A DNA stretch of 64,000 nucleotides, from positions 186,001 through 250,000 of the forward strand of contig JADQBB010000001.1 in the NCBI GenBank assembly GCA_016903695.1. The letters are read 5' to 3'. Made by a program: the position numbers and the translations under genes. This stretch comes from Chlorogloea purpurea SAG 13.99. GTDB taxonomy: Bacteria > Cyanobacteriota > Cyanobacteriia > Cyanobacteriales > Microcystaceae. The notes below the pieces were generated by a model. The model was given only the letters and a program-made list of their open reading frames with translations, made no database searches and was not told where the DNA came from. This document shows positions 1-64,000 of the stretch, piece after piece. How positions within the stretch are numbered: position 1 is the first letter of the stretch; the number at the start of each line of letters is the position of its first letter.

Positions 1-917
1 ACATCATCGATTACTTTTAACGCGTTATCCACCCGCTCGGAAAACTCCGTGAATTCAGCGATTAAATATTGAGTTTCATGTAATGATCTGCTATGACGAC
101 TGACTAGAGGTAAAGAAAATCGTGATTGTTCTCTCGGTAATTGACGGTACATTTTCGGCAACTGAGCGTCTAGAGACTGGTCGTAAGAACGCATCAGCAG
201 TAATTCTACATTGGCGAATTCTATAAGTGCGATCGCTGTGGCTGCGGCTAAAGGGTCTGGCTCGATTAAAATAGCCCCATTCCAACTGAAAAGAGCCAGA
301 TCATCTTTATAGTAGCTCATCGGTGTTACGAGTTGGGAAGCGTAGGGACTGAGGCTATTTTTCTCCCCTAATAGGGCGGCCCAGATGAGGGGGTTTTTCG
401 CTAAATCCCCCTCATCGATCGCACCCGCTAATTCTTGAACCACTAAGATCGTATAATCTTCGGTAATCGCCGGACGATCGGGTTTATAAATAGCCGGTTT
501 CAACAGGATTTCCAACTCATCTAAACTCGCTAGGAAATCCCCTTGTAACTCTTGCGGTAAATCCTGTACGGAAGCCATTAATTGGGCGACGGTGGGCCAA
601 TTTATTTTTTCGGGGAGTCCGAGAGTTAGGGTGAGCGCGATTGCTCCCAGATCATATACACTAGCTCTCAGGATTCCCCGCAAACACAATCCGGCTAAAG
701 TTAATTCTTTCTCTCCCAAAATGATCTGTAAGGGTGGTTGGGCGATTTGAATACTATCAACCTGTCTGACGTGTACGGACATTTCTTTGCGCTCGATCGG
801 TTTGGTAATACAATGGGAGGCTTGTATTAAATCGATCGCATCGCCAATCTCGTACAACTGGCAGAGGGTGATATTACTTTTGAGAATCTGGGGTGGTAAA
901 GAATCGGCAGTAGTCAT
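1..917 (-). CDS. Conserved hypothetical protein, C-terminus cut by window edge
   Basis: An open frame runs from an ATG at 915-917 leftward off the window without a stop, giving at least 305 codons. I do not recognise the protein. It has no signal peptide or clear membrane segment. The N-terminal part has a YEIGDAIDL segment and the middle a hydrophobic stretch ending FSWNGAILIEPD. The last visible part (about residues 250-305) is helical and charged, possibly coiled coil. The general layout weakly recalls RMD1/DUF155 proteins, but I cannot confirm it. It starts 50 bases after the toxin-like response regulator and points the same way, so it may be the fourth gene of that operon. The start is clear; the function is unknown. 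Confidence 0.75.
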   Translation of the reverse strand, partial: MTTADSLPPQILKSNITLCQLYEIGDAIDLIQASHCITKPIERKEMSVHVRQVDSIQIAQPPLQIILGEKELTLAGLCLRGILRASVYDLGAIALTLTLGLPEKINWPTVAQLMASVQDLPQELQGDFLASLDELEILLKPAIYKPDRPAITEDYTILVVQELAGAIDEGDLAKNPLIWAALLGEKNSLSPYASQLVTPMSYYKDDLALFSWNGAILIEPDPLAAATAIALIEFANVELLLMRSYDQSLDAQLPKMYRQLPREQSRFSLPLVSRHSRSLHETQYLIAEFTEFSERVDNALKVIDD

Positions 918-967
918 AATGGATTTAATCTAGCAAAATTCGCTCTTTCTGTGTCAGCGAACACTGG

Positions 968-1918
968 CTAGAGATTCATGGGGCTTTCTGATGTACCGTC
1001 GAGAAACCTGATGATTTTATCTTGAATATTTTTATTGCCGTATCTCTCCAAAATCATCGTGCTGGCCTCCCGACGAAAATAAAGACGGTAATTTCTCCCT
1101 ATACGGTATTCATAATGACCCGTCGCTCCGCCGGCCAAGTGTTTGACCGGAAAACCGAGGGGATTATCGGCGATTCTCTGTAAATAGGATTGTAGGATGA
1201 AAAACTGCAATCGATCGCTATCAAAAATATATTCCACGTCCGACCAGAAAGAAGCGGTGATTTTAAACGGGTTCAAAAACTGCAAGATGGACTTGATGCC
1301 CCCCGCCGTGGCGTTTAAAGCTTCCCCTGCTTTCTGGTAAGCTTGGGACAGGGCACTTTCTCGATCGCCCGCCTGCTTTAAATCCGCCAGTAATTGCTCG
1401 TGGATACTTTTTAAAGCCGCGTACTGTTCTCTTATTTGAGCGCTATCAGCCTCTAATTCAGAGATAGGTGTTACTAAACCTTCTCTTTCTAATACTTCAT
1501 AAGCCGATTCCCAATTTTCTTTTTGGTCTACATAGATATTACGACGCTGTAAAGCCGCTTCGATCGCGCACTCGAACTGAGTTTCCGATACGGGTTTGAT
1601 CAAGTGACCGATTACGCCCAGGGTCGCGTATTGTTTGGCTAAATAAGAAGTCCCCTGCCCGGTGATGACGATGACTCTATTCTGATAATAGTCTTTGTCA
1701 AGATTTTCCAACACATCAAAACCCGTTTCGTCTCCCAGATTATGATCTAGAAGAATCATATCGAAGGGTTCGCAGTTGGGTTTTTCGCTGTGTTCGAGCG
1801 CTTCTAAAGCTTCGTCTACATTCGCCGCTTCCTCGCAGCTATGCTGTCTCCGATCCAGTCTTGATTTCCACTCCTCGCGGATAAATTGTTCATCGTCAAT
1901 AATCAGAAAGTGTGCCAT
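968..1918 (-). CDS. Response regulator with C-terminal RelE/HigB-like domain
   Basis: The 316-residue protein opens with a receiver domain (about 1-122). The acidic pair is D8/D9, the phosphoacceptor D58 (in MILLDHNL), the switch Thr lies in VITGQG, and the conserved Lys is K108 in LIKPV. Residues about 130-205 are charged and probably coiled coil. Residues about 222-307 resemble the RelE/ParE/HigB fold: a helical hairpin, then KHLAGG, GHYEYRIGRNYRLYFRRE and a last strand ILERYGNK. The NYRLYF core matches the family's conserved (W/Y)R(L/I)xF strand. Receiver phosphorylation may therefore control an mRNA-cleaving or toxin-derived binding domain; that output is inference. The gene follows the kinase by 8 bases. 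No separate antitoxin is visible, so the domain may be inactive or held in check in cis. Confidence 0.85.
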   Translation of the reverse strand: MAHFLIIDDEQFIREEWKSRLDRRQHSCEEAANVDEALEALEHSEKPNCEPFDMILLDHNLGDETGFDVLENLDKDYYQNRVIVITGQGTSYLAKQYATLGVIGHLIKPVSETQFECAIEAALQRRNIYVDQKENWESAYEVLEREGLVTPISELEADSAQIREQYAALKSIHEQLLADLKQAGDRESALSQAYQKAGEALNATAGGIKSILQFLNPFKITASFWSDVEYIFDSDRLQFFILQSYLQRIADNPLGFPVKHLAGGATGHYEYRIGRNYRLYFRREASTMILERYGNKNIQDKIIRFLDGTSESPMNL

Positions 1919-1926
1919 ATAAGTAT

Positions 1927-3411
1927 TTACTCCTTAGATCGTTGGTGGTTAATTAAAGGGAAAATAAAACTAACTTTAGCTCCCTTGATGGGTGGTTTAT
2001 CTTTACTATCATCCTTCTGGCCTGTGTCTATAATATTCTCTATTTTGGGTTTTCCCTCGTGAAGGGCCAAATATGCGAAAATAATCATGCTACCGTTACC
2101 CTGCATTTCTCCCCCGGAGGGATTGACGCGCTGCGGTTGTTGATAGAGAGTGGTTAATATTTTTTCTGGAATACCGGGGCCGTTATCTTCTATTTCAACG
2201 ATCGCTGTCTCATCATCACCTCGTTTGCAGGTTACGGATATGCGCCCTTCAAAAGACTTATCTCTTAATTTACGCCGATATTTCTTAAGAGCGGCACTAG
2301 AATTATACATGGCATTTTTAATAATGCTCCTCAAGTGCCAGGGATTACAATTAATCCACAGCGGTTCTTCGCCGTAGTTAAATTTTAAATCCCACTCTTG
2401 TACGGTAGGGGGTAAATGTTTTTGAAAATATTCAACCTGCTCTCGAACTAATATCGCTTCACTATCTAAACGAGTTGTTCCCCTTAAATCTCCGATCACC
2501 CATTCTAAAGTTTTTATTGTTTGGTCGGCTTCTTTAATAAATTCGATTAGCTTATCGGCATGAGAACGCTCTTGGCTTTGTAAACTGATGATCGCTTCAG
2601 TTATAGTCGATCTGTTGCTCTCTCCTTTACCTAGCAAAGGAGCTTTGTATATATCATGAATTATATTACTCATATCCGAGTTAATTCTTTGTAAAATACT
2701 TTTGAGTATGCTGTCTAATTGTTGCAATCGATTGGCGATAACCGATGTGAAATCTTGTTCAATAATATGCTCGAAAGCTGTATTAAAAGTTATGGTTTTT
2801 AATAATTCGTGCTTAGTTTTCAATAATTCGTTTTCCGTTTCCAGCCTTTTTTCTTCTTGCCGTAGTTGATGGATTTTGAAAGATAAGAGGAGAGAGACGA
2901 GAGAAGCAAAAATTAAAACCGGTAAGATAAAAGCCGCTTTATCGGGAGAATATTCAACATCTTTAACATAGACCTGACCCACTACTATAGACTGTCCCAA
3001 ATTATTCGGTGGTGTATATTCCACTGGCAAAGGAATTAACTTAGGATGCTCTGTCAAAAATTGTTCCCCTAATACTCTACTTTCCGTGTACTTAGAAGAT
3101 AAATTACTAACTACATCTTTACTGATAGGATCGATGACGACGACCGTAATATTCGGGCTGAATATTTTCAAATTATAAACATAATCTCTTATTTTATAGT
3201 TCAGGTGTTTGAGAGGATTGGCTAGATTTTGCTGTTGATTGTCTTTGATTAACGATGGCAGGACGTACTGTAACATCTTGGTGTAAGATTTTGTCAAATC
3301 ATCATGTTGACTTTGCTGATAATTATTAAATAATATACCTGAGATGATAGCGATTAAAGCGGGCAAGGCTAATATTGTGGTGTTTTTAATTTTCAGCGAA
3401 GTCGGTTTCAT
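1927..3411 (-). CDS. Membrane sensor histidine kinase
   Basis: This is a 494-residue two-component kinase of the inner membrane. Membrane segments at about 12-29 and 160-180 bracket a periplasmic domain of some 130 residues. No HAMP domain is obvious; a charged coiled coil follows at about 181-206. The likely phosphoacceptor is H252 in NIIHDIYKAP. The N box (N366, in IIKNAMYNS) lies 114 residues downstream, as expected. The G1 box is IEDNGPGIP and the G2 box is GNGSMIIFAY. The gene sits 9 bases after a PhnD-like lipoprotein and 8 bases before a response regulator. The three probably form one pathway in which the lipoprotein presents a ligand to the periplasmic domain; that link is inferred from gene order. 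Confidence 0.88.
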   Translation of the reverse strand: MKPTSLKIKNTTILALPALIAIISGILFNNYQQSQHDDLTKSYTKMLQYVLPSLIKDNQQQNLANPLKHLNYKIRDYVYNLKIFSPNITVVVIDPISKDVVSNLSSKYTESRVLGEQFLTEHPKLIPLPVEYTPPNNLGQSIVVGQVYVKDVEYSPDKAAFILPVLIFASLVSLLLSFKIHQLRQEEKRLETENELLKTKHELLKTITFNTAFEHIIEQDFTSVIANRLQQLDSILKSILQRINSDMSNIIHDIYKAPLLGKGESNRSTITEAIISLQSQERSHADKLIEFIKEADQTIKTLEWVIGDLRGTTRLDSEAILVREQVEYFQKHLPPTVQEWDLKFNYGEEPLWINCNPWHLRSIIKNAMYNSSAALKKYRRKLRDKSFEGRISVTCKRGDDETAIVEIEDNGPGIPEKILTTLYQQPQRVNPSGGEMQGNGSMIIFAYLALHEGKPKIENIIDTGQKDDSKDKPPIKGAKVSFIFPLINHQRSKE

Positions 3412-3420
3412 GACGATTAT

Positions 3421-4329
3421 TTATTTAAAGTATTGTTGACAGGCAATTTTAACCGGTTTATGTTTATAAAACTCACCCAGAGAATCTACTTCTTTAACAA
3501 TTTTTCCCAAAGTTCGGTAATTAGATTGGTTCACTGTAACTTGAGACTCTAATATATTTTCATCCTTGCTGCCTTTTGGTATTTTCGCCGGTGGTATTCC
3601 GGCCATAACCGCTTTTATTTTTTCCCTCATGTGTGTACTGAGGTGAGGATTAAACAGAATAGCCCCCTTAGGAATATCCATACTTTTAGCAACGACCGTA
3701 AAAGTTCCTTTCGGGAAAAGAGTATCCCCCTCGATCAAAGCATCGGGAGCAGCGCCAATATCGTATTCATTTGAGGCCACGGCATTCTTAATCTTGTCAT
3801 AATCTCCTAAAAAGCCTATTTTCTTGACCGTCGCCCCACATAAAGTATGTACGGGGACAACGTAACCAGAAGCGGAACCAACTTGATTGAGGGCTAGAGT
3901 CTTGTCCGTTAATTCCTCTATCTTAAAATTTTTAGCCAGGGGGCTATCGCTACGCACGAATAACCAAGATTGATAAGTTCCTTTTCCATAAGCTTGAAAT
4001 ACCGGTATCTGACCGCACTGTACGGCCTTCGCCGCTACCACGGGTGACATGGCGAAAATTACATCCCATTTCCCTTCACAGATTAACTCAACCCCCCTGT
4101 CATAATTATTCGTGTTCGTTAACTCCACTTTGACATCGGGTATTTCCTCTTCGATCGCATCTTTGAACACGTCTAACTGGATGTTAGATTTAGCATTATT
4201 CTGGAAATGTACTAAGCCCATAATAATCTGTTGTTGGGGTTCTTTCGTTTGACAGCTATTAAGGGCTAGTATACTTCCGGCTACTAGTAAGCCCAGAAGA
4301 ATTATCTGTATAGGTTTTCCCGGTTTCAT
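3421..4329 (-). CDS. PhnD-like periplasmic substrate-binding lipoprotein
   Basis: This 302-residue protein belongs to the phosphate/phosphonate-binding PhnD family. A lipoprotein signal ends in LNSC, with the lipidated Cys at position 26. Family features are the opening strand IIMGLVHFQNN, the segment KWDVIFAMSP, the hinge region SGYVVPVHTLCG and the NEYDIGAAPDAL strand. No transporter permease or ATPase lies nearby. Instead the gene leads an operon with a histidine kinase and a response regulator, so it more likely serves as a ligand sensor than as an uptake protein. This arrangement of a PhnD-like protein beside a kinase is seen in other bacteria. The ligand cannot be read from the sequence. 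Confidence 0.88.
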   Translation of the reverse strand: MKPGKPIQIILLGLLVAGSILALNSCQTKEPQQQIIMGLVHFQNNAKSNIQLDVFKDAIEEEIPDVKVELTNTNNYDRGVELICEGKWDVIFAMSPVVAAKAVQCGQIPVFQAYGKGTYQSWLFVRSDSPLAKNFKIEELTDKTLALNQVGSASGYVVPVHTLCGATVKKIGFLGDYDKIKNAVASNEYDIGAAPDALIEGDTLFPKGTFTVVAKSMDIPKGAILFNPHLSTHMREKIKAVMAGIPPAKIPKGSKDENILESQVTVNQSNYRTLGKIVKEVDSLGEFYKHKPVKIACQQYFK

Positions 4330-4572
4330 ATATATGTGAGGTGAGGCCTATCTAAATTTGGTCAGAACAATTTTTTTCGACGGTAAGTTTTAAGCGAATA
4401 TATGTAGAACGATACTTACGGGAAAGCTGATAAGCCTACTAATCAGCAGTATACCCAGAAAATCCCATGAACACTCAACGAAAATGTAAATTTTATCCCA
4501 ATTTAATATTTCGAAACAGGTGATAAAACTAGCTAATATTATTGAAAGAACATCTGGAACCAAAAAATTATT
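4330..4572. promoter_or_regulatory. Divergent intergenic region, sensory operon / GH57
   Basis: These 243 AT-rich bases separate two divergent starts and must hold promoters for both. I see no clear NtcA-type GTA-N8-TAC site, riboswitch or strong inverted repeat. Listed by position only. Confidence 0.4.
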
Positions 4573-6024
4573 ATGATTTCTCCTGCAACCCTAGCGTTAA
4601 ATCCCACGCGCCACAACTTGCCTAATATTTGTGGATTTGACTCGGAAATCAACACACTCAGCAATACCGGAGAAAAAGTATTTTTAAATAAAACCAATCT
4701 CAACCTAGAGCGGATTCAATCCGGTTTCGCCTGCGCCCTCCACATGCACCAGCCTACTATCCCCGCCGGACATGATGGGGCTTTAATCTGTAATTTACAG
4801 TATATGTTCGAGCATCCGGGGGAAGGAGATAACCATAACGCCGGCCCTTTCGTCTGGTGTTACAGCCGTATGGGCGATATGATACCCCAATTAGTTCAAG
4901 AAGGCTGTAACCCCCGTATCATGTTGGATTACTCCGGTAACTTACTATGGGGATTGATCCAGATGGGCAGGAATGACGTGATCGATAATCTCAAGCGCAT
5001 TACCCTCGACCCCGCCTATCAACCCCACGTAGAATGGCTGGGTACTATGTGGAGTCACGCCGTCGTCCCCTCCACACCCATCCCCGACATCAAGTTACAT
5101 ATCCAAGCTTGGCGGCACTATTTCGCCTCTATTTTCGGTGTCGAAGCCCTGAGTCGGGTCAAGGGCTTCTCTCCCCCGGAAATGGGGCTGCCCAACCACC
5201 CCGATACTCTCTACCAGTACGTTAAAGCTCTTAAAGAGTGCGGCTACCAGTGGTTATTAGTCCAAGAACATTCCGTGGAAACTCCCGAAGGGACTCCTCT
5301 ACCCCACGACCAAAAATATATCCCCAATCTTCTCGTGGCTACAAATTCCCAAGGGGAAACTATCAGCATCACCGCTCTCATCAAAACTCAAGGTTCAGAT
5401 ACTAAGTTAGTAGCCCAGATGCAGCCCTATTATGAGGCGAAGGGTAGGGTACGGCAAACGCTGGGGGGTATATCCATCCCTTCTTTAGTGTCTCAAATCG
5501 CCGATGGGGAAAACGGCGGGGTGATGATGAATGAGTTTCCCCGCGATTTTCCCCGCCCCTGGCAGGAAATGCGAAACGGTGGCCCTGTAGCCGGGTTCAA
5601 CGGGACGGAATATCTAGAGTTAATTTCCGCGTCCGGGGTTTCGATCGAGGATTATCCCCGCTGTCAGGCCGTCCAACAACACAAAATCTGGAATTTAGTC
5701 CATGGGGATTGGGAGAAGGTGCAAAGTACGATCGATCATCTCAAAAGTACCGACCATAGTTTTCATATCGATGGTGCTTCTTGGACTAACGATTTAAGTT
5801 GGGTCAGAGGTTACGAGAATGTTCTCGAACCCATGAATTTACTCAGTGCTAAATTCCACGCCAAGTATGATTCATCAGACCCCGCTACCGTCAAAAGCCC
5901 CCAATATTTAGAAGCTTTGTTATACAATCTACTTCTACAAACCAGTTGTTTCCGTTACTGGGGCCAAGGGGTTTGGACGGATTACGCCAGGCTTATTTAT
6001 GACAGGGGCATGGCGATGTATTAA
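4573..6024 (+). CDS. Glycoside hydrolase family 57 protein
   Basis: This 483-residue protein is a GH57-type (alpha/beta)7-barrel enzyme acting on alpha-glucans such as glycogen. The N-terminal HMHQP motif (about 57-61) is the family signature. The GFSPPEMGLP segment (about 198-207) matches the conserved strand near the active site, with an acidic residue. The enzyme is probably cytoplasmic, since no signal peptide is seen. Exact activity (amylase, branching or glucanotransferase) cannot be told apart by eye. It reads away from the sensory operon across a 243-base gap and converges on pdhA. No strong ribosome binding site precedes the ATG, so the first 40 or so residues are less certain. Confidence 0.82.
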   Translation: MISPATLALNPTRHNLPNICGFDSEINTLSNTGEKVFLNKTNLNLERIQSGFACALHMHQPTIPAGHDGALICNLQYMFEHPGEGDNHNAGPFVWCYSRMGDMIPQLVQEGCNPRIMLDYSGNLLWGLIQMGRNDVIDNLKRITLDPAYQPHVEWLGTMWSHAVVPSTPIPDIKLHIQAWRHYFASIFGVEALSRVKGFSPPEMGLPNHPDTLYQYVKALKECGYQWLLVQEHSVETPEGTPLPHDQKYIPNLLVATNSQGETISITALIKTQGSDTKLVAQMQPYYEAKGRVRQTLGGISIPSLVSQIADGENGGVMMNEFPRDFPRPWQEMRNGGPVAGFNGTEYLELISASGVSIEDYPRCQAVQQHKIWNLVHGDWEKVQSTIDHLKSTDHSFHIDGASWTNDLSWVRGYENVLEPMNLLSAKFHAKYDSSDPATVKSPQYLEALLYNLLLQTSCFRYWGQGVWTDYARLIYDRGMAMY

Positions 6025-6066
6025 GTGGCTAGTGGTGGGTGAACAGTACACTAACCACTGACCACT
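6024..6066. terminator. Hairpin between convergent GH57 and pdhA genes
   Basis: AGTGGCTAGTGGT at 6024-6036 is nearly complementary to ACCACTGACCACT at 6054-6066, with a 17-base loop. It lies between two converging stop codons, so it may end both transcripts. There is no long T run. Similar AGTGG/CCACT words recur near 55384. Confidence 0.5.
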
Positions 6067-6075
6067 GATTACTCC

Positions 6076-7113
6076 CTACTCGTCTTCGGCGAAGATAAAG
6101 CGGGTTAGTTCGCTCGCCGGGGGTTCGGGGCTGGTTTCGGCGAACTGTACGGCATCTTCGATCAGTTGCTGTATTTTGTTATCCACCTCTTTTAGTTCTT
6201 CAGCGGTAGCCAGATTATTCTTAGATAAATAATCGGCGAGGCGAGTAATGGGATCTCTCGCACCCCAGAATTCTTTCTCGCTGCTCGATCGTAACTCATC
6301 AGGGTCGGCTAGGGAATGACCGCGGAAACGATAGGTAAGGGCTTCTACGAGAGTCGGCCCTTCTCCCGCCCTCGCTCTCGCCACCGCTTCTTGAGCCACC
6401 GCTCTCACCGCTAACACATCCATACCATCCACTTCTACGCCCACCATGTTGAAGACGCTGGCTTTTTTGTATATTTCTGGCTGGGATGTAGCTCGATCGT
6501 GGGCCATCCCGATCGCCCATTTGTTATTCTCTACTACATAGATGATGGGTAATTTCCATAAAGCCGCCATGTTGAGGCACTCGAAGAATTGCCCGTTGTT
6601 ACTGGCCCCATCCCCGAAAAAGCAGGCTGTTACTCCGTCAGAACTTTCATCTCCCAGTGCTTCCCGACGATATTTGCTTTGAAAAGCGGCCCCTGTGGCC
6701 ACGGGGATGCCCTCGGCGACGAAGGCGTAACCTCCTAATAACTTGTGTTCGGCGGAGAACATGTGCATCGAACCGCCCCGCCCTTTACTACAACCTGTAG
6801 CTTTCCCGAATAATTCCGCCATCACCTCACGGGCCGGTACTCCGGCGCTGAGGGCGTGGACGTGATCCCGATAGGTACTGCTCACATAGTCTTGTCCTCC
6901 TCGGCGCAAAGCCCTGATGATTCCCGTGGAGATCGCTTCCTGTCCGTTGTAAAGGTGGACGAAACCGAACATTTTCCCCCGATAATACATTTCCGCACAT
7001 TTGTCCTCGAACATCCGTCCTAAGACCATATCTTCGTATAGCATCAGCCCTTCTTCATGGGTAATCTTGATCGATGCGGGGTCAAAACTGGGTAGGGTAC
7101 GTTCGGAAATCAT
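6076..7113 (-). CDS. pdhA: Pyruvate dehydrogenase E1 component, alpha subunit
   Basis: This 345-residue protein is the E1 alpha subunit, which binds thiamine diphosphate and decarboxylates pyruvate as an alpha2beta2 enzyme with PdhB. The ThDP/Mg motif starts with GDGASNN (about 167-173) and ends with VVENNKWA (about 194-201). The phosphorylation-loop region RGGSMHMF and the N-terminal [12 protein letters not shown] are typical. Length and start fit cyanobacterial and plastid forms. The beta subunit and E2/E3 genes are not adjacent, which is usual in cyanobacteria, where these genes are scattered. The gene diverges from ftn2 across 250 bases. Confidence 0.95.
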
Positions 7114-7363
7114 ATTGGCTGTTGTAGTATGTAAACAATAGAAATACTAGTTCAATAAATAGTTAACTCAAGATTAAATCTTCATCAACCCATAACATTG
7201 AAGCAAAATACCTGATGATTGACAAGAGGCTGACCGTATTGGGTGGAACTGCATCTTCACTAAATACTACCTTAGTGCGATGTTACTTTTTTATTTGACT
7301 GACCTGCTAGTATTTTATTAGCTTAAATGTCTATTAAGAATCTCAATCTCGAGGACGCGAGCC
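7114..7363. promoter_or_regulatory. Divergent intergenic region, pdhA / ftn2
   Basis: This 250-base AT-rich gap lies between divergent starts and should hold both promoters. I see no recognisable RNA gene, riboswitch or operator in it. Confidence 0.35.
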
Positions 7364-9580
7364 GTGCGAATCAATCTCGACTACTACAGAATCCTTGGTA
7401 TTCCAATCCAAGCCAACGATGAGCTACTACTACAAGCTTATCAAGATCGGAGCCGACAAATGCCCCGGCGGGAGTATAGTCAGCTTGCGATCGCTTCTCG
7501 TCAACAGTTACTAGATCAAGCATACCATGTTCTTAGTAACTATCCTCGCCGTGAGCGATACGATCGGGAATTTTTAGAAAAAGCTTACGGAGTTTTGGAC
7601 TCTCTCGAAACGGCCTTACCTATCAAGAATCAATCCGAGGGGGAAAGTTCCCCCGAATCCCTATCACCTTGGATAGAAATAGAAACGGAAGAATTAGTAG
7701 GGGCTTTACTGTTGCTAGAAGAACTCGGAGAGTACGAGCAGGCTATCCGCTTAGGAGCGGCCACTTTAAAAAGACCTTTTCCCGACGCCCAAACCCTGAA
7801 AACTAAACCCGACATTATCCTCACTCTAGCATTAGCTTATTTGGAGTTGAGTCGCGAATACTGGCAGGATAAACAGTATGATAATGCTTCTCGGTCGGCT
7901 GAAAAAGGAATCGACATATTAACTGAAAACGGCGGCAATTTTTCATTCTCTCACCTGAGTCAAGAACTTTGGTCAAATTACTATAAATTGCGCCCTTATA
8001 GAATTCTCGAATTATTGAGCTTGGATTTGGAAGAGCCTTCCAGAAACAAAGCTTTTCAATTGTTAGACGAGATGCTTGATGAACGGGGGGGTCTCAATGG
8101 GAAAGGGGATGATCGATCGGGTCTGGGAGTGGATGATTTCCTCCGGTTCATTCAACAGATACGTCAGTATTTAACGGTAGAAGAACAGGAAAAATTATTT
8201 ACTAAAGAATCACAACGGTCATCGATCGTGGCTAATTACTTGAGAGTATACGCCTTGATAGCTAAAGGATTCTCCCAGAAAGAGCCTGGGGCGATCTTGG
8301 AAGCCAACGATTTATTAAGGCGTTTAAGAAAACACCAGGACGTATGTATAGAACAATCTATCTGTGCCCTATTATTAGGACAGACCGACCTGGCCACCAT
8401 AACCATCAAAGAAAGTAAAGATCAAGAAATTTTAAATTATATTCAAGAAGAATCCGAAAGCTCACCCGATCTTTTACCAGGTTTATGTAACTATGGGGAA
8501 ACATGGTTACAAAGCGAGGTATTTTCCGACTTCCGAGATCTGGCAGACCAACAAGCCCACTTAGGTGATTATTTCGCCGCTCCTATAGTACAAAAATATT
8601 TAGAAAGCCAAGCCGATAACATAGAAAAGTTTTCCGGCAGCCGTGAAGAAATTACTTCAAATCAATTAGAATCTGAAATAACTCTAGTGTCTACTCCCTC
8701 AGAACTTTATTACCCGATGCCGTTGACAGGAGCATTATCCATGAGAGAATCTGCTTTACCTTACTCTACCGACCATCATCAAAGACCGGGTTCAGAGATA
8801 GCCTTGAGTTATCCCAGCATTAATACTCAAACTAGAGGCAACGTGGCTATTCAAGCAAATCAACCAGACCCCCAACCCCGTAGACGGCGCCGACCCGATC
8901 GCGTCAGAACGCCCCAGGCATCGGCCCCCCAAAGGGTGGATAAACAAGCCGCCCCGGTTCTCAATGAGACGGCGAGAAAAGTACGCGGTTCGCGGAAAAG
9001 ATCCCTGAGAGTAGATAGAGTCCTATTATTAGGTGCGGCTTTCCTCGGTAGTTTAACCCTCTGCGGCTGGGGGATAAAAACCATAGTGGACAATATACAA
9101 TCGCCTCTGTTGGCTTTAAGCGGGGAACAATTATCGATCGAACTAAGCCAACCTCCCCTAGAAATTCCCGCCGCCAAAGCCGAAGTAGCCACAGCAGCGA
9201 CTCTCAACTCGGCTTCAGCCAGAGAAGTAGTGCAAACCTGGTTAGATAATAAATCAGCCGCTCTCGGAGCCGATCATCAAGTAGACAAATTAAAAGAAAT
9301 ATTAACCCAACCCGCCCTATCTCTATGGCTAGGCCGTGCCAATAATCTCAAAGAAACTAACAGCCATTGGACTTACCAACACCAACTGGATATTAAATCG
9401 GTAACTAATGAGGGTAAAGAGCGAGGCACTATCACCGCTTTAGTCAACGAACAGGCTAAATACTTTGAAAACGGCAAACAAACCTCTAATCGTTCCTACG
9501 ATGACTCTTTAAAAGTTCGCTACGATGTTATTCGTAAAGGAGACCAATGGCTCATTAAAGACATTAAAGTTATACAGTAG
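7364..9580 (+). CDS. ftn2: Cell division protein Ftn2 (ZipN/ARC6 family)
   Basis: This 738-residue protein is the cyanobacterial ancestor of plastid ARC6 and links FtsZ to the membrane at midcell. A degenerate J-like domain lies at about 1-66 (LDYYRILGI to YPRRERYD). A long helical middle follows. Around 495-545 is a basic, proline-rich stretch (PDPQPRRRRRPDR). One membrane segment lies at about 552-572, and the C-terminal ARC6-type domain (DUF4101) spans about 620-738, starting AREVVQTWL and ending GDQWLIKDI. The start is GTG at 7364, because the J-like domain begins a few residues later and no upstream ATG fits. The gene converges on the DUF3082 gene with 5 bases between stops. Confidence 0.92.
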   Translation: MRINLDYYRILGIPIQANDELLLQAYQDRSRQMPRREYSQLAIASRQQLLDQAYHVLSNYPRRERYDREFLEKAYGVLDSLETALPIKNQSEGESSPESLSPWIEIETEELVGALLLLEELGEYEQAIRLGAATLKRPFPDAQTLKTKPDIILTLALAYLELSREYWQDKQYDNASRSAEKGIDILTENGGNFSFSHLSQELWSNYYKLRPYRILELLSLDLEEPSRNKAFQLLDEMLDERGGLNGKGDDRSGLGVDDFLRFIQQIRQYLTVEEQEKLFTKESQRSSIVANYLRVYALIAKGFSQKEPGAILEANDLLRRLRKHQDVCIEQSICALLLGQTDLATITIKESKDQEILNYIQEESESSPDLLPGLCNYGETWLQSEVFSDFRDLADQQAHLGDYFAAPIVQKYLESQADNIEKFSGSREEITSNQLESEITLVSTPSELYYPMPLTGALSMRESALPYSTDHHQRPGSEIALSYPSINTQTRGNVAIQANQPDPQPRRRRRPDRVRTPQASAPQRVDKQAAPVLNETARKVRGSRKRSLRVDRVLLLGAAFLGSLTLCGWGIKTIVDNIQSPLLALSGEQLSIELSQPPLEIPAAKAEVATAATLNSASAREVVQTWLDNKSAALGADHQVDKLKEILTQPALSLWLGRANNLKETNSHWTYQHQLDIKSVTNEGKERGTITALVNEQAKYFENGKQTSNRSYDDSLKVRYDVIRKGDQWLIKDIKVIQ

Positions 9581-9585
9581 AAAGT

Positions 9586-9879
9586 TCAGGAAACCGTTTT
9601 ACGTTGTAATAGTAACTGGATAGCCAAGAGAATCAGCCCCACGGTAACGAAGGCGAAAATAAAAGTGCCAAGGGAGGCGAGTCCTAAAACGAGAGTGCGT
9701 ACCGCTGAAGATATTTTCAGGACGATGAGATTATCAGAAACGATCGGTTTGGTGGCGAAACTAACGGCGATGGCCGAAGTGAGAGAGTATAGAGCCGTGC
9801 CTAAGATAGCGGACATGATCGAACCGACTAGGCAGCGTAAGGGCGTAATTTTTTTATCTTGTTCTTGTGTGTCGGTCAT
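9586..9879 (-). CDS. DUF3082 family membrane protein
   Basis: This 97-residue protein has two hydrophobic segments (about 16-37 and 65-90) with a short loop between, and a cytoplasmic basic end. It matches my recollection of DUF3082, a cyanobacterial membrane family often found beside ispE. It lies 11 bases after ispE in the same direction, so it is probably the last gene of rsmA-ispE-DUF3082. No function is known. Confidence 0.75.
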   Translation of the reverse strand: MTDTQEQDKKITPLRCLVGSIMSAILGTALYSLTSAIAVSFATKPIVSDNLIVLKISSAVRTLVLGLASLGTFIFAFVTVGLILLAIQLLLQRKTVS

Positions 9880-9890
9880 AGATTTTTCCT

Positions 9891-10829
9891 TTAATTAACT
9901 ATAGTAATTCCCTGATTGGATAAATGGGTGAGCCAAAATTGCAGGTGGGGATCTTGTATCTGGTTTCGCACTTCCTCGATAATAGTTCGAGCTTGTTCTT
10001 CGGATTCGCAAAGAGTAAAAACCGTGGGGCCGGAACCGGACATCATCGAAGCAGTACCCCCCGCGCGTTTCAAACCCGAAAGTAAATTAGCCACTCGTGG
10101 ATATTCGGGTAAAACAACTTTTTCTAAGTCGTTATGTAATAACCCGGCGATACGAGCCAGATCTTTTTCAAAGATAGCATTTACCAGAGGAACCGAGTGA
10201 GCCGATTTAGGTTTGCCGGTTTCTGCAAAATTCTTATAAGTGTCACCGAATCGCTGGCGATAGGTTTGATAGGCCCAGGCGGTGGAGACGGCAAGATTAT
10301 CGTACTTGGCGAGGATAACCGGCACGGATTCCATCGGTGTAATCGGGGCTAATCGCTCTCCCCTGCCGGTGGCGATAACTGTACCGCCTTCGATACAAAA
10401 GGGAACATCCGAACCGAGACGAGCCCCTAAATCCCGTAATTGGGATTTGGTTAAACCTAAATTCCAGATTAAATCCAATCCTACCAACACCGCCGCCCCA
10501 TTGCTAGATCCGCCCGCTAATCCGGCGGCCACGGGAATATTTTTTTCTATGTCTATATCTACCCCCCCGAAGTTGGCGAAGTGTTGCGGGAATTGTGCCG
10601 CCATCAGTTCAGCGGCCCGGTAGGCGATATTAGTGTCGTCGGTGGGTACTTCTCTATGGGCGCAAGATAGCCGGAATCCTTCTAATCCGTTGGGGCGTAG
10701 GGTGAGACGATCGCTTAAAGCCACACTCTGTAGTATCATCACCAGTTCATGATAACCGTCGGGTCGATCGCCGATAATCTCTAAATCTAAATTTATTTTG
10801 GCGGGCGCGGATAGGGTATAGGTTTGCAT
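9891..10829 (-). CDS. ispE: 4-diphosphocytidyl-2-C-methylerythritol kinase
   Basis: This 312-residue GHMP kinase phosphorylates CDP-methylerythritol at the 2-hydroxyl, in the MEP route to isoprenoids (carotenoids, phytyl chains, quinones). The N-terminal APAKINLDLEI strand, the ATP-binding loop VAAGLAGGSSNGAA and the C-terminal SGSGPTVF motif are all present. It lies 22 bases after rsmA and 11 before the DUF3082 gene on the same strand. Another MEP-pathway gene, ispH, occurs at 49371-50564. Confidence 0.95.
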   Translation of the reverse strand: MQTYTLSAPAKINLDLEIIGDRPDGYHELVMILQSVALSDRLTLRPNGLEGFRLSCAHREVPTDDTNIAYRAAELMAAQFPQHFANFGGVDIDIEKNIPVAAGLAGGSSNGAAVLVGLDLIWNLGLTKSQLRDLGARLGSDVPFCIEGGTVIATGRGERLAPITPMESVPVILAKYDNLAVSTAWAYQTYRQRFGDTYKNFAETGKPKSAHSVPLVNAIFEKDLARIAGLLHNDLEKVVLPEYPRVANLLSGLKRAGGTASMMSGSGPTVFTLCESEEQARTIIEEVRNQIQDPHLQFWLTHLSNQGITIVN

Positions 10830-10851
10830 AAGTAGAAAGCGGAAGGCGTAG

Positions 10852-11667
10852 TTACTCGGTTATTTGATGACAGAGGTCGATCCATTGATCTAAACTCAAA
10901 TCTTCGGCGCGACTGAGGGGATTTATGTTTAATTGTTCCAGTATTTGACTCAGTTTTTCGGGGTCTACCTGGCTTTTCAAATTATTTCGTAACATTTTCC
11001 GGCGACTAGCGAAACCGAGATCGATCAGTGTGTTTAATTTTTTCGGATTCGGTAGGGGTTTCGGGTACGTGCGGGGGGTAAGTCTCACTACCGCCGAATC
11101 CACTTCCGGCGGCGGCGAAAATGCCCGACTCGATACGTCACATATCCACTCGACGGCGGCTAAATATTGAATGCGTATCGATAGGGCCCCGTAGGCTTTT
11201 GTGGAGGGAATAGCACATAGTCTCCCTGCTACTTCTTTTTGAATCAATAAGACGATCGATTCGTAAGTGGTTCGTTGCGGTTGGACGATCGATCCTAATA
11301 GTTTCTCCAGTATAGGACTGGTGATATTGTAGGGAATATTAGCCACCACCTTATTCAACGGTCGGAAGGCGGGGAACTTCTCTAAGCATTGTTCTAGATC
11401 CAGAGTTAAAAAGTCTCCTTGAAGTAGGAGAAAGTTAGATTTTTTACCGAGACTCCTAGCTAGACGCTCGCATAAGTCCCTATCTATCTCTACCGCCGTC
11501 ACTCCTTCGCTACATTCCAGTAATCGCTTGGTGAGTATTCCCGTGCCGGGGCCGATTTCTAAAATTCGATCGTTTTTCTCGATCCGGGCTGCGTCTACAA
11601 TTTGTTCTAAGACGATTTCACTTTTTAGCCAATGTTGTCCGAAATGTTTACGCGGGCGAATAGTCAT
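10852..11667 (-). CDS. rsmA: 16S rRNA adenine dimethyltransferase RsmA (KsgA)
   Basis: This 271-residue enzyme dimethylates two adjacent adenosines in the 3' hairpin of 16S rRNA during small-subunit maturation. The opening RPRKHFGQHWL, the AdoMet-binding ILEIGPGTGILT and the catalytic NIPYNITSP motif mark the family. The C-terminal helical domain carries FASRRKMLRNNL. It heads the rsmA-ispE-DUF3082 operon. The upstream gap holds a short GGGAGTC-type repeat at about 11675-11692. Confidence 0.95.
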   Translation of the reverse strand: MTIRPRKHFGQHWLKSEIVLEQIVDAARIEKNDRILEIGPGTGILTKRLLECSEGVTAVEIDRDLCERLARSLGKKSNFLLLQGDFLTLDLEQCLEKFPAFRPLNKVVANIPYNITSPILEKLLGSIVQPQRTTYESIVLLIQKEVAGRLCAIPSTKAYGALSIRIQYLAAVEWICDVSSRAFSPPPEVDSAVVRLTPRTYPKPLPNPKKLNTLIDLGFASRRKMLRNNLKSQVDPEKLSQILEQLNINPLSRAEDLSLDQWIDLCHQITE

Positions 11668-11799
11668 GATGGGTGGGAGTCGGGAGTCGGGGCATCGATT
11701 TAAAGTCCTTTTAAAGTTTATCTCTTAAACACCGTCCACAATTAAATCACCCCTCCGGCTGCTTCCCTAATTTATAAATTTATATTAAGCTTTAAAATA

Positions 11800-11811
11800 A
11801 CGGACGTTCGA
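11800..11811. promoter_or_regulatory. Possible TetR operator upstream of devBCA operon
   Basis: CGGACGTTCG at 11801-11810 is a near-palindrome (one mismatched pair) in the short leader before the TetR gene. Such a site would suit autoregulation by the adjacent TetR protein. This is a guess from position and symmetry only. Confidence 0.25.
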
Positions 11812-11838
11812 TATAAAAAACCCCCTCAGATCTAAACT

Positions 11839-12420
11839 ATGCCAAAGATAGTGGACGTAGAACAGTATAAAAAAGAGTTATTAGATAAATGCTTCGACTT
11901 ATTCACTGAAAAAGGTTACGCGGCCTTAACGACGAGGGAATTAGCCCAAGAATTAGGGGTGTCCACGGGGACGCTGTATCATTATTTCGCCAACAAAGCC
12001 GATCTATTCGAGCAATTGGTAGAGCATATCTGTCAGCAGGACGTGTTAATGGCGAAAGCCAAGATAGAAGGAGTAGACACGTTACCCGCTAAATTAGGGG
12101 CGCTGGGAGAGTTTTTGAGCAGTCACGACGACAAGTGTATCAAGCAGTTGTTTCTGTGGATCGAATACAGCCAACAACAGGACGCAGAAGAATTAAAAGT
12201 CAGTCGGTTTTTCGAGAAAGTGGACGAGAAATACTTACAGGCACTGATGGAGATCATGAATATACAAGACCGATCTTTAGCTTGGATAGTTCTCAATTTT
12301 ATCAATGGCATCATGCTAGAGAAAATGTGGGGTAACGACAAAATCTCTATTCCCGAACAGATGCGATTACTGGGAGAAATAATAAATACCTATATAGAAC
12401 ATCAACACTGTAGGAACTGA
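11839..12420 (+). CDS. TetR-family transcriptional regulator
   Basis: This 193-residue regulator has an N-terminal helix-turn-helix (about 25-50, RELAQELGVSTGTLYHYF), followed by a helical ligand-binding domain. It lies 5 bases before devB and leads the TetR-devB-devC-devA operon, so it probably represses the exporter and itself until an exported compound binds. The inducer is unknown. The start follows a short AT-rich leader. Confidence 0.9.
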   Translation: MPKIVDVEQYKKELLDKCFDLFTEKGYAALTTRELAQELGVSTGTLYHYFANKADLFEQLVEHICQQDVLMAKAKIEGVDTLPAKLGALGEFLSSHDDKCIKQLFLWIEYSQQQDAEELKVSRFFEKVDEKYLQALMEIMNIQDRSLAWIVLNFINGIMLEKMWGNDKISIPEQMRLLGEIINTYIEHQHCRN

Positions 12421-12425
12421 AAACT

Positions 12426-13706
12426 ATGGCATTTAAAACCTTTAAAACCAATAACAATTTAATTTACGGCTTGATCATCGGTGGCGTTTTATTAATGGGA
12501 ACTACGGTTTACTATACGATTTCCCAATTCGGTAAAACTCAACCCAAACCCGTAGCGAGTCCCGTACAGACGACCGTTAATAAAATTACCGCCCTGGGGA
12601 GAATACAGCCGAGAAGCGAGGTGATAAGTTTATACGCGCCGCTGAATTTGAGTAACGATCGTATCGCTCAACTATTAGTGGACGAAGGCGATAAAGTCCA
12701 AAAAGGTCAAGTAATCGCCGTCTTAGATAGTAGGGATAGATTAGCCGATGCTCTCAAACAAGCGCAAGAAGAAGTGAGGATAGCCGAGGCGAAGCTGGCA
12801 CAGGTGCGGGCGGGAGCGAAAACGGGGGAGATCGACGCTCAACAGGCGACGGTGAGGAAAATACAAGCTCAATTGCAGGGGGATAGGGCGAGTCAAGGGG
12901 CCACTATCAGTAGATTGGAGGCGCAATTAGAAGGGGATAGGGCAGCGCAACGGGCGACGATCAATAAATTGAACGCTGAATATTTAAACGCTCAATCCGA
13001 GTTCGATAGATACGAGAAATTATATAAAGACGGGGCGATTTCCGCGTCTAATTATGACGCTAAACGTTTGAGCTTAGATACCAGCCGTCAACAGTTAGAA
13101 GAGGCGCGAGTTACTTTAGATAGAATCGAACGCACCGGCGAACAACAATTAAAAGAGGCCCGCACTAATTTACAGAGGATCGAAAGCACCGGTAGTCAAC
13201 AGATCAGCGAGGCCAGTTCGACTTTAAGTCAGATAGCCGAAGTGAGAACCGTGGATGTACAGGCGGCGCAAGCGGAGATAAATTCGGCAAAAGTGGCGGT
13301 ACAGAAAGCGCAAACGGAGTTGGCTCAAGCTTATATTAAAGCCCCCATCGGCGGACAGATAATTACAGTCCACAGCAGACCAGGGGAGAAAATTAGCGAC
13401 CAGGGCATAGTTAATATCGCTCAGACCCAGCAGATGGAAGTGATAGCGGAAATCTATCAAAATGACATCGCTAAAATCAAGAAGGGTCAGAAAGCAACCA
13501 TCACCGGCGATTCATTCGCGGGGAAGGTTGAAGGAGAGGTGCGATTGATCGGCTTGGAAGTGAATCAACAGAAAGTATTCAGTAATCAGCCGGGGGAGAA
13601 TCTCGATCGCAAGATCATCGAGGTGAAGATCGCTCTCGATCCAGAAAACAGTCAGAAAGTCGCCGGTTTAACTAATTCACAAGTCACCGTCAGTATAGTA
13701 CCCTAA
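12426..13706 (+). CDS. devB: DevB-like membrane fusion protein of ABC exporter
   Basis: This 426-residue HlyD-family periplasmic adaptor has one membrane anchor (about 14-33), a lipoyl-like half-motif (DEGDKVQKGQVIAVLD, about 78-93), a long coiled-coil hairpin (about 100-300), the second half-motif around YIKAPIGG and a beta-barrel end. The hairpin contains internal repeats, such as QLQGDRASQGAT beside QLEGDRAAQRAT and two DRIER/QRIES units, so its length has grown by duplication. In Anabaena the DevBCA pump exports heterocyst glycolipid with TolC; in unicellular species the cargo is unknown. The next gene, devC, starts 3 bases later. Confidence 0.92.
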   Translation: MAFKTFKTNNNLIYGLIIGGVLLMGTTVYYTISQFGKTQPKPVASPVQTTVNKITALGRIQPRSEVISLYAPLNLSNDRIAQLLVDEGDKVQKGQVIAVLDSRDRLADALKQAQEEVRIAEAKLAQVRAGAKTGEIDAQQATVRKIQAQLQGDRASQGATISRLEAQLEGDRAAQRATINKLNAEYLNAQSEFDRYEKLYKDGAISASNYDAKRLSLDTSRQQLEEARVTLDRIERTGEQQLKEARTNLQRIESTGSQQISEASSTLSQIAEVRTVDVQAAQAEINSAKVAVQKAQTELAQAYIKAPIGGQIITVHSRPGEKISDQGIVNIAQTQQMEVIAEIYQNDIAKIKKGQKATITGDSFAGKVEGEVRLIGLEVNQQKVFSNQPGENLDRKIIEVKIALDPENSQKVAGLTNSQVTVSIVP

Positions 13707-13709
13707 CCT

Positions 13710-14882
13710 ATGAAATTGCCGCAATTCTTGAGAAAAACCCCCCTCGCCTGGCTACAGATTACCAGAGAGAAAACCCGACTTTTGGTAGCTTTAGCCGGTA
13801 TCGGCTTCGCTGACCTATTGATGTTCACCCAACTGGGTTTCAAAAATGGTTTGTACGATGCTTCGGTGAAACCTCATTATGTTCTGGATACGGATTTAGT
13901 TTTAATCAATCCCCAATTTGAGACTTTATTTTCTGTGAAAGACTTTTCCCGCGCGCAAATGTATCAGGCCGCGGGAGTCGAGGGAGTGAAATCGGTCAAC
14001 GCGGTTTATATCAATATGGCCCAGTGGCGAAATCCTGAGACGAATATGGAGAGAACTATTCTCCTGTTCGCTTTTGATCCCACTAAACCCGTGTTTACAC
14101 TTCCTGAGGTCAATCGACATCTAGGCGATTTAAAAATGTTGAATCGGGTGTTGTACGACCAAGCGGGAAGGACGGAATTCGGCCCCATAGCCAAATTATT
14201 AGAAAGCGGTAAACCCGTCAACGTGCAATTAAGTAAAAAAGAAGTCCAAGTGACGGCGGTCTTCACTCTCGGCGCTTCTTTCGCCGCCGATGGTAATGCG
14301 ATTACTAGCGATTCTACTTTCTTCCGTATATTCGACGATCGACAACCGGACAGAGTAGATTTAGCTTTAATCAAAGTAAAACCGGGGGCGAATATTCAAG
14401 ATGTTAGAAACCGTATTCAGCACATATTACCGAAGGATCAAATAATAGTTTTAACCTTGGAGGAATTCGCCGCTAGGGAAAAAAACTATTGGGCTAATAG
14501 TACCGCAATCGGTTTTATTTTCGGTTTGGGTACTGCCGTAGGTTTTATAGTCGGTATCGTTATCGTTTATCAGATTCTCTATTCCGATGTTTCCGATCAC
14601 TTGCCCGAATACGCCACTTTAAAAGCCATGGGTTACGGAGATTTTTACCTAGTGAAAGTGTTAATGCAGGAGGCTCTAATATTAGCGGTTCTCGGATATA
14701 TTCCCGGTTTCATCGTGTCTCTGGGATTGTATCATATGGCGGCTGGGGCCACCTTACTACCGATCGCTATGACCGGTCAAAGAGCTATTAACGTAATGAT
14801 CCTAACTATTATCATGTGTACCGCTTCTGGACTCGTGGCCATGCGCCGATTAACGAATGCTGACCCCGCCGATATTTTCTAA
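13710..14882 (+). CDS. devC: DevC-like ABC exporter permease
   Basis: This 390-residue MacB/FtsX-type permease has an N-terminal membrane segment (about 23-42), a large extracytoplasmic domain (about 45-265), then three C-terminal membrane segments around 268-290, 320-345 and 350-375. It ends in ADPADIF. It works with DevB and DevA as an ATP-driven exporter. The tight spacing to both neighbours supports one transcript. Confidence 0.92.
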   Translation: MKLPQFLRKTPLAWLQITREKTRLLVALAGIGFADLLMFTQLGFKNGLYDASVKPHYVLDTDLVLINPQFETLFSVKDFSRAQMYQAAGVEGVKSVNAVYINMAQWRNPETNMERTILLFAFDPTKPVFTLPEVNRHLGDLKMLNRVLYDQAGRTEFGPIAKLLESGKPVNVQLSKKEVQVTAVFTLGASFAADGNAITSDSTFFRIFDDRQPDRVDLALIKVKPGANIQDVRNRIQHILPKDQIIVLTLEEFAAREKNYWANSTAIGFIFGLGTAVGFIVGIVIVYQILYSDVSDHLPEYATLKAMGYGDFYLVKVLMQEALILAVLGYIPGFIVSLGLYHMAAGATLLPIAMTGQRAINVMILTIIMCTASGLVAMRRLTNADPADIF

Positions 14883-14900
14883 ATTATATAACTTAAAAAT

Positions 14901-15611
14901 ATGCAAACAGTCAATTCATCCACAGCAACTGGTATCTTAACAGATTTAGTTATTTCCGTCAGGGATCTAAATTATTATTTCGGTAAAGGCGAGTTAAGAA
15001 AACAGGCTCTTTACGAGATTAATTTGGATATAAAATCGGGAGAAATCGTGATCATGACAGGGCCATCCGGGTCAGGAAAAACTACTTTACTGAGTTTGTT
15101 AGGAGGATTAAGATCCGTCCAAGAAGGTAGTTTAAAAATATTAGATCAAGAGATGCTGGGGGTGGGTAAAAAGAAAATGCTGGAGATTCGTAGTCAGATC
15201 GGCTATATATTTCAAGCACATAATTTACTAACATTTCTCACGGCTAAACAAAATGTCAAGATGTCACTAGAATTACATCGAGAGTATTTAGAAAAAGATA
15301 TGAACGCAATTGCCACAGAGATGTTAGAAGCAGTGGGATTGGGTGATCGCGTGGATTATTATCCCCACGATCTATCGGGGGGACAAAAACAAAGGGTAGC
15401 GATCGCTCGCGCTTTAGTAAGTCGCCCCAAATTGGTATTGGCCGATGAGCCTACCGCCGCATTAGATAAACAATCGGGGCGGGATGTGGTGAATATAATG
15501 CAGGGATTAGCCCGGGAACAAGGCTGCACGATCCTGATGGTGACTCACGATAACAGGATTTTGGATGTGGCTGATCGGATTATCAATATGGAAGACGGCC
15601 GCCTTACTTAA
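14901..15611 (+). CDS. devA: DevA-like ABC exporter ATPase
   Basis: This 236-residue nucleotide-binding subunit has Walker A GPSGSGKTT (about 54-62), signature LSGGQKQR, Walker B LVLADEPTAAL and the switch His in MVTHD. It belongs to the LolD/MacB-type subfamily. It starts 18 bases after devC and is the last gene of the exporter operon. Confidence 0.95.
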   Translation: MQTVNSSTATGILTDLVISVRDLNYYFGKGELRKQALYEINLDIKSGEIVIMTGPSGSGKTTLLSLLGGLRSVQEGSLKILDQEMLGVGKKKMLEIRSQIGYIFQAHNLLTFLTAKQNVKMSLELHREYLEKDMNAIATEMLEAVGLGDRVDYYPHDLSGGQKQRVAIARALVSRPKLVLADEPTAALDKQSGRDVVNIMQGLAREQGCTILMVTHDNRILDVADRIINMEDGRLT

Positions 15612-15657
15612 TTCCTCACGCTGATATACTTTTAGATGTTATCGGTTGAGGCTAGGT

Positions 15658-16599
15658 ATGAGAGTTTTAGTCATGGGGGGTACTCGCTTTATCGGCGTAT
15701 ATCTCACTAAAATTTTAGCGAGTCAAGGTCACGAGGTGGTTTTGTTCAATCGGGGCAATAAACCCGCGCCAGTAGAAGGGGTAAAAGTTATTAAAGGCGA
15801 TCGAACAGACCCGGATGCCTTAAAAGAGGCGTTACAGTCGGAACATTTCGACGCGATCTTTGACAATAACGGGCGGGAGTTAGAAGATACTAGACCCCTG
15901 GTGGAAATTTTCGCGCATAAAGTAAAGCACTTCGTGTATGTTAGTTCCGCAGGCGTGTATTTAGCCTCGGAACAAATGCCCCATGTAGAGGGGGACGCGG
16001 TAGACCCGAAAAGCCGTCATAAAGGCAAACACGAAACGGAAGCCTATATAGCGGGGTCGGGGATTCCCTGGACTTCCATACGTCCGGTTTATATTTACGG
16101 GCCGCAGAATTATAACGATTTAGAGGCGTGGTTTTTCGATCGGATCGTCAGAAATCGTCCCCTACCTATACCAGGTAACGGCTTACACTTCACCCAATTC
16201 GGCCACGTACAGGATCTGGCGACGGCGATGGCCGCGGTATTGGGGAACGAGAAAGCGATCGGTCAGATCTATAATATTTCCGGTGACAGGTACGTGACTT
16301 TCAAAGGATTGGCTCAAGCTTGCGCCGCGGCGGCGGGAAAAGATGCCGGTCAATTGCAATTGGTTTACTACAATCCCAAAGAATTTGACTTCGGTAAGAA
16401 GAAGGCTTTTCCCTTAAGAGTCCAGCATTTTTTCACCGATATTCATAAAGCAAAAAATGAGTTGAATTGGCAGAATCAATATGATTTAGTAAGTGGATTA
16501 AAAGATTCTTTCGACCATGATTATATGAGGGGCGATCGTCCCAATGGTGAGATAGATTTTTCTGTCGATGATGAAATTTTAGTGAGAAGTGATAAATAA
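15658..16599 (+). CDS. NAD-dependent epimerase/dehydratase, CSP41-like
   Basis: This is a 313-residue short-chain dehydrogenase-fold protein. The nucleotide-binding loop is MGGTRFIGVYL right at the N-terminus. It resembles the chloroplast stem-loop-binding CSP41 proteins, which act in RNA stability and have lost classic epimerase activity. The catalytic region reads VYVSSAGVYL, without a clear YxxxK nearby, which fits that non-enzymatic group. I chose ATG 15658 over a TTG 12 bases upstream, because the Rossmann strand starts immediately. It lies 46 bases after devA and may be read separately. Confidence 0.8.
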   Translation: MRVLVMGGTRFIGVYLTKILASQGHEVVLFNRGNKPAPVEGVKVIKGDRTDPDALKEALQSEHFDAIFDNNGRELEDTRPLVEIFAHKVKHFVYVSSAGVYLASEQMPHVEGDAVDPKSRHKGKHETEAYIAGSGIPWTSIRPVYIYGPQNYNDLEAWFFDRIVRNRPLPIPGNGLHFTQFGHVQDLATAMAAVLGNEKAIGQIYNISGDRYVTFKGLAQACAAAAGKDAGQLQLVYYNPKEFDFGKKKAFPLRVQHFFTDIHKAKNELNWQNQYDLVSGLKDSFDHDYMRGDRPNGEIDFSVDDEILVRSDK

Positions 16600-16630
16600 G
16601 TATTGAGTAGTGAGTTATGGCTATTAGGTT

Positions 16631-16654
16631 CTCTCTACTCCCTACTCTCTACTC
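16631..16654. repeat. Short ACTCCCT-type repeat tract
   Basis: Alternating CTCTCTACTC and CCTACTCTCT words lie between the converging CSP41-like and Uma2 genes. Related GGGAGT/ACTCCC tracts occur near 11675 and at 55231-55305, so this is a dispersed repeat family of the genome. Confidence 0.55.
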
Positions 16655-17335
16655 GGAAGTTAAATCCCCGAATTGTTGCCGATACCGCTCCAATATTTGG
16701 GCTTGATAGGACAGAATTTCTTCGGGGGTTCGATAAGATTGCGCGGCAGCATCGAACCAGAACAGCAGTTCTCGATCCAACCCGCCAAAATTGCCCCTCT
16801 TTCTGCCTATACCTAAGCCAATTTCCGGCATCCAATAAGGTTCACCGATCTGCAACTCGTATCCACCATCAATTAACTTGTAAATCTCGAAAGGTTGATG
16901 TCTATCCCTGAGCCAAAACAGGGGATTATAAATTACATAATAAAGAACTCCCAGTCGGGCGTAAATTTCTAATTTTTCCTCGTATTCTCCCCCCGGAGTT
17001 AAAGAAACCACTTCTAAAGTCAATAGGGGGGCGATATAATTTTCTTCCCAGATAACATAACTTTTGCGATAGGTTTGTCCCTCTTTCCTTCGCGGTACGT
17101 TCAAACTCAGGAAACCGTCGGGAACAACGGGGACTAAAGGAGTTTTTCCAGTGGTATGATACACCGCCATATCAGCTCCGAAAAACCAATCTTGTCGCTC
17201 TTGCCAGATGAACTCTAACAGAAATAAAAGGAAATTGGGAATATAATTTTGTAACTCGTTATCCACGGGAGTATCGTCGGAACAAGGTAAAGTTTCACTG
17301 CTGGGTAAATTGATATGTTCTTCAGATTGCAGCAT
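16649..17335 (-). CDS. Uma2 family (DUF820) protein
   Basis: This 228-residue protein belongs to the Uma2/DUF820 family, a PD-(D/E)XK nuclease-like fold that is very abundant in cyanobacteria. Motifs are VPDGFLSL (about 74-81) and LTLEVVSLTPGGEYEEKLEIY, with the Glu and Lys of the presumed metal site, then YARLGVLYYVIYNP. A C-terminal extension of about 60 residues follows. Its start overlaps the stop of the gene at 17322 by 14 bases, so the two are probably translated from one message. Whether it cuts DNA is not known. Confidence 0.82.
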   Translation of the reverse strand: MLQSEEHINLPSSETLPCSDDTPVDNELQNYIPNFLLFLLEFIWQERQDWFFGADMAVYHTTGKTPLVPVVPDGFLSLNVPRRKEGQTYRKSYVIWEENYIAPLLTLEVVSLTPGGEYEEKLEIYARLGVLYYVIYNPLFWLRDRHQPFEIYKLIDGGYELQIGEPYWMPEIGLGIGRKRGNFGGLDRELLFWFDAAAQSYRTPEEILSYQAQILERYRQQFGDLTSE

Positions 17336-18242
17336 CTTTCTTTCTCTCGATGATAACTATATCGTTTCCTACCACGGGATTTCTGGCGATCAATTTGCCA
17401 TCTGTATTTATTATGTCCAGTTTACGAAAATCCAGTCTTTGAGAGCGTTGCCAGAGGGAACCTGCCAGCTTATCCTGACGGGAAGGACTCAGGGCGTACC
17501 AATTATCGCTGACGATAACTTCGAGGCGACTGCCGGAAAAGTCCGCTTCTACTCTAGAAATGGTGTCTTCTGAATAGTCACTACTCAAGTCGTTCAGTTC
17601 GGATTGTATCGCAGCTACTAAACTTTGTTCGGGTGTTAATTTCGGTGTCGGGGTGATGACGGGTAAGGGTTGGGGGACAGATGGGGCTTTTAATTCCGGG
17701 GGAGTGGCGATGATTTCGGGTTCGGTTCGGTTGATACTGATGGTTTCGGGCGGATTCTGGACTATTTCCGGTGAGTTTTTCGGTATCAAGAGGACGGATG
17801 TTAATAAGACGGCTACTAATGAGCCTGTTAATAGGGCGGTGAGTAGCGCGTCCGATAGTTTATTCCCTAAACTCTGGGGTAGGATCGATCGCACGGTATT
17901 TAAAACTTTATCCCAAGAGTTTTCGACTTTTTCCAAACTGGGCAACATTTCATCGATGACGGGGACTTTTTCTACTACTGGTTGACTTAGTTCGTCTACA
18001 GGCGCGGGCGTGATGATTTCCGTTACTGTTTCCGGCTTCGTGACGATCGATCTGTTCAGTTGTTCTGTAGTGAGAGTTAATCGATCGATCAAGGTTCGGG
18101 TTCGCGAATCCACGGGGCCATCTGTGTTAAGTTGGGAGAGGAGCGATTGTAATTGAGCGATCGTTGTCTCGATCGAGCCGATAACTTGTTCACGAGTTAA
18201 TGTTTCCCTGTCTCTTGGTTGTTCTGGTTGTGATGGTGTCAT
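17322..18242 (-). CDS. Hypothetical single-pass membrane protein
   Basis: I do not recognise this protein of about 306 residues. From ATG 18242 it starts MTPSQPEQP; a further ATG at 18284 would add 14 residues. The N-terminal part (about 15-60) is a helical segment rich in Gln and Leu. One membrane segment lies near 140-165. A Pro-rich linker (about 175-215, with VPQPLPVITPTP) leads to a compact C-terminal alpha/beta domain of about 85 residues, ending IVIIERKKD. The topology suggests a cytoplasmic N-terminus and a periplasmic C-terminal domain. It diverges from the lipoprotein gene at 18233, and their starts overlap. Confidence 0.7.
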   Translation of the reverse strand: MTPSQPEQPRDRETLTREQVIGSIETTIAQLQSLLSQLNTDGPVDSRTRTLIDRLTLTTEQLNRSIVTKPETVTEIITPAPVDELSQPVVEKVPVIDEMLPSLEKVENSWDKVLNTVRSILPQSLGNKLSDALLTALLTGSLVAVLLTSVLLIPKNSPEIVQNPPETISINRTEPEIIATPPELKAPSVPQPLPVITPTPKLTPEQSLVAAIQSELNDLSSDYSEDTISRVEADFSGSRLEVIVSDNWYALSPSRQDKLAGSLWQRSQRLDFRKLDIINTDGKLIARNPVVGNDIVIIERKKDAAI

Positions 18243-18682
18243 TGCTGATCCTGTTTTTCCGTCGTTTGTTGCCCGTTGTGGCAAGTATTTTCATCTTACT
18301 ACTGCCTGCCTGTGCCGCTTCTACACCGCCCAGGGAATTCTCGCCGGGGGGGGCGATCGTACAGAAGGCCATTCTCTTACAATTACAACAAACTCAGTCC
18401 GCCCTCGGTGATTCTCTCCAAGTCAAAAAGCCGGGAGTGAGTATTAAAGATATTAAAGTCAAGAGTCTTGATCCGGTTTACGTATCTCGTCTGGCCGCCT
18501 ATCACTTACAGGGTACGTATAAGCTGACTATAAAACCCGACAGCCAACCCTCCACCCAACAGGTGAACGAATTCGATTTGTATCTACAGCGTCAGATCGA
18601 GGGTAAATCCTGGCGTTTACTGAAACGGGAAGTAAATCCTGCCGATTCTCCCGAACAGTGGAAAAGTTATCTGGTGAATTGA
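18233..18682 (+). CDS. Putative lipoprotein, unknown function
   Basis: This protein of about 149 residues begins with a hydrophobic signal ending LLLPACAAS, a plausible lipobox with Cys near residue 28. The rest is a small alpha/beta domain of about 115 residues (IKVKSLDPVYVSRLAAYHLQ, then a strand-rich end). I do not recognise the family. The start is uncertain: ATG 18233, a TTG at 18200, or later non-ATG codons are possible. ATG 18233 makes the coding region overlap the 5' end of the divergent gene by 10 bases. Confidence 0.65.
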   Translation: MVSLLILFFRRLLPVVASIFILLLPACAASTPPREFSPGGAIVQKAILLQLQQTQSALGDSLQVKKPGVSIKDIKVKSLDPVYVSRLAAYHLQGTYKLTIKPDSQPSTQQVNEFDLYLQRQIEGKSWRLLKREVNPADSPEQWKSYLVN

Positions 18683-18718
18683 AGATATAATGACGGTGAT
18701 CTTACCCGACCCAACATT

Positions 18719-19366
18719 ATGAATGATGCAGTTGTCTCCGAAGAACAGTTAATTCAACAGCTACAGTGGCGGTACGCGACAAAACAGTTCGATGCGGGTA
18801 AAAAAATCCCCGCCCATCTGTGGCAGACTCTCGAAGATTCTTTAGTCTTAACTCCTTCTTCTTTCGGTTTACAACCTTGGAAGTTTTTCGTTATTACCGA
18901 TGTGCCCTCACGGGAAAAGTTGCTTCAACATAGCTGGGGACAGAGACAGGTCGTGGATGGCTCTCATTTGGTAGTCATGGCGATCAAAAAAGATTTGGGC
19001 GCAGCCGATGTCGATCATTACATCGAGTATATCGCCGAGGTCAGAGGGGTTCCCGTTGAATCTCTCGCCGGTTTCAGTAACCAGATTAAAGGGTTTATGA
19101 ATGGCCCCATCGATTTGACCGCGTGGGCAACCCGCCAGGTTTATATAGCCCTCGGGCAATTCATGCTGTCTGCCGCCCTTCTCGGCGTTGATACCTGTCC
19201 GATGGAAGGTTTTATTCCAGGACAGTACGATGAGATTCTCGGTTTGACCCCATTGGGTTACTCCGCCGTGGTTCTCTGTCCTGCGGGCTACCGCGCCGCA
19301 ACCGATAAGTACGCCACCCTACCGAAAGTCAGGTATCCGAAATCTGATATTGTGCAGCATCTTTAA
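18719..19366 (+). CDS. NAD(P)H-dependent nitroreductase family protein
   Basis: This 215-residue FMN-dependent oxidoreductase has the family's opening RYATKQFD, the PSSFGLQPW substrate and flavin region (about 42-50), and a C-terminal ALLGVDTCPMEGF segment with VVLCPAGYR. It is probably a soluble dimer reducing nitro compounds, quinones or similar substrates. It converges on the DUF815 gene. Confidence 0.88.
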   Translation: MNDAVVSEEQLIQQLQWRYATKQFDAGKKIPAHLWQTLEDSLVLTPSSFGLQPWKFFVITDVPSREKLLQHSWGQRQVVDGSHLVVMAIKKDLGAADVDHYIEYIAEVRGVPVESLAGFSNQIKGFMNGPIDLTAWATRQVYIALGQFMLSAALLGVDTCPMEGFIPGQYDEILGLTPLGYSAVVLCPAGYRAATDKYATLPKVRYPKSDIVQHL

Positions 19367-19377
19367 AAGTGTGACTT

Positions 19378-20640
19378 TCACTGGCAGTTCAATTCTCCTA
19401 TCAGAAAATCGATGAACTGTCTCGCAGTCCTCCCCGATCGTCCATTATGACGCGTCGCCCATTGTTTAGCCCGGAATTCTAGATCTTCTCTCTCTAGAGA
19501 AATCCCCTCGAGGGAAGCTAGATGATGCACTATCTCTAAATATTTATCCTGATTCGCAGGTTCAAAAGTCAGGGTTAATCCGAATCTGTCGCTAAAGGAT
19601 AACTTTTCTTGTACCGTATCCCAGGCGTGAACTTCATCTCCTTGACTCGGACTGGGACGATCGTTAAAGTATTCCCTGATCAAATGTCTACGATTCGATG
19701 TAGCGTAAATCACCACGTTATCAGGTTTAGAGGTGACGCTTCCCTCTAGAACTACTTTCAGGTTTTTGAATTTCTCGTCGTCTTCTTCAAAGGATAGGTC
19801 ATCGACGAAAATTATAAATTTCTGCACCCGGTTTCTCAATCGGTCTACTATCTGGGGTAAGTTTTGTAATTCTTCTTTGGCTACTTCGATCAATCTTAAA
19901 CCCCGCTCACGATATTTTCGCAATAATCCCTTCACCAGTGAGGATTTGCCCGAACCCCTACTACCGTAAAGCAAAACGTTTAAAGCCTGGTATCCCGATA
20001 ACAATCGCTCCGTATTGTTGATTAAAATTTCTTTTTGTTCTTCGTAGCCCACTATCTCCTCTAACTGTATATCGTCGGGGTAACTGATCCCCACCAATCC
20101 CGAGTTTTGCCACTTTAAAGCGTTATAACGGGCGAAGATACCCGTACCCTTTTGACGATAGTGTTGTATTAAATCCTCGATCGATTCGCTCCATTTTTCA
20201 GAACTATGGAGAAAATTTTCTTTTCGATTATCCTGTAACCAGGGAATGAGATTAAATCCCTGTTTGTATTGATTCGTCAGTTTATTGACGATAACTTCTG
20301 GGGTACAATTGTAAAGTTTTTGTAATATTTCTAGATCTTGTTCTACTGCGGCGAGCAAACTATTATTAACCCGCTTATTTTGCACTCCCATACTAAAGGG
20401 ATTTTCTTGTATTAAAATTTCCTCGATAATAAAATCTTGCCAACTTGAATTCAACTCGGCTAATCCTTTAAATATCTTGCCGTAAGCCTTAACGGCTTTT
20501 TTCTCATCTTGGTTGGCAGTTCGGATTAAAATCTGGAAAGCTTGCAATATTTCACTTTCCAGAATATCTTGATATATTAACAACGAACCTAAATCATTGT
20601 CTAAATCGATAAAATTGAGCGATAATATTTCATATTTCAT
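19378..20640 (-). CDS. DUF815 family AAA+ type ATPase
   Basis: This 420-residue protein has Walker A YGSRGSGKSS in the second half (about 225-234), Walker B FIIFVDDLSF and a sensor-like YATSNRRHLI. This pattern matches the DUF815 ATPase family. The first 200 residues are helical and without recognised motif. It starts 16 bases after the methyltransferase-like gene and is the fourth gene in the sigG operon. Its role is unknown; linkage to the ECF sigma factor suggests a stress function. Confidence 0.8.
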   Translation of the reverse strand: MKYEILSLNFIDLDNDLGSLLIYQDILESEILQAFQILIRTANQDEKKAVKAYGKIFKGLAELNSSWQDFIIEEILIQENPFSMGVQNKRVNNSLLAAVEQDLEILQKLYNCTPEVIVNKLTNQYKQGFNLIPWLQDNRKENFLHSSEKWSESIEDLIQHYRQKGTGIFARYNALKWQNSGLVGISYPDDIQLEEIVGYEEQKEILINNTERLLSGYQALNVLLYGSRGSGKSSLVKGLLRKYRERGLRLIEVAKEELQNLPQIVDRLRNRVQKFIIFVDDLSFEEDDEKFKNLKVVLEGSVTSKPDNVVIYATSNRRHLIREYFNDRPSPSQGDEVHAWDTVQEKLSFSDRFGLTLTFEPANQDKYLEIVHHLASLEGISLEREDLEFRAKQWATRHNGRSGRTARQFIDFLIGELNCQ

Positions 20641-20656
20641 TTAAAAATCCTCTTTT

Positions 20657-21340
20657 TTAATATTTGACGATCTTTAACATTTCATCACCGCCTTTCTGAA
20701 ACTCGTAAGCTACTTTTTGAATCGAAACGCTGTAGCCGCTGCAGTGAAGTTCATCCATTAAAGGAACCAGGTAAGGCGAGCGCTCTAACATCAACGTTAG
20801 TAAAGGAAATATTCTCACTTCTTTACTAACGCGTAACATCTCGAAAACAGAATCTCGATGGAATTGATAATCGAGATGATCCGAATAGAGAAATAGAAAG
20901 TGAGAACATAGGCTTATATCAAAAGAATTATCTTGAAAATTCAATTGTGGTAACGACTGAACTTGATAACGTCCTGATAGTTTACCCTCGTCGAAATCCG
21001 CTAGAAATTCGCGTAAAGCCTCCAGGCGATTGCGTCTCAAATCTTCCGGGGAAAGATGATAACGCCATACCCAATCATCGGGAGTAGCCTTCACTTGAGC
21101 GATAATATCATCCACTACCGCCTCGAAACGCTCTTTGATTTGCTCTCCTGCGAATTCATACACCGGGTCGATCGAGATGACTTTCGCCCCCCCTACAGTA
21201 GCCTCGGCATTGAAACTAGCGGGGCCATCTCCCACTCCTAAAATCGATTTACTTAAATCCTCTGCCCTGAGAGCGAACATTTTGACATATTCAGCGAAGC
21301 TCCTACCGAAAGGAACTACTGAACTTAATTTCATGGTCAT
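20657..21340 (-). CDS. SAM-dependent methyltransferase-like protein
   Basis: This 227-residue protein has a class I methyltransferase-like layout: LGVGDGPASFNAEA (about 35-48) as motif I, ISIDPVYEF as the acidic strand, and FDISLCSHFLF (about 138-148) as the motif IV region. No substrate can be proposed. Two in-frame ATGs, at 21340 and 21334, are both possible. It lies 11 bases after the anti-sigma factor gene and 16 before the DUF815 gene. Confidence 0.72.
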   Translation of the reverse strand: MTMKLSSVVPFGRSFAEYVKMFALRAEDLSKSILGVGDGPASFNAEATVGGAKVISIDPVYEFAGEQIKERFEAVVDDIIAQVKATPDDWVWRYHLSPEDLRRNRLEALREFLADFDEGKLSGRYQVQSLPQLNFQDNSFDISLCSHFLFLYSDHLDYQFHRDSVFEMLRVSKEVRIFPLLTLMLERSPYLVPLMDELHCSGYSVSIQKVAYEFQKGGDEMLKIVKY

Positions 21341-21351
21341 TATATCGATCG

Positions 21352-21870
21352 TTATTTTCTTTCTGTATCGGGAATCTCTATAATAGGCTGATTGATGCCG
21401 ATCATTAAAGATTCGTTCTCAGGAGTTCGAGGATTCATAGCGATTTGAGTTACAGGAGAATTGCGCCCTGGTAGGAAGTAAGAAGCGAAGCCAACCACGA
21501 GCATTGTTAAGATAGCACTACCCGCTAATACTAGACGACGGTTTCTCTGCGCCTCGATTTTTTTGAATACCCCTTCCGTGATTTTCTCTACCGATACATT
21601 ACTAGAGGGTACAGGAGCTTGCTGTAAATTTTGCTCTAAACGAGTCAGGGAAAGATAAAGCTTTTTAAAATCGGTGTCCGTATCGAGCCACTGCTGAACT
21701 TGACGACGCTCATCGGGAGTTACTTCCCCATCGATATAGGCACTGAGTAACTCAAACTTCTGAGCTTGTTCTGTAGATACCAAAGTGTCATCATCCTCTT
21801 GAAAATCAGACCAAATATCCAACTCAAAAGCTTTAGACAATTGAGTTTCTTCCTCTGGAAAATAATTCAT
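21352..21870 (-). CDS. Anti-sigma factor for SigG (membrane protein)
   Basis: This 172-residue protein has an N-terminal cytoplasmic domain with LLSAYIDGEVTPDERR, typical of anti-sigma factors, one membrane segment (about 120-140, LVLAGSAILTMLVVGFASYF) and a short periplasmic tail. The zinc ligands of ZAS proteins are absent. It corresponds in position to the SigG partner of Synechocystis. I prefer ATG 21870, preceded by AGAGG, over a GTG at 21924. It lies 90 bases after sigG and probably binds SigG at the membrane until a signal releases it. Confidence 0.85.
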   Translation of the reverse strand: MNYFPEEETQLSKAFELDIWSDFQEDDDTLVSTEQAQKFELLSAYIDGEVTPDERRQVQQWLDTDTDFKKLYLSLTRLEQNLQQAPVPSSNVSVEKITEGVFKKIEAQRNRRLVLAGSAILTMLVVGFASYFLPGRNSPVTQIAMNPRTPENESLMIGINQPIIEIPDTERK

Positions 21871-21922
21871 ATTTACCTCTCGATCGAGTGAAACGGATTC
21901 ATGTCGATTATTGGGCCGTGAC

Positions 21923-21973
21923 ACTCCTCACACCAGACTAGTATCGACAAGAAAATGGATTTACTTTTCTTGT
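21923..21973. promoter_or_regulatory. Intercistronic element sigG/anti-sigma: Yfr1-complementary site and hairpin
   Basis: On the minus-strand mRNA the bases at 21923-21933 read GUGUGAGGAGU, a perfect 11-base complement of the unpaired motif of the cyanobacterial small RNA Yfr1. Just before it in the transcript, ACAAGAAAA (21947-21955) pairs with TTTTCTTGT (21965-21973) across the sigG stop codon. The element could set the ratio of SigG to its antagonist. It may be coincidence, since GAGGAG is also a Shine-Dalgarno word. Confidence 0.35.
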
Positions 21974-22632
21974 AAATAACCCTGTAAAACTGATTGTAGC
22001 TTAGCTCTCGCGCGGGCGATACGAGATTTGACCGTACCTAGAGAAACACCTGTTAATTCGGCGATTTCTTCGTAAGCCATACCTTCGATTTCTCTGAGAA
22101 TGATCGTGTTTCGGAAGGCGGTGGGTAAATCAGCGATCGCAACTCTTAGATGTTCGTAAAATTCGTTAGTGGCGAGATGATCGTCTGGACTGGGATAATC
22201 AGACACAATATCCCAATCGATTTCGCCGTCTTCCACGCGTCTGCGAGCGTCTAGGGATACGGGGGTGTTAACTCGTTTGCGTTTGCGTAGTTCGTCATAA
22301 AACAAGTTCGTGGAAATGCGACTTAACCAACCTCTGAACTTTAAGGGTTCGTTGAGTCGATTAATATTTTTATAAACCCGTATCCATACTTCTTGGGCTA
22401 AATCCAGTCTATCTTGCCAATCGGGGGCCAGGTGATAAAGTAATTTATCTACGTGGGACTGATAGCGCTTTACTAATTCAGCAAAGGCTACTTTATCGGG
22501 GTGTGAACCCTGCTGACACAGCAAGATGAGATCGTAGTTAGATATTTTGTCGGGGCTGAGGGAAGCTGAGGGCTTGCTGATACCTAAACCAGACCAAGAA
22601 GTAGAAATTGATTGGCTCATGTGTTTTTCCAC
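21961..22632 (-). CDS. sigG: ECF-type RNA polymerase sigma factor SigG
   Basis: This sigma factor of about 223 residues has region 2 (FAELVKRYQSHVDKLLYHL to FRGWLSRISTNLFYDELRKR) and region 4 (ADLPTAFRNTIILREIEG to LTGVSLGTVKSRIARAR). It matches the cyanobacterial SigG group, whose members respond to envelope or other stress and are held by a membrane anti-sigma factor. The start is GTG 22632, with GAGGAG 11 bases upstream, or ATG 22618-22620. It heads an operon with the anti-sigma, methyltransferase-like and DUF815 genes. SigG factors usually drive their own operon, but I could not place a promoter. Confidence 0.9.
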   Translation of the reverse strand: MEKHMSQSISTSWSGLGISKPSASLSPDKISNYDLILLCQQGSHPDKVAFAELVKRYQSHVDKLLYHLAPDWQDRLDLAQEVWIRVYKNINRLNEPLKFRGWLSRISTNLFYDELRKRKRVNTPVSLDARRRVEDGEIDWDIVSDYPSPDDHLATNEFYEHLRVAIADLPTAFRNTIILREIEGMAYEEIAELTGVSLGTVKSRIARARAKLQSVLQGYLQEK

Positions 22633-22705
22633 GCTGTTAATTACTCCTCACGGTACTAATGAGCCAATAGTATACAGAGAAGTTCCCCCCAGGGCAAGAA
22701 AATTT

Positions 22706-23254
22706 CTAATTACCCGGTGGACTCTGCTCGTAATTGACGGCGTATGATTTGAGCAAGCCGTTCATCTGGGTGAGTATGTCCTCTCTCTGTCTCTTGTTGA
22801 TGGGAATACGATCGAGATTTTGAGATGGACGTTCTGAGAAACTGGCCACGGCTTCTTTAACCGCACTTTGAATCAACTCCCGCAATTCTTCTCTGGCTCT
22901 CTGGCGTTGATAGTTAGCTCCTTCCTCGGTGGTGGCGTAAAGAGGGGGAAGCCGATTCAAGGCGTACGCGGCCAAATCACCCACATCTAAACCGCTCTGT
23001 AAATTGGTATTAGCTGAACCGACCTGGACGATAGCTTCGCTGATCACTAATTCTTCCATGACGTTGATAAACTGTTTCCTGGGCATGGCCACCACTTCCC
23101 CGGTTAGCAAAGCACCCATCAATCTATCTAGTGCCATGTATTCTTCCAGGGATAATTCGCTGGAACTATCGCATATTTTGCCTACTTCCGCCTCCATCGT
23201 CGGGGTTAAATAACCTTCTTCTAGTGCTTGTTGCACGATCGCTTCAATATTCAT
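22706..23254 (-). CDS. ComFB family protein
   Basis: This 182-residue protein carries a ComFB domain in its second half (about 95-140: DVGDLAAYALNRLPPLYATT, then a helix rich in Arg and Glu). The helical N-terminal part is typical of the cyanobacterial form. ComFB proteins were first linked to competence in Bacillus, and the Synechocystis homologue has been reported to bind cyclic dinucleotides; I recall this rather than read it here. I chose ATG 23254, since an upstream frame would run through hfq. It lies 51 bases after hfq in the same direction. Confidence 0.8.
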   Translation of the reverse strand: MNIEAIVQQALEEGYLTPTMEAEVGKICDSSSELSLEEYMALDRLMGALLTGEVVAMPRKQFINVMEELVISEAIVQVGSANTNLQSGLDVGDLAAYALNRLPPLYATTEEGANYQRQRAREELRELIQSAVKEAVASFSERPSQNLDRIPINKRQREDILTQMNGLLKSYAVNYEQSPPGN

Positions 23255-23304
23255 GACCTGATTTTTTATGCTAATCGACTTTATAAATTTCTCAATGGTA
23301 AAAT

Positions 23305-23517
23305 TTAAGCTTTCAGCTTTAAATAAACCAAAGATTGTCTCCATACAAGGGTGGGCTGTTCATACTGATCCACTAAACAAAAGCAATTAATGTCTTGCCA
23401 AACGATCCGTCCTACGATTAAATCATCGCTAACTAATTTTAATTCTACTTCTGTTTTGTCGTTGATATAAGTTTGGATTATGCGTACGCTCGGTAATCCG
23501 GTATCAAATTCAGACAT
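23305..23517 (-). CDS. hfq: RNA chaperone Hfq, cyanobacterial type
   Basis: This 70-residue Sm-like protein has the cyanobacterial opening FDTGLPSVR, strand ELKLVSDDLIVGRIVWQD and a final YLKLKA strand. The residues that bind poly-A and U in enterobacterial Hfq are poorly kept, as in other cyanobacteria. In Synechocystis, Hfq binds the pilus motor PilB1 and is needed for motility and DNA uptake rather than for classic small-RNA pairing. It diverges from dapF over about 85 bases and precedes a comFB gene. Confidence 0.9.
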   Translation of the reverse strand: MSEFDTGLPSVRIIQTYINDKTEVELKLVSDDLIVGRIVWQDINCFCLVDQYEQPTLVWRQSLVYLKLKA

Positions 23518-23602
23518 AATTAGTTCATGGGGAAAGATCCTGCACTTCTATTATGGGTGAGGATTCACCTCTTTTCTCGTTTATATTGATAATTATTGCT
23601 CC

Positions 23603-24454
23603 ATGAATCGTCAATTTTCTAAATATCAAGGTTTGGGCAACGATTTTATCTTGATCGATGATCGCCATCTCCAAGAACCTTCCCTCTCTCCAGAGTTAGC
23701 GGTACAGATGTGCGATCGAAATTTCGGCATCGGTGCCGATGGAGTCATCTTCGCCCTCGCCGGTCAAAACGGCACTGATTACACCATGAGGATTTATAAT
23801 TCCGATGGTTCTGAACCACAGATGTGTGGCAATGGTATCCGTTGTCTGGCCCAATTCATCGCCCGACTCGAAGGAAATCTCGTCCCCGGCAGGAGTTACA
23901 ACATTCACACCCTCGCCGGTACGATGAAACCACGTTTGGAAACTGATGGACAAGTAACCGTGGATATGGGCACACCTTTTTTAGAAGCCGGGGAAATTCC
24001 CACGGGTCTCGGCGCGCACGGTGAAAAGGTGATCGCCCGTCCCTTAGAGGTAGGGGGGCGATCTTGGCTCGTTACTTGTGTCAGTATGGGCAATCCTCAC
24101 TGTATAACTTTCGTTACCGATGCGGACGAAATCGACCTGGCAACGATCGGCCCCCTGTTCGAGCATCATCCGGTTTTCCCCGAACGCACTAACACGGAAT
24201 TTGTAGAGATCGTCCGCCCCGATTACTTGAAGATGAGGGTTTGGGAAAGAGGTGCGGGGGCGACTCTCGCCTGCGGTACGGGTGCTTGCGCTACCGTGGT
24301 GGCGGGGGTGTTGAATCAGAAATGCGATCGTAGCTGTACAGTGGAGTTACCTGGGGGTTGTCTCCATATTCACTGGCACGAAGACGGGCGGCTTTATATG
24401 AAGGGCCCGGCAAAGGAAGTATTCACGGGCGTGTATCAATATCAGTACAAATGA
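23603..24454 (+). CDS. dapF: Diaminopimelate epimerase
   Basis: This 283-residue enzyme converts LL- to meso-diaminopimelate for lysine and peptidoglycan. The two catalytic cysteines lie in MCGNGIRC (about 74-81) and in ACGTGACA (about 223-230). The opening [15 protein letters not shown] is the family start. Complete length, clear start. It diverges from hfq. Confidence 0.96.
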
Positions 24455-24541
24455 CAATTGCAGGGGATGTTAAGGTAAGATCGATTTTCAAAAGCTATCC
24501 AGCCTAAAAACACAAACTTATTATTTTTTTGAAGAAGAACT

Positions 24542-24898
24542 ATGCAGTTTACTTTGGAAATACCCGATGAGATGGCTCAGAGCTTGGAGTCGCAGAAAGA
24601 AAATATACCGCAGATTCTCGCTTTAGGATTGCGAGAGATAACTGCTAATCCTTCCATGGGATTTTCTAGTCTGATCGAAATTCTCGAATTTCTAGCCAAG
24701 TTACCATCTCCTCAAGAAATTTTAGAGTTGCGCTTGTCTGAGCAGTTACAAACCGAGATAGATACACTCTTGGATAAAAACCGTAGTCAGGAGTTGAGCG
24801 ACAGCGATCGCTCTCTCTGGCAACATTATGAATTTATAGAACATTTGGTGCGTCTGGCAAAGGCTCAAGCCCTGCTGAAATTACACCAAAGTACATGA
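24542..24898 (+). CDS. Small protein paired with HNH endonuclease (antitoxin-like)
   Basis: This 118-residue protein starts with a strand and helix (FTLEIPDEMAQSL) like small DNA-binding antitoxins; the rest is helical (EILEFLAKLPSPQEIL, then FIEHLVRLAKAQALL). I recall many cyanobacterial relatives that sit directly before HNH or PIN genes. Its stop overlaps the start of the HNH gene by 4 bases (ATGA), so the two are coupled in translation. An antitoxin-like role is inferred from size, order and coupling; no test is possible here. Confidence 0.7.
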   Translation: MQFTLEIPDEMAQSLESQKENIPQILALGLREITANPSMGFSSLIEILEFLAKLPSPQEILELRLSEQLQTEIDTLLDKNRSQELSDSDRSLWQHYEFIEHLVRLAKAQALLKLHQST

Positions 24899-25329
24899 GC
24901 AGAACATATATCTCTAACAATTTGCGACAATTAGTATTTGAGCGCGCGGGTGGTTGTTGTGAGTATTGTTTGATTCCTGAAAAGTTAGTTTTGTCGGCTC
25001 ATCAAATAGATCATGTTATCGCCGAGAAACATGGTGGGATTACCGCGGCAGAAAATTTAGCTTTATCCTGCTCTCTATGTAATCAGGCGAAAGGTAGCGA
25101 CATTGCTTCGATCGATCCAGATTCTGGCGATACGGTCAGACTTTATAATCCGAGGATAGATCGATGGGCGGATCATTTTTGCTTTGAACCAGAAAGCGGT
25201 TTAATTAAACCTTTAACCTCGAATGGTCGCGTCACCGTTAAATTATTAAGGATGAATAGAGCGGAATACCTGCCCCCGCGTAAAATACTGGCCGGATTAC
25301 CAGCCAATAAATTTGATGGCGAGGTTTAA
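24895..25329 (+). CDS. HNH endonuclease domain protein
   Basis: This 144-residue protein has a full HNH fold at about 15-70. The first zinc pair is in GGCCEYC, the catalytic core is AHQIDHVIAEKHGG with NLALSC, and the second zinc pair ends LSCSLCNQAKG. All expected ligands are present. Its target (DNA, tRNA or other) cannot be read. The gene overlaps the upstream small gene by 4 bases, and its stop faces that of the ABC permease gene across 2 bases. Confidence 0.85.
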   Translation: MSRTYISNNLRQLVFERAGGCCEYCLIPEKLVLSAHQIDHVIAEKHGGITAAENLALSCSLCNQAKGSDIASIDPDSGDTVRLYNPRIDRWADHFCFEPESGLIKPLTSNGRVTVKLLRMNRAEYLPPRKILAGLPANKFDGEV

Positions 25330-25331
25330 TT

Positions 25332-26114
25332 TTAACTAGAAGCACTAGTGTAAAATTTGAGAGCGAAAGCCCAGAAAGCGCGAGAAAATAGGAGAAGTGC
25401 GATCGCTAATAACCCAGAACCGAGAACCCATGAAGGTTGACCGCGACCGAGGAGAGTTTCCGCGGGAATGGTAGTGAGAAAAACGATCGGCACGATAAAA
25501 GTAAAAAATACTCGATAGAGAGGGGGATAAGCTACCAAGGGATAACGTCCGGCCTCTAGAAAGCCCCGTAACACCTCGGTGACATTATATATTTTCACGA
25601 ACCAGATACTCGTGGCCCCTAAAATAAACCAGAGGCTATATAAAATAGCTATACCGAAGACAATCGGTAAAAAGCTCAAAAGATAATTGACCGGATGTAA
25701 ATTTAATTGACCGCCTGCGTAGATAATAATAATCAACCCGAAAAATAGATCGGGCACGCCCCAAGGAGAAATAGAACGAGTCGAAAGCCAAAGTTGACTA
25801 TTGATCGGCTTGAGCAAGACAAAATCTAAAGTTCCTTTTTCTACTTGTTCGACAATTTTATTGAGATTGGGGATCAAAAAACTAGCGCTAAATCCCTGTA
25901 ATAAAGTGAAAAATCCCAACACTATCAGGGATTGAGACCAATTCCACCCAGCGAAAGTATAGCCGTTACGGTAAAACAAAAAGAGACTGAATAAACCGCC
26001 TATTAAATTAGCTAAACTACTGAGAGAGGCGATTAAAAAATTAAGTCGGTATTCTAGTTCAGCACTTAGAGAGGTAGTCCAAAACAGGAAAATAATGCGA
26101 ATGTATCGAGTCAT
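25332..26114 (-). CDS. ABC-2 type permease (DUF990-like)
   Basis: This protein of about 260 residues has six predicted membrane segments and the layout of the ABC-2/DUF990 permeases that work with a DrrA-like ATPase. I chose ATG 26114 (MTRYIRIIFLFW), because a TTG 60 bases upstream would add an unusual hydrophobic N-terminus. No partner ATPase or second permease is adjacent. The cargo is unknown. Confidence 0.75.
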   Translation of the reverse strand: MTRYIRIIFLFWTTSLSAELEYRLNFLIASLSSLANLIGGLFSLFLFYRNGYTFAGWNWSQSLIVLGFFTLLQGFSASFLIPNLNKIVEQVEKGTLDFVLLKPINSQLWLSTRSISPWGVPDLFFGLIIIIYAGGQLNLHPVNYLLSFLPIVFGIAILYSLWFILGATSIWFVKIYNVTEVLRGFLEAGRYPLVAYPPLYRVFFTFIVPIVFLTTIPAETLLGRGQPSWVLGSGLLAIALLLFSRAFWAFALKFYTSASS

Positions 26115-26222
26115 AAAAAATAGGAAAATAAACACACTTGGAAAAATAAGTTCACTGTGAACAGTTTTTGTCAAACAAGAACCCGTTAAACTGAGAAATT
26201 GTTAATAAACAAGGATAAGAGT

Positions 26223-27107
26223 ATGAATCAATCGGAACTACAGATAGGGGATGCGGATAGAGTACAAATACTAAGTGAAGCCTTACCCTACATCCAAAAA
26301 TTTGCCGGGCGTACCGTGGTGATCAAATACGGGGGTGCGGCCATGAAAGAAAGCATCCTCAAAGATACCGTCATTCGAGATATAGTGTTTCTCTCCTGCG
26401 TCGGGGTACGTCCTATTATCGTTCACGGGGGCGGGCCGGAGATCAATAGTTGGTTAGATAAATTGGGAATCGAACCGCAATTTAAAAACGGTCTGCGCGT
26501 TACCGACGAAGCTACGATGGATGTAGTGGAGATGGTATTGGTGGGCCGGGTTAATAAAGAAATCGTCTCCTTGATCAATCAAGCCGGTGGCTTAGCGGTG
26601 GGCCTGTGCGGAAAAGATGGTAATTTAGTTACTGCGCGTCAGGTGGGCAAAAAAGACATCGGCTTCGTGGGAGAAGTCAGTAGCGTCGATACTAGGCTAG
26701 TGGAGTCTTTGATCAAGGGTGGTTATATCCCCGTGATTTCCAGTGTTGCCGCCGATGAAACGGGGCAGGCTTATAATATCAACGCCGATACGGTGGCCGG
26801 GGAAATCGCCGCCGCTTTAGGGGCTGAAAAATTAATCCTCCTCACGGATACGGCGGGTATATTCAGAGATTTTCAAGATCCCAGCACTCTCATCAATAAA
26901 TTAGATATTCAACAGGCGCGGGAGTTGATCAATACCGGTATAGTCAGCGGTGGTATGATTCCCAAAGTAAACTGTTGCGTTCGTTCTCTAGCCCAAGGGG
27001 TGAAAGCTGCACATATTCTCGACGGCCGTTTGCCCCATTCTTTATTATTGGAGATACTGACCGATCGAGGTATAGGTTCGATGATCGTCGCTTCCGGCTA
27101 CTCGTAG
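26223..27107 (+). CDS. argB: Acetylglutamate kinase
   Basis: This 294-residue enzyme phosphorylates N-acetylglutamate in arginine synthesis and, in cyanobacteria, is the target of PII signalling. The motifs [23 protein letters not shown] and the C-terminal ISGG-like [11 protein letters not shown] are clear. The N-terminal helix needed for hexamers and PII control ([12 protein letters not shown]) is present. I chose ATG 26223, with AAGGATAAGAG just upstream, over TTG 26199. Confidence 0.96.
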
Positions 27108-27181
27108 TAGTAATTACCGTACTTTATTGTCTTGGGCACTTGCCTAAACCTTACCTGTTAGTGTAAAAATAAAAGAGTAGG

Positions 27182-27236
27182 ACGCTCCTCGATCGATTCC
27201 AGCATCTCAGTGTCATTTTAAACCTTCGGGGAGCGT
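27182..27236. other. Inverted repeat between argB and a DUF4327-like gene
   Basis: ACGCTCCTCGA (27182-27192) pairs with TCGGGGAGCGT (27226-27236), eleven pairs including one G-U, with a 33-base loop. It may end the argB transcript or lead the next gene. A 33-codon frame lacking a start codon runs through it and ends SVDLKDLEQLVQILAN at 27282, which could be the tail of a lost gene. The rest of the 179-base gap shows nothing else. Confidence 0.4.
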
Positions 27237-27286
27237 TGATTTAAAAGATTTAGAACAACTAGTTCAAATATTAGCGAATTGAATTT

Positions 27287-27508
27287 ATGACAAAGCAATT
27301 AACTGCTCACCCTATGGTGAAGTTTCAGCGCAAAGCTTCCAAGTGGATTGATGCGAAAGTGGTGAAACCTAATGACAGTATCTGGAAACTCGCACTTCTT
27401 TACGGAGACGAGTGGACTTACTGGAAAAAGGAATTACTAGACTTCGGTTTCTCGATGCAAGATCCCGTGAGCGAGCTTTTATTAGTAGAAGGTTGGGACG
27501 AAGAATAA
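27287..27508 (+). CDS. Small cyanobacterial protein, DUF4327-like
   Basis: This 73-residue acidic protein ends ELLLVEGWDEE and has a core SIWKLALLYGDEWTYWKKEL. It resembles the DUF4327 family found only in cyanobacteria, judged from the spacing of Trp and acidic residues. Function unknown. It converges on the PP2C phosphatase gene with 8 bases between. Confidence 0.6.
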   Translation: MTKQLTAHPMVKFQRKASKWIDAKVVKPNDSIWKLALLYGDEWTYWKKELLDFGFSMQDPVSELLLVEGWDEE

Positions 27509-27516
27509 CGAAGGCT

Positions 27517-29355
27517 TCAGCCCCAACAAGTAACCTCTAAGTTGGGTTGCACCTTAACGCGCACGAGAATGGCAGTGATGTTATCATGACCATTCTTCTG
27601 ATTGGCTAGAGCGATTAGTTTTTGTAATCCCTCTTCTAGATTAGCCCTAGAACTGATCAGCGGCGTTAGGTAAGTTTGATAGTTGGCTTCAACGAGATCG
27701 TTATCGGAAAGCCCATCGGAACAGAGAAGTAAAAGAGTGTCCTCTTGAAACTCGAAAAAACGAATATCCGGTTTCACATACTGGTCATCGTGGGGGCCGA
27801 GGGCTTGGGTTAATTGATAAGCATCGGGGCGGGAATAGGCGATTTTAGGGTCCACACCATCTTGGATAGCCCTCTGGCCCACTTCATGATCTCTAGTTAA
27901 CTGTTCTAAACCCCATTTACGATTGATTCTATAAACGCGGCTATCGCCGACGTGAGCGATCGCTACTTTAGTATTATGGATCAGGGCCAGAACTAAAGTC
28001 GTACCCATACGGCCGCTACCGTAGGTTTCCTTATCTTGATTGATCTGATAGATAGCCTGATTAGCTTTCAGGATAGCCTCGTTGATAATTTCTTTCCCCG
28101 GTAGCTCGTCGGCGCCGAGGGCGGAAAAATAATCTTTGAGAGTGTTGACGGCGATGGCACTGGCCACCTCACCGGCTGCGTGTCCACCCATCCCGTCGCA
28201 GAGAATATAAATAGCTTTCGCTTTAAATTTCTGCCCGCGATTACTCTGGCGCTTTTTGATTTCCGTGAGCAAACCGAAAGCGTCTTCATTATGGCGGCGT
28301 TGAGTACCTATATCGGTGTAGCCCGCATCGGTTAAACTAGCCAACTCCATGGGGATTACCGCCGTGGGTGATTCCTCAGCTTCATCGGTTTCCTGTAGTA
28401 TGGGCCCCGGTTCGGTGTCGAAAGGTTCCACTACCTTATCTTCAGGATTCTCGCTCTTATTAACGATCGGGTCTGGAGAGATTTCCACCCCTTGTTTTTG
28501 GTCGGCTAATTCCTGTAATTGCAAGCGCAAATGGGCCACCGAGTCGATTTCCCCGGTAAGTATTTTCGTGATCAAACTTGCCAATTCTTCGGATCTTACC
28601 CCATTGAGAAGGTCTTGCCAAAATTGGGCCAAAGTTTTTAAACTAGACTGTTCGGGGTTCTCGTTGATGTATAGTTGCTGCAATCCGAAAATCTGATCTT
28701 CATCAACCCGGAGATTATCCTTGATTAACAAACTTTTAGTGCAATTAGACTGTTCTAAACTCTTCCAGAGTTTGGCCATCTCGTCCAGCCAGTAGATTAA
28801 TTGTAGTAGGGGCGGTTCGTCCGATATGAGCGAGGTTAATAAACTCCAAGAAGAACGATCGGCCAGTAAAATAATTTCTCGACTACCTTCTTGCCACCCG
28901 TCGTGAATTTCCGGCAGGGCGGGGGAGAAATTCCCTAGGGCCGCGTAGTCAGCTAAACCCGGTGGTAAGGCTCGATCGTGCCATAAAAATCGATTACTCT
29001 CGTTTAATAATTCCGGTTGTTCGGCCAATAAAACTTTCAAAACGGATTTTTGTAGCGGTTGACAGTCGATAACTTGACCCTGCCAAGAAGATTGTGATTG
29101 GGGGGGAGTGATGAAGCGATAGCGTTTACCGAGATCGAGGTACTCTTGGGACATTATGGGAGACCCCGAAGTATCACTGATAACTGTCCACCAAAAAACC
29201 CCGGTAGTCGCCCCACAAGCGGGGCAATTAGCTTCTGTAAAGGCTACGGCCTCACCACATGTGACACATTCAGTGGCGGTGAGGGTTAAGCCGCATTTTT
29301 GACAGAATTGGTTATTATTGGCGTTCTCAAACTGACATCTAGGACAGATCAGCAT
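27517..29355 (-). CDS. PP2C-type protein phosphatase with N-terminal zinc ribbons
   Basis: This 612-residue protein starts with two zinc-ribbon units (CPRCQFENANNNQFCQKC at 4-21 and CVTCGEAVAF to CPACG). A middle of about 270 residues resembles a pseudokinase-like or helical region without kinase motifs. The C-terminal PP2C domain (about 345-605) has RRHNEDAFG, CDGMGGHAAGE, HVGDSRVYR, CSDGLSDND and HDNITAILV, so the metal-binding aspartates are intact. It should remove phosphate from Ser/Thr in a signalling pathway. The zinc ribbons may bind a partner. No kinase gene is adjacent. Confidence 0.9.
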   Translation of the reverse strand: MLICPRCQFENANNNQFCQKCGLTLTATECVTCGEAVAFTEANCPACGATTGVFWWTVISDTSGSPIMSQEYLDLGKRYRFITPPQSQSSWQGQVIDCQPLQKSVLKVLLAEQPELLNESNRFLWHDRALPPGLADYAALGNFSPALPEIHDGWQEGSREIILLADRSSWSLLTSLISDEPPLLQLIYWLDEMAKLWKSLEQSNCTKSLLIKDNLRVDEDQIFGLQQLYINENPEQSSLKTLAQFWQDLLNGVRSEELASLITKILTGEIDSVAHLRLQLQELADQKQGVEISPDPIVNKSENPEDKVVEPFDTEPGPILQETDEAEESPTAVIPMELASLTDAGYTDIGTQRRHNEDAFGLLTEIKKRQSNRGQKFKAKAIYILCDGMGGHAAGEVASAIAVNTLKDYFSALGADELPGKEIINEAILKANQAIYQINQDKETYGSGRMGTTLVLALIHNTKVAIAHVGDSRVYRINRKWGLEQLTRDHEVGQRAIQDGVDPKIAYSRPDAYQLTQALGPHDDQYVKPDIRFFEFQEDTLLLLCSDGLSDNDLVEANYQTYLTPLISSRANLEEGLQKLIALANQKNGHDNITAILVRVKVQPNLEVTCWG

Positions 29356-29491
29356 AAGCGATAATAGTTTTTATAAGAGCGAAAGGTGATTATTAAACCG
29401 ATCAGGCACGGAGCGAACCTATGTAATTTAGTTTACCCATCTTAAACCCTTTCATAACCAATCTATCGTAAATATCACGTACTTAATTATT

Positions 29492-29944
29492 ATGCGCTAT
29501 AAATCCTTTACCGCCCCCATAAGTATCGGTTTAGTGACCTTCGCCTCTTTATGGGGCTGTAGTAATACCTCGGCTAATTTACCCCGTATTTCCGCGGGGG
29601 AGAGGGACGAATATCACGCCGTAGGGCTAAAAAGTGAGATCGAGGATAGTAACTCATTAATCGGCCCCGACCCGGAATCGATCGCGTTGAAAGTTTTCCC
29701 ACCCTTCAAGGATCAAAGCGTTAAAGAAACCGTCACCAGCGAGAACGCCGCCAATAATCAAAAAATAGTTTTCATCACGAGAACCGGATTAAAAGATGAT
29801 TCGGTACAGGCCATTCGTTATCGGGCGGATTTTGAGCCTTACGGGGCGGATTTAAAGCAATGGCGATTAATCTGGGCGGGCCGTCAATACCGGTGTCAAT
29901 CGGGTCGGGGTTCTCAAAATTGGTCTTCTAATTTATGTTCATAG
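29492..29944 (+). CDS. Putative lipoprotein, unknown function
   Basis: This 150-residue protein has a signal with lipobox-like SLWGC (Cys at about 23), then an acidic segment and a small domain ending WAGRQYRCQSGRGSQ. I do not recognise the family, though similar short lipoproteins occur in cyanobacteria. It lies 4 bases before the YbhN-like gene, so the two are probably co-transcribed. Confidence 0.68.
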   Translation: MRYKSFTAPISIGLVTFASLWGCSNTSANLPRISAGERDEYHAVGLKSEIEDSNSLIGPDPESIALKVFPPFKDQSVKETVTSENAANNQKIVFITRTGLKDDSVQAIRYRADFEPYGADLKQWRLIWAGRQYRCQSGRGSQNWSSNLCS

Positions 29945-29948
29945 TTTC

Positions 29949-30863
29949 ATGATTAAAAAGTTAGCCCGCTACTGCATAATCGGAATTACTTTCTTTTTTA
30001 TATTTACAAATTTTAAAGCTAATTGGCACAATATAAACGAGATTCCTCTAAACTCTCAAGTTTTTTATTACTTAATATCGAGTTTAATTATAACTTCTCT
30101 GGCTCATATTTGGTCAGGGTACGTTTGGACTTTTATTCTCAAGATTTTTAAACAATATCTTCCTCTGGACGAAGCTTTAAAAATTTATCTGGTGACGAAT
30201 CTTTATAAATATTTACCAGGTAATGTGGGGCATTTATACGCCAGGATCAAAGCTGTCAACCGTCGGGGCGTTCCTATTGAAATTGCTAGTCTGAGCGTTT
30301 TACTCGAACCTTTATTGATGGCTGCATCGGCCTTATTTATTACTATACTCAGCGGCCAATTGGGATTGATCAAAACAGGGAGTATCAATCTGAGTCATTT
30401 TTTGTTCCTAGGAATTATATTAATGAGTTGTCACCCCATTATTCTTAATGGGGTGATAAGAGGGTTTAGAAGATTACAGAAAAAAGAGCTAGACGGGACA
30501 TCGATAATCCGAGACTATCCTTTCTTACCTTTAGGGGGGGAAATAATTTTTGTATTACTGAGAGGGGTGGGCTTCCTGATGATCTGGCAGGGCTTTAGTA
30601 ATAGTAATACCGCTGGGCTTTTGTCCCTCTTGAGCGCTTTCAGTTTCGCTTGGTTATTAGGCTTGATAGTACCAGGCGCCCCTGGAGGTCTAGGCGTATT
30701 TGAAGCGACGATGATCGCCCTACTAGATAAACAGGAATTTTTCCCGGGCACCGTACTTTTGAGTGTCGGTTTCTATAGGGTGATCAGTATTCTGGCTGAA
30801 GTATTAGGGGCGGGTGTCGGCGTTCTCTGGGGCAAGTGCGCCCCCGATGCAAAATGGCCTTAG
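29949..30863 (+). CDS. YbhN/UPF0104-like integral membrane protein
   Basis: This 304-residue protein has about seven or eight membrane segments and the family motif VPGAPGGLGVFEA (about 239-251), as in the membrane half of MprF lysyl-phosphatidylglycerol synthases and the YbhN family. The N-terminal YKYLPGNVGH motif also fits. It may move or modify a lipid. It follows a lipoprotein gene by 4 bases, and its stop overlaps the stop of the convergent ycf37 gene. Confidence 0.82.
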   Translation: MIKKLARYCIIGITFFFIFTNFKANWHNINEIPLNSQVFYYLISSLIITSLAHIWSGYVWTFILKIFKQYLPLDEALKIYLVTNLYKYLPGNVGHLYARIKAVNRRGVPIEIASLSVLLEPLLMAASALFITILSGQLGLIKTGSINLSHFLFLGIILMSCHPIILNGVIRGFRRLQKKELDGTSIIRDYPFLPLGGEIIFVLLRGVGFLMIWQGFSNSNTAGLLSLLSAFSFAWLLGLIVPGAPGGLGVFEATMIALLDKQEFFPGTVLLSVGFYRVISILAEVLGAGVGVLWGKCAPDAKWP

Positions 30864-31393
30864 GCGGAAGGAACTAAACGCTTACGCAAGGACTGAACTC
30901 GCTTTTTCGCCACGGTATTGTTAGGCTCATACTTAAGAGTTTCCTCGTAGCTTTCGAGAGCTTTATTGACCATTTGTTTCCGCTCGTAAACGTTACCCAA
31001 GTTGTTGAGAGCGATCGTATATTGGGGATACAGTTTAATCGCCTCTTTATAGTTACGGATCGCCAAGTCAAATTGTTCTTGTGAGAAATAAGCGAATCCT
31101 AAAGCATTATAGATCAAAGCTTTATTTTCCTCTTCCACTCCTCCGGCATCGGTCTTCAATGCTTTTTGTAGGAGAGTTACCGCCTGCACGTAAAGTTTTT
31201 TATCCAGATAAATACTGCCTAGTTCGTAATATTCTTTAGCGCTACCTTTCTCCTGCTGTAATTTTTTCTGGAGGCGATTAAATTTATTTTCTACTTGACG
31301 GGTTTTGACAATTTGAAGAACGACAAAAATGAACAAGCCCAGTAAAAATATCAGCAGTCCAGAAACATAAATAATCGGCAAAATGTCGTCCAT
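30860..31393 (-). CDS. ycf37: Ycf37-like TPR protein (photosystem I assembly)
   Basis: This 177-residue protein has an N-terminal membrane segment (about 5-27), a short coiled coil and three TPR units (YYELGSIYLDKKLYVQAVTL, NALGFAYFSQEQFDLAIRNY, NNLGNVYERKQMVNKALESY). It closely resembles Ycf37 of Synechocystis and algal plastids, a thylakoid protein that helps assemble or stabilise photosystem I. The identification comes from memory of that family. Its stop (TAA) overlaps the YbhN-like stop (TAG) on the other strand by two to four bases. Confidence 0.8.
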   Translation of the reverse strand: MDDILPIIYVSGLLIFLLGLFIFVVLQIVKTRQVENKFNRLQKKLQQEKGSAKEYYELGSIYLDKKLYVQAVTLLQKALKTDAGGVEEENKALIYNALGFAYFSQEQFDLAIRNYKEAIKLYPQYTIALNNLGNVYERKQMVNKALESYEETLKYEPNNTVAKKRVQSLRKRLVPSA

Positions 31394-31440
31394 ATCGAGC
31401 CATATATTCTAACTTATCATTTCGATTATATCAAACAGTG

Positions 31441-32331
31441 CTAGATTTTCAGGGCTTTTTTAACTAACTCTGGTATTTGAATTAAATTTTTGGCCACGCG
31501 GATTTTGTGTTTTTCCAGTGTTTTAACTAAATTATCTTGATAGTTAATCGTTGATACCGCGTAGGAAAGTTGCCCGGCGATGATCACATCGGCCGAATCA
31601 AAATTATGGTGTAGAGGGGCGGATAATCCTGCCAAATAAAAAATCACCGGCTTGGATATGGCCGCCCCGATAAATTCCGCAGCTTGTAATTCTATACTGC
31701 CCCAGGGATGACTGATTATCACGATCGCTTCCGTCTCGTCATCGTCTTCTAACACCTCTAACCAGTATTCATAACCGCTGCCTAAAATTCCGTCACTGCC
31801 CAAACCCACTACCAGAGATTGCCCGAAACCCGCAGCGGTTAAATGATACGCTACATCATCCCCTAAACGATCGCTCCTATTGAGCATTCCCACTTTACCT
31901 GGCTGGTATTTTTGTATATCGTCTATGCCCAACCATTGTCGCCCCGGCATGATTATCCCTTGACTTCCAGACCCTAAAACCAAGGTTCCGGTTATTTTCG
32001 CCTTCTGTACCAATTTCACCATATCTAGGGGAGGCACGCCAGGGGTAACAATAATGACCTGTTTGATCCCGGCTTCTATGGCTTCTAGCGCGGCATCTAG
32101 CACCTCGAATGGGGGACTGAAAATGATGGTGGTGTCAATTTTTCCCACCCCAGTTACCGCCTCTTCCACGAGATTGAAAATAGGCGTGTCTCCCAAAGTT
32201 TCTCCCCCTAAACCCGAACTCACTCCCCCTACTATATTAGTCCCGTGGGCTTTCATTCTCTGGCTATAATGGTGTCCGAAGGGGTCACTAATACCTTGAA
32301 TCAAGACTTTATTAGCGGGAGTCCATTTCAT
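31441..32331 (-). CDS. Succinyl-CoA ligase alpha-like protein lacking catalytic His
   Basis: This 296-residue protein aligns end to end with SucD: a CoA-binding Rossmann domain (KVLIQGISDPFG, GTNIVGGVSSG) and a ligase domain. Catalytic points differ from E. coli SucD. The phosphohistidine position (246, in RMGHAGAII) is Ser in NFDSADVII. The loop Glu at 208 is His in IISHPWG. GPNCPG is GSGSQG, and SRSGTL is NRSDRL. It can hardly use the normal phosphohistidine mechanism. It lies 23 bases after the SucC-like gene. It may be a regulatory relative, or a ligase with another chemistry; calling it a working succinyl-CoA ligase would be unsafe. Confidence 0.85.
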   Translation of the reverse strand: MKWTPANKVLIQGISDPFGHHYSQRMKAHGTNIVGGVSSGLGGETLGDTPIFNLVEEAVTGVGKIDTTIIFSPPFEVLDAALEAIEAGIKQVIIVTPGVPPLDMVKLVQKAKITGTLVLGSGSQGIIMPGRQWLGIDDIQKYQPGKVGMLNRSDRLGDDVAYHLTAAGFGQSLVVGLGSDGILGSGYEYWLEVLEDDDETEAIVIISHPWGSIELQAAEFIGAAISKPVIFYLAGLSAPLHHNFDSADVIIAGQLSYAVSTINYQDNLVKTLEKHKIRVAKNLIQIPELVKKALKI

Positions 32332-32354
32332 AATCGATCGATCCTTTTCTGGCT

Positions 32355-33512
32355 TTAGAGAGCGAGTTTGACAGCCTGTTCTAATGACTCTAGCACCTCA
32401 ACGTTAACAGCACTTAAACGGGTTTGTATTTGCTCTAAAGGACGATCGCTCATCAAGCGGACAATGATTTTCGGGGATATTTTCTTCTCTGTCCCATAAA
32501 TAGCCGTTCTTCCTTGGGTACTGGGGTTAGCCCTAGTGGGTCGCATATCCCGATTTTGTCCTCTGTCGATAAAAACGGTAGGGGCCGGATTCCCTAAATA
32601 TTCCACTATTTTTATCGCTAAACTTTCTACACTTTCCCCATTACCGGAGAGATTAACCAATATGGTTTTTAAATCCGGTAAGGTTTTCAGATAATCTAAT
32701 GGGTTTAATTCGGGATTGATTTCATCGAGAACGATCCAACCGGCCAGGCGAGATTTTTTCTGATGTATTAAATCCCAGGTACTTAAAGCTAAACCCAGTT
32801 GATTGCTAACGATAGCCACGGGGGCATTAGCATCGGCCCGATAGGGAAGTTCACAATTGAGGGTTAAGGGGATCAATTCCGGGTGTCGATCGATCGCATA
32901 ATCATTAACGGCTATCTTTCCATCTAAAGCCATCACTTCCCCCTGTTCATTTACTCCTAGGGGATTAATCTCGATAATATCGAGATCCTTACTGACGAAT
33001 AAGCTGTACATCTTCTCGATAATCCCGCTTACCGATTGTAGCAACGATCCGGTCAAGCCCATTTTCGTCGCCAGCCTCCGCGCGTAAAAAGGGGAAAATT
33101 CCTCGTCTACAGGTACTTGTTGTAGAGATGCCAGTAAATTCTCTACATTCATCCCGCCTCTACTCGAACCCAACAAAACCGGCCGCTGTCGCTGATAGTC
33201 TAGGACTATGGCTAAAAATACTTCCTGTTGAGCGTTATATCGGGCCTCCGCCAGAATCACCTCTGGATATTCACCGGAAATAGCCAGACTGAATATTGCG
33301 TGGGAAGCGGCGATCGCATCGATGGTATTGGCCACGAATTTTATCCCCCCCGCTTTTCCCCTCCCTCCAGACCTGACCTGGGATTTCAGTACCACCGGGT
33401 AGGGGATGTTCAGCCTTTTTAATTCGCTGGTATCGTGAATCGGTTGGGAGGGTAAAATCGGAATACCCACTTCCTGGAATAGTTCTTTGGCTTGATACTC
33501 TAATAAGTCCAT
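32355..33512 (-). CDS. SucC-like ATP-grasp subunit
   Basis: This 385-residue protein resembles the beta subunit of succinyl-CoA ligase. The ATP-grasp part is intact: opening LLEYQAKELF, SGGRGKAGG, and the metal-binding IEINPL with ALDGK. The C-terminal ligase domain is divergent: the expected FLDVGGGA segment reads WIVLDEINP, and NIFGGI reads NLSGNG, which normally contacts the phosphohistidine. The changes match those in the partner subunit. It lies 9 bases after a cysteine desulfurase gene. ATP or GTP binding is likely; the acid substrate is open. Confidence 0.85.
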   Translation of the reverse strand: MDLLEYQAKELFQEVGIPILPSQPIHDTSELKRLNIPYPVVLKSQVRSGGRGKAGGIKFVANTIDAIAASHAIFSLAISGEYPEVILAEARYNAQQEVFLAIVLDYQRQRPVLLGSSRGGMNVENLLASLQQVPVDEEFSPFYARRLATKMGLTGSLLQSVSGIIEKMYSLFVSKDLDIIEINPLGVNEQGEVMALDGKIAVNDYAIDRHPELIPLTLNCELPYRADANAPVAIVSNQLGLALSTWDLIHQKKSRLAGWIVLDEINPELNPLDYLKTLPDLKTILVNLSGNGESVESLAIKIVEYLGNPAPTVFIDRGQNRDMRPTRANPSTQGRTAIYGTEKKISPKIIVRLMSDRPLEQIQTRLSAVNVEVLESLEQAVKLAL

Positions 33513-33521
33513 AAATTTATC

Positions 33522-34685
33522 TTAAGTGGGCAGGGCCGAAAAGTCCGCTAGACAACGATCGAGAATTTGCTCTAAGACCATCGCCGTCCAGTCTATATCC
33601 GCTTCTACGGTATCGCGTCCTAAAGTTAACCGGATACCCGTTAAGGCTTGTTGAGGTTTGTACCCCATAGCCAATAAAACCGGGCTAGGGTTTAATTTAC
33701 CGCTATTACAGGCTGCTCCCGCACTGATGCCGATGCCCGCGAGATTAAGGGCGCGTACCAGAGTTTTTCCCGTGATCGAACCCGCAGTCGTCAAAACGAA
33801 ACTAACGTGATGGGGTAGACGATACAATCTATCTCCCGTGGGTTTTAAATGGGGGCAATGGGAGAGACGATCGAACAATCTATCCCTTAAACTGATCAAT
33901 CGGGGTGTTTCCGTGGCCATTTCCGCCGCGATTAAATCCGCGGCCATCCCGAAAGCCCCGATAGCAGCTACCGCCTGTGTTCCCGACCTTAAACGGTTTT
34001 CTTGTCCTCCCCCCCGTAATAAAGGCACTAATTCGATTCCAGGGCGGACGTATAAAGCACCGGCTCCCTGAATTCCATAAATTTTGTGACTAGATAAAGA
34101 TAATAAGTCCACCGGGACACGTTGCACGTCGAGGGGGATACGCCCCGCTACCTGTACCGCGTCCGTGTGAAAGAGGATGCCGTGATTGTGGGCGATTTGC
34201 GCTAATTCTTCTATTGGTTGTACTGTCCCCACTTCGCTCTGTCCGTAGATAATAGAGATCAGCACTGTATTGGGTTGGATCGCCGCTTTTAAATCTTTCG
34301 GGTCGATTCTTCCCTCAGGGTTGACGCTTAGACGGGTTAACTCCCAGCCTTCTTTTTGTAATTCCTTGGTCGGTTCACCGATCGCTGAGTGTTCTACGCT
34401 GGAGGTGATGATATGTCCGGGGGTGCTGTAGCGTCTGACTGCACCGCTAATCGCGAGATTGTTCGCTTCCGTGCCGGAGGAGGTAAACACGATCGATCCT
34501 GGACTCGGCGCGTTGATCAATCCCGCTACTTGTTGTCTCGCCGTCTCCACGATCGTCGCCGCCGTTTGTCCCCAGTGGTGAAGACTGGAAGGATTGCCCC
34601 AACCGCGGGTTAATATTTCCTGTACTTTCATCACTACTTCTTCACGAGGTGGAGTAGTGGCACTGTAGTCAAGATAAATTTGCAT
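33522..34685 (-). CDS. Cysteine desulfurase, NifS/IscS family
   Basis: This PLP enzyme of about 387 residues takes sulfur from cysteine for Fe-S clusters or thio-cofactors. The N-terminal YLDYSATTPP, the PLP Lys in SSHKIYG, and the catalytic-loop Cys in GAACNSGK are all present. I prefer ATG 34685 (MQIYLDYSA), although an in-frame ATG at 34703 would add six residues. It leads an operon with the SucC-like and SucD-like genes (9- and 23-base gaps). That grouping is unusual. Confidence 0.93.
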   Translation of the reverse strand: MQIYLDYSATTPPREEVVMKVQEILTRGWGNPSSLHHWGQTAATIVETARQQVAGLINAPSPGSIVFTSSGTEANNLAISGAVRRYSTPGHIITSSVEHSAIGEPTKELQKEGWELTRLSVNPEGRIDPKDLKAAIQPNTVLISIIYGQSEVGTVQPIEELAQIAHNHGILFHTDAVQVAGRIPLDVQRVPVDLLSLSSHKIYGIQGAGALYVRPGIELVPLLRGGGQENRLRSGTQAVAAIGAFGMAADLIAAEMATETPRLISLRDRLFDRLSHCPHLKPTGDRLYRLPHHVSFVLTTAGSITGKTLVRALNLAGIGISAGAACNSGKLNPSPVLLAMGYKPQQALTGIRLTLGRDTVEADIDWTAMVLEQILDRCLADFSALPT

Positions 34686-34728
34686 TTCTTTACAAGCGAC
34701 CATTTCCCTATTCCCATTGTAGGGTTTC

Positions 34729-35109
34729 TTAGCCCCCTGGTTTACAGACGTTGTAATCTTCGTGAGAAATTACTGCTTCGGGAATAAGTACACTATTGTG
34801 GTAACGGCACAAGAGGCGATAGTGACGGGTGACGGGAATACTGATGATAAAACGATCGTGCCTGAGTCTTTTACCGTGGAAGTCTCGATAATTACGGTGA
34901 TTCTGTAAGCCAGTGAGGATTTCCCTGGCTTTCAAGACTACATTTCTGGGAAAGGGGCGCAAATCTATGGGATCGTAAGTGAATGCGGTTTCCCACTCGT
35001 ATTTCTCCTGTTTCTTGGTATCCCACACTACTTGCTCTTGAGTACAGCGATGGCAAATCTGTCCGTACCCCTTATGACCACAAGAAAATTTCTTCTTTCT
35101 TCTTGACAT
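34729..35109 (-). CDS. Zinc-binding conserved protein with RelE-like C-terminus
   Basis: This 126-residue protein starts with a basic run and a Cys/His cluster (CGHKGYGQICHRC) that should bind zinc. The second half (about 60-120) has the pattern of the RelE/ParE fold: basic helices with HGKRLRHD, then strands IISIPVTRHYRLLCRYH and EAVISHEDYN. Similar cyanobacterial proteins exist as a zinc-binding family of unknown function (I recall DUF7682). RNA binding is possible. It precedes the cysteine desulfurase gene by 43 bases in the same direction. Confidence 0.72.
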   Translation of the reverse strand: MSRRKKKFSCGHKGYGQICHRCTQEQVVWDTKKQEKYEWETAFTYDPIDLRPFPRNVVLKAREILTGLQNHRNYRDFHGKRLRHDRFIISIPVTRHYRLLCRYHNSVLIPEAVISHEDYNVCKPGG

Positions 35110-35273
35110 ATAAACCCTGGCAAACGCGTATACATAGCAATTAATCTGCGATCGACCTAAAGGCTTTCTGAAAATAATTGGCTAGTGATAGCGAGTTGAA
35201 TAGAGAAAGCCGATCGATGTTTACACTCTTTTTTTCAGGATACTAGAATTGATCCCTGACCGGATCTAATGAA

Positions 35274-36158
35274 TTAAATATCGGTTACATCGTGGAAACG
35301 GCGCAAGTCGAGAAAACGCTCACCGTTAGCTTTATCCGTGAATACGTCAAGAAAACGAGCGTTCCACACTATATCGTCTAAATCATAAGCGTAACGACTA
35401 TGTATGGTTTGGGAAAAGGTTTCATCTAAACCGGTTAAAGTCACCCATAATTCCACATCCCTGGCGATTAAATCTTCTGGGGCCAATCCGTGAAGGGGGC
35501 TATCTTCATCGATAGGGTGCATCACCAGCCAAGTGAGGGCGAAAACCGGTGTATTTTGCCGCACTAATTTCAGGTCGTAAAAACGGCGCATTTGTTGCCC
35601 CTCGGCAGAAGTTTCGTTGCGGAGGAAAGAAACGCGCACTTGGGCTTCGAGAATCTGATTTTCCCGGCGATTGGCGGCACGAAACATGAGAGTTGGGACA
35701 CCGTTATAGGGACAGACGACAGCCACTTTACTGAACATCACCCGCGCCGTGGGGCGGGAAAAGTGGGCGAACATCAAGCCGGTGAGGACGGAGAGGCCCA
35801 AGACACCGATAAAGATCTCGATCGATGTTATGATTTGAGCCGGTAGGGATTTGGGGTACATAGACCCGTAGCCCACGGTAGAAAGGGTTTGAATACTGAA
35901 AAAGAAAGCGTCAACGAATGAACCGGGGCGGGCGTTGGCAATACCATCTCCCGTGAGAAGATAAAGACACGCGAAGAAAATATTCATCCCTATATAGACG
36001 AGGGCCAATACTCCTAAAAAAGGCCACCATTTCATTTTGAGAAGAAGATGATAAAGGTCTCCTCGCTTGAGATGGAGTAGATGAGAGTCTTGTTTTAGAG
36101 ATTGACGTACTTTAGCAACGTTGATGGATTTAACCACATATTTAGGAGATGAAGGCAT
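35274..36158 (-). CDS. Inward-rectifier (Kir-type) potassium channel
   Basis: This 294-residue channel has an amphipathic N-terminal slide helix, a first membrane helix (about 44-70), a pore helix with selectivity filter TVGYG (94-98), a second membrane helix (about 107-131) and an immunoglobulin-like cytoplasmic domain (about 137-290) with the FRAANRREN segment seen in KirBac proteins. It should be a tetramer in the inner membrane. It lies 31 bases before the heparinase-like gene on the same strand. Confidence 0.93.
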   Translation of the reverse strand: MPSSPKYVVKSINVAKVRQSLKQDSHLLHLKRGDLYHLLLKMKWWPFLGVLALVYIGMNIFFACLYLLTGDGIANARPGSFVDAFFFSIQTLSTVGYGSMYPKSLPAQIITSIEIFIGVLGLSVLTGLMFAHFSRPTARVMFSKVAVVCPYNGVPTLMFRAANRRENQILEAQVRVSFLRNETSAEGQQMRRFYDLKLVRQNTPVFALTWLVMHPIDEDSPLHGLAPEDLIARDVELWVTLTGLDETFSQTIHSRYAYDLDDIVWNARFLDVFTDKANGERFLDLRRFHDVTDI

Positions 36159-36189
36159 AAAGATGGGTGAGATTGAATATCTCTCTAGA

Positions 36190-38385
36190 TTAAAAGATTT
36201 TCAACACGATTTTATGGGCTTGGAAATAGACTTCTTGCTGGTTGACTTTTACCCTCGCGTCCAATCCCTTCCCCGATACGCTTACTTTCGGGGCAACTCC
36301 TTTTTGTACCGTCATCACCACATAGTAAATATCCTGTCCCCTCGCGAGAATTCTCCCCCCCGTATTGGTTTTTTCGTAGCTTAACTTGACCCGATTGATG
36401 AATGTAGCCTGAAGATTATTATCACCTTGGGTAATAGTAAATCCATCGGGGTTGATTTTTACATCCCCTTCCGTATTCATAACCCATGTAGAGGGCACAG
36501 AGGCAGACAGTTTATCGACTATGACGAATAAACCTCGTGTCCCCGAAGATTGACTGTAATCGACGGCGAACGATCGTAACCAAGTTATATTAGAGCTGCG
36601 AGATTGTAAAGTGACGATTCCCGAACCATCGGTGCGAGACTGGAAACTAGTAAGTTTACCCCGTGGCCAGACTCCGATATTAGGGATAACTATACTATTT
36701 TCCTCCGCCGGTTCGGTTTTAGACCCACCGGGATTAGCCCAATGACCATTCAGCCCCTGGATGCGGAAACTACCCACATCGGGGAAAGACCAAGAAGCCT
36801 TTAAAGGCTGTTGTTTAAGATAGATTGAGGCGACAAAATCCTGATTATCCCGCCACCGATCGCGAAAAACATACAACCCTTTCTGTTCATCTACTAAAAC
36901 TCTATCGGGTGCGGGGGCTGATTTTACTTTACCTCGATCGAAAGCGAAAATATAGGGGGCTATATGGGGGAAGTAAGGGTCGAACATTCCCCCGTTGACT
37001 TCATCCAAAGCCGATAACACCTTGGGCAGATAAGCATCGGGAGTAATATCGAGGCCGATAGCGAACAGGGATTTACCGGCGTAGCGGCGATGTCTACCGT
37101 AAGCGGGGATAAAAAATTCTCGCCGCCCGGCGATCGTGCGGGTGTAATATTGGGGTATGAGACCGGCAATATTCGACCCTGCCACTAAATCCTCGCCCAT
37201 GACATTTTTATAGGCGATTAAGAAAGGAATAAGGGTCAAGACCATCGGTTCGGTGGTGTAATGGTCTCCCTCGGTGCCGAAACCTTCATTCCCCAAGGCG
37301 GAAACGATATATCTCTGGATATTACGTCGGGCGATTTGTACCTCATCCGGCGGCGAATAAAGCCCCTTATTTTCATGAATCGGGTCGTCGAGAATCGCTA
37401 AGGCTGCCAATCCCGCCGCACCTCTAGCCCTAGCGTTCCAGTTACTCCAAGCGTTGCCATTCCACCCCCGTTTAGGAGTATCCCCCCGTAATAACATCGA
37501 CCCTTCCCGGTATAGCCATCGACTAATTTCTTGACGCTGAACTCCAGACCAATAAGGATAACAAAGGTCATAAGCCAGGGCTGTCCCCGCTAGTATTGTT
37601 GAGCGTTCTAAATGACGTTTGCCTGGATTTTGTTGGGATTTTCTGATTATTTCCCAAGCTTGTCGCGCCGATTGCGGTTGTTCATTAATAAGAGCGAGAA
37701 AGCAATGACCGGCGGCGTGATAACCTCCATTGGGGGCATAACCATCGTAATAGATGGGAGTTTTTAAACTTGCAGATAGTTGTCCGATAATGTTTTTGCC
37801 TTCAGCGGTTTTAGCTTTTTCTCTTAATTGCTTCAGTTGCGATCGTCGGAATATCAAGCGGGGATGTTCTTGAGCTTGTAAAGGTTGGTTATTCTCTAAA
37901 CTTACGGGCCAGAAAGGATTAACCGTTCCTATTACTTTACCGCTTAAAGATTTTCCGTTCATTTCTCCCCTATAACTGCCCAGTAATCGGTTTTTGTAGG
38001 GGATGATTTCTATGTTATAGTTAGCCGGTTCTAAGTTTTCGTTCCAAGGATGGGGTTGGATATTTAACTTAGCATTTATCTGCCAAGTATTGGAGCGAGT
38101 AGTTACCGTGGCCTTGCCTTGGTGATCCACTTCTTTGTTATATTTAGGGGCGTATCCCCAAACTTGAGGCTGACATTGAGAGTTTTTACAAATTAAATCT
38201 AAAATCAGGTTTTGATATACGGGTTGGTTCTGCCAATCTTTCCAAACGGCACGGGTGAGGGTCAAGCTAATGTTACCCGTCAGTACCCGCGGGTCTATAG
38301 TGCGATGATCAGGTGCCTCAGTTCCCCCTAATAGCACTAATCCTGGAATGGTTAATAAGTAAAGTTTGCCCCCAAGATTTCTCAT
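36190..38385 (-). CDS. Heparinase II/III-like polysaccharide lyase family protein
   Basis: This 731-residue exported protein has a signal-like N-terminus (about 1-20), an N-terminal beta domain (about 30-165), and then HPRLIFRRSQLKQLREKAKT (about 177-196), which opens many alpha-toroid lyases. The toroid (about 195-460) contains NEGFGTEGDHYT, a likely active-site region. A C-terminal beta-sandwich (about 480-731) completes the fold. It probably cuts an acidic polysaccharide, such as sheath or environmental uronic acid polymers; the exact PL family is not settled. It lies 6 bases before the hpt gene in reverse order. Confidence 0.75.
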   Translation of the reverse strand: MRNLGGKLYLLTIPGLVLLGGTEAPDHRTIDPRVLTGNISLTLTRAVWKDWQNQPVYQNLILDLICKNSQCQPQVWGYAPKYNKEVDHQGKATVTTRSNTWQINAKLNIQPHPWNENLEPANYNIEIIPYKNRLLGSYRGEMNGKSLSGKVIGTVNPFWPVSLENNQPLQAQEHPRLIFRRSQLKQLREKAKTAEGKNIIGQLSASLKTPIYYDGYAPNGGYHAAGHCFLALINEQPQSARQAWEIIRKSQQNPGKRHLERSTILAGTALAYDLCYPYWSGVQRQEISRWLYREGSMLLRGDTPKRGWNGNAWSNWNARARGAAGLAALAILDDPIHENKGLYSPPDEVQIARRNIQRYIVSALGNEGFGTEGDHYTTEPMVLTLIPFLIAYKNVMGEDLVAGSNIAGLIPQYYTRTIAGRREFFIPAYGRHRRYAGKSLFAIGLDITPDAYLPKVLSALDEVNGGMFDPYFPHIAPYIFAFDRGKVKSAPAPDRVLVDEQKGLYVFRDRWRDNQDFVASIYLKQQPLKASWSFPDVGSFRIQGLNGHWANPGGSKTEPAEENSIVIPNIGVWPRGKLTSFQSRTDGSGIVTLQSRSSNITWLRSFAVDYSQSSGTRGLFVIVDKLSASVPSTWVMNTEGDVKINPDGFTITQGDNNLQATFINRVKLSYEKTNTGGRILARGQDIYYVVMTVQKGVAPKVSVSGKGLDARVKVNQQEVYFQAHKIVLKIF

Positions 38386-38391
38386 GAGCTT

Positions 38392-39291
38392 TTAAAAAAT
38401 ACAAGCTAAGGGGAATAGTAAATACTCGAAGAAAAATAACTTCCAGATGAATTGATAGAAAGCACTAATTTCCGGTTTTTCTTCTAAATTAACTCCCCGA
38501 CTTCGACTCCATAATAAACCCAGTAACCCTAAGTGACCGAGAATTAAAATTTTCGAGTCGATGCCGCTAATTTTTAGGAACCCGGCAACTATCATTCCCA
38601 AATAACACAGGGAGATGATAATAAGAGTGAAGTTAAAAACTTTATTTTTTCCTAAAATGAGTGTGAAAGTGCTGATCTGATATTGTTTATCCCCCTCTAA
38701 ATCCGGCACATCTTTAAAAATGGCGATCGATACGGTGAAAACTAACACGAATAAAGTCAATAACCAGACAGAAGGGATTATTTTTCCGTCATTGAAGTAA
38801 AGAAATAAACCTAAATTAACGATCACTCCCCGCACTGTAAAAATACACATAGCCGCCGCGAGGGGAAATCGTTTCAAGCGAATGGGAGGTAAAGAATAGG
38901 CAGTGCCGATCGATAAACTTACGCCCACGGTTAATAATAACCATGTACCACAGAGGGCGGCTATTAATATACCAAGTATTCCGGCAATACCCACGATTAT
39001 TTTCCCCGTGGAAACGGAAAATTCGCCGCTGGCTAGAGGCAAAGATGGTTTATTAATTTTATCGATTTGGATGTCTTCTAACTGATTTAACCCCACTATA
39101 TAAACATTGCCACATAAACAGGCAATCCACGCTCCCAATAGGAACCATGGGTTAATGGTATTATTATTACTCCAAGCGATGGCATAGAGAGCAAAAACGC
39201 TTAAGCTAGTGCCGATGATCGTGTGGGGGCGAGAAAATTTCCAGAGACTCCTGAGGGAAGATAGGGAATTATGAGAAGCCAGTTGAGTCAT
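38392..39291 (-). CDS. hpt: Homogentisate phytyltransferase
   Basis: This 299-residue UbiA-type prenyltransferase joins phytyl diphosphate to homogentisate in tocopherol synthesis. The first Asp-rich motif is NQLEDIQIDKINKP (about 67-80), and the second DVPDLEGDKQ lies near 193-202. Eight or nine membrane segments fit the family. It resembles Synechocystis Slr1736. It is followed by the heparinase-like gene after 6 bases and preceded by a conserved small protein 28 bases away. No tocopherol cyclase gene is adjacent. Confidence 0.88.
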   Translation of the reverse strand: MTQLASHNSLSSLRSLWKFSRPHTIIGTSLSVFALYAIAWSNNNTINPWFLLGAWIACLCGNVYIVGLNQLEDIQIDKINKPSLPLASGEFSVSTGKIIVGIAGILGILIAALCGTWLLLTVGVSLSIGTAYSLPPIRLKRFPLAAAMCIFTVRGVIVNLGLFLYFNDGKIIPSVWLLTLFVLVFTVSIAIFKDVPDLEGDKQYQISTFTLILGKNKVFNFTLIIISLCYLGMIVAGFLKISGIDSKILILGHLGLLGLLWSRSRGVNLEEKPEISAFYQFIWKLFFFEYLLFPLACIF

Positions 39292-39319
39292 GAGGATAAA
39301 TTTAGGGAATTAATTAAAA

Positions 39320-39754
39320 TCAGATGGAGGTTTTAAATATTTTATGGGCTTTTTCTTCTAATTTTTGAATTAGGGTGTCTAGATCGATATTGATTTTTTC
39401 AAAACACTCTTGGGGAGAGAAATCGGGTTCAAAATAGATTAATTTTAGCTGTCCCTCACCTATGCCGATAATGACAACTTCTTTTTCCGGTTTATAGCCA
39501 TCGATAATACCGAGGATTTCTTGAACTTTGCGCCCCACATTACGGTTTAAAGTTTCGATCGCAGATCTAGAACAACAGACGAAGTGAGGGGTAGGTTTTA
39601 TATCTACGCCGAGAACATCTTGGCTATCACCCCACTCTAGTTTTAATCCCCAAGCTAACGCCGCTAAATCTTGTTGATTTTCTTCCACAAATCGATCCAA
39701 AAGATAGCGCCATCTATTGGTGGCATCGTCTGGGGGTAATTCGTTTAATCTCAT
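39320..39754 (-). CDS. Conserved cyanobacterial protein, possibly CcmS-like
   Basis: This 144-residue protein has core segments ALAWGLKLEWGDSQ and DIKPTPHFVCCSRSAIE, and ends KLEEKAHKIF. It resembles what I recall of the family now annotated as beta-carboxysome assembly chaperone CcmS, but I cannot check that. No membrane segment or catalytic motif is visible. It lies 28 bases before hpt on the same strand. A carboxysome shell gene, ccmP, is at 55421-56062, too far to count as context. Confidence 0.6.
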   Translation of the reverse strand: MRLNELPPDDATNRWRYLLDRFVEENQQDLAALAWGLKLEWGDSQDVLGVDIKPTPHFVCCSRSAIETLNRNVGRKVQEILGIIDGYKPEKEVVIIGIGEGQLKLIYFEPDFSPQECFEKINIDLDTLIQKLEEKAHKIFKTSI

Positions 39755-39919
39755 GGGGGGTTTATTTTCTCCTCAAGTTATCTCATGTGATATTTATGTG
39801 TACTCGCTCGAGACGAAATTGAAATCGATCGAGGTTTGCCATAAACTTAACTCATTATCAGTCCGGTAAAAGCGTTGTCGCCCACTACTATCTATAATAC
39901 GCTCTCAGGCTATCCCTAT

Positions 39920-40561
39920 ATGTCATCTTCGCCAATGGATTCTCTCAATCACCCGATTTTAGAAGAAAGTTTTCGGATTATCGATCGAGAAGTGGGTGAT
40001 CATAATCTTAATTCCTCGGAATACTCTATAGTCCGTCGCATTATTCACACCACCGCCGATTTTGAATTCTTGGATTTATTCCGTCACGCCCACGATGGTA
40101 TAGAGGCGGGGATAGGGGCCATCGGGGCGGGTAAACCGATTATTACCGATGTAACGATGGTGAGGCAGGGTATAAAAACTTTAGTAGGTAAAACCTTCCA
40201 TAATCCTCTCGTTGCCGCCGTCGAACAAGTGACCATCGCCGCAGAAAATAAAACCCTCACGGAAACGGGATTATTAAAATGTTTTAGCCAATATCCGGGG
40301 GGGATTTATGTAATCGGTAACGCGCCTACGGCTTTATTAGCCTTATGTAGGGAGATAACCCTCTCTGGTATGGGCCCGGCCTTGGTTATCGGTGTCCCCG
40401 TGGGCTTCGTCTCCGTGGTAGAGTCAAAAGGGGCATTGAATCGCTTATCTGTACCCCAAATTTGGATAGAGGGCAGAAAAGGTGGCTCGACGGTAGCCGC
40501 AGCTATTGTCAATGCTTTGATCATTCTGGCTTGGGAAAAATTACAGGCATCACCACGATGA
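39920..40561 (+). CDS. cobH: Precorrin-8X methylmutase
   Basis: This protein of about 213 residues moves a methyl group from C11 to C12 of precorrin-8X, giving hydrogenobyrinate (or the cobalt form, CbiC). The catalytic His lies in RIIHTTADFEF, and GAIGAGKPIITDVTM follows. The start is unclear: ATG 39920 or 39935; a TTG at 39875 is less likely. The stop overlaps the start of the next corrin gene (ATGA), so the pair is translated together. Confidence 0.92.
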   Translation: MSSSPMDSLNHPILEESFRIIDREVGDHNLNSSEYSIVRRIIHTTADFEFLDLFRHAHDGIEAGIGAIGAGKPIITDVTMVRQGIKTLVGKTFHNPLVAAVEQVTIAAENKTLTETGLLKCFSQYPGGIYVIGNAPTALLALCREITLSGMGPALVIGVPVGFVSVVESKGALNRLSVPQIWIEGRKGGSTVAAAIVNALIILAWEKLQASPR

Positions 40562-41817
40562 AACAAATACAAGTAGTGGGTATCGGTTTGAACGGTAGCC
40601 AAGGGCTGGCGGAAGATATACAGGAGATTATCCACCAGTCTACCGTTTTAGTGGGGAGCGATCGAGCTTTGAGTTATTTTCCCGACTATAGCGGTGAGAA
40701 AATTATCCTCGGTGATATTTTCTCGGTTTTCTCTCAAGTAGCTTATTATTTTCACCGGGGGGAATCCGTCGCTATTTTAGTCAGTGGTGATCCTTTATTT
40801 TTCGGGTTGGGGCGATTATTGCTAGAAAAATTCCCGCCAGAAAATTTATCTTTTTATCCTCATTTAACTTCCGTACAATTAGCTTTTAACAGGTTGAAAG
40901 TACCTTGGCAGGATGCCCGATTCGTGAGCGTTCACGGACGTAGTTTGGAAGGCTTGAAAAGTTTATTGCAGGAGGGGGTAGATAAGATAGCCATCCTTAC
41001 CGATACAGAGAATAATCCTTGTGCGATCGCTAGTTTTTATTTAAGTTTATCTCTACCTATCTCTTACCACGTTTATATCTGTGAAAATTTAGAATCACCG
41101 GAAGAACAGATAGTCGATTTCCCCCCGGAAGAAATCTATAAATTAGCCAATAACTATCGCAATTTTTCTAACCTCAATATAGTGGTATTCCTCCGACAGA
41201 AAAACGTCATCACCCCGCAAGAGTTACCCTTATTAGGATTGCCAGATGAAGTTTTTCATAGTTTCAGCGACCAACCGGGGTTAATGACGAAAAAAGAGAT
41301 CAGAACTTGTATCCTCGGCGAGATGAGTCTCTATAATAACCAGATTATCTGGGATATTGGCGCAGGTACAGGGTCAGTGTCGGTAGAAATGGCTCGTTTA
41401 TCTCCTACTTCTCGAATATATGCGATAGAAAAAACGGCGATGGGCATAAGTTTAATCCAAAAAAACTGTCAGCAATTAGAAGTAACGAACGTGACCCCTA
41501 TTTATGGCACAGCGCCGGAAATTTTAGAGGATTTACCTGCGCCCCATCGGGTATTCATCGGCGGTAGCGGCGGAAATTTAGAAAATATTCTGACTATTGG
41601 TGCGGGCAAATTGCAGGCTGACGGTTTGATAATTATTTCTTTAACCACTCTCGAACATCAAAACACTTGCTTGACCTGGCTAAAACAACACGGATGGAAT
41701 TATTACATCACCGGTATACAGATAAATCGCTCTATTGCCGTGGGGAAGTATACCCGTTTATCTCCCCTCAATCCCGTCACTTTAGTTGTTGCCAATCCCG
41801 GAAAATGTGATCATTGA
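40558..41817 (+). CDS. cobL: Precorrin-6Y C5,15-methyltransferase (CobL; CbiE-CbiT fusion)
   Basis: This 419-residue fusion has an N-terminal CbiE tetrapyrrole methylase (about 1-200, VVGIGLNGSQG and SGDPLFFGLG) and a C-terminal CbiT methyltransferase-decarboxylase (about 225-419, with IWDIGAGTGSVSVEMA). It methylates C5 and C15 and removes a carboxyl group in corrin synthesis. I chose ATG 40558, which overlaps the cobH stop. A longer frame starting inside cobH is not credible. Confidence 0.92.
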   Translation: MKQIQVVGIGLNGSQGLAEDIQEIIHQSTVLVGSDRALSYFPDYSGEKIILGDIFSVFSQVAYYFHRGESVAILVSGDPLFFGLGRLLLEKFPPENLSFYPHLTSVQLAFNRLKVPWQDARFVSVHGRSLEGLKSLLQEGVDKIAILTDTENNPCAIASFYLSLSLPISYHVYICENLESPEEQIVDFPPEEIYKLANNYRNFSNLNIVVFLRQKNVITPQELPLLGLPDEVFHSFSDQPGLMTKKEIRTCILGEMSLYNNQIIWDIGAGTGSVSVEMARLSPTSRIYAIEKTAMGISLIQKNCQQLEVTNVTPIYGTAPEILEDLPAPHRVFIGGSGGNLENILTIGAGKLQADGLIIISLTTLEHQNTCLTWLKQHGWNYYITGIQINRSIAVGKYTRLSPLNPVTLVVANPGKCDH

Positions 41818-41845
41818 CTATTCGCGGTAGTGATACAATATTTTC

Positions 41846-42118
41846 ATGCAGTTCGAGTGGGACACCAGTAAAGCGGCACGCAATCTCTCAAAACATGGGG
41901 TTTCATTTGAGGAAGCCACAACCATTTTTGACGATCCTCTTTACGTGGACTTCTACGATCCAGACCACTCTGAGGATGAGGAGCGATACCTTATTGTTGG
42001 GGAGTCAAACCGAGGGCGATTGTTGATTGTATCGTATACCGAAAGACGAGATTCAATTCGCCTCATTAATGCTAGAGAAGCGTCACGAACTGAACGAGAA
42101 GCTTATGAAGAGAGATGA
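41846..42118 (+). CDS. brnT: BrnT-family toxin
   Basis: This 90-residue protein starts MQFEWDTSKAARNLSKHGVS and has YVDFYDPDHSEDEERY, RLLIVSYTERRDSIRLINAR and a C-terminal REAYEE helix, all typical of BrnT, a RelE-fold ribonuclease toxin. The next gene overlaps its end by 14 bases and should be the antitoxin. The pair sits between cobL and folC, where no link to those pathways is expected. Confidence 0.92.
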   Translation: MQFEWDTSKAARNLSKHGVSFEEATTIFDDPLYVDFYDPDHSEDEERYLIVGESNRGRLLIVSYTERRDSIRLINAREASRTEREAYEER

Positions 42119-42359
42119 ATCAGATATGGAAGATGATTTGCGAACAGAGTATGATTTGAAGAGCTTGCGAGTCAGACGGTTAGGTTCCCAGAGAAAAAGC
42201 TTTGGTGGCATAACTGTTCGATTAGAACCTGATGTGGCTGAGATGTTTCCTAATGCCGATGCAGTTAATGAAGCTTTACGGTTTTTGATGAGAGTGATGC
42301 GAGATAATCAAACTTTCGCTCCCACGGCTGGGGCTAACAACCCTGATGCGACGGACTGA
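42105..42359 (+). CDS. Antitoxin of BrnT-type pair
   Basis: This protein of about 84 residues starts at ATG 42105 (MKRDESDMEDD), or at ATG 42126. The middle is basic (LRVRRLGSQRKS), and the end has ITVRLEPDVAEMF with a following helix, a ribbon-helix-helix-like layout. It matches the BrnA type of antitoxin by position and size, but the sequence is not a close BrnA. It should bind the toxin and repress the operon. Confidence 0.78.
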   Translation: MKRDESDMEDDLRTEYDLKSLRVRRLGSQRKSFGGITVRLEPDVAEMFPNADAVNEALRFLMRVMRDNQTFAPTAGANNPDATD

Positions 42360-42456
42360 CCAAAGCTACTCGCGTTGTAATTAGTGGCGCTTTAGCTAGT
42401 TTCTGCTAACAGAATTTAGTACGATTTGACAAAGATTAGTGTGATCATCCCGACTA

Positions 42457-42651
42457 ATGGAAGATTTTGACTTTATACAGGGTGTAAAAGCCAAGGGTAA
42501 AATTGCCATTGTCAGAGATCGTGTGATAACATCGTCCCGCCGCAGGCAAAAATTAGGCGTTGTTAAAACCACCCTTATCAATCAATTGATCATCCTCGGT
42601 TACTATTTAAAAGTCCCCCCGGAAAAGTTAGCCCGTTTCTCTAAAAAATGA
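42457..42651 (+). CDS. Small conserved-looking protein before folC
   Basis: This 64-residue basic protein begins MEDFDFIQGVKAKG and ends LARFSKK. Its stop overlaps the folC start (ATGA), which supports translation. I do not recognise it. It could also be the remaining tail of a longer gene cut off by insertion of the toxin-antitoxin pair. Confidence 0.45.
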   Translation: MEDFDFIQGVKAKGKIAIVRDRVITSSRRRQKLGVVKTTLINQLIILGYYLKVPPEKLARFSKK

Positions 42652-43895
42652 TCGACGAATTATTAAAACCCTATCAAAGATTTGGCGTTAATTTAGGCTT
42701 AGATAGAATAAATCATCTCTTAGCTATTTTAGATAATCCCCATTTACAAATACCGCTCGTCCACGTCACCGGAACTAATGGTAAGGGTTCAGTTTGTGCC
42801 TATCTATCCTCCATACTTTCTGAAGCCGGTTATAAAGTGGGACGTTATATTTCCCCGCATCTTATCGATTGGACTGAGCGTATTTCTATTAACAATTACC
42901 CCATTAGCCACAAAGAATTAGAGAGAATTTTACAGTATATAAATTCAGTTATCGACCCCCAGAAAGAAAGCCCGACGCAATTTGAAGTTATTACTGCGGC
43001 TGCCTGGTTATATTTCGCCCGTGAAGGTGTGGATATTGCGGTGATGGAAGTGGGTTTAGGCGGTAGATTAGACGCTACGAATGTCTGCCCCCAACCGTTA
43101 GTAAGCGTGATTACCTCTATCAGTCTAGAACATTGGCAGAATCTCGGCCCGACCATCGCCCATATCGCCGGGGAGAAAGCGGGGATTTTAAAATCCCATT
43201 GCCCCGCGGTTATCGCCCAATTACCTCCCGCCGCCAAAACTGTTATCGCCGAGAGAATAGAGTTACTCGATTGCCCCGCGGTATGGGTGAAACCGGCCCG
43301 GAAGATTGAAGAGGGATGGGGACATTACGAGGGAATCGATTATCCGTTACCTTTAGCCGGGGATTTCCAGTTAATGAATTCGGCCCTCGCTATCGCGACT
43401 GTTCAAATTTTACGCGAGAAAGGATGGCAGATAGATGATCGCGCTCTACAGGAGGGTATGAGTAAAACTAGATGGTCGGGTAGACTACAATGGGTGGAAT
43501 GGCACGATCGATCTATATTGATCGACGGGGCCCATAATGAAGCGGCCGCGTTAGGATTACGGGATTATGTAGACTCTCTCGGTAAGTGTCCCATCTGGGT
43601 GATGGGGATGCTATCCACGAAAGACCACGAGAAAATATTTAAAGCTTTATTGCGGGGGGGTGAATCTTTGTATCTAGCCCCCGTACCAGACCATAATAGC
43701 GCTGATAGCGAAAATCTCGCTTCTTTAGCTCCCCTATGTTGTGAGGGATTGGAATTTATAGGAACTTATCCCGATGTATTTTCCGCTTTAAAAAATGCCG
43801 TAGAAAATAATGAATCCACTCATAGGGTTATAGTATTGTGCGGCTCGTTATATTTGGTGGGATATTTTTTAGCTCACAAAAACAAGTGCGATTAA
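42648..43895 (+). CDS. folC: Folylpolyglutamate / dihydrofolate synthase
   Basis: This 415-residue Mur-ligase-type enzyme adds glutamate to folates. The ATP loop is VTGTNGKGS (about 40-48), with GLGGRLDATN and the C-terminal ILIDGAHNEAA. The start at 42648 overlaps the stop of the small gene before it. Confidence 0.93.
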   Translation: MIDELLKPYQRFGVNLGLDRINHLLAILDNPHLQIPLVHVTGTNGKGSVCAYLSSILSEAGYKVGRYISPHLIDWTERISINNYPISHKELERILQYINSVIDPQKESPTQFEVITAAAWLYFAREGVDIAVMEVGLGGRLDATNVCPQPLVSVITSISLEHWQNLGPTIAHIAGEKAGILKSHCPAVIAQLPPAAKTVIAERIELLDCPAVWVKPARKIEEGWGHYEGIDYPLPLAGDFQLMNSALAIATVQILREKGWQIDDRALQEGMSKTRWSGRLQWVEWHDRSILIDGAHNEAAALGLRDYVDSLGKCPIWVMGMLSTKDHEKIFKALLRGGESLYLAPVPDHNSADSENLASLAPLCCEGLEFIGTYPDVFSALKNAVENNESTHRVIVLCGSLYLVGYFLAHKNKCD

Positions 43896-44001
43896 TTTAA
43901 CCTAAGTCCGATGAAATTAAAAATCGAATCACAGAGATATTTGGGGCATACTACGAGAGGGAGAGTCTATAACACCGTCTTTCTCCTCTACCCCTATCAA
44001 T

Positions 44002-47000
44002 ATGGCTTTATTTTACCCTGAAGATTATCTAGTTCTAGTTGTCGATGATATTAGCTCTAATGTACAGGTTCTTGTGGCTTTGCTAGAGAATGCCGGTTAT
44101 AACACCACATTCAGCACTAGTGGTAAGAACGCTTTAGAGAGAGTTGAAACTGCTAAACCCGATTTAATTTTACTGGATTTGATGATGCCAGAAATGGACG
44201 GCTTAGAGGTATGTGAGCGATTAAAAGCCAATCAAGAAACTGTAAATATACCCGTGATATTTATCACCGCTAATAACGAGAAAGATAATCTGTTGAAAGC
44301 TTTTGCTAAAGGTGCGGTGGATTATGTAACCAAGCCTTTCAATGCCTTAGAATTATTAGCCAGGGTGAGAACCCATATAGAGTTAAAACATACTAGAGAT
44401 CGTCTGGAGAGCGAATTAAAACAGCGTCAGCGCACCGAGAATAATATTAGAAGGGCAGAGCAAAATCTCCGCAAAACTAGTTCTAGATTAACTTCTTTGA
44501 TCCAAAATCTCCAAGTGGGAATCTTAGTGGAGAATGAACACAGTCAGGTAGTGCTAGCCAATCAAGAATTATGCAATTTATTCAATTTCTCTATCTCGCC
44601 CACCGAATTAGTGGGGGTGCATTCCAGTCAAGCTTATCAAACTTTAAAACAATTATTCAGCGAGTCAGCCGGTTTCATCGAGAGAATAGAAGAAATATTG
44701 GCGGCAAAACTACCAATAACTAATGAAGAATTGTATTTAGAAGATGGCAAGATCTTCGAGAGAGATTATGTACCGATCGTAGTGGGCAAAATCGACTATG
44801 GGCATCTGTGGATGTATAGGGACATAACACTGCGGAAACAGTCAGAACGGAATCTTAGGGATAGTGAAGCTTGTATTCGGTCTCTTTACGAAATCACTTC
44901 AGCGTCTAATATACCTTTCACTGAAAAAGTCAAACAAATGTTAGAGATGGGTTGCCAGCGCCTAGGGTTACAAGCGGGGATGTTTTGCCAAGTGCGAAAG
45001 GAAGGTTTGGAGATTAAATTCACTCACGGTCTTGATTCTAGATTTAGCGACGTATTTGACTTACAAGCGCTATCTTCTAGCATCTTAAAGCAAACTTTAT
45101 CAAAGGCAGATGTAAATATTTATAGGAATAATAATCAAAAATCTATTCTATCGGGGTTAGATTATTACATTAAAACCTATGCAGGAATGCGGGTAAATAT
45201 AGATGGAGAATTACAGGGTGTGTTGTGCTTCTTTGATAAGCGTTTCCGCCATCATAAATTTCAAGCGATCGAGCAAGAATTATTAAAGTTAATGTCTCAA
45301 TGGATTAGTAGTGAAATTGAACGGCAACAATCCCATGATTTGTTAGAAAAGCAGTATTCTAGAACTATTCTCCTGAGAATAATCACTCAAAAAATCAGAG
45401 AAAGCTTAGACGCAAAGCAAATTTTTCAAACAACCGTAGAGCAAGTTGGTAGAGCATTTAATGTGGATCGCTCCGTGATTTATTCTTATAAAAATTTTCA
45501 GAATCCCGACTTGAAATGTGTCGCCGAATACGTGAGCGAAGGTACTGGCTCTATCTTTTCTTTCCCCATTCCTTTAGAAAATAATCTCTACACTCAAAAA
45601 ATATTACAAGAAGATAAAGCGATCGTTACCGATGACATTGCAGTAGAAAGTTTATTGGTAGATTTCCAGTCATTCTGTAAACAAGCAAGAATTAAATCGA
45701 TAATGGCAATTCGCACCTCTTATCAGGGTCAACCCAACGGTTTATTAATCTTAAATCAGTGCCGTGACCATCGTAGTTGGAAAAAAGACGAGATAGAACT
45801 GCTAGAAGCGATCGCCGATCAAGTGGGCATAGCGATCGCCCAAGCCCGATTATTAGAGCAAGAGAGCGAACAGAAAAAAGAGTTATCCAAGGCCAAACAA
45901 CTGGCCGACGGTGCCAACAGAGCCAAAAGCGAATTTCTAGCCACGATGAGCCACGAGATCCGCACACCCATGAACGCTATCATCGGTATGACCGGATTAT
46001 TACTGGATACCGCCTTAGATAATACACAAAAACAATTTACAGAAACCATTCGTGCCAGCGGCGAATCTTTATTAACCTTGATTAACGACATCCTCGACTT
46101 CTCAAAAATCGAGTCGGGAAAAATGGAATTAGAAAAACATCCTTTCGATTTACACTTGTGTATCGAAGCCACCTTAGAACTAGTGGCGACCCAAGCCAGG
46201 AAGAAAAATTTAGAATTAGCTTATCACATAGATCCGGGGGTGCCTCCCTGTGTGGTGGGAGATATTACCAGAGTTCGCCAGATTTTAGTGAATTTAGTCA
46301 GTAATGGCGTTAAATTCACCCAAACGGGAGGTATCAGTATTGTAGTCCAAGCGCGTGAGATACCGTCGCCAGAGAAAAACTACGAAATCACGTTCGCCGT
46401 CAGAGATACGGGTATAGGTATCAAAGCAGAACAACAGCAGAGACTATTCAAGGCTTTTAGCCAAGTAGACGCATCGATCACCAGGCAGTACGGGGGAACA
46501 GGGTTAGGTTTGGCCATCTGCCAGAGTTTGGCCGAGATGATGGGGGGGCGACTCTGGGTAGAAAGTCAGGGTACGGCTGCGGGTAATCCACCCCCTGATT
46601 GGCAATTGATGGGAATCGAGAAAGGCTCAGTTTTCTACTTTACCCTCACCACTACAGCCTGGTCTTGCCCTGTAACGGGCGCCGAATTTTATGACCAGGC
46701 TCAATTAGAGGAAAAACGCTTACTCATCGTCGATGATAATCAGGTCAATCTTAATTATTCAAGCCAATCAGGTCAATCTTGGTCGATGATTCCCTCGGCT
46801 TTCTCATCGAGTCAAGAAGCGAGAAAGGGTTTAAGAATTCTTGTGGCTGAAGATAATACGATCAATCAGCAGGTGCTGGTATTAATGTTACAGAAGTTGG
46901 GTTATCGAGCTGATGTAGTGGGCAACGGCAATGAAGCGATCGCAGCTTTAAAGACCGCTCGCTATAATTTAATTCTCATGGACGTGGAAATGCCCGAAAA

Positions 47001-47604
47001 AGATGGACTATCTGCGACCAGTGAGATCCGTGAGCTTTGGTGCGACCAAAAACAGCCCTGGATCATCGCTGTTACCGCCTACGCGATGCAGGGGGACAGG
47101 GAGAAATGTCTCGCCGCAGGAATGAATGACTATATCAGTAAACCGATTCAAAAAACCGAATTGATAGAAGCGATCGAACGTGCCGCCATGGGTTTACAAT
47201 TAGACAATTCCCCGATGATTGAAACCATATCTCCATCAACCCTCACACCGTTAGAAAATATTGATGTGCTGGATGTAAAAATATTGGACTCAATCCGGCA
47301 AATGGCGGGTTCAAAAGCTAAGGTTATCATACCCAAGATCATCAATGATTATTTCCAAAGTTCCCCCCACTTATTGCAACAGATTAAATCCGCTATCGAT
47401 AATCGAGACCCGGATAGTTTGCGAAAATCCGCCCATAGTTTAGGTTCTAGTAGCGCTTCTTTGGGGGCGATGGAATTCGCCAAACAATGTAAAGTTCTGG
47501 AAAATATTGGCCGTGGGGGTACAACAGAGGGTACGGAAACCGTTTGGCAAGAACTCGGCAGGACTTACGAAATGGTTAAATCTGCTTTACAATTACAAAA
47601 CTAA
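44002..47604 (+). CDS. Hybrid sensor histidine kinase, REC-PAS-GAF-GAF-kinase-REC-HPt
   Basis: This 1200-residue cytoplasmic phosphorelay protein starts with a receiver domain (about 7-125, Asp about 56 in [13 protein letters not shown]). A PAS-like region (about 160-285), a divergent GAF-like region (about 290-440) and a clearer GAF domain (about 455-625) follow. The kinase core has [10 protein letters not shown] (His about 650), [14 protein letters not shown] and [10 protein letters not shown] remnant of a second receiver starts [12 protein letters not shown] (about 904) and breaks off after some 38 residues, running into a complete receiver (about 942-1060, [10 protein letters not shown]-like). 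A final HPt domain has [14 protein letters not shown] (His about 1143). The next gene, a response regulator, starts 4 bases later. Confidence 0.92.
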
Positions 47605-47607
47605 TCC

Positions 47608-48537
47608 ATGTTTTCGATGAACCCCCTGGCACAAAACAAAGATTCTCTGGTGTTAATTGTCGATGATGATACGGCGATTCGCTCTTTATTAACCCTCGCC
47701 ATCGAAGAGGAAGGTTATCAAGTAGAAGAAGCCACCAATGGGGAAGAAGCGATCGCCAAATATATCCGCCTCCGTCCCGATGCCATTTTACTTGACGCGC
47801 TGATGCCCAAAATGGACGGTTTTGCCTGTTGTCAACACCTGCGGGCACTGCCGGGGGGAGAATCTACCCCCATATTGATGATCACCTTTCTCGATGACCA
47901 AGAATCGATCGAGCAAGCCTTCGCCGCCGGGGCCACGGACTACATTACCAAACCGATTCACTGGGAAGTGCTATCCCAGAGGGTAAATCGTCTGATAGAG
48001 GCTAACTTCGCCTTGAAAAATGCTTCCTCAATCAACGACAAATTACGTCAACAACAAACTTGGGAAAATCTTTATCTCGACATTACCACTCGATTATGCC
48101 AGTCTCGCCCCTTGACAGGAGTGATTAACGCCTGTTTAACTTACCTACAAACGCTCTTACAAGTAGATAGGGTGGTCATCCGTTATGGGGACAATAAACT
48201 GTTTCAAGAATTGTACACCCCCGCCTCTTCCTCGGTTGAGTTTCTCAGTTTCTCACAACTGAGCCAAGAAGAAACCTATCTATCCTATTATCTCCAGTGT
48301 CAGCCGGTGGTGATCGATAACATCCACGAATCGGAATTGTCATCGGGTGCGATCGCTACTTTTACGGAATTGAACACCGGAGCGATGTTAATAGCCCCCC
48401 TTCTCTATCAAAATCAATTACAGGGCGTCATCTGTGCCCATACCGCCGATGCACCCCACCAATGGGATGATAGCTTGGTCAAACAATTTTCACTCCTAGC
48501 CAACATTCTCAGTCTCAGCCTATCCCCTCAACGGTGA
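47608..48537 (+). CDS. Response regulator with GAF output domain
   Basis: This 309-residue protein has a receiver domain (about 12-130; IVDDDTAIR, Asp in AILLDALMPKMDG, Lys in DYITKPI) and a GAF-like domain (about 165-300). No DNA-binding motif is seen. It lies 4 bases after the hybrid kinase and is probably its partner. A second in-frame ATG at 47617 is also possible. Confidence 0.88.
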   Translation: MFSMNPLAQNKDSLVLIVDDDTAIRSLLTLAIEEEGYQVEEATNGEEAIAKYIRLRPDAILLDALMPKMDGFACCQHLRALPGGESTPILMITFLDDQESIEQAFAAGATDYITKPIHWEVLSQRVNRLIEANFALKNASSINDKLRQQQTWENLYLDITTRLCQSRPLTGVINACLTYLQTLLQVDRVVIRYGDNKLFQELYTPASSSVEFLSFSQLSQEETYLSYYLQCQPVVIDNIHESELSSGAIATFTELNTGAMLIAPLLYQNQLQGVICAHTADAPHQWDDSLVKQFSLLANILSLSLSPQR

Positions 48538-48550
48538 AAAGATGCGGGAA

Positions 48551-48577
48551 AAGGCAGGACGACGACCATCCTGCCTT
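48551..48577. terminator. Hairpin between convergent genes
   Basis: AAGGCAGGA (48551-48559) is perfectly complementary to TCCTGCCTT (48569-48577) with a 9-base loop. It lies between the response regulator stop and the stop of the diiron protein on the other strand, and could serve both. No long T run follows. Confidence 0.7.
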
Positions 48578-48596
48578 CTACAAAAGTTTGAGAAAA

Positions 48597-49331
48597 TTAA
48601 GCCGCGATTAAATCGAGCGATTGGTTTTCCACGGGTACACCATCGGTGGCCAAATTATTCATCTTGCCGCCTTTTTGTAGGAAGTTGCCCACCATGGCAA
48701 ACATAGCATCAACCTTGCGACCCCGCCAATTATCGATAATTTTATTAACCTCGGACTCGGATAACTTTCTACACATGGCTTCGTAAAGATACTGCGCGTG
48801 TCTCTCTTCGTCTTTAGCCACGCTTAAAATACCCTGTTTTAACGCCCTCTCCCTAGGATGAGAATCGGGTAATACTCCCGCCATGCGGGTGAAATCTTTA
48901 CAGGCATCCAGCTCTAATATATAGGTACTGCCCATGAAAACGAGCCAATCGATGTTCGTCGCCTTCAATTCTTCGGGTGCATAGCCTTGGAAATAAGCTT
49001 CAAAAAAGGGACTGCGGCGACTCTCATCGTTCTTGGGCATACTTTTAAAGTCCATCACCTGCTTACCCATCTGTTTTAAAGCAGACGCGAAGATTTGCCC
49101 GTGTCGCTTCTCATCATTAGCGTGACGGGTTAACTTTTCGGCCAGCCATTGGTCTCCATCTGCGATCGCCCGATCCCGTAAAGCCTCTAAAAAAGGTACA
49201 GCCCCAGATTCCGCCAATTGAAAACCGGCTAGAATATGGGGGCGGGTCACGGTGTCCCGGAGTTGTCGCGCTGTTACATAAGCCACCGCGCCAGACCCTA
49301 AGACATTGAGAGTATAAGTTAATAAGTTCAT
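48597..49331 (-). CDS. Ferritin-like diiron domain protein
   Basis: This 244-residue protein has a four-helix ferritin-like layout. Metal-site candidates are Glu in LAESGAVPFLEAL, the NDEKRHG motif (about 72-78), Glu in ILELDACKDF and the KDEERHAQYL motif (about 175-184). This spacing fits diiron oxidases and hydroxylases such as MiaE-like proteins. No substrate can be named. It is transcribed toward the response regulator and starts 39 bases after the ispH stop. Confidence 0.8.
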   Translation of the reverse strand: MNLLTYTLNVLGSGAVAYVTARQLRDTVTRPHILAGFQLAESGAVPFLEALRDRAIADGDQWLAEKLTRHANDEKRHGQIFASALKQMGKQVMDFKSMPKNDESRRSPFFEAYFQGYAPEELKATNIDWLVFMGSTYILELDACKDFTRMAGVLPDSHPRERALKQGILSVAKDEERHAQYLYEAMCRKLSESEVNKIIDNWRGRKVDAMFAMVGNFLQKGGKMNNLATDGVPVENQSLDLIAA

Positions 49332-49370
49332 GGGGAATCGATAAAGTCAGATTATGGATATATCCATATT

Positions 49371-50564
49371 TTAATCAAGGAATAAAAAGATTTTCTCGAT
49401 CACTTCCTCCACCACTTTATCGGGAGTGGAAGCGCCGGAAGTGATGCCTACTTTCACCACTCCCTCTGGAAACCAATTTTCGGCGACGGTTAAATCTCGA
49501 TCGAGGGGTTTATGTTCGATACGATTGCCAGGTAGGATGCGGGCCGCGCTATCGATATGATAGGAGGGGATACGGCGATTGATCGCTATTTCCTGTAGAT
49601 GGGTGGTGTTAGAAGAGTTGAAACCACCGATGACCACCATCAAGGATAACTCTTCCTCCACTAGTTCAAACATAGCATCTTGACGCTCTTGAGTCGCATC
49701 GCAGATGGTGTTAAAACTCATGAAATGTTGGTTTAATTGCAGGGGGCCGTATTTCCGTAACATGGTATGCTCGAACAGTTTGCCGATGGCTTCCGTTTCA
49801 CTTTTGAGCATCGTGGTTTGATTGGCGATACCGATGTAGGTCAAGTCTTTATCGGGGTCGAAACCTTGAGAATGGGCGTTTTTAAACTTGGCTAGAAACT
49901 CTTCTCGATCGCCGCCGTTAAGGATATAATCGGCCACGTATTGAGCCTGGGACATATTGAGGACGATCAGATAAATACCGGCGAAAGAACTAGTGGCGAT
50001 CGTTTCTTCGTGATTATATTTACCGTGAATGATGGAAGTATAATCGCGCTTCTTATGTTTTTCCACCGAGTTCCACACTTTCGACACCCAGGGGCAGGTG
50101 GTATCGACTATCTGACAACCCTTATTATCGAGTAACTCCATTTCCGTGACGCTGGCCCCGAAAGCGGGCAGTATAACCACATCTCCCGACTGGACTACCG
50201 AGAAATCCTTTTCGTTGCCTTTCATGGCGATAAAGCCCACTTGCATCTCTTTGAGGCGTTGATTGACGGAAGGGTTATGAATGATTTCATTGGTGATCCA
50301 AATACGTTCCCCCGGAAAATGCTGACGGGTTTCATAAGCCATGGCCACGGCCCTCTCTACGCCCCAACAGAAACCGAAAGCTTGAGCGAGGTAGATTGTG
50401 ATCCTACCTTTTTTTAAAATGTAATTATTATTGCGAATTTCTTGGATGAGATCGCTTTGATACTCGCTCTCCAGAGTTTCCATCACTTCCGCTTCGTGAC
50501 CGAACCCTTTACGATGGTAGTTGTCTGACTGCTGTAGTGAGCGTTTAAAGGATTTTGTATCCAT
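49371..50564 (-). CDS. ispH: 4-hydroxy-3-methylbut-2-enyl diphosphate reductase
   Basis: This 397-residue iron-sulfur enzyme makes IPP and DMAPP at the end of the MEP pathway. Cluster cysteines are in [21 protein letters not shown] and [10 protein letters not shown]. The long N-terminus (about 55 residues before the first motif) is usual for the cyanobacterial and plant type. It diverges from the Crp-family gene. Confidence 0.95.
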
Positions 50565-50678
50565 AACTAAATTAGTAAGATGACTTATTAATCCAGTATC
50601 GTATGAAAAAGCGAGATTTTTTTGTTAGATTGGTTTCGGGTCATCTACGAACTAATTTTTTTAAAAGCACTAGCTTTC

Positions 50679-51365
50679 ATGTCATCTTCTGTACCTTTTT
50701 CCGAATCTTTCAGTACGATCTCACAACAACCGGAGATTTTTCAATGGGCGAAATCCCATTATCGAGACCGCATTTTCGCTAAGGATGAACGTATCCCCAG
50801 CCGTCCAGGATTATTATATCTGGTGGAATCGGGGGCGGTTCGCATCACCGGCAAAGCTCAAGTTAACATAGAAAGTGATGGCGAACATTCAGCCAGTGCG
50901 GAAAGTGAAGATGTATTTTTAGGTTTCGTCGGCGCAGGTCAACCTTTTGAAATTGTCTCCCAATATCCTTTTAAATTAAGCGCCTACGCTCACATTGAAG
51001 GCACTTCTCTGGTGTGGTTATACTGGCAGGATCTGGAACGCTGGCCCCTCCTCCGTCCTCTGATCGTGGAAACTTTCCGTTATCAATATCAACGGAAGTT
51101 ATTCTGGTTGAGTATTTTAGGACAGAAGCGATCGATCGATCGTCTCATGGGTTTCTTGGCTTTATTAATCGAGGAATACGGTCAGCCCTGCCCCGATGGT
51201 TATTATTTACCCTACGGGTTGACTCACGCTCAAATAGCGAGTGCGATCGGCACTACGAGGGTGACAGTAACTCGTTTGATGGGTAAGCTGAAACAGAAAA
51301 AATTGCTCTTTCTCAAGGATGATCATCTGATAGGTTTGCCGAGTCTTTTTATTAGTGGGAATTAA
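50679..51365 (+). CDS. Crp/Fnr family transcriptional regulator
   Basis: This protein of about 228 residues has an N-terminal cupin-like sensor domain (LYLVESGAVRITGKA) and a C-terminal winged helix (about 175-215, LTHAQIASAIGTTRVTVTRLMGKLK). The cAMP-contact residues of Crp are not evident. It is not NtcA by sequence. I chose ATG 50679 (MSSSVPFSES) over TTG 50622. The upstream neighbour on the other strand is ispH; a terminator-like hairpin follows the gene. Confidence 0.88.
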   Translation: MSSSVPFSESFSTISQQPEIFQWAKSHYRDRIFAKDERIPSRPGLLYLVESGAVRITGKAQVNIESDGEHSASAESEDVFLGFVGAGQPFEIVSQYPFKLSAYAHIEGTSLVWLYWQDLERWPLLRPLIVETFRYQYQRKLFWLSILGQKRSIDRLMGFLALLIEEYGQPCPDGYYLPYGLTHAQIASAIGTTRVTVTRLMGKLKQKKLLFLKDDHLIGLPSLFISGN

Positions 51366-51450
51366 CTAACTATCATTCATCACGGAAGCGAAGAGGACGG
51401 GAAGTTTTTATCTTACTTATGATGTAGAAACGATACTTTTTTTTACGCCT

Positions 51451-51475
51451 AGGGCTAGAGAGAGACTCTAGCCCT
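51451..51475 (+). terminator. Hairpin after Crp-family gene
   Basis: AGGGCTAGAG (51451-51460) pairs perfectly with CTCTAGCCCT (51466-51475) across a 5-base loop, followed by TTCTG. It lies 85 bases after the Crp-family stop and ahead of katE, so it probably separates the two genes. Confidence 0.75.
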
Positions 51476-51557
51476 TTCTGTATAGAATGAAATGGGTTTG
51501 AGAGATTTTCACCATCAATACAGAAATTTCCGGCTATTAATTAAGGTATTTAAAAAC

Positions 51558-53678
51558 ATGAGCGAGAAAAAGCCAGTCAATCAGGACAGTAAGCAGAAAG
51601 ATCTCGATAAAAATCGCCAAGATGCAGAAGGATATTTAACTACTAGCGAAGGTCAACTAGTTAATAATACTGACGACTCTTTAAAAGCGGGTAGACGCGG
51701 GCCATCATTAATGGAAGATTTCATGGCTCATGAAAAAATAGCCCACTTAGACCGGGAGAGAATTCCAGAAAGGTTAGTACACGCGAGAGGCTCAGGGGCA
51801 CATGGTTATTTCCAACCTTACCAATCGTGGCAAGAGATAACTAAGGCTAAATTTTTGCAAACTCCTGAGGTTAAAACTCCTGTATTCGTCAGATTTTCTA
51901 ATGTTAACGGTTCTAAAGGTGCATCGGATACTCTCCGGGACGTTCGCGGGTTCGCCATTAAATTTTATACGGAAGAGGGAAATTATGATTTGGTCGGTAA
52001 TAATATACCCGTCTTCTTCGTGCAAGATTGGATCAAATTCGCCGATCTAGTTCACGCGTTGAAACCGGAACCGGATCGGGAAATGCCGGGTAATTCGAGC
52101 GCACACGATAGTTTCTGGGATTTCATCTCTCTCATGCCCGAATCGATGCACATGGTGATGTGGATGCTGTCGGATTACACGTTACCGAGAAGCTACCGGA
52201 TGATGAAAGGTTTCGCCGTACATACTTTCCGCTTCGTCAATGAAGAAGGAAAAGCCCGTTACGTCAAATTACACGTAAAACCCTTACTGGGGGTGCATTC
52301 TCTCGATTGGGATGAAGCACAGAAAATAGCGGGGAAAGACCCGGATTTCCTCCGCCATGATTTATGGGACGCGATCGGCAAAGGCGATTATCCCGAATAT
52401 GAATTAGGAGTGCAGATCGTCGAAGAGGGAGAAGAATCTCAATTCGACTTCGACATCTTAGATTCGACCAAATTAATTCCAGAGGAACTCGTACCTATCA
52501 CTCCCCTGGGCAAAATAGTTTTAGATCGCAATCCCGATAATTTCTTCGCGGAAACAGAACAAGTTGCCTTTCAACCTTCTAACATCGTCGGGGGAATCGA
52601 TTTCACCGATGACCCTTTATTACAGGGAAGGTTATTTTCCTACGCTGATACCCAATTCCACCGTTTAGGTAGTGCCAATTACACTCAACTGCCCATCAAT
52701 AGACCTGTTTGCCCGGTGCATCACAATCTACAAGATGGTTTCATGCAAACGGAAGTTCGGACGACCAAAGTTAACTATTCTCCTAATTCTCTAGGCGGTG
52801 GTTGTCCCTTTATGACACCGGAGAATTTAGGGGGTTTCGTTACCTATCCCTCGAAGGTAGAAGGTGAAAAAGTTCGCGGACGCAGTCCTAGTTTTAACGA
52901 GCATTTCAATCAAGCGCGCTTATTCTGGAATAGTTTGACTCCCCCTGAAAAAGAGCATTTGGTGAAAGCGGCTCAATTTGAATTGGGTAAAGTTTTCCAC
53001 GATCATATCAAAGTGAAAATGCTGGAGTTATTTAACGAGGTAGATCACGATTTAGCCGTGATGATCGCCGCCGGTTTAGGATTGACCGCACCCGGGGCGA
53101 AAGAGAAACCCAAAAATCAAGAAACCTCGCCATCTCTCAGTATTATCGAATTTGCCCGGACTATGCCCAAGTCGATCAAAACCCGTATGATAGCCATACT
53201 GGCGGCCGATGGGGTAAAAGGGATAGAACTTCAAGGGGTGAAGGAAGCCTTGGAGAAAGAAGGGGCTTGTATTAAAATAGTGGCTCCTCACGGGGGTAAG
53301 ATCAAGGCTGATAACGGGGAAGAAATCGTCGTCGATATGACTTTCCTGACTTCGGCATCGGTGATTTTTGACGCTATTTATATCCCCGGTGGTGCCAATA
53401 GCGTGAAGATGTTACAGGCTAACGCCGAGGCGCTTCATTTTATCATGGAGGCTTTCAAACACTGTAAAGCGATCGGCGCTACGGGAGAAGCGGTGAAATT
53501 ACTGGAAACCGCGGGCATCACCGGCGTTGACATCTCCCAGAACGGTTTACGCTCCCAGTCCGGTGTGATCAGTTCTCAGGAAACGGGGGATTTGAGCAGT
53601 TTTAACCAGAATTTCATCGATGCGATCGCTGAGCATCGTTTCTGGGGCAGAACTTTCAAAACCGCAGTACCTGCGTAA
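51558..53678 (+). CDS. katE: Large-subunit catalase (HPII type) with DJ-1-like C-terminus
   Basis: This protein of about 706 residues breaks down hydrogen peroxide. The distal His is H75 in [12 protein letters not shown], the Asn lies in GNNIPVFF, and the haem Tyr lies in [14 protein letters not shown]. The C-terminal domain (about 545-706, [12 protein letters not shown], ends [12 protein letters not shown]) is the class I glutaminase/DJ-1-like fold seen in HPII. I chose ATG 51558 ([10 protein letters not shown]). Many unicellular cyanobacteria rely on KatG instead, so this gene may have been gained. Its last coding bases are repeated at 55312-55355. Confidence 0.94.
53611..53654 (+). repeat. 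44-bp direct repeat, left copy (katE 3' end)
   Basis: The 44 bases from ATTTCATCGATGCGATCGCT to GGCAGAACT occur identically at 55312-55355 in the same orientation, 1,701 bases apart. The left copy is coding in katE ([14 protein letters not shown]). Between the copies lie the katE terminus, a DUF29 gene and a PEP-CTERM gene. The arrangement resembles attachment sites at a gene end, but no integrase is present. Confidence 0.9.
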
Positions 53679-53704
53679 ATACTTTTGACATATCTACATA
53701 CCGG

Positions 53705-53734
53705 GTGGCTAGTAACTCATTGCTAGTCACTTTT
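53705..53734 (+). terminator. katE terminator
   Basis: GTGGCTAGTAA (53705-53715) pairs with TTGCTAGTCAC (53720-53730), with two G-U type pairs and a 4-base loop, followed by TTTT. It lies 27 bases after the katE stop. Confidence 0.75.
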
Positions 53735-53748
53735 GCTTAATGAATCCT

Positions 53749-53779
53749 GCTGATGTATGTACAGAGATGATACATCAGC
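53749..53779. other. Perfect inverted repeat downstream of katE
   Basis: GCTGATGTAT (53749-53758) and ATACATCAGC (53770-53779) are perfectly complementary, with an 11-base spacer. It lies 115 bases before the DUF29 gene. It could be a protein-binding operator or a second hairpin. No known regulator site matches. Confidence 0.5.
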
Positions 53780-53894
53780 TACGGCCCCTTATAGGTGAAT
53801 TTTCAGGCTTCTATCTTTTCCTATCTGCCATAATATTTGTAATCCCGGCGGCGAGGCAGGGTAAGTTCAAACTCTATCAGGAGTGTAACAGGTC

Positions 53895-54377
53895 ATGACG
53901 GCAAAGATAGATTTACCTACTCAATCACTGTACGATCGAGACTATGACCTCTGGCTGTGGGCTACAGCGGAACAATTAAGGGCCGGAAGCTTTGAAGAGG
54001 TTGATTTAGAGAATTTGATCGAGGAAATAGAGTCGATGGGTAAAGAGCGAAGAAACGCGATCAGAAGTTTTTTAAGGCTCATCTTAGAACATTTACTCAA
54101 AATGGCCTATTGGGAGTCAGAAAGAGAATATAATCTCAATCATTGGGCGGGGGAAAATTTTAACTTTCGATACCAAATTAAATACAGATTGGAAGACAGC
54201 CCATCTTTAAAAAACTACCTCATCGAGATTTTCGATGCTACCTACCAAGAGGCGGCGAAAAAGGTCAAAAAAGAATTTAAATTTAACGTTCCCGATCAAT
54301 GTCCATTTACATTAGAGCAGGTTTTAGACCCCGATTGGTTTCCCATAGACCTAGAAGAGGACGATATAAACCAATAA
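53895..54377 (+). CDS. DUF29 family protein
   Basis: This 160-residue protein has the DUF29 pattern: SLYDRDYDLWLWATAEQLR near the start, then VDLENLIEEIESMGKERR, LRLILEHLLKMAYW and a C-terminal acidic tail with CPFTLEQVLDPDWFP. The family is a large paralogous set in cyanobacteria with no known function. A GGAG lies 14 bases before the ATG. It lies inside the segment bracketed by the 44-bp repeats. Confidence 0.9.
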   Translation: MTAKIDLPTQSLYDRDYDLWLWATAEQLRAGSFEEVDLENLIEEIESMGKERRNAIRSFLRLILEHLLKMAYWESEREYNLNHWAGENFNFRYQIKYRLEDSPSLKNYLIEIFDATYQEAAKKVKKEFKFNVPDQCPFTLEQVLDPDWFPIDLEEDDINQ

Positions 54378-54538
54378 TCACTCTCATCCTAATTAACTCA
54401 CCCGGCTTTAACCGAACTTAACCGCTCAATCCCCGATAAATATGAGATAAAACCTATCACATATCTAAAGCCATATAACTTAAGAAACTTCAATAACAAC
54501 ATAAATTATCGATCAAAATCTGAAATCAAAATAAAAGC

Positions 54539-54564
54539 AGTTGATTTTTACAAAAAAATCAACT
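54539..54564. promoter_or_regulatory. Leader hairpin A, overlaps hairpin B
   Basis: AGTTGATTTTT (54539-54549) pairs perfectly with AAAAATCAACT (54554-54564), with loop ACAA. Its last four bases AACT are the first four of hairpin B, so the two stems cannot both be complete. Confidence 0.7.
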
Positions 54565-54594
54565 AAGATTTTCGCAAAAGCGAAAATCTTAGTT
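54561..54594. promoter_or_regulatory. Leader hairpin B, 15-bp perfect stem
   Basis: AACTAAGATTTTCGC (54561-54575) pairs perfectly with GCGAAAATCTTAGTT (54580-54594), with a 4-base AAAA loop. It lies 12 bases before the ATA that replaces the expected start codon of the PEP-CTERM gene. It could be a terminator, an attenuator or an element that blocks ribosome entry. Confidence 0.75.
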
Positions 54595-54606
54595 ATCCTT
54601 TAACAC

Positions 54607-55203
54607 ATAAATAAAAATTTAGCGTTCATCCTGAGCTTAACCAGTTTAAGCTTGCTGGCTCCCTCCGCTGAAGCTTCCGTTATCGTTACCGGGGAGGAAG
54701 TAGGTGGAAATGTGGTCTTTACCGTAACGGGATCGATCGACATTTCCAATGTAACTGCCGGTCAAACTGCTACCTTCGATGACCCTTCTAGTTATATAGA
54801 TCCAGGGCTTAGACTGTTCTTAACCACTAGCAGCGGCCGAAATGTAGGATATTATCCAGTTATGGCTCAAGGGGAACCTCATTTCGGATTTTTTCCGAAA
54901 AGCTCCTTCACAACCATAACTACAGGCGATACTTTTGTAAGCATAATATTTCCCTATCTTCTCTTAGATCAAAATTACGTTTCTGGCTCTCCTTTAAATG
55001 CTACAGCTACATATGTGAACGCTACATTTTCCTCATTAGGTATCGATCCAACAGGCTCCCCATATGTAGCTCCCTTAATTAACGGAGAAACATATACTAT
55101 TCAATTTACTAATACAGGAGCTGTTCCCGAACCTTTGACGCTTATGGGTGTAATGACTGCAGTTGGTTTCGATGCCGGTTTTAAACGCAAGTTGAAGCGG
55201 TAA
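54607..55203 (+). pseudogene. PEP-CTERM sorting-signal protein, start codon lost
   Basis: The frame encodes a typical exported PEP-CTERM protein of about 198 residues. The signal peptide would be (M)NKILAFILSLTSLSLLAPS with AEAS cleavage, but the codon at 54607-54609 is ATA, not ATG, and a stop lies two codons upstream. The mature part is beta-rich with a Thr/Ser-rich middle. The C-terminus has VPEP at about 180, a helix and KRKLKR. The helix contains an Asp (VGFDAGF) where relatives have Gly. A TTG at 54652 would remove the signal. I judge it decayed or translated from ATA; both changes are single G-to-A transitions. Confidence 0.6.
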
Positions 55204-55230
55204 TCTTTAGTACGGTGAATGTGAATTAAG

Positions 55231-55305
55231 AGTGGGGAGTAGAGAGTAGGGAGTAGTCTGTCGTTGTTAATTACCGATTCCCGACTCCCTACTCCCGATT
55301 CCCAG
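55231..55305. repeat. GGGAGTAG/CTACTCCC inverted repeat tract
   Basis: A GGGAGTAGAGAGTAGGGAG tract (from about 55231) is followed by CGACTCCCTACTCCC (to about 55305), giving an imperfect palindrome with a spacer of about 20 bases. It belongs to the same repeat family as 16631-16654. It lies directly left of the displaced katE end. Confidence 0.6.
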
Positions 55306-55310
55306 TCCTT

Positions 55311-55379
55311 GATTTCATCGATGCGATCGCTGAGCATCGTTTCTGGGGCAGAACTCAAAAAAGCCAAGTACCCGCTTAG
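55311..55379 (+). pseudogene. Displaced C-terminus of a second katE
   Basis: Read in frame, these 69 bases encode [20 protein letters not shown] followed by PA and a stop (TAG). The intact katE ends [22 protein letters not shown] with stop TAA. The first 44 bases after the opening codon base are identical; the last nine codons differ at several positions, including synonymous changes. No start and no further catalase sequence lies upstream. It is the original, or a second, katE terminus cut off from its gene. Confidence 0.85.
55312..55355 (+). repeat. 44-bp direct repeat, right copy
   Basis: Exact copy of 53611-53654, forming the first part of the displaced katE end. It marks the right border of the segment that carries the DUF29 and PEP-CTERM genes. 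Confidence 0.9.
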
Positions 55380-55420
55380 GAAGTGGTTAGTGGTTAGTAG
55401 CTGATCACTATCCCCTGAGA

Positions 55421-56062
55421 TTACTCTTTCTTCCCGGTCGAGGCAATAACGCGTCCGGGAAGATTTTCGATCGCTGCCACCGCCGCCCTCGAACCGGCCA
55501 TTATATCCCTCTCCTCTCCCCCTAGATAAAGCCTGCCGAAACTACCCACGGAAGTAACGTGAAGAATATTGATCAAAGCAGCTTTTTCCGCCTCGTTAGC
55601 GGCCAGAGAAGCATACGCCGCCGGTTGTACTTCCAATACATAAAGAGTTTGCCCCGCCATCAACATCATCCCCCTGGAATTACGATTGATCAACTGGGCT
55701 TGATAACCGTCGATGTTACGGATGATCTGGCTGGAAACGATCTGAGGTTTCAAACAATCCCTCTGAGTCGCCCCCAAATACTGTAAGATAGCCTGCCCCG
55801 CCGCCTTCACTTCCCCCTGACTATTAGAATGGATCTCTAATAACCCGTACAGACGCTCGATGAATAATACACCGGGGCGCACCACGGCTGATTTCAGGGC
55901 TATATCGGTAATCCGGTTGATTTCCATTCCAGGTGACACTTCGATCCACAGGGAAGCGTCACCCGGTAGCGGTAAAAAACCCTGTGCCACAGTACCGATA
56001 TAGGCCGCGTGTTGCAATTGCAGATTATCTATATACACGTAACTACGAAGTTCTACGCCCAA
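55421..56062 (-). CDS. ccmP: Carboxysome shell protein CcmP (tandem BMC)
   Basis: This 213-residue protein has two BMC domains fused in tandem and matches CcmP, a trimeric pore-forming protein of the beta-carboxysome shell. The opening [14 protein letters not shown], the middle [20 protein letters not shown] and the end [20 protein letters not shown] agree with Synechococcus CcmP. The start is TTG (56060-56062), supported by conservation of the N-terminus and by AGAGG upstream. The gene is away from the main ccm cluster, as usual for ccmP. Confidence 0.93.
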
Positions 56063-56187
56063 AAAATCTAACCTCTGTCTTATTTCCCCTTGACTATCAT
56101 CTCACATTCCCTGTCCCTCTTAAGGTTCAAACTATTGAGAGTTAGGAGCGGGGATTTCTCAACTTAATCGACAGGTTTCACGATCGA

Positions 56188-57657
56188 TTATCCCGGTGAA
56201 CGACCGTGGGCAAAACCGTCGGTAATGTAATGAAAAGTGGCTTTAAGAGGATCGTTATTGTAAGCCGCCGCTACATCAGGATATTTTGCCATGTAAGCGA
56301 AGGGATCGAAAGTTATTTTTCTTCCTTCATCTCGTCCGTGGAAAAGATAATGATCGGAACCGGCTTGTATATCGTAATGGTATGCTTGGATCAAATCTGG
56401 ATGGGAAGCGATATAGCGATCGGCTGCAAATAAATCAGGATTGCGTTTTTCCGCGAAACCGTAGCTGATAAAGTGTTGGGTGGCGGCGACGATATTGGTG
56501 CCGATCGAAGGTGCAGTGAGTAAATCGGGGTAAGAATCGAGATAACGGGAAGGAATAAAGGCACTTGTGGAACGTCCTTCAAAATAACCGTTTGTTAGAT
56601 AATGCTGTGTGGCCGCCGCACCATTTAAAACGAAAGCATTAATTAAGTCGCCGTTATGGTCGGGAGTGTAGCTAGAAGCAATATAGCGTAATGGGTCAAA
56701 TGTATTAATAGGACGATTTTCATTACGACCGTACTGTAAGTAATGATTGGTTAATCCTGCTAAATCATTACGGTAAATCGGGATTAAATTTGGATTGGAG
56801 GCACCGTACTCGGCAGGGTCGAATCCCGGAGGTAGCGCGTTCACTCCCTCAATAGTAATAGTAACGGTAGCATCGGCAGTTTTTGAGCCTAAACTATAGG
56901 TTCTGGCGGTGTAAGTAAACTTTTCTGTAGCAGTCTGTCCCCCCTGCAGATTATTGAATTGACCCCTGGGGTCATAAAAATAGTATCCAGCCGCCGAAAG
57001 TTGTAATTTGGCTCCCGATGGCATGGTAATGTTAGCGTCCCCTTGAAATGGCGTACCATTGAGGGCACTAACTACTAATTTGCGACCTTCTGAATTACTA
57101 TCGTTAGCTAAGACATTGCCTGTGAAAGCCTGATTACTCGGAGTTATACCCGTATCATCGACCGCCGTTGTGGTTGAGTTATCTTGTAGTGGATTTTTAC
57201 CGTTGATACGTATGAAAACATTGCCCTTGTTATCCCCTGTGAGCATTGTATTAATGTTACTTTGATTGCTTGAGGGATCGGTGATAGTGTATTCAAGGTT
57301 GTCATCGGCGGTATTTCCATCGTTGAGGTTATCAAACCGACCATTGGGATCGTAAAAGTATGTACCATCCGCCTCCATAAGTAAGATGGCACCAGAGGGT
57401 AAAAAAATGGGATTGCCCACCGCGTTAGGATTACCATTGATAGCACTTATGGTGATCGGGTCGCCGTTGGGATCGCTATCATTGGTCAAAACATTACCGT
57501 AGAGAATCTGATCTTCAAAGGTACTCGCACTATCATCAACCGCAATGGGGGGAAGATTTTCCAAGTTTGTACTCAAAATAGATAAATTTATTCCATTGGG
57601 GTCAAAAGTTATTCCTTGTACAGGTGAAAGAATATTACTTTGTGTATTGGAAGACAT
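56188..57657 (-). CDS. Large exported-type protein: Ig-like domains and FDP repeats
   Basis: This protein of about 489 residues (ATG 57657; a GTG at 57675 would add six) has no signal peptide. Two cadherin/VCBS-like beta domains (about 40-160 and 165-275) have AVDDSAST, GNVLTNDSDPNGD and GNVLANDSNSEG. Then five repeats of about 40-47 residues follow to the end, with pattern FDPxxYxAS-PDL-xAY-xD-xAA-xHYxxxGxxEgR. Such proteins are often exported by type I systems and lie at the cell surface. The function of the FDP repeats is unknown to me. It lies 126 bases after the ccmP start and reads the same way. Confidence 0.8.
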   Translation of the reverse strand: MSSNTQSNILSPVQGITFDPNGINLSILSTNLENLPPIAVDDSASTFEDQILYGNVLTNDSDPNGDPITISAINGNPNAVGNPIFLPSGAILLMEADGTYFYDPNGRFDNLNDGNTADDNLEYTITDPSSNQSNINTMLTGDNKGNVFIRINGKNPLQDNSTTTAVDDTGITPSNQAFTGNVLANDSNSEGRKLVVSALNGTPFQGDANITMPSGAKLQLSAAGYYFYDPRGQFNNLQGGQTATEKFTYTARTYSLGSKTADATVTITIEGVNALPPGFDPAEYGASNPNLIPIYRNDLAGLTNHYLQYGRNENRPINTFDPLRYIASSYTPDHNGDLINAFVLNGAAATQHYLTNGYFEGRSTSAFIPSRYLDSYPDLLTAPSIGTNIVAATQHFISYGFAEKRNPDLFAADRYIASHPDLIQAYHYDIQAGSDHYLFHGRDEGRKITFDPFAYMAKYPDVAAAYNNDPLKATFHYITDGFAHGRSPG

Positions 57658-57675
57658 ACTAATATCAATGCTCAC

Positions 57676-57953
57676 GAATTTTCACAAATCTCATCCTAAG
57701 ATATTGACCGTGACAAGTTTGTTTTAATCATAAAATTTAATAGAATATCACCCATTATCCATGCAAACCTTAGATTTGTACTATAGAGAACGTTTCCCTC
57801 CTTTTTTGCCTCACACCAATGGTTTGAACAGTTAGCCGTTTTCCACTAAAAAAAGCGAATAAAAAAAGCGAATGTTAGCACGATCGATCAACTAAAACAG
57901 ACTGTAGACGAGAGTAAATCAAATTTTATACCACCCCGCCGATAACTTTATTT
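57676..57953. other. Divergent intergenic region
   Basis: This 278-base AT-rich gap lies between the repeat-protein gene and the osmolyte transporter gene, which point apart. A 24-codon frame at 57761 (MQTLDLYYRERFPP) is open but has no support. No strong inverted repeat or RNA gene is seen. Confidence 0.3.
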
Positions 57954-59489
57954 ATGTTTGATTTCTGGTTCGATTACGCTTCCGAAATAGGTTTCCGCAC
58001 TCTTGAACATTTATTCCTGACGGGGGTAGCGATGGGTATGGGTAGCTTTATCGGTATACCGTTAGGTATTCTCATCAGCCGTCACCAAAATCTAGCCCGT
58101 CCGATTCTCACTATTATCAATACCCTGCAAACTATCCCCAGCCTCGCCCTCTTCGGTTTTCTGATTTCTGTACCCTTTCTGGGGGGTATCGGCAAAACTC
58201 CGGCTATCGTCGCTTTAACCCTCTACACTTTACTTCCCCTAGTTCAAAATACCTATATCGGTATCAATCAAGTCGATCCCAATCTGAAAGAATCGGGAAA
58301 AGCGTTGGGAATGTCTGGGTGGCAAATCTTGCGCTACATCGAATTGCCTCTGGCTATGAGTGTTATTCTAGCGGGGGTGAAGATCGCCACGGTAGTTTCG
58401 ATCGCTATAGCCACCATCGCCGCCGCTATAGGCGGCGGCGGCTTGGGTGTGTTTATCTTCCGGGGCATATCTACGGCTAATAACGAATTAATTCTGGCGG
58501 GGGCGATACCTGCGGCGCTTTTAGCCTTAGGCGCGGATTGGGGCTTGACTTGGCTTGAAAAAGCGCTAGCACCTCCTGATAAGTTGAAAATTACCCCGAA
58601 AAGACTGGGGTTACTGGCCCTATCGGGTTTAATAGCGCTATCGTATTTCTTGACGGTTTTCCTTCATACTTCTGGTGGGCCGACGATCGTTATCGGCTCG
58701 AAAAATTTCACCGAAAGTGTGATTTTAGGGGAAATTATCGCCCAATCGATCGAGCGGGAAACGGGCATGAAGGTAGAGAGGCAGTTTAATCTCGGCGGCA
58801 CTTTTATCTGTCACGAAGCGGTAAGAACGGGTAAGATCGATGGCTATGTGGAGTATTCAGGCACTGCTTTTACAGCGATTTTAAAACAGAAACCTATTAG
58901 CGATCCAGAAGTGGTTTATAAAAAACTACGGGACATTTACGCGCGGAAGTTCGCTTTAGAAGTATTACCAGGTTTAGGTTTCGAGAATACTAACGCCGTT
59001 ACTATACGCGGCGGAGATGCTCGCAAATATAAGATTAAAACTATTTCTGATGCCCAGAAATATACGTCAAGATGGAAAGTCGGTTTGGGCTACGAGTTTT
59101 TAGAGAGGGAAGATGGTTATCGAGGTTTGGCCCGCACTTACGGTTTAACCTTTGCTGAATCCCCGAAGGTGTTAGATTTGGGTTTACTTTATCCGGCCCT
59201 GGCGCAGAAACAAGTGGATTTAGTGGTGGGCAATTCCACCGATGGACTGATACCGGTGTTGGATCTGGTGGTTTTAAAAGATGACCTCGGTTATTTTCCT
59301 CCTTATGAGGCGGTTCCGATTTTTAACCGGCGTAGTTTGGAAAAATATACGGGATTACGATCGATTTTAGATAAACTGGCGGGTCAGATCAGCACTGGGG
59401 CCATACAAAAGTTAAATTACGAGGTAGACGGGCGTAAAAGGCCGGTAGACGTGGTAGTAATGGAGTTTTTAGGGTCTGTCAAGTCCTGA
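57954..59489 (+). CDS. Osmoprotectant ABC transporter, fused permease and binding protein
   Basis: This 511-residue fusion has an N-terminal ProW/OpuAB-like permease (about 1-205, with the EAA-like loop ALGMSGWQILRYIELPLA) and a C-terminal binding domain (about 240-511, starting IVIGSKNFTES, the usual opening of OpuAC/OsmX). It should import glycine betaine, choline or related osmolytes. The binding domain faces the periplasm. No ATPase gene lies next to it, which is unusual for this family. A remnant of an antitoxin gene follows. Confidence 0.9.
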   Translation: MFDFWFDYASEIGFRTLEHLFLTGVAMGMGSFIGIPLGILISRHQNLARPILTIINTLQTIPSLALFGFLISVPFLGGIGKTPAIVALTLYTLLPLVQNTYIGINQVDPNLKESGKALGMSGWQILRYIELPLAMSVILAGVKIATVVSIAIATIAAAIGGGGLGVFIFRGISTANNELILAGAIPAALLALGADWGLTWLEKALAPPDKLKITPKRLGLLALSGLIALSYFLTVFLHTSGGPTIVIGSKNFTESVILGEIIAQSIERETGMKVERQFNLGGTFICHEAVRTGKIDGYVEYSGTAFTAILKQKPISDPEVVYKKLRDIYARKFALEVLPGLGFENTNAVTIRGGDARKYKIKTISDAQKYTSRWKVGLGYEFLEREDGYRGLARTYGLTFAESPKVLDLGLLYPALAQKQVDLVVGNSTDGLIPVLDLVVLKDDLGYFPPYEAVPIFNRRSLEKYTGLRSILDKLAGQISTGAIQKLNYEVDGRKRPVDVVVMEFLGSVKS

Positions 59490-59563
59490 TCCTCTACGGT
59501 CATTGCGGCATAATAGAGAGACAAACATAAGGATTATTTCGGTTCCACTGTTTCGTACATGGT

Positions 59564-59653
59564 CTCGATCGTGAAGCTCAGCGTCTCGGCATTACCCGCC
59601 AATCAATTATCAAGGTCCCGATTGCTGAAAAACTAGAGCAAGCCGGTCTTTAA
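59564..59653 (+). pseudogene. Remnant of a CopG-type antitoxin gene
   Basis: In frame the bases read LDREAQRLGITRQSIIKV then PIAEKLEQAGL and a stop. This matches the C-terminal half of a common cyanobacterial BrnA/CopG antitoxin (expected MVEALDREAQRLG...IKVWIAEKLE). An ATGGT lies 5 bases upstream, but the codons for Glu-Ala are missing, which breaks the frame. No toxin gene is beside it. Confidence 0.75.
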
Positions 59654-59706
59654 AGGCTTTTGATTGTTCAGTGCTTTCCCAGTTCCTTTTCACTCGTTTA
59701 CAAAAG

Positions 59707-61236
59707 TTAACCTACCAAAATATCCTCATTGGTAAGACTTAAACCAGTCTTGAGAATGGCGAACCCAACAGCCGCCGCCGAACCACTGCCATCTCGATCG
59801 AACGATAAAGCTCCCGAACTAGAATTGTAAATAAAACGCTGCGCCATATTGGTCGCCGCACTACCTATAACCAATTGGGCCGGAGTAATAGTATTACCCG
59901 CGGACAATCCTGCGTTTATAAAACCACTGCCGGATACGAGAATAACGTCCTCACCGGGGACAAAATCGGTAATGGTATCTATTCCTTGGGCCGGGGAAGA
60001 AAAGGCAAAAGTATCCGCATTTGCGCCGCCGGTGAGAGTGTCATTACCCGGGCCACCGTTGAGAATATCGGCTCTCGCCGTGCCTAAAAGTATATCTTTA
60101 CCACTAGTGCCCACTTGGCTTCTCGTGCCGTCATCGTTAATGATGGTGGCCACTACAGCATTAGGTGTTCCCACACCATAATTGCCACTGTTTGTCAAGG
60201 TTAAATTAATCGTTTCTGACGGTTCTACGACACTATTGGCTACAGGATCTAAAGCGAGGGTAGCTGTACTAGCACCGGCGGCAAAGGTAATACTACCATT
60301 CGTACCCGTCAGACTAGCATTCGTCCCTACAAGGGTATAATCACTACCGAAAATAGCCGTACCACTCACCCCGAAATTAACAGTTAAAGAACTAGAGGTA
60401 CTGCCGACACGGGTAAAAGTATACACGAAATTACTGGTGCTATTTTCGCTGATTCCACCAGCAGAAGAGAGGCTGAGACTAATTGTATTAGTTACTTCCG
60501 AGTTAGTATTACGGAAAAAGTTCGCTCGCGCTGATACTTCTGTCGGTGTTAGAACATTGCTATACAAACCCACAAAATCCACCGCGCCTGGGGATTGCTC
60601 TCTACCACCTGTACCATTATCATCGACAAATAAAGCTAAATCTTTATTAGGGCTTAAATCCGCCAGCCCCGTGGTATCGCTAAAGGAAAAAACTTGAGTA
60701 CCGTTAAGATAAGCGGTTGTCGTCTTATTAGAGGCGCGGGTGAGAATCAGGTGGTTATATCCGGTTAATAAAGTTCCCCCGGCTGAACTAGTGCCAAAAA
60801 ATCTGAGACTATTATTTAAAACGTATAATCCATCGTCGGCAGTACGATCAGAAAAATCGATGATTTTACGAAAACCCGTAGTTAGATCGACACTGAAAAC
60901 TAACTCTATAGAGTAGTTATTGGCAGGCACCACAGGATTATTAATTAAAAGCCCTGATTGGGCTCCGAATTTATAAACTGATTTGTTTGCTTGACCGAAA
61001 ACCGTGGCGGTCGCGTTCGTCCCCAAAGTACCGATCGGGTCTAAAATTGGAGAGGAATTTATATTACTAACGAAATTAACGTCCCAACTATAGGCGGGAG
61101 TGGAGAGAGTAGAGATTCTACTTATAGGTTTGAGAGAAAAATTGGTAGACTCAGCCAGTGAACTTCTCTCGCGCTTCTGTTGATTGACTTCTGTGGTGGC
61201 TAAACCTGATAAATAATCAAAATTTTGAATTGACAT
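59707..61236 (-). CDS. Exported RTX-type protein with LamG and Calx-beta domains
   Basis: This 509-residue protein has no signal peptide. A LamG/concanavalin-like domain lies at about 75-235, a Calx-beta domain at about 250-370 (GSDYTLVG, EPSETINLTL) and RTX-type nonapeptides at about 375-415 (GGPGNDTLTGG). The C-terminal 90 residues (TFAFSSPAQGIDTITDF, then DRDGSGSAAAVGFAILKT) form the usual type I secretion end. It is likely exported and calcium-binding, at the surface or in the medium. No type I exporter gene is in the window. Confidence 0.85.
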   Translation of the reverse strand: MSIQNFDYLSGLATTEVNQQKRERSSLAESTNFSLKPISRISTLSTPAYSWDVNFVSNINSSPILDPIGTLGTNATATVFGQANKSVYKFGAQSGLLINNPVVPANNYSIELVFSVDLTTGFRKIIDFSDRTADDGLYVLNNSLRFFGTSSAGGTLLTGYNHLILTRASNKTTTAYLNGTQVFSFSDTTGLADLSPNKDLALFVDDNGTGGREQSPGAVDFVGLYSNVLTPTEVSARANFFRNTNSEVTNTISLSLSSAGGISENSTSNFVYTFTRVGSTSSSLTVNFGVSGTAIFGSDYTLVGTNASLTGTNGSITFAAGASTATLALDPVANSVVEPSETINLTLTNSGNYGVGTPNAVVATIINDDGTRSQVGTSGKDILLGTARADILNGGPGNDTLTGGANADTFAFSSPAQGIDTITDFVPGEDVILVSGSGFINAGLSAGNTITPAQLVIGSAATNMAQRFIYNSSSGALSFDRDGSGSAAAVGFAILKTGLSLTNEDILVG

Positions 61237-61343
61237 GATAGTTTATATCCTTAAATTTGGTAATGCACTTTTAATAATAATAAATCTTTGTTACTCCTCT
61301 TGTAAGAATTTATTCTTGTTTGACTTCAGGAGCGATCGCAAAA

Positions 61344-62705
61344 ATGAACAAAGTCTCTAAATTTCAATGGGGTTTATTGACTGTTTTTTTATTTTCCATG
61401 GGCTTACGATTTTGGAATCTGAGTCAGTTTAACGAGTTAGTCTTCGATGAGATTTATTACGCGGTTTACAGTAACGACTATCTCATCGGTAAACAGTTTT
61501 TCCAGTCCCATCCTCCCCTCACTCAATATCTGATCGCTTTCGGTATCTGGGTAGGCTCCCATTTCCCCACAAGTCCCGATACCGTCAATAATTTAACCGG
61601 AACTCTCCGGTCTACTGTTAGTTATCGTTGGTTAAACGCTTTTTGCGGTTCCTTTATTCCCCTGATCGTCGGCGGTATCGCTTACGAATTAACTTTCAGG
61701 AGAAGTTACGCTTTAATCGCTGCTTTTTTAATATCTCTCGATGGTTTATTTTTAGTTGAATCCCGTTACGCCCTCAATAATATCTATCTCATCATCTTCG
61801 GTTTATTGGGGCAGTTATGTTTTTTGACGGCGTTGAGAAGGGATAATAAATTACTTTGGTTTTTAACCTCTGGTATGAGTTTCGGGGCTTGTGTCAATAT
61901 TAAATGGAACGGTTTAGGATTTTTATTGGGTTTATTTCTACTTTTAGGATTGGCTTTTTTAGGCAAAATAGTTAATAGAAATAATTCAAGATACAATATA
62001 GATAATTTTCTTTATCATAAGTTAACTAGTATTAAGTGGTATTATTTATTACTGAGTTTAATTATAGTTCCTATAGTTTTTTACTCACTACTTTGGATTC
62101 CTCATTTATATTTAGTACCTCAATATAATTTCTGGGAAGTCCATAGAGAAATTTTTTCTTTTCATCAACGGATTAAAGGTAATACCTCCGATGTGCATCC
62201 CTATTGTTCTCCCTGGTACAGTTGGTTAATTATGTGGCGACCGATCGCCTATTATTATAAAGCCGTAGGTGAAGGCAATCTCAAGATTATCTATGATGTC
62301 CATGCTATGGGTAATCCGATTCTCTGGTGGCTATCCACTACAGCAATAATAACAATTATTATTACTAGCACTCTTTCTTTATCGGGTCGTAAATTCTTTT
62401 TATCTAGAACCGATATAGCCTTTTATCTTATCTGTAATTACGTGGCTAATCTTCTACCCTGGCTAAAAATCACCCGATGTACTTTCCTTTATCACTATAT
62501 GCCGTCCTATATTTTTTCCATACTGGGGCTAGCATGGATTATCGATTACGGTTTACAAAGTCCGTACCGGTATCACAAGATCCTAAGTAAAGCTTCCTTA
62601 TTATTGATCGTTGTCGCCTTTATTTACTGGTTGCCCGTTTATATAGGGATACCTCTATCGGCAGGGGGATTTTACAGGCGGCTATTTTTACCAAGTTGGA
62701 TCTAG
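61344..62705 (+). CDS. PMT-type glycosyltransferase (GT39 family)
   Basis: This protein of about 453 residues has around ten membrane segments and the family's N-terminal loop NELVFDEIYYAVYSNDYL (about 31-48), with the acidic pair, and SHPPLTQYL. It resembles bacterial protein O-mannosyltransferases that use polyprenyl phosphate sugars. I chose ATG 61344 over TTG 61320. It diverges from the RTX gene, so surface proteins made nearby are possible acceptors; that is inference. Confidence 0.85.
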   Translation: MNKVSKFQWGLLTVFLFSMGLRFWNLSQFNELVFDEIYYAVYSNDYLIGKQFFQSHPPLTQYLIAFGIWVGSHFPTSPDTVNNLTGTLRSTVSYRWLNAFCGSFIPLIVGGIAYELTFRRSYALIAAFLISLDGLFLVESRYALNNIYLIIFGLLGQLCFLTALRRDNKLLWFLTSGMSFGACVNIKWNGLGFLLGLFLLLGLAFLGKIVNRNNSRYNIDNFLYHKLTSIKWYYLLLSLIIVPIVFYSLLWIPHLYLVPQYNFWEVHREIFSFHQRIKGNTSDVHPYCSPWYSWLIMWRPIAYYYKAVGEGNLKIIYDVHAMGNPILWWLSTTAIITIIITSTLSLSGRKFFLSRTDIAFYLICNYVANLLPWLKITRCTFLYHYMPSYIFSILGLAWIIDYGLQSPYRYHKILSKASLLLIVVAFIYWLPVYIGIPLSAGGFYRRLFLPSWI

Positions 62706-62743
62706 TGTGGAATAATAAAAAAATGACGCAAGGCATAGGTATT

Positions 62744-63760
62744 ATGAATAAAAAACGGGTATTATCGGGGGTTCAACCCACGGGCAATCTACACTTAGGT
62801 AATTATTTAGGTGCGATTCGCAACTGGGTAGAAATTCAATCCGAGTACGATAATTACTTCTGCGTGGTAGATTTACACGCTATTACCGTACCCCATAATC
62901 CCGCTACCTTGGCACAGGATACATTAAAAATCGCTGCTCTATATTTAGCTTGTGGGATTAACTTAAACAATTCTACTATCTTCGTACAGTCTCACGTTAA
63001 AGCTCATACAGAATTAACCTGGTTACTGAACTGTATCACCCCCCTCAATTGGCTCACGGATATGATTCAATTTAAAGAAAAAGCGGTGAAGCAGGGGGAA
63101 AATGTAGGGGTTGGTTTACTGGATTATCCCGTGTTGATGGCCGCCGACATCTTGTTATACGATGCGGATAAAGTGCCGGTGGGCGAAGACCAAAAACAGC
63201 ATCTGGAATTGACTAGAGATATTGCCGTCAGGATCAATCATTTATTCGGTAAAAAAGACCAGAAGATTTTGAAATTGCCGGAACCGATGATCCGTAAAGA
63301 GGGGGCGAGGGTGATGAGTTTGACCGATGGTAGAAGCAAAATGTCGAAATCAGATCCCGCCGAAGGAAGCAGGATTAATATATTAGATAACGCGGATACG
63401 ATCGCTCAAAAAATCAAACGCTGTAAAACCGATCCTATCAAAGGTTTAACTTTTGACGATCCTGATCGCCCGGAGTGCAATAATCTTCTGACTCTCTACA
63501 CTCTCCTATCGGGGAAAACCAAGGAAGCCGTAGCCGTAGAATGTCTGGATATGGGCTGGGGGCAATTTAAGCCACTGTTGACGGAAACGACGATCGAAGC
63601 CCTGAAACCCATACAACAAAAATATCATGAGATCATGGACGAGCGATCGTATTTAACCGGAGTTCTCGGCTCGGGTGCGGAAAAAGCCGCCGCTACAGCA
63701 GACAAAACTTTAGAGAGAGTTAAAGGGGCGATGGGCTATCTGCCTCCCGCGATACTTTAG
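62744..63760 (+). CDS. trpS: Tryptophanyl-tRNA synthetase
   Basis: This protein of about 338 residues charges tRNA-Trp. The HIGH-type signature is PTGNLHLGNYLG (about 12-23), and the KMSKS motif is SKMSKSDP (about 200). I chose ATG 62744 (MNKKRVLSGV); ATG 62723 would add seven residues. It lies 38 bases after the glycosyltransferase gene. Confidence 0.96.
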   Translation: MNKKRVLSGVQPTGNLHLGNYLGAIRNWVEIQSEYDNYFCVVDLHAITVPHNPATLAQDTLKIAALYLACGINLNNSTIFVQSHVKAHTELTWLLNCITPLNWLTDMIQFKEKAVKQGENVGVGLLDYPVLMAADILLYDADKVPVGEDQKQHLELTRDIAVRINHLFGKKDQKILKLPEPMIRKEGARVMSLTDGRSKMSKSDPAEGSRINILDNADTIAQKIKRCKTDPIKGLTFDDPDRPECNNLLTLYTLLSGKTKEAVAVECLDMGWGQFKPLLTETTIEALKPIQQKYHEIMDERSYLTGVLGSGAEKAAATADKTLERVKGAMGYLPPAIL

Positions 63761-63801
63761 AGAAAATGGTTTAAACTAAACTGTTAAAAAATAATATACA
63801 T

Positions 63802-64000
63802 ATGAATACCCGCCTTCGTAGCGCCGCACAGAATCAAGAATTTCTTATAACAGCCGAGATCACGCCGCCTAAAGGAGGCGATACGAGTCATTTGATTGAA
63901 TTGGGATTGAAGCTGAAGGATCGAGTACACGGGGTGAATATTACCGATGGTAGCCGCGCCGTGATGCAAATGTCATCGATCGCCGCTTCCGCTATCTTAT
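63802..64000 (+). CDS. MetF-like methylenetetrahydrofolate reductase, N-terminal part
   Basis: The frame starts at ATG 63802 and runs off the window. The first 66 residues include FLITAEITPPKGGD and VHGVNITDGSRAVMQMSS, typical of the cyanobacterial MetF-type flavoprotein that supplies methyltetrahydrofolate. It starts 41 bases after trpS. Confidence 0.85.
   Translation, partial: MNTRLRSAAQNQEFLITAEITPPKGGDTSHLIELGLKLKDRVHGVNITDGSRAVMQMSSIAASAIL

Follow-up and report, generated by a model that had tools for sequence, protein, structure and literature searches.

A cyanobacterial response regulator with a predicted RelE-fold output domain: a candidate two-component route to RNA or the ribosome

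Introduction

Can a histidine kinase and a receiver control a toxin-like domain that acts on RNA? Two-component systems act nearly always via DNA, second messengers or protein contacts, and the combination of a receiver with an enzymatic output is an already known arrangement. Toxins of the RelE fold, for their part, are normally restrained by separate antitoxins. The question is raised by a gene in a stretch of 64,000 nucleotides from Chlorogloea purpurea SAG 13.99, called the window here, for which the original prediction had proposed a response regulator with a RelE/HigB-like output domain. With a RelE-fold output, a signal from the membrane would reach translation quickly and by a direct route, and the regulator would exemplify a toxin that is kept in check by a receiver rather than by an antitoxin.

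Results

An intact receiver joined to a helical linker

The open reading frame predicted at 968-1918 exists: on the minus strand, the coding positions 971-1918 and the stop codon specify a response regulator of 316 amino acids that has relatives of the same layout in other genomes and consists of three parts, i. e. a receiver, a helical linker and a C-terminal RelE-fold domain. The receiver (residues 1-125; 1544..1918, minus strand) is matched by the Pfam family PF00072 over residues 5-118 (E=3e-19). The key residues D8, D9, D58 and K108 that had been listed for it are all present, as is T86, and in an alignment of seven family members D9, D58, T86 and K108 are invariant, with D or E at position 8. 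As judged from its residues, the receiver is intact: it has the acidic pair, the phosphoacceptor aspartate (D58, codon 1745-1747, minus strand), the threonine or serine and the lysine that are expected of a two-component receiver.

The linker (residues 126-215; 1274..1543, minus strand) is predicted by AlphaFold2 to form helices at 136-145, 152-183 and 187-203, and it probably serves dimerisation or inhibition. The full-length model has a pTM of 0.45, and the relative placement of the receiver, the linker and the RelE part is uncertain in it; the secondary-structure elements of the RelE-fold domain are the same as in the prediction for the isolated domain.

The C-terminal domain is predicted to adopt the RelE fold

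The output domain (residues 216-309; 992..1273, minus strand) is matched at the level of single sequences by several families of the RelE clan. For the window regulator alone, the Pfam scan gave a marginal match of the C-terminal part to ParE_like (E=0.093). Family members scanned singly matched HigB-like_toxin (0.001), ParE_toxin (0.0038), ParE_like (0.023) and YafQ_toxin (0.045), and the best RelE-clan Pfam match of the Aulosira member was ParE_toxin (E=3.3e-4). Moreover, the NCBIfam model RelE_StbE was matched by four of the seven members (best E=6.5e-4). The four Pfam families and RelE_StbE belong to one superfamily, RelE/ParE; the curated Pfam and NCBIfam cut-offs were reached by none of these RelE-clan matches. 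A sequence search of the PDB with the domain alone gave no match. When the family profile, which is thin, was compared with cyanobacterial HigB-like toxins by hhalign, the probability was 77% or 36%, depending on one row, and its comparison with single E. coli toxins yielded nothing significant; the fold assignment does not draw on these comparisons.

The fold prediction is far clearer. AlphaFold2, given residues 205-316 together with six relatives, returned a model with a pLDDT of 92.9 and a pTM of 0.87 that has helices at 18-30, 32-47 and 92-104 and strands at 54-56, 64-69, 73-80 and 83-91 (domain numbering). With this model, Foldseek found 14 PDB matches at E<=0.001, all of them toxins of the RelE/YoeB/YafQ type (TM by target 0.65-0.78); Methanococcus RelE, Cami1 (8phb, 8phj), ParE2 and HigB entries follow further down the list. 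The predicted domain has the strand, two helices, antiparallel sheet and C-terminal helix that characterise the RelE fold. We regard the fold assignment as settled because a confident model and, at this threshold, exclusively toxin matches coincide. The original prediction was to fall with a confident match to another fold or with the fold missing from the model; what the model gave was the RelE fold.

The mean pairwise identity is 0.56 in the RelE part as compared to 0.46 in the receiver and 0.44 in the linker, and with 29 of its 94 columns invariant the RelE part is the best-conserved segment of the regulator.

A conserved basic and acidic cluster at the putative active site

The two motifs reported near the C-terminus are there, GHYEYRIGRNYRLYFRRE at residues 267-284 and ILERYGNK at 289-296, and both lie within the putative active-site strands (residues 267-296; 1031..1120, minus strand), which are supported by invariance among the seven members and by the register with YafQ. 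K259, just upstream of these strands, as well as E270, R272, R278, R292 and K296 are invariant in all seven members. In a register obtained by gapless extension of an hhalign alignment whose score is not significant, K259 corresponds to H50 of YafQ, E270 to D61, R272 to H63 and K296 to H87, and R83 is also in register. Three of the six YafQ catalytic positions are thus occupied by invariant basic residues and one by an invariant acid. In the case of RelE, R61 maps to R278 and R81 to K296. The base-stacking aromatic (RelE Y87, YafQ F91) has no aromatic counterpart at positions 302 and 300, D67 of YafQ is not conserved in the family, and the catalytic histidines of YafQ are all replaced. In pairwise comparisons with the E. 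coli toxins, the similarity score alone lacks significance, being reached by 17 to 141 of 500 shuffles, and the residue map therefore rests on the fold and the register.

In YafQ, the substitutions H50A, H63A, H87A, D67A and F91A abolish activity whereas D61A halves it, and natural homologues with D61E and H63R exist (PMC6529426). R61 and R81 of RelE are important for cleavage, and RelE with R81 mutated still cleaves somewhat (PMC2807027). When RelE and RNase Sa2 are superposed, K52 of RelE coincides with the glutamate that acts as the general base in RNase Sa2 (PMC2807027), and in our comparison K52 aligns with the invariant E270; an arrangement like that of RNase Sa around E270 is therefore conceivable, albeit speculative.

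The operon encodes a kinase and a putative sensor

The gene at 1927..3411 (minus strand), separated from the regulator gene by 8 bases, codes for a histidine kinase of 494 amino acids (HATPase_c, E=2e-8) with H252 in the H-box HDIYKAPL. Among seven aligned kinases, H252, N366, N370, D409-G411, G438 and G440 are invariant, the consensus of the H-box is HD-(I/L)-x-KA-(P/S)-x-L, and the N and G boxes are intact; to judge by these boxes, the protein is the cognate kinase of a two-component pair. A kinase of the same family lies directly upstream of the regulator at every locus for which the upstream DNA was available, namely in the window and at L019, L020, L021, L022, L023, L024 and L108. The L020 kinase is broken by IS elements, and the contig of L026 ends before the position of the kinase.

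The first gene of the operon (3421..4329, minus strand; 9 bases from the kinase gene) encodes a PhnD-like periplasmic binding lipoprotein of 302 amino acids (PF12974, E=2.8e-25) with a lipobox-like LNSC motif recognised by eye, and this lipoprotein is the probable sensor input. At L019:1214-4060, a 948-amino-acid fusion of a Ser/Thr protein kinase with a PhnD-like part replaces the lipoprotein before the histidine kinase in the same operon. At L196:2286-4663, a kinase of the same type lies beside a regulator of 225 amino acids without a RelE domain, with IS630-type ORFs following, which suggests either an exchange of the output or a truncation.

At the compared loci, the regulator gene has no recurrent small neighbour that resembles an antitoxin gene: the kinase is the sole constant neighbour. 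The pairing of a toxin gene with a small antitoxin gene that defines type II toxin-antitoxin systems is thus absent, and PADLOC reported nothing relevant for the proteins of the operon. At four loci of one genus (L020, L021, L023, L024), a nucleoside 2-deoxyribosyltransferase-like gene, recognised by eye, adjoins the kinase-regulator pair, which may be no more than shared synteny.

A rare and patchily distributed family

Relatives with the order receiver, linker and RelE domain occur in G145 (57% identity), in the Gloeomargaritales genome VI4D9 (G419, two copies), in G445 and in G542. Another, BAZ78665.1, is encoded on plasmid4 of Aulosira laxa NIES-50 and carries only the annotation 'putative sensory box/response regulator'. 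Identity among members from separate genomes is 37-57%, and this rules out chance and a chimeric assembly as the origin of the architecture. In G085 (locus L024), the regulator gene is split by a transposase gene, so that its function is dispensable there. In a divergent relative from G044 (L009:1420-2304, minus strand), the receiver has lost its phosphoacceptor and the RelE part most of its basic cluster; this protein may represent a phosphorylation-independent branch. G068 has retained a short remnant of the RelE domain adjoining a PhnD-like gene. At L025:6369-8261, a protein of 630 amino acids in which a PhnD-like C-terminal part and a NERD-like start were both recognised by eye lies next to a RelE-domain remnant of 30 codons.

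The family is rare: a match occurs in only seven of 390 Cyanobacteriia genomes, in one case to a remnant only, and for the window's own order it is two of 391 genomes. This patchy spread and the plasmid copy suggest horizontal transfer. A pattern scan of the genome contigs with the single protein found no relative, and a second, alignment-based scan was swamped by receiver-only matches, with L028, again the G419 locus, as the sole true relative. In phage records, matches were limited to the receiver and the linker. As regards selection, the near-identical G419 copies contain too few changes, and most other pairs are saturated at silent sites.

The window contains another protein related to this clan (34729-35109, minus strand; 126 amino acids) in which a cysteine/histidine-rich start precedes a ParE_like domain (PF24732). 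Its family was matched in 36 of the 39 cyanobacterial genomes searched, mostly at about E=1e-27. Toxins are not usually so nearly universal, and this distribution suggests that the protein is a RelE-fold protein that has been domesticated.

Discussion

Our analysis leads to the proposal, for which we see a nearly even chance, that the regulator is an effector with a RelE fold that is controlled by phosphorylation and has RNA or the ribosome as its target. The PhnD-like lipoprotein and the membrane-bound histidine kinase would sense something in the periplasm, and the kinase would phosphorylate D58 of the regulator. Phosphorylation would alter the packing or the dimer state of the receiver and the linker and may in this way free the RelE-fold domain, which would then act on RNA or at the ribosomal A site and slow translation. 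In such a scheme, the receiver and the linker, set by the kinase, would do the restraining job of the separate antitoxin of type II systems. Sequence and structure prediction support the parts of this scheme: an intact receiver, a predicted RelE fold, a conserved kinase and operon and a conserved cluster of basic and acidic residues. The family is small and compact and lies beside its own kinase, and this makes the idea directly testable.

We favour an effector because the receiver and kinase motifs are intact and the kinase is encoded directly upstream, because the best PDB matches are mRNA interferases and the signal-gated Cami1 is also in the list of matches, and because the RelE part is the best-conserved one, its basic and acidic residues are invariant and no antitoxin is conserved. 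The proposal is weakened by the missing stacking aromatic and the unconserved D67 position, by the non-significant pairwise similarity to the E. coli toxins, by the L009 relative that lost its phosphoacceptor and most of its basic cluster, and by the split gene at L024. It is tempting to go one step further: the response regulator may itself cut mRNA or rRNA, switched by phosphorylation, with the receiver and the linker replacing the antitoxin in the same chain, and E270 and the arginines possibly standing in for the usual catalytic residues of the RelE clan. From the sequence, this more specific version is tentative and the less probable one. Second in rank to the effector, with a chance hardly different from that of the cutting enzyme, stands a former toxin that does not cleave and whose binding to RNA, to the ribosome or to a partner protein is controlled by phosphorylation. 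The missing aromatic and D67 and the replacement of all YafQ catalytic histidines fit such a binder well, an invariant charged surface would suit binding too, and an antitoxin would be unnecessary. However, four of the six YafQ catalytic positions hold basic or acidic residues, the catalytic sets of the RelE clan vary, and R81-mutated RelE has residual cleavage (PMC2807027).

The remaining explanations fare worse. If the RelE-fold domain were a dimerisation or autoinhibitory module only, the receiver would be the output, as in single-domain regulators; the RelE-less regulator beside a same-type kinase at L196 could be read in this way, although IS630-type ORFs follow it, but a mere module would hardly be expected to be better conserved than the receiver and the linker, and we consider this unlikely. 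Still somewhat less probable is an output like ParE that acts as a poison of DNA gyrase or interferes with DNA topology in another way: ParE_toxin is the top RelE-clan match of the Aulosira member and ParE2 structures are among the Foldseek matches, yet they rank below the RNases YoeB, YafQ and RelE, which head the structural comparison. An artefact, either a chimeric assembly or a false resemblance to RelE, might be suspected from the single-sequence HMM scores below the curated cut-offs; it is refuted by the occurrence of the architecture in independent genomes and on a finished plasmid and by the confident fold, and we give it next to no weight.

How, then, does the proposed phosphorylation-controlled effector compare with known systems? 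Regulators with enzymatic outputs (GGDEF, PP2C, CheB and others) likewise use a receiver to gate an effector that does not bind DNA. RelE-type outputs are absent from the response-regulator censuses that we examined (PMC4558063, PMC9953108), one of which, a survey of thermophilic cyanobacteria, lists no RNA-binding output among response regulators (PMC9953108). A limited literature search, with most subscription journals outside its scope, found no published response regulator with a RelE-type output, in agreement with the initial statement that such an output is not known as a standard class; on present evidence, the RelE-type domain is a new output class of response regulators. The wider claim that two-component signalling would be linked to RNA in a new manner holds only for a route by cleavage or ribosome targeting: coupling to RNA by binding is established for the ANTAR regulators of the EutV type, in which a receiver also controls an RNA-directed output, there an RNA-binding antiterminator domain rather than a RelE fold (PMC3369931), and a signal-gated RelE RNase is known with Cami1 (PMC11229360). 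The toxins YafQ, YoeB and RelE have the fold in common with the regulator domain and basic or acidic residues at several catalytic positions, but they are free-standing, paired with antitoxins and keep the aromatic, whereas the regulator domain is fused to a receiver, has no antitoxin and lacks the aromatic. Cami1, the CARF-RelE mRNA interferase that serves as an ancillary effector of type III CRISPR systems, comes closest, since it also unites a signal domain and a RelE fold in one chain (PMC11229360). Its input is cyclic tetra-adenylate bound by the CARF domain, in a CRISPR context and with no kinase; the N-terminal domain of the regulator is by its sequence a receiver, which sets the protein apart from Cami1 proper, and its input would be phosphorylation. 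By this analogy, the regulator is best read as the two-component counterpart of Cami1.
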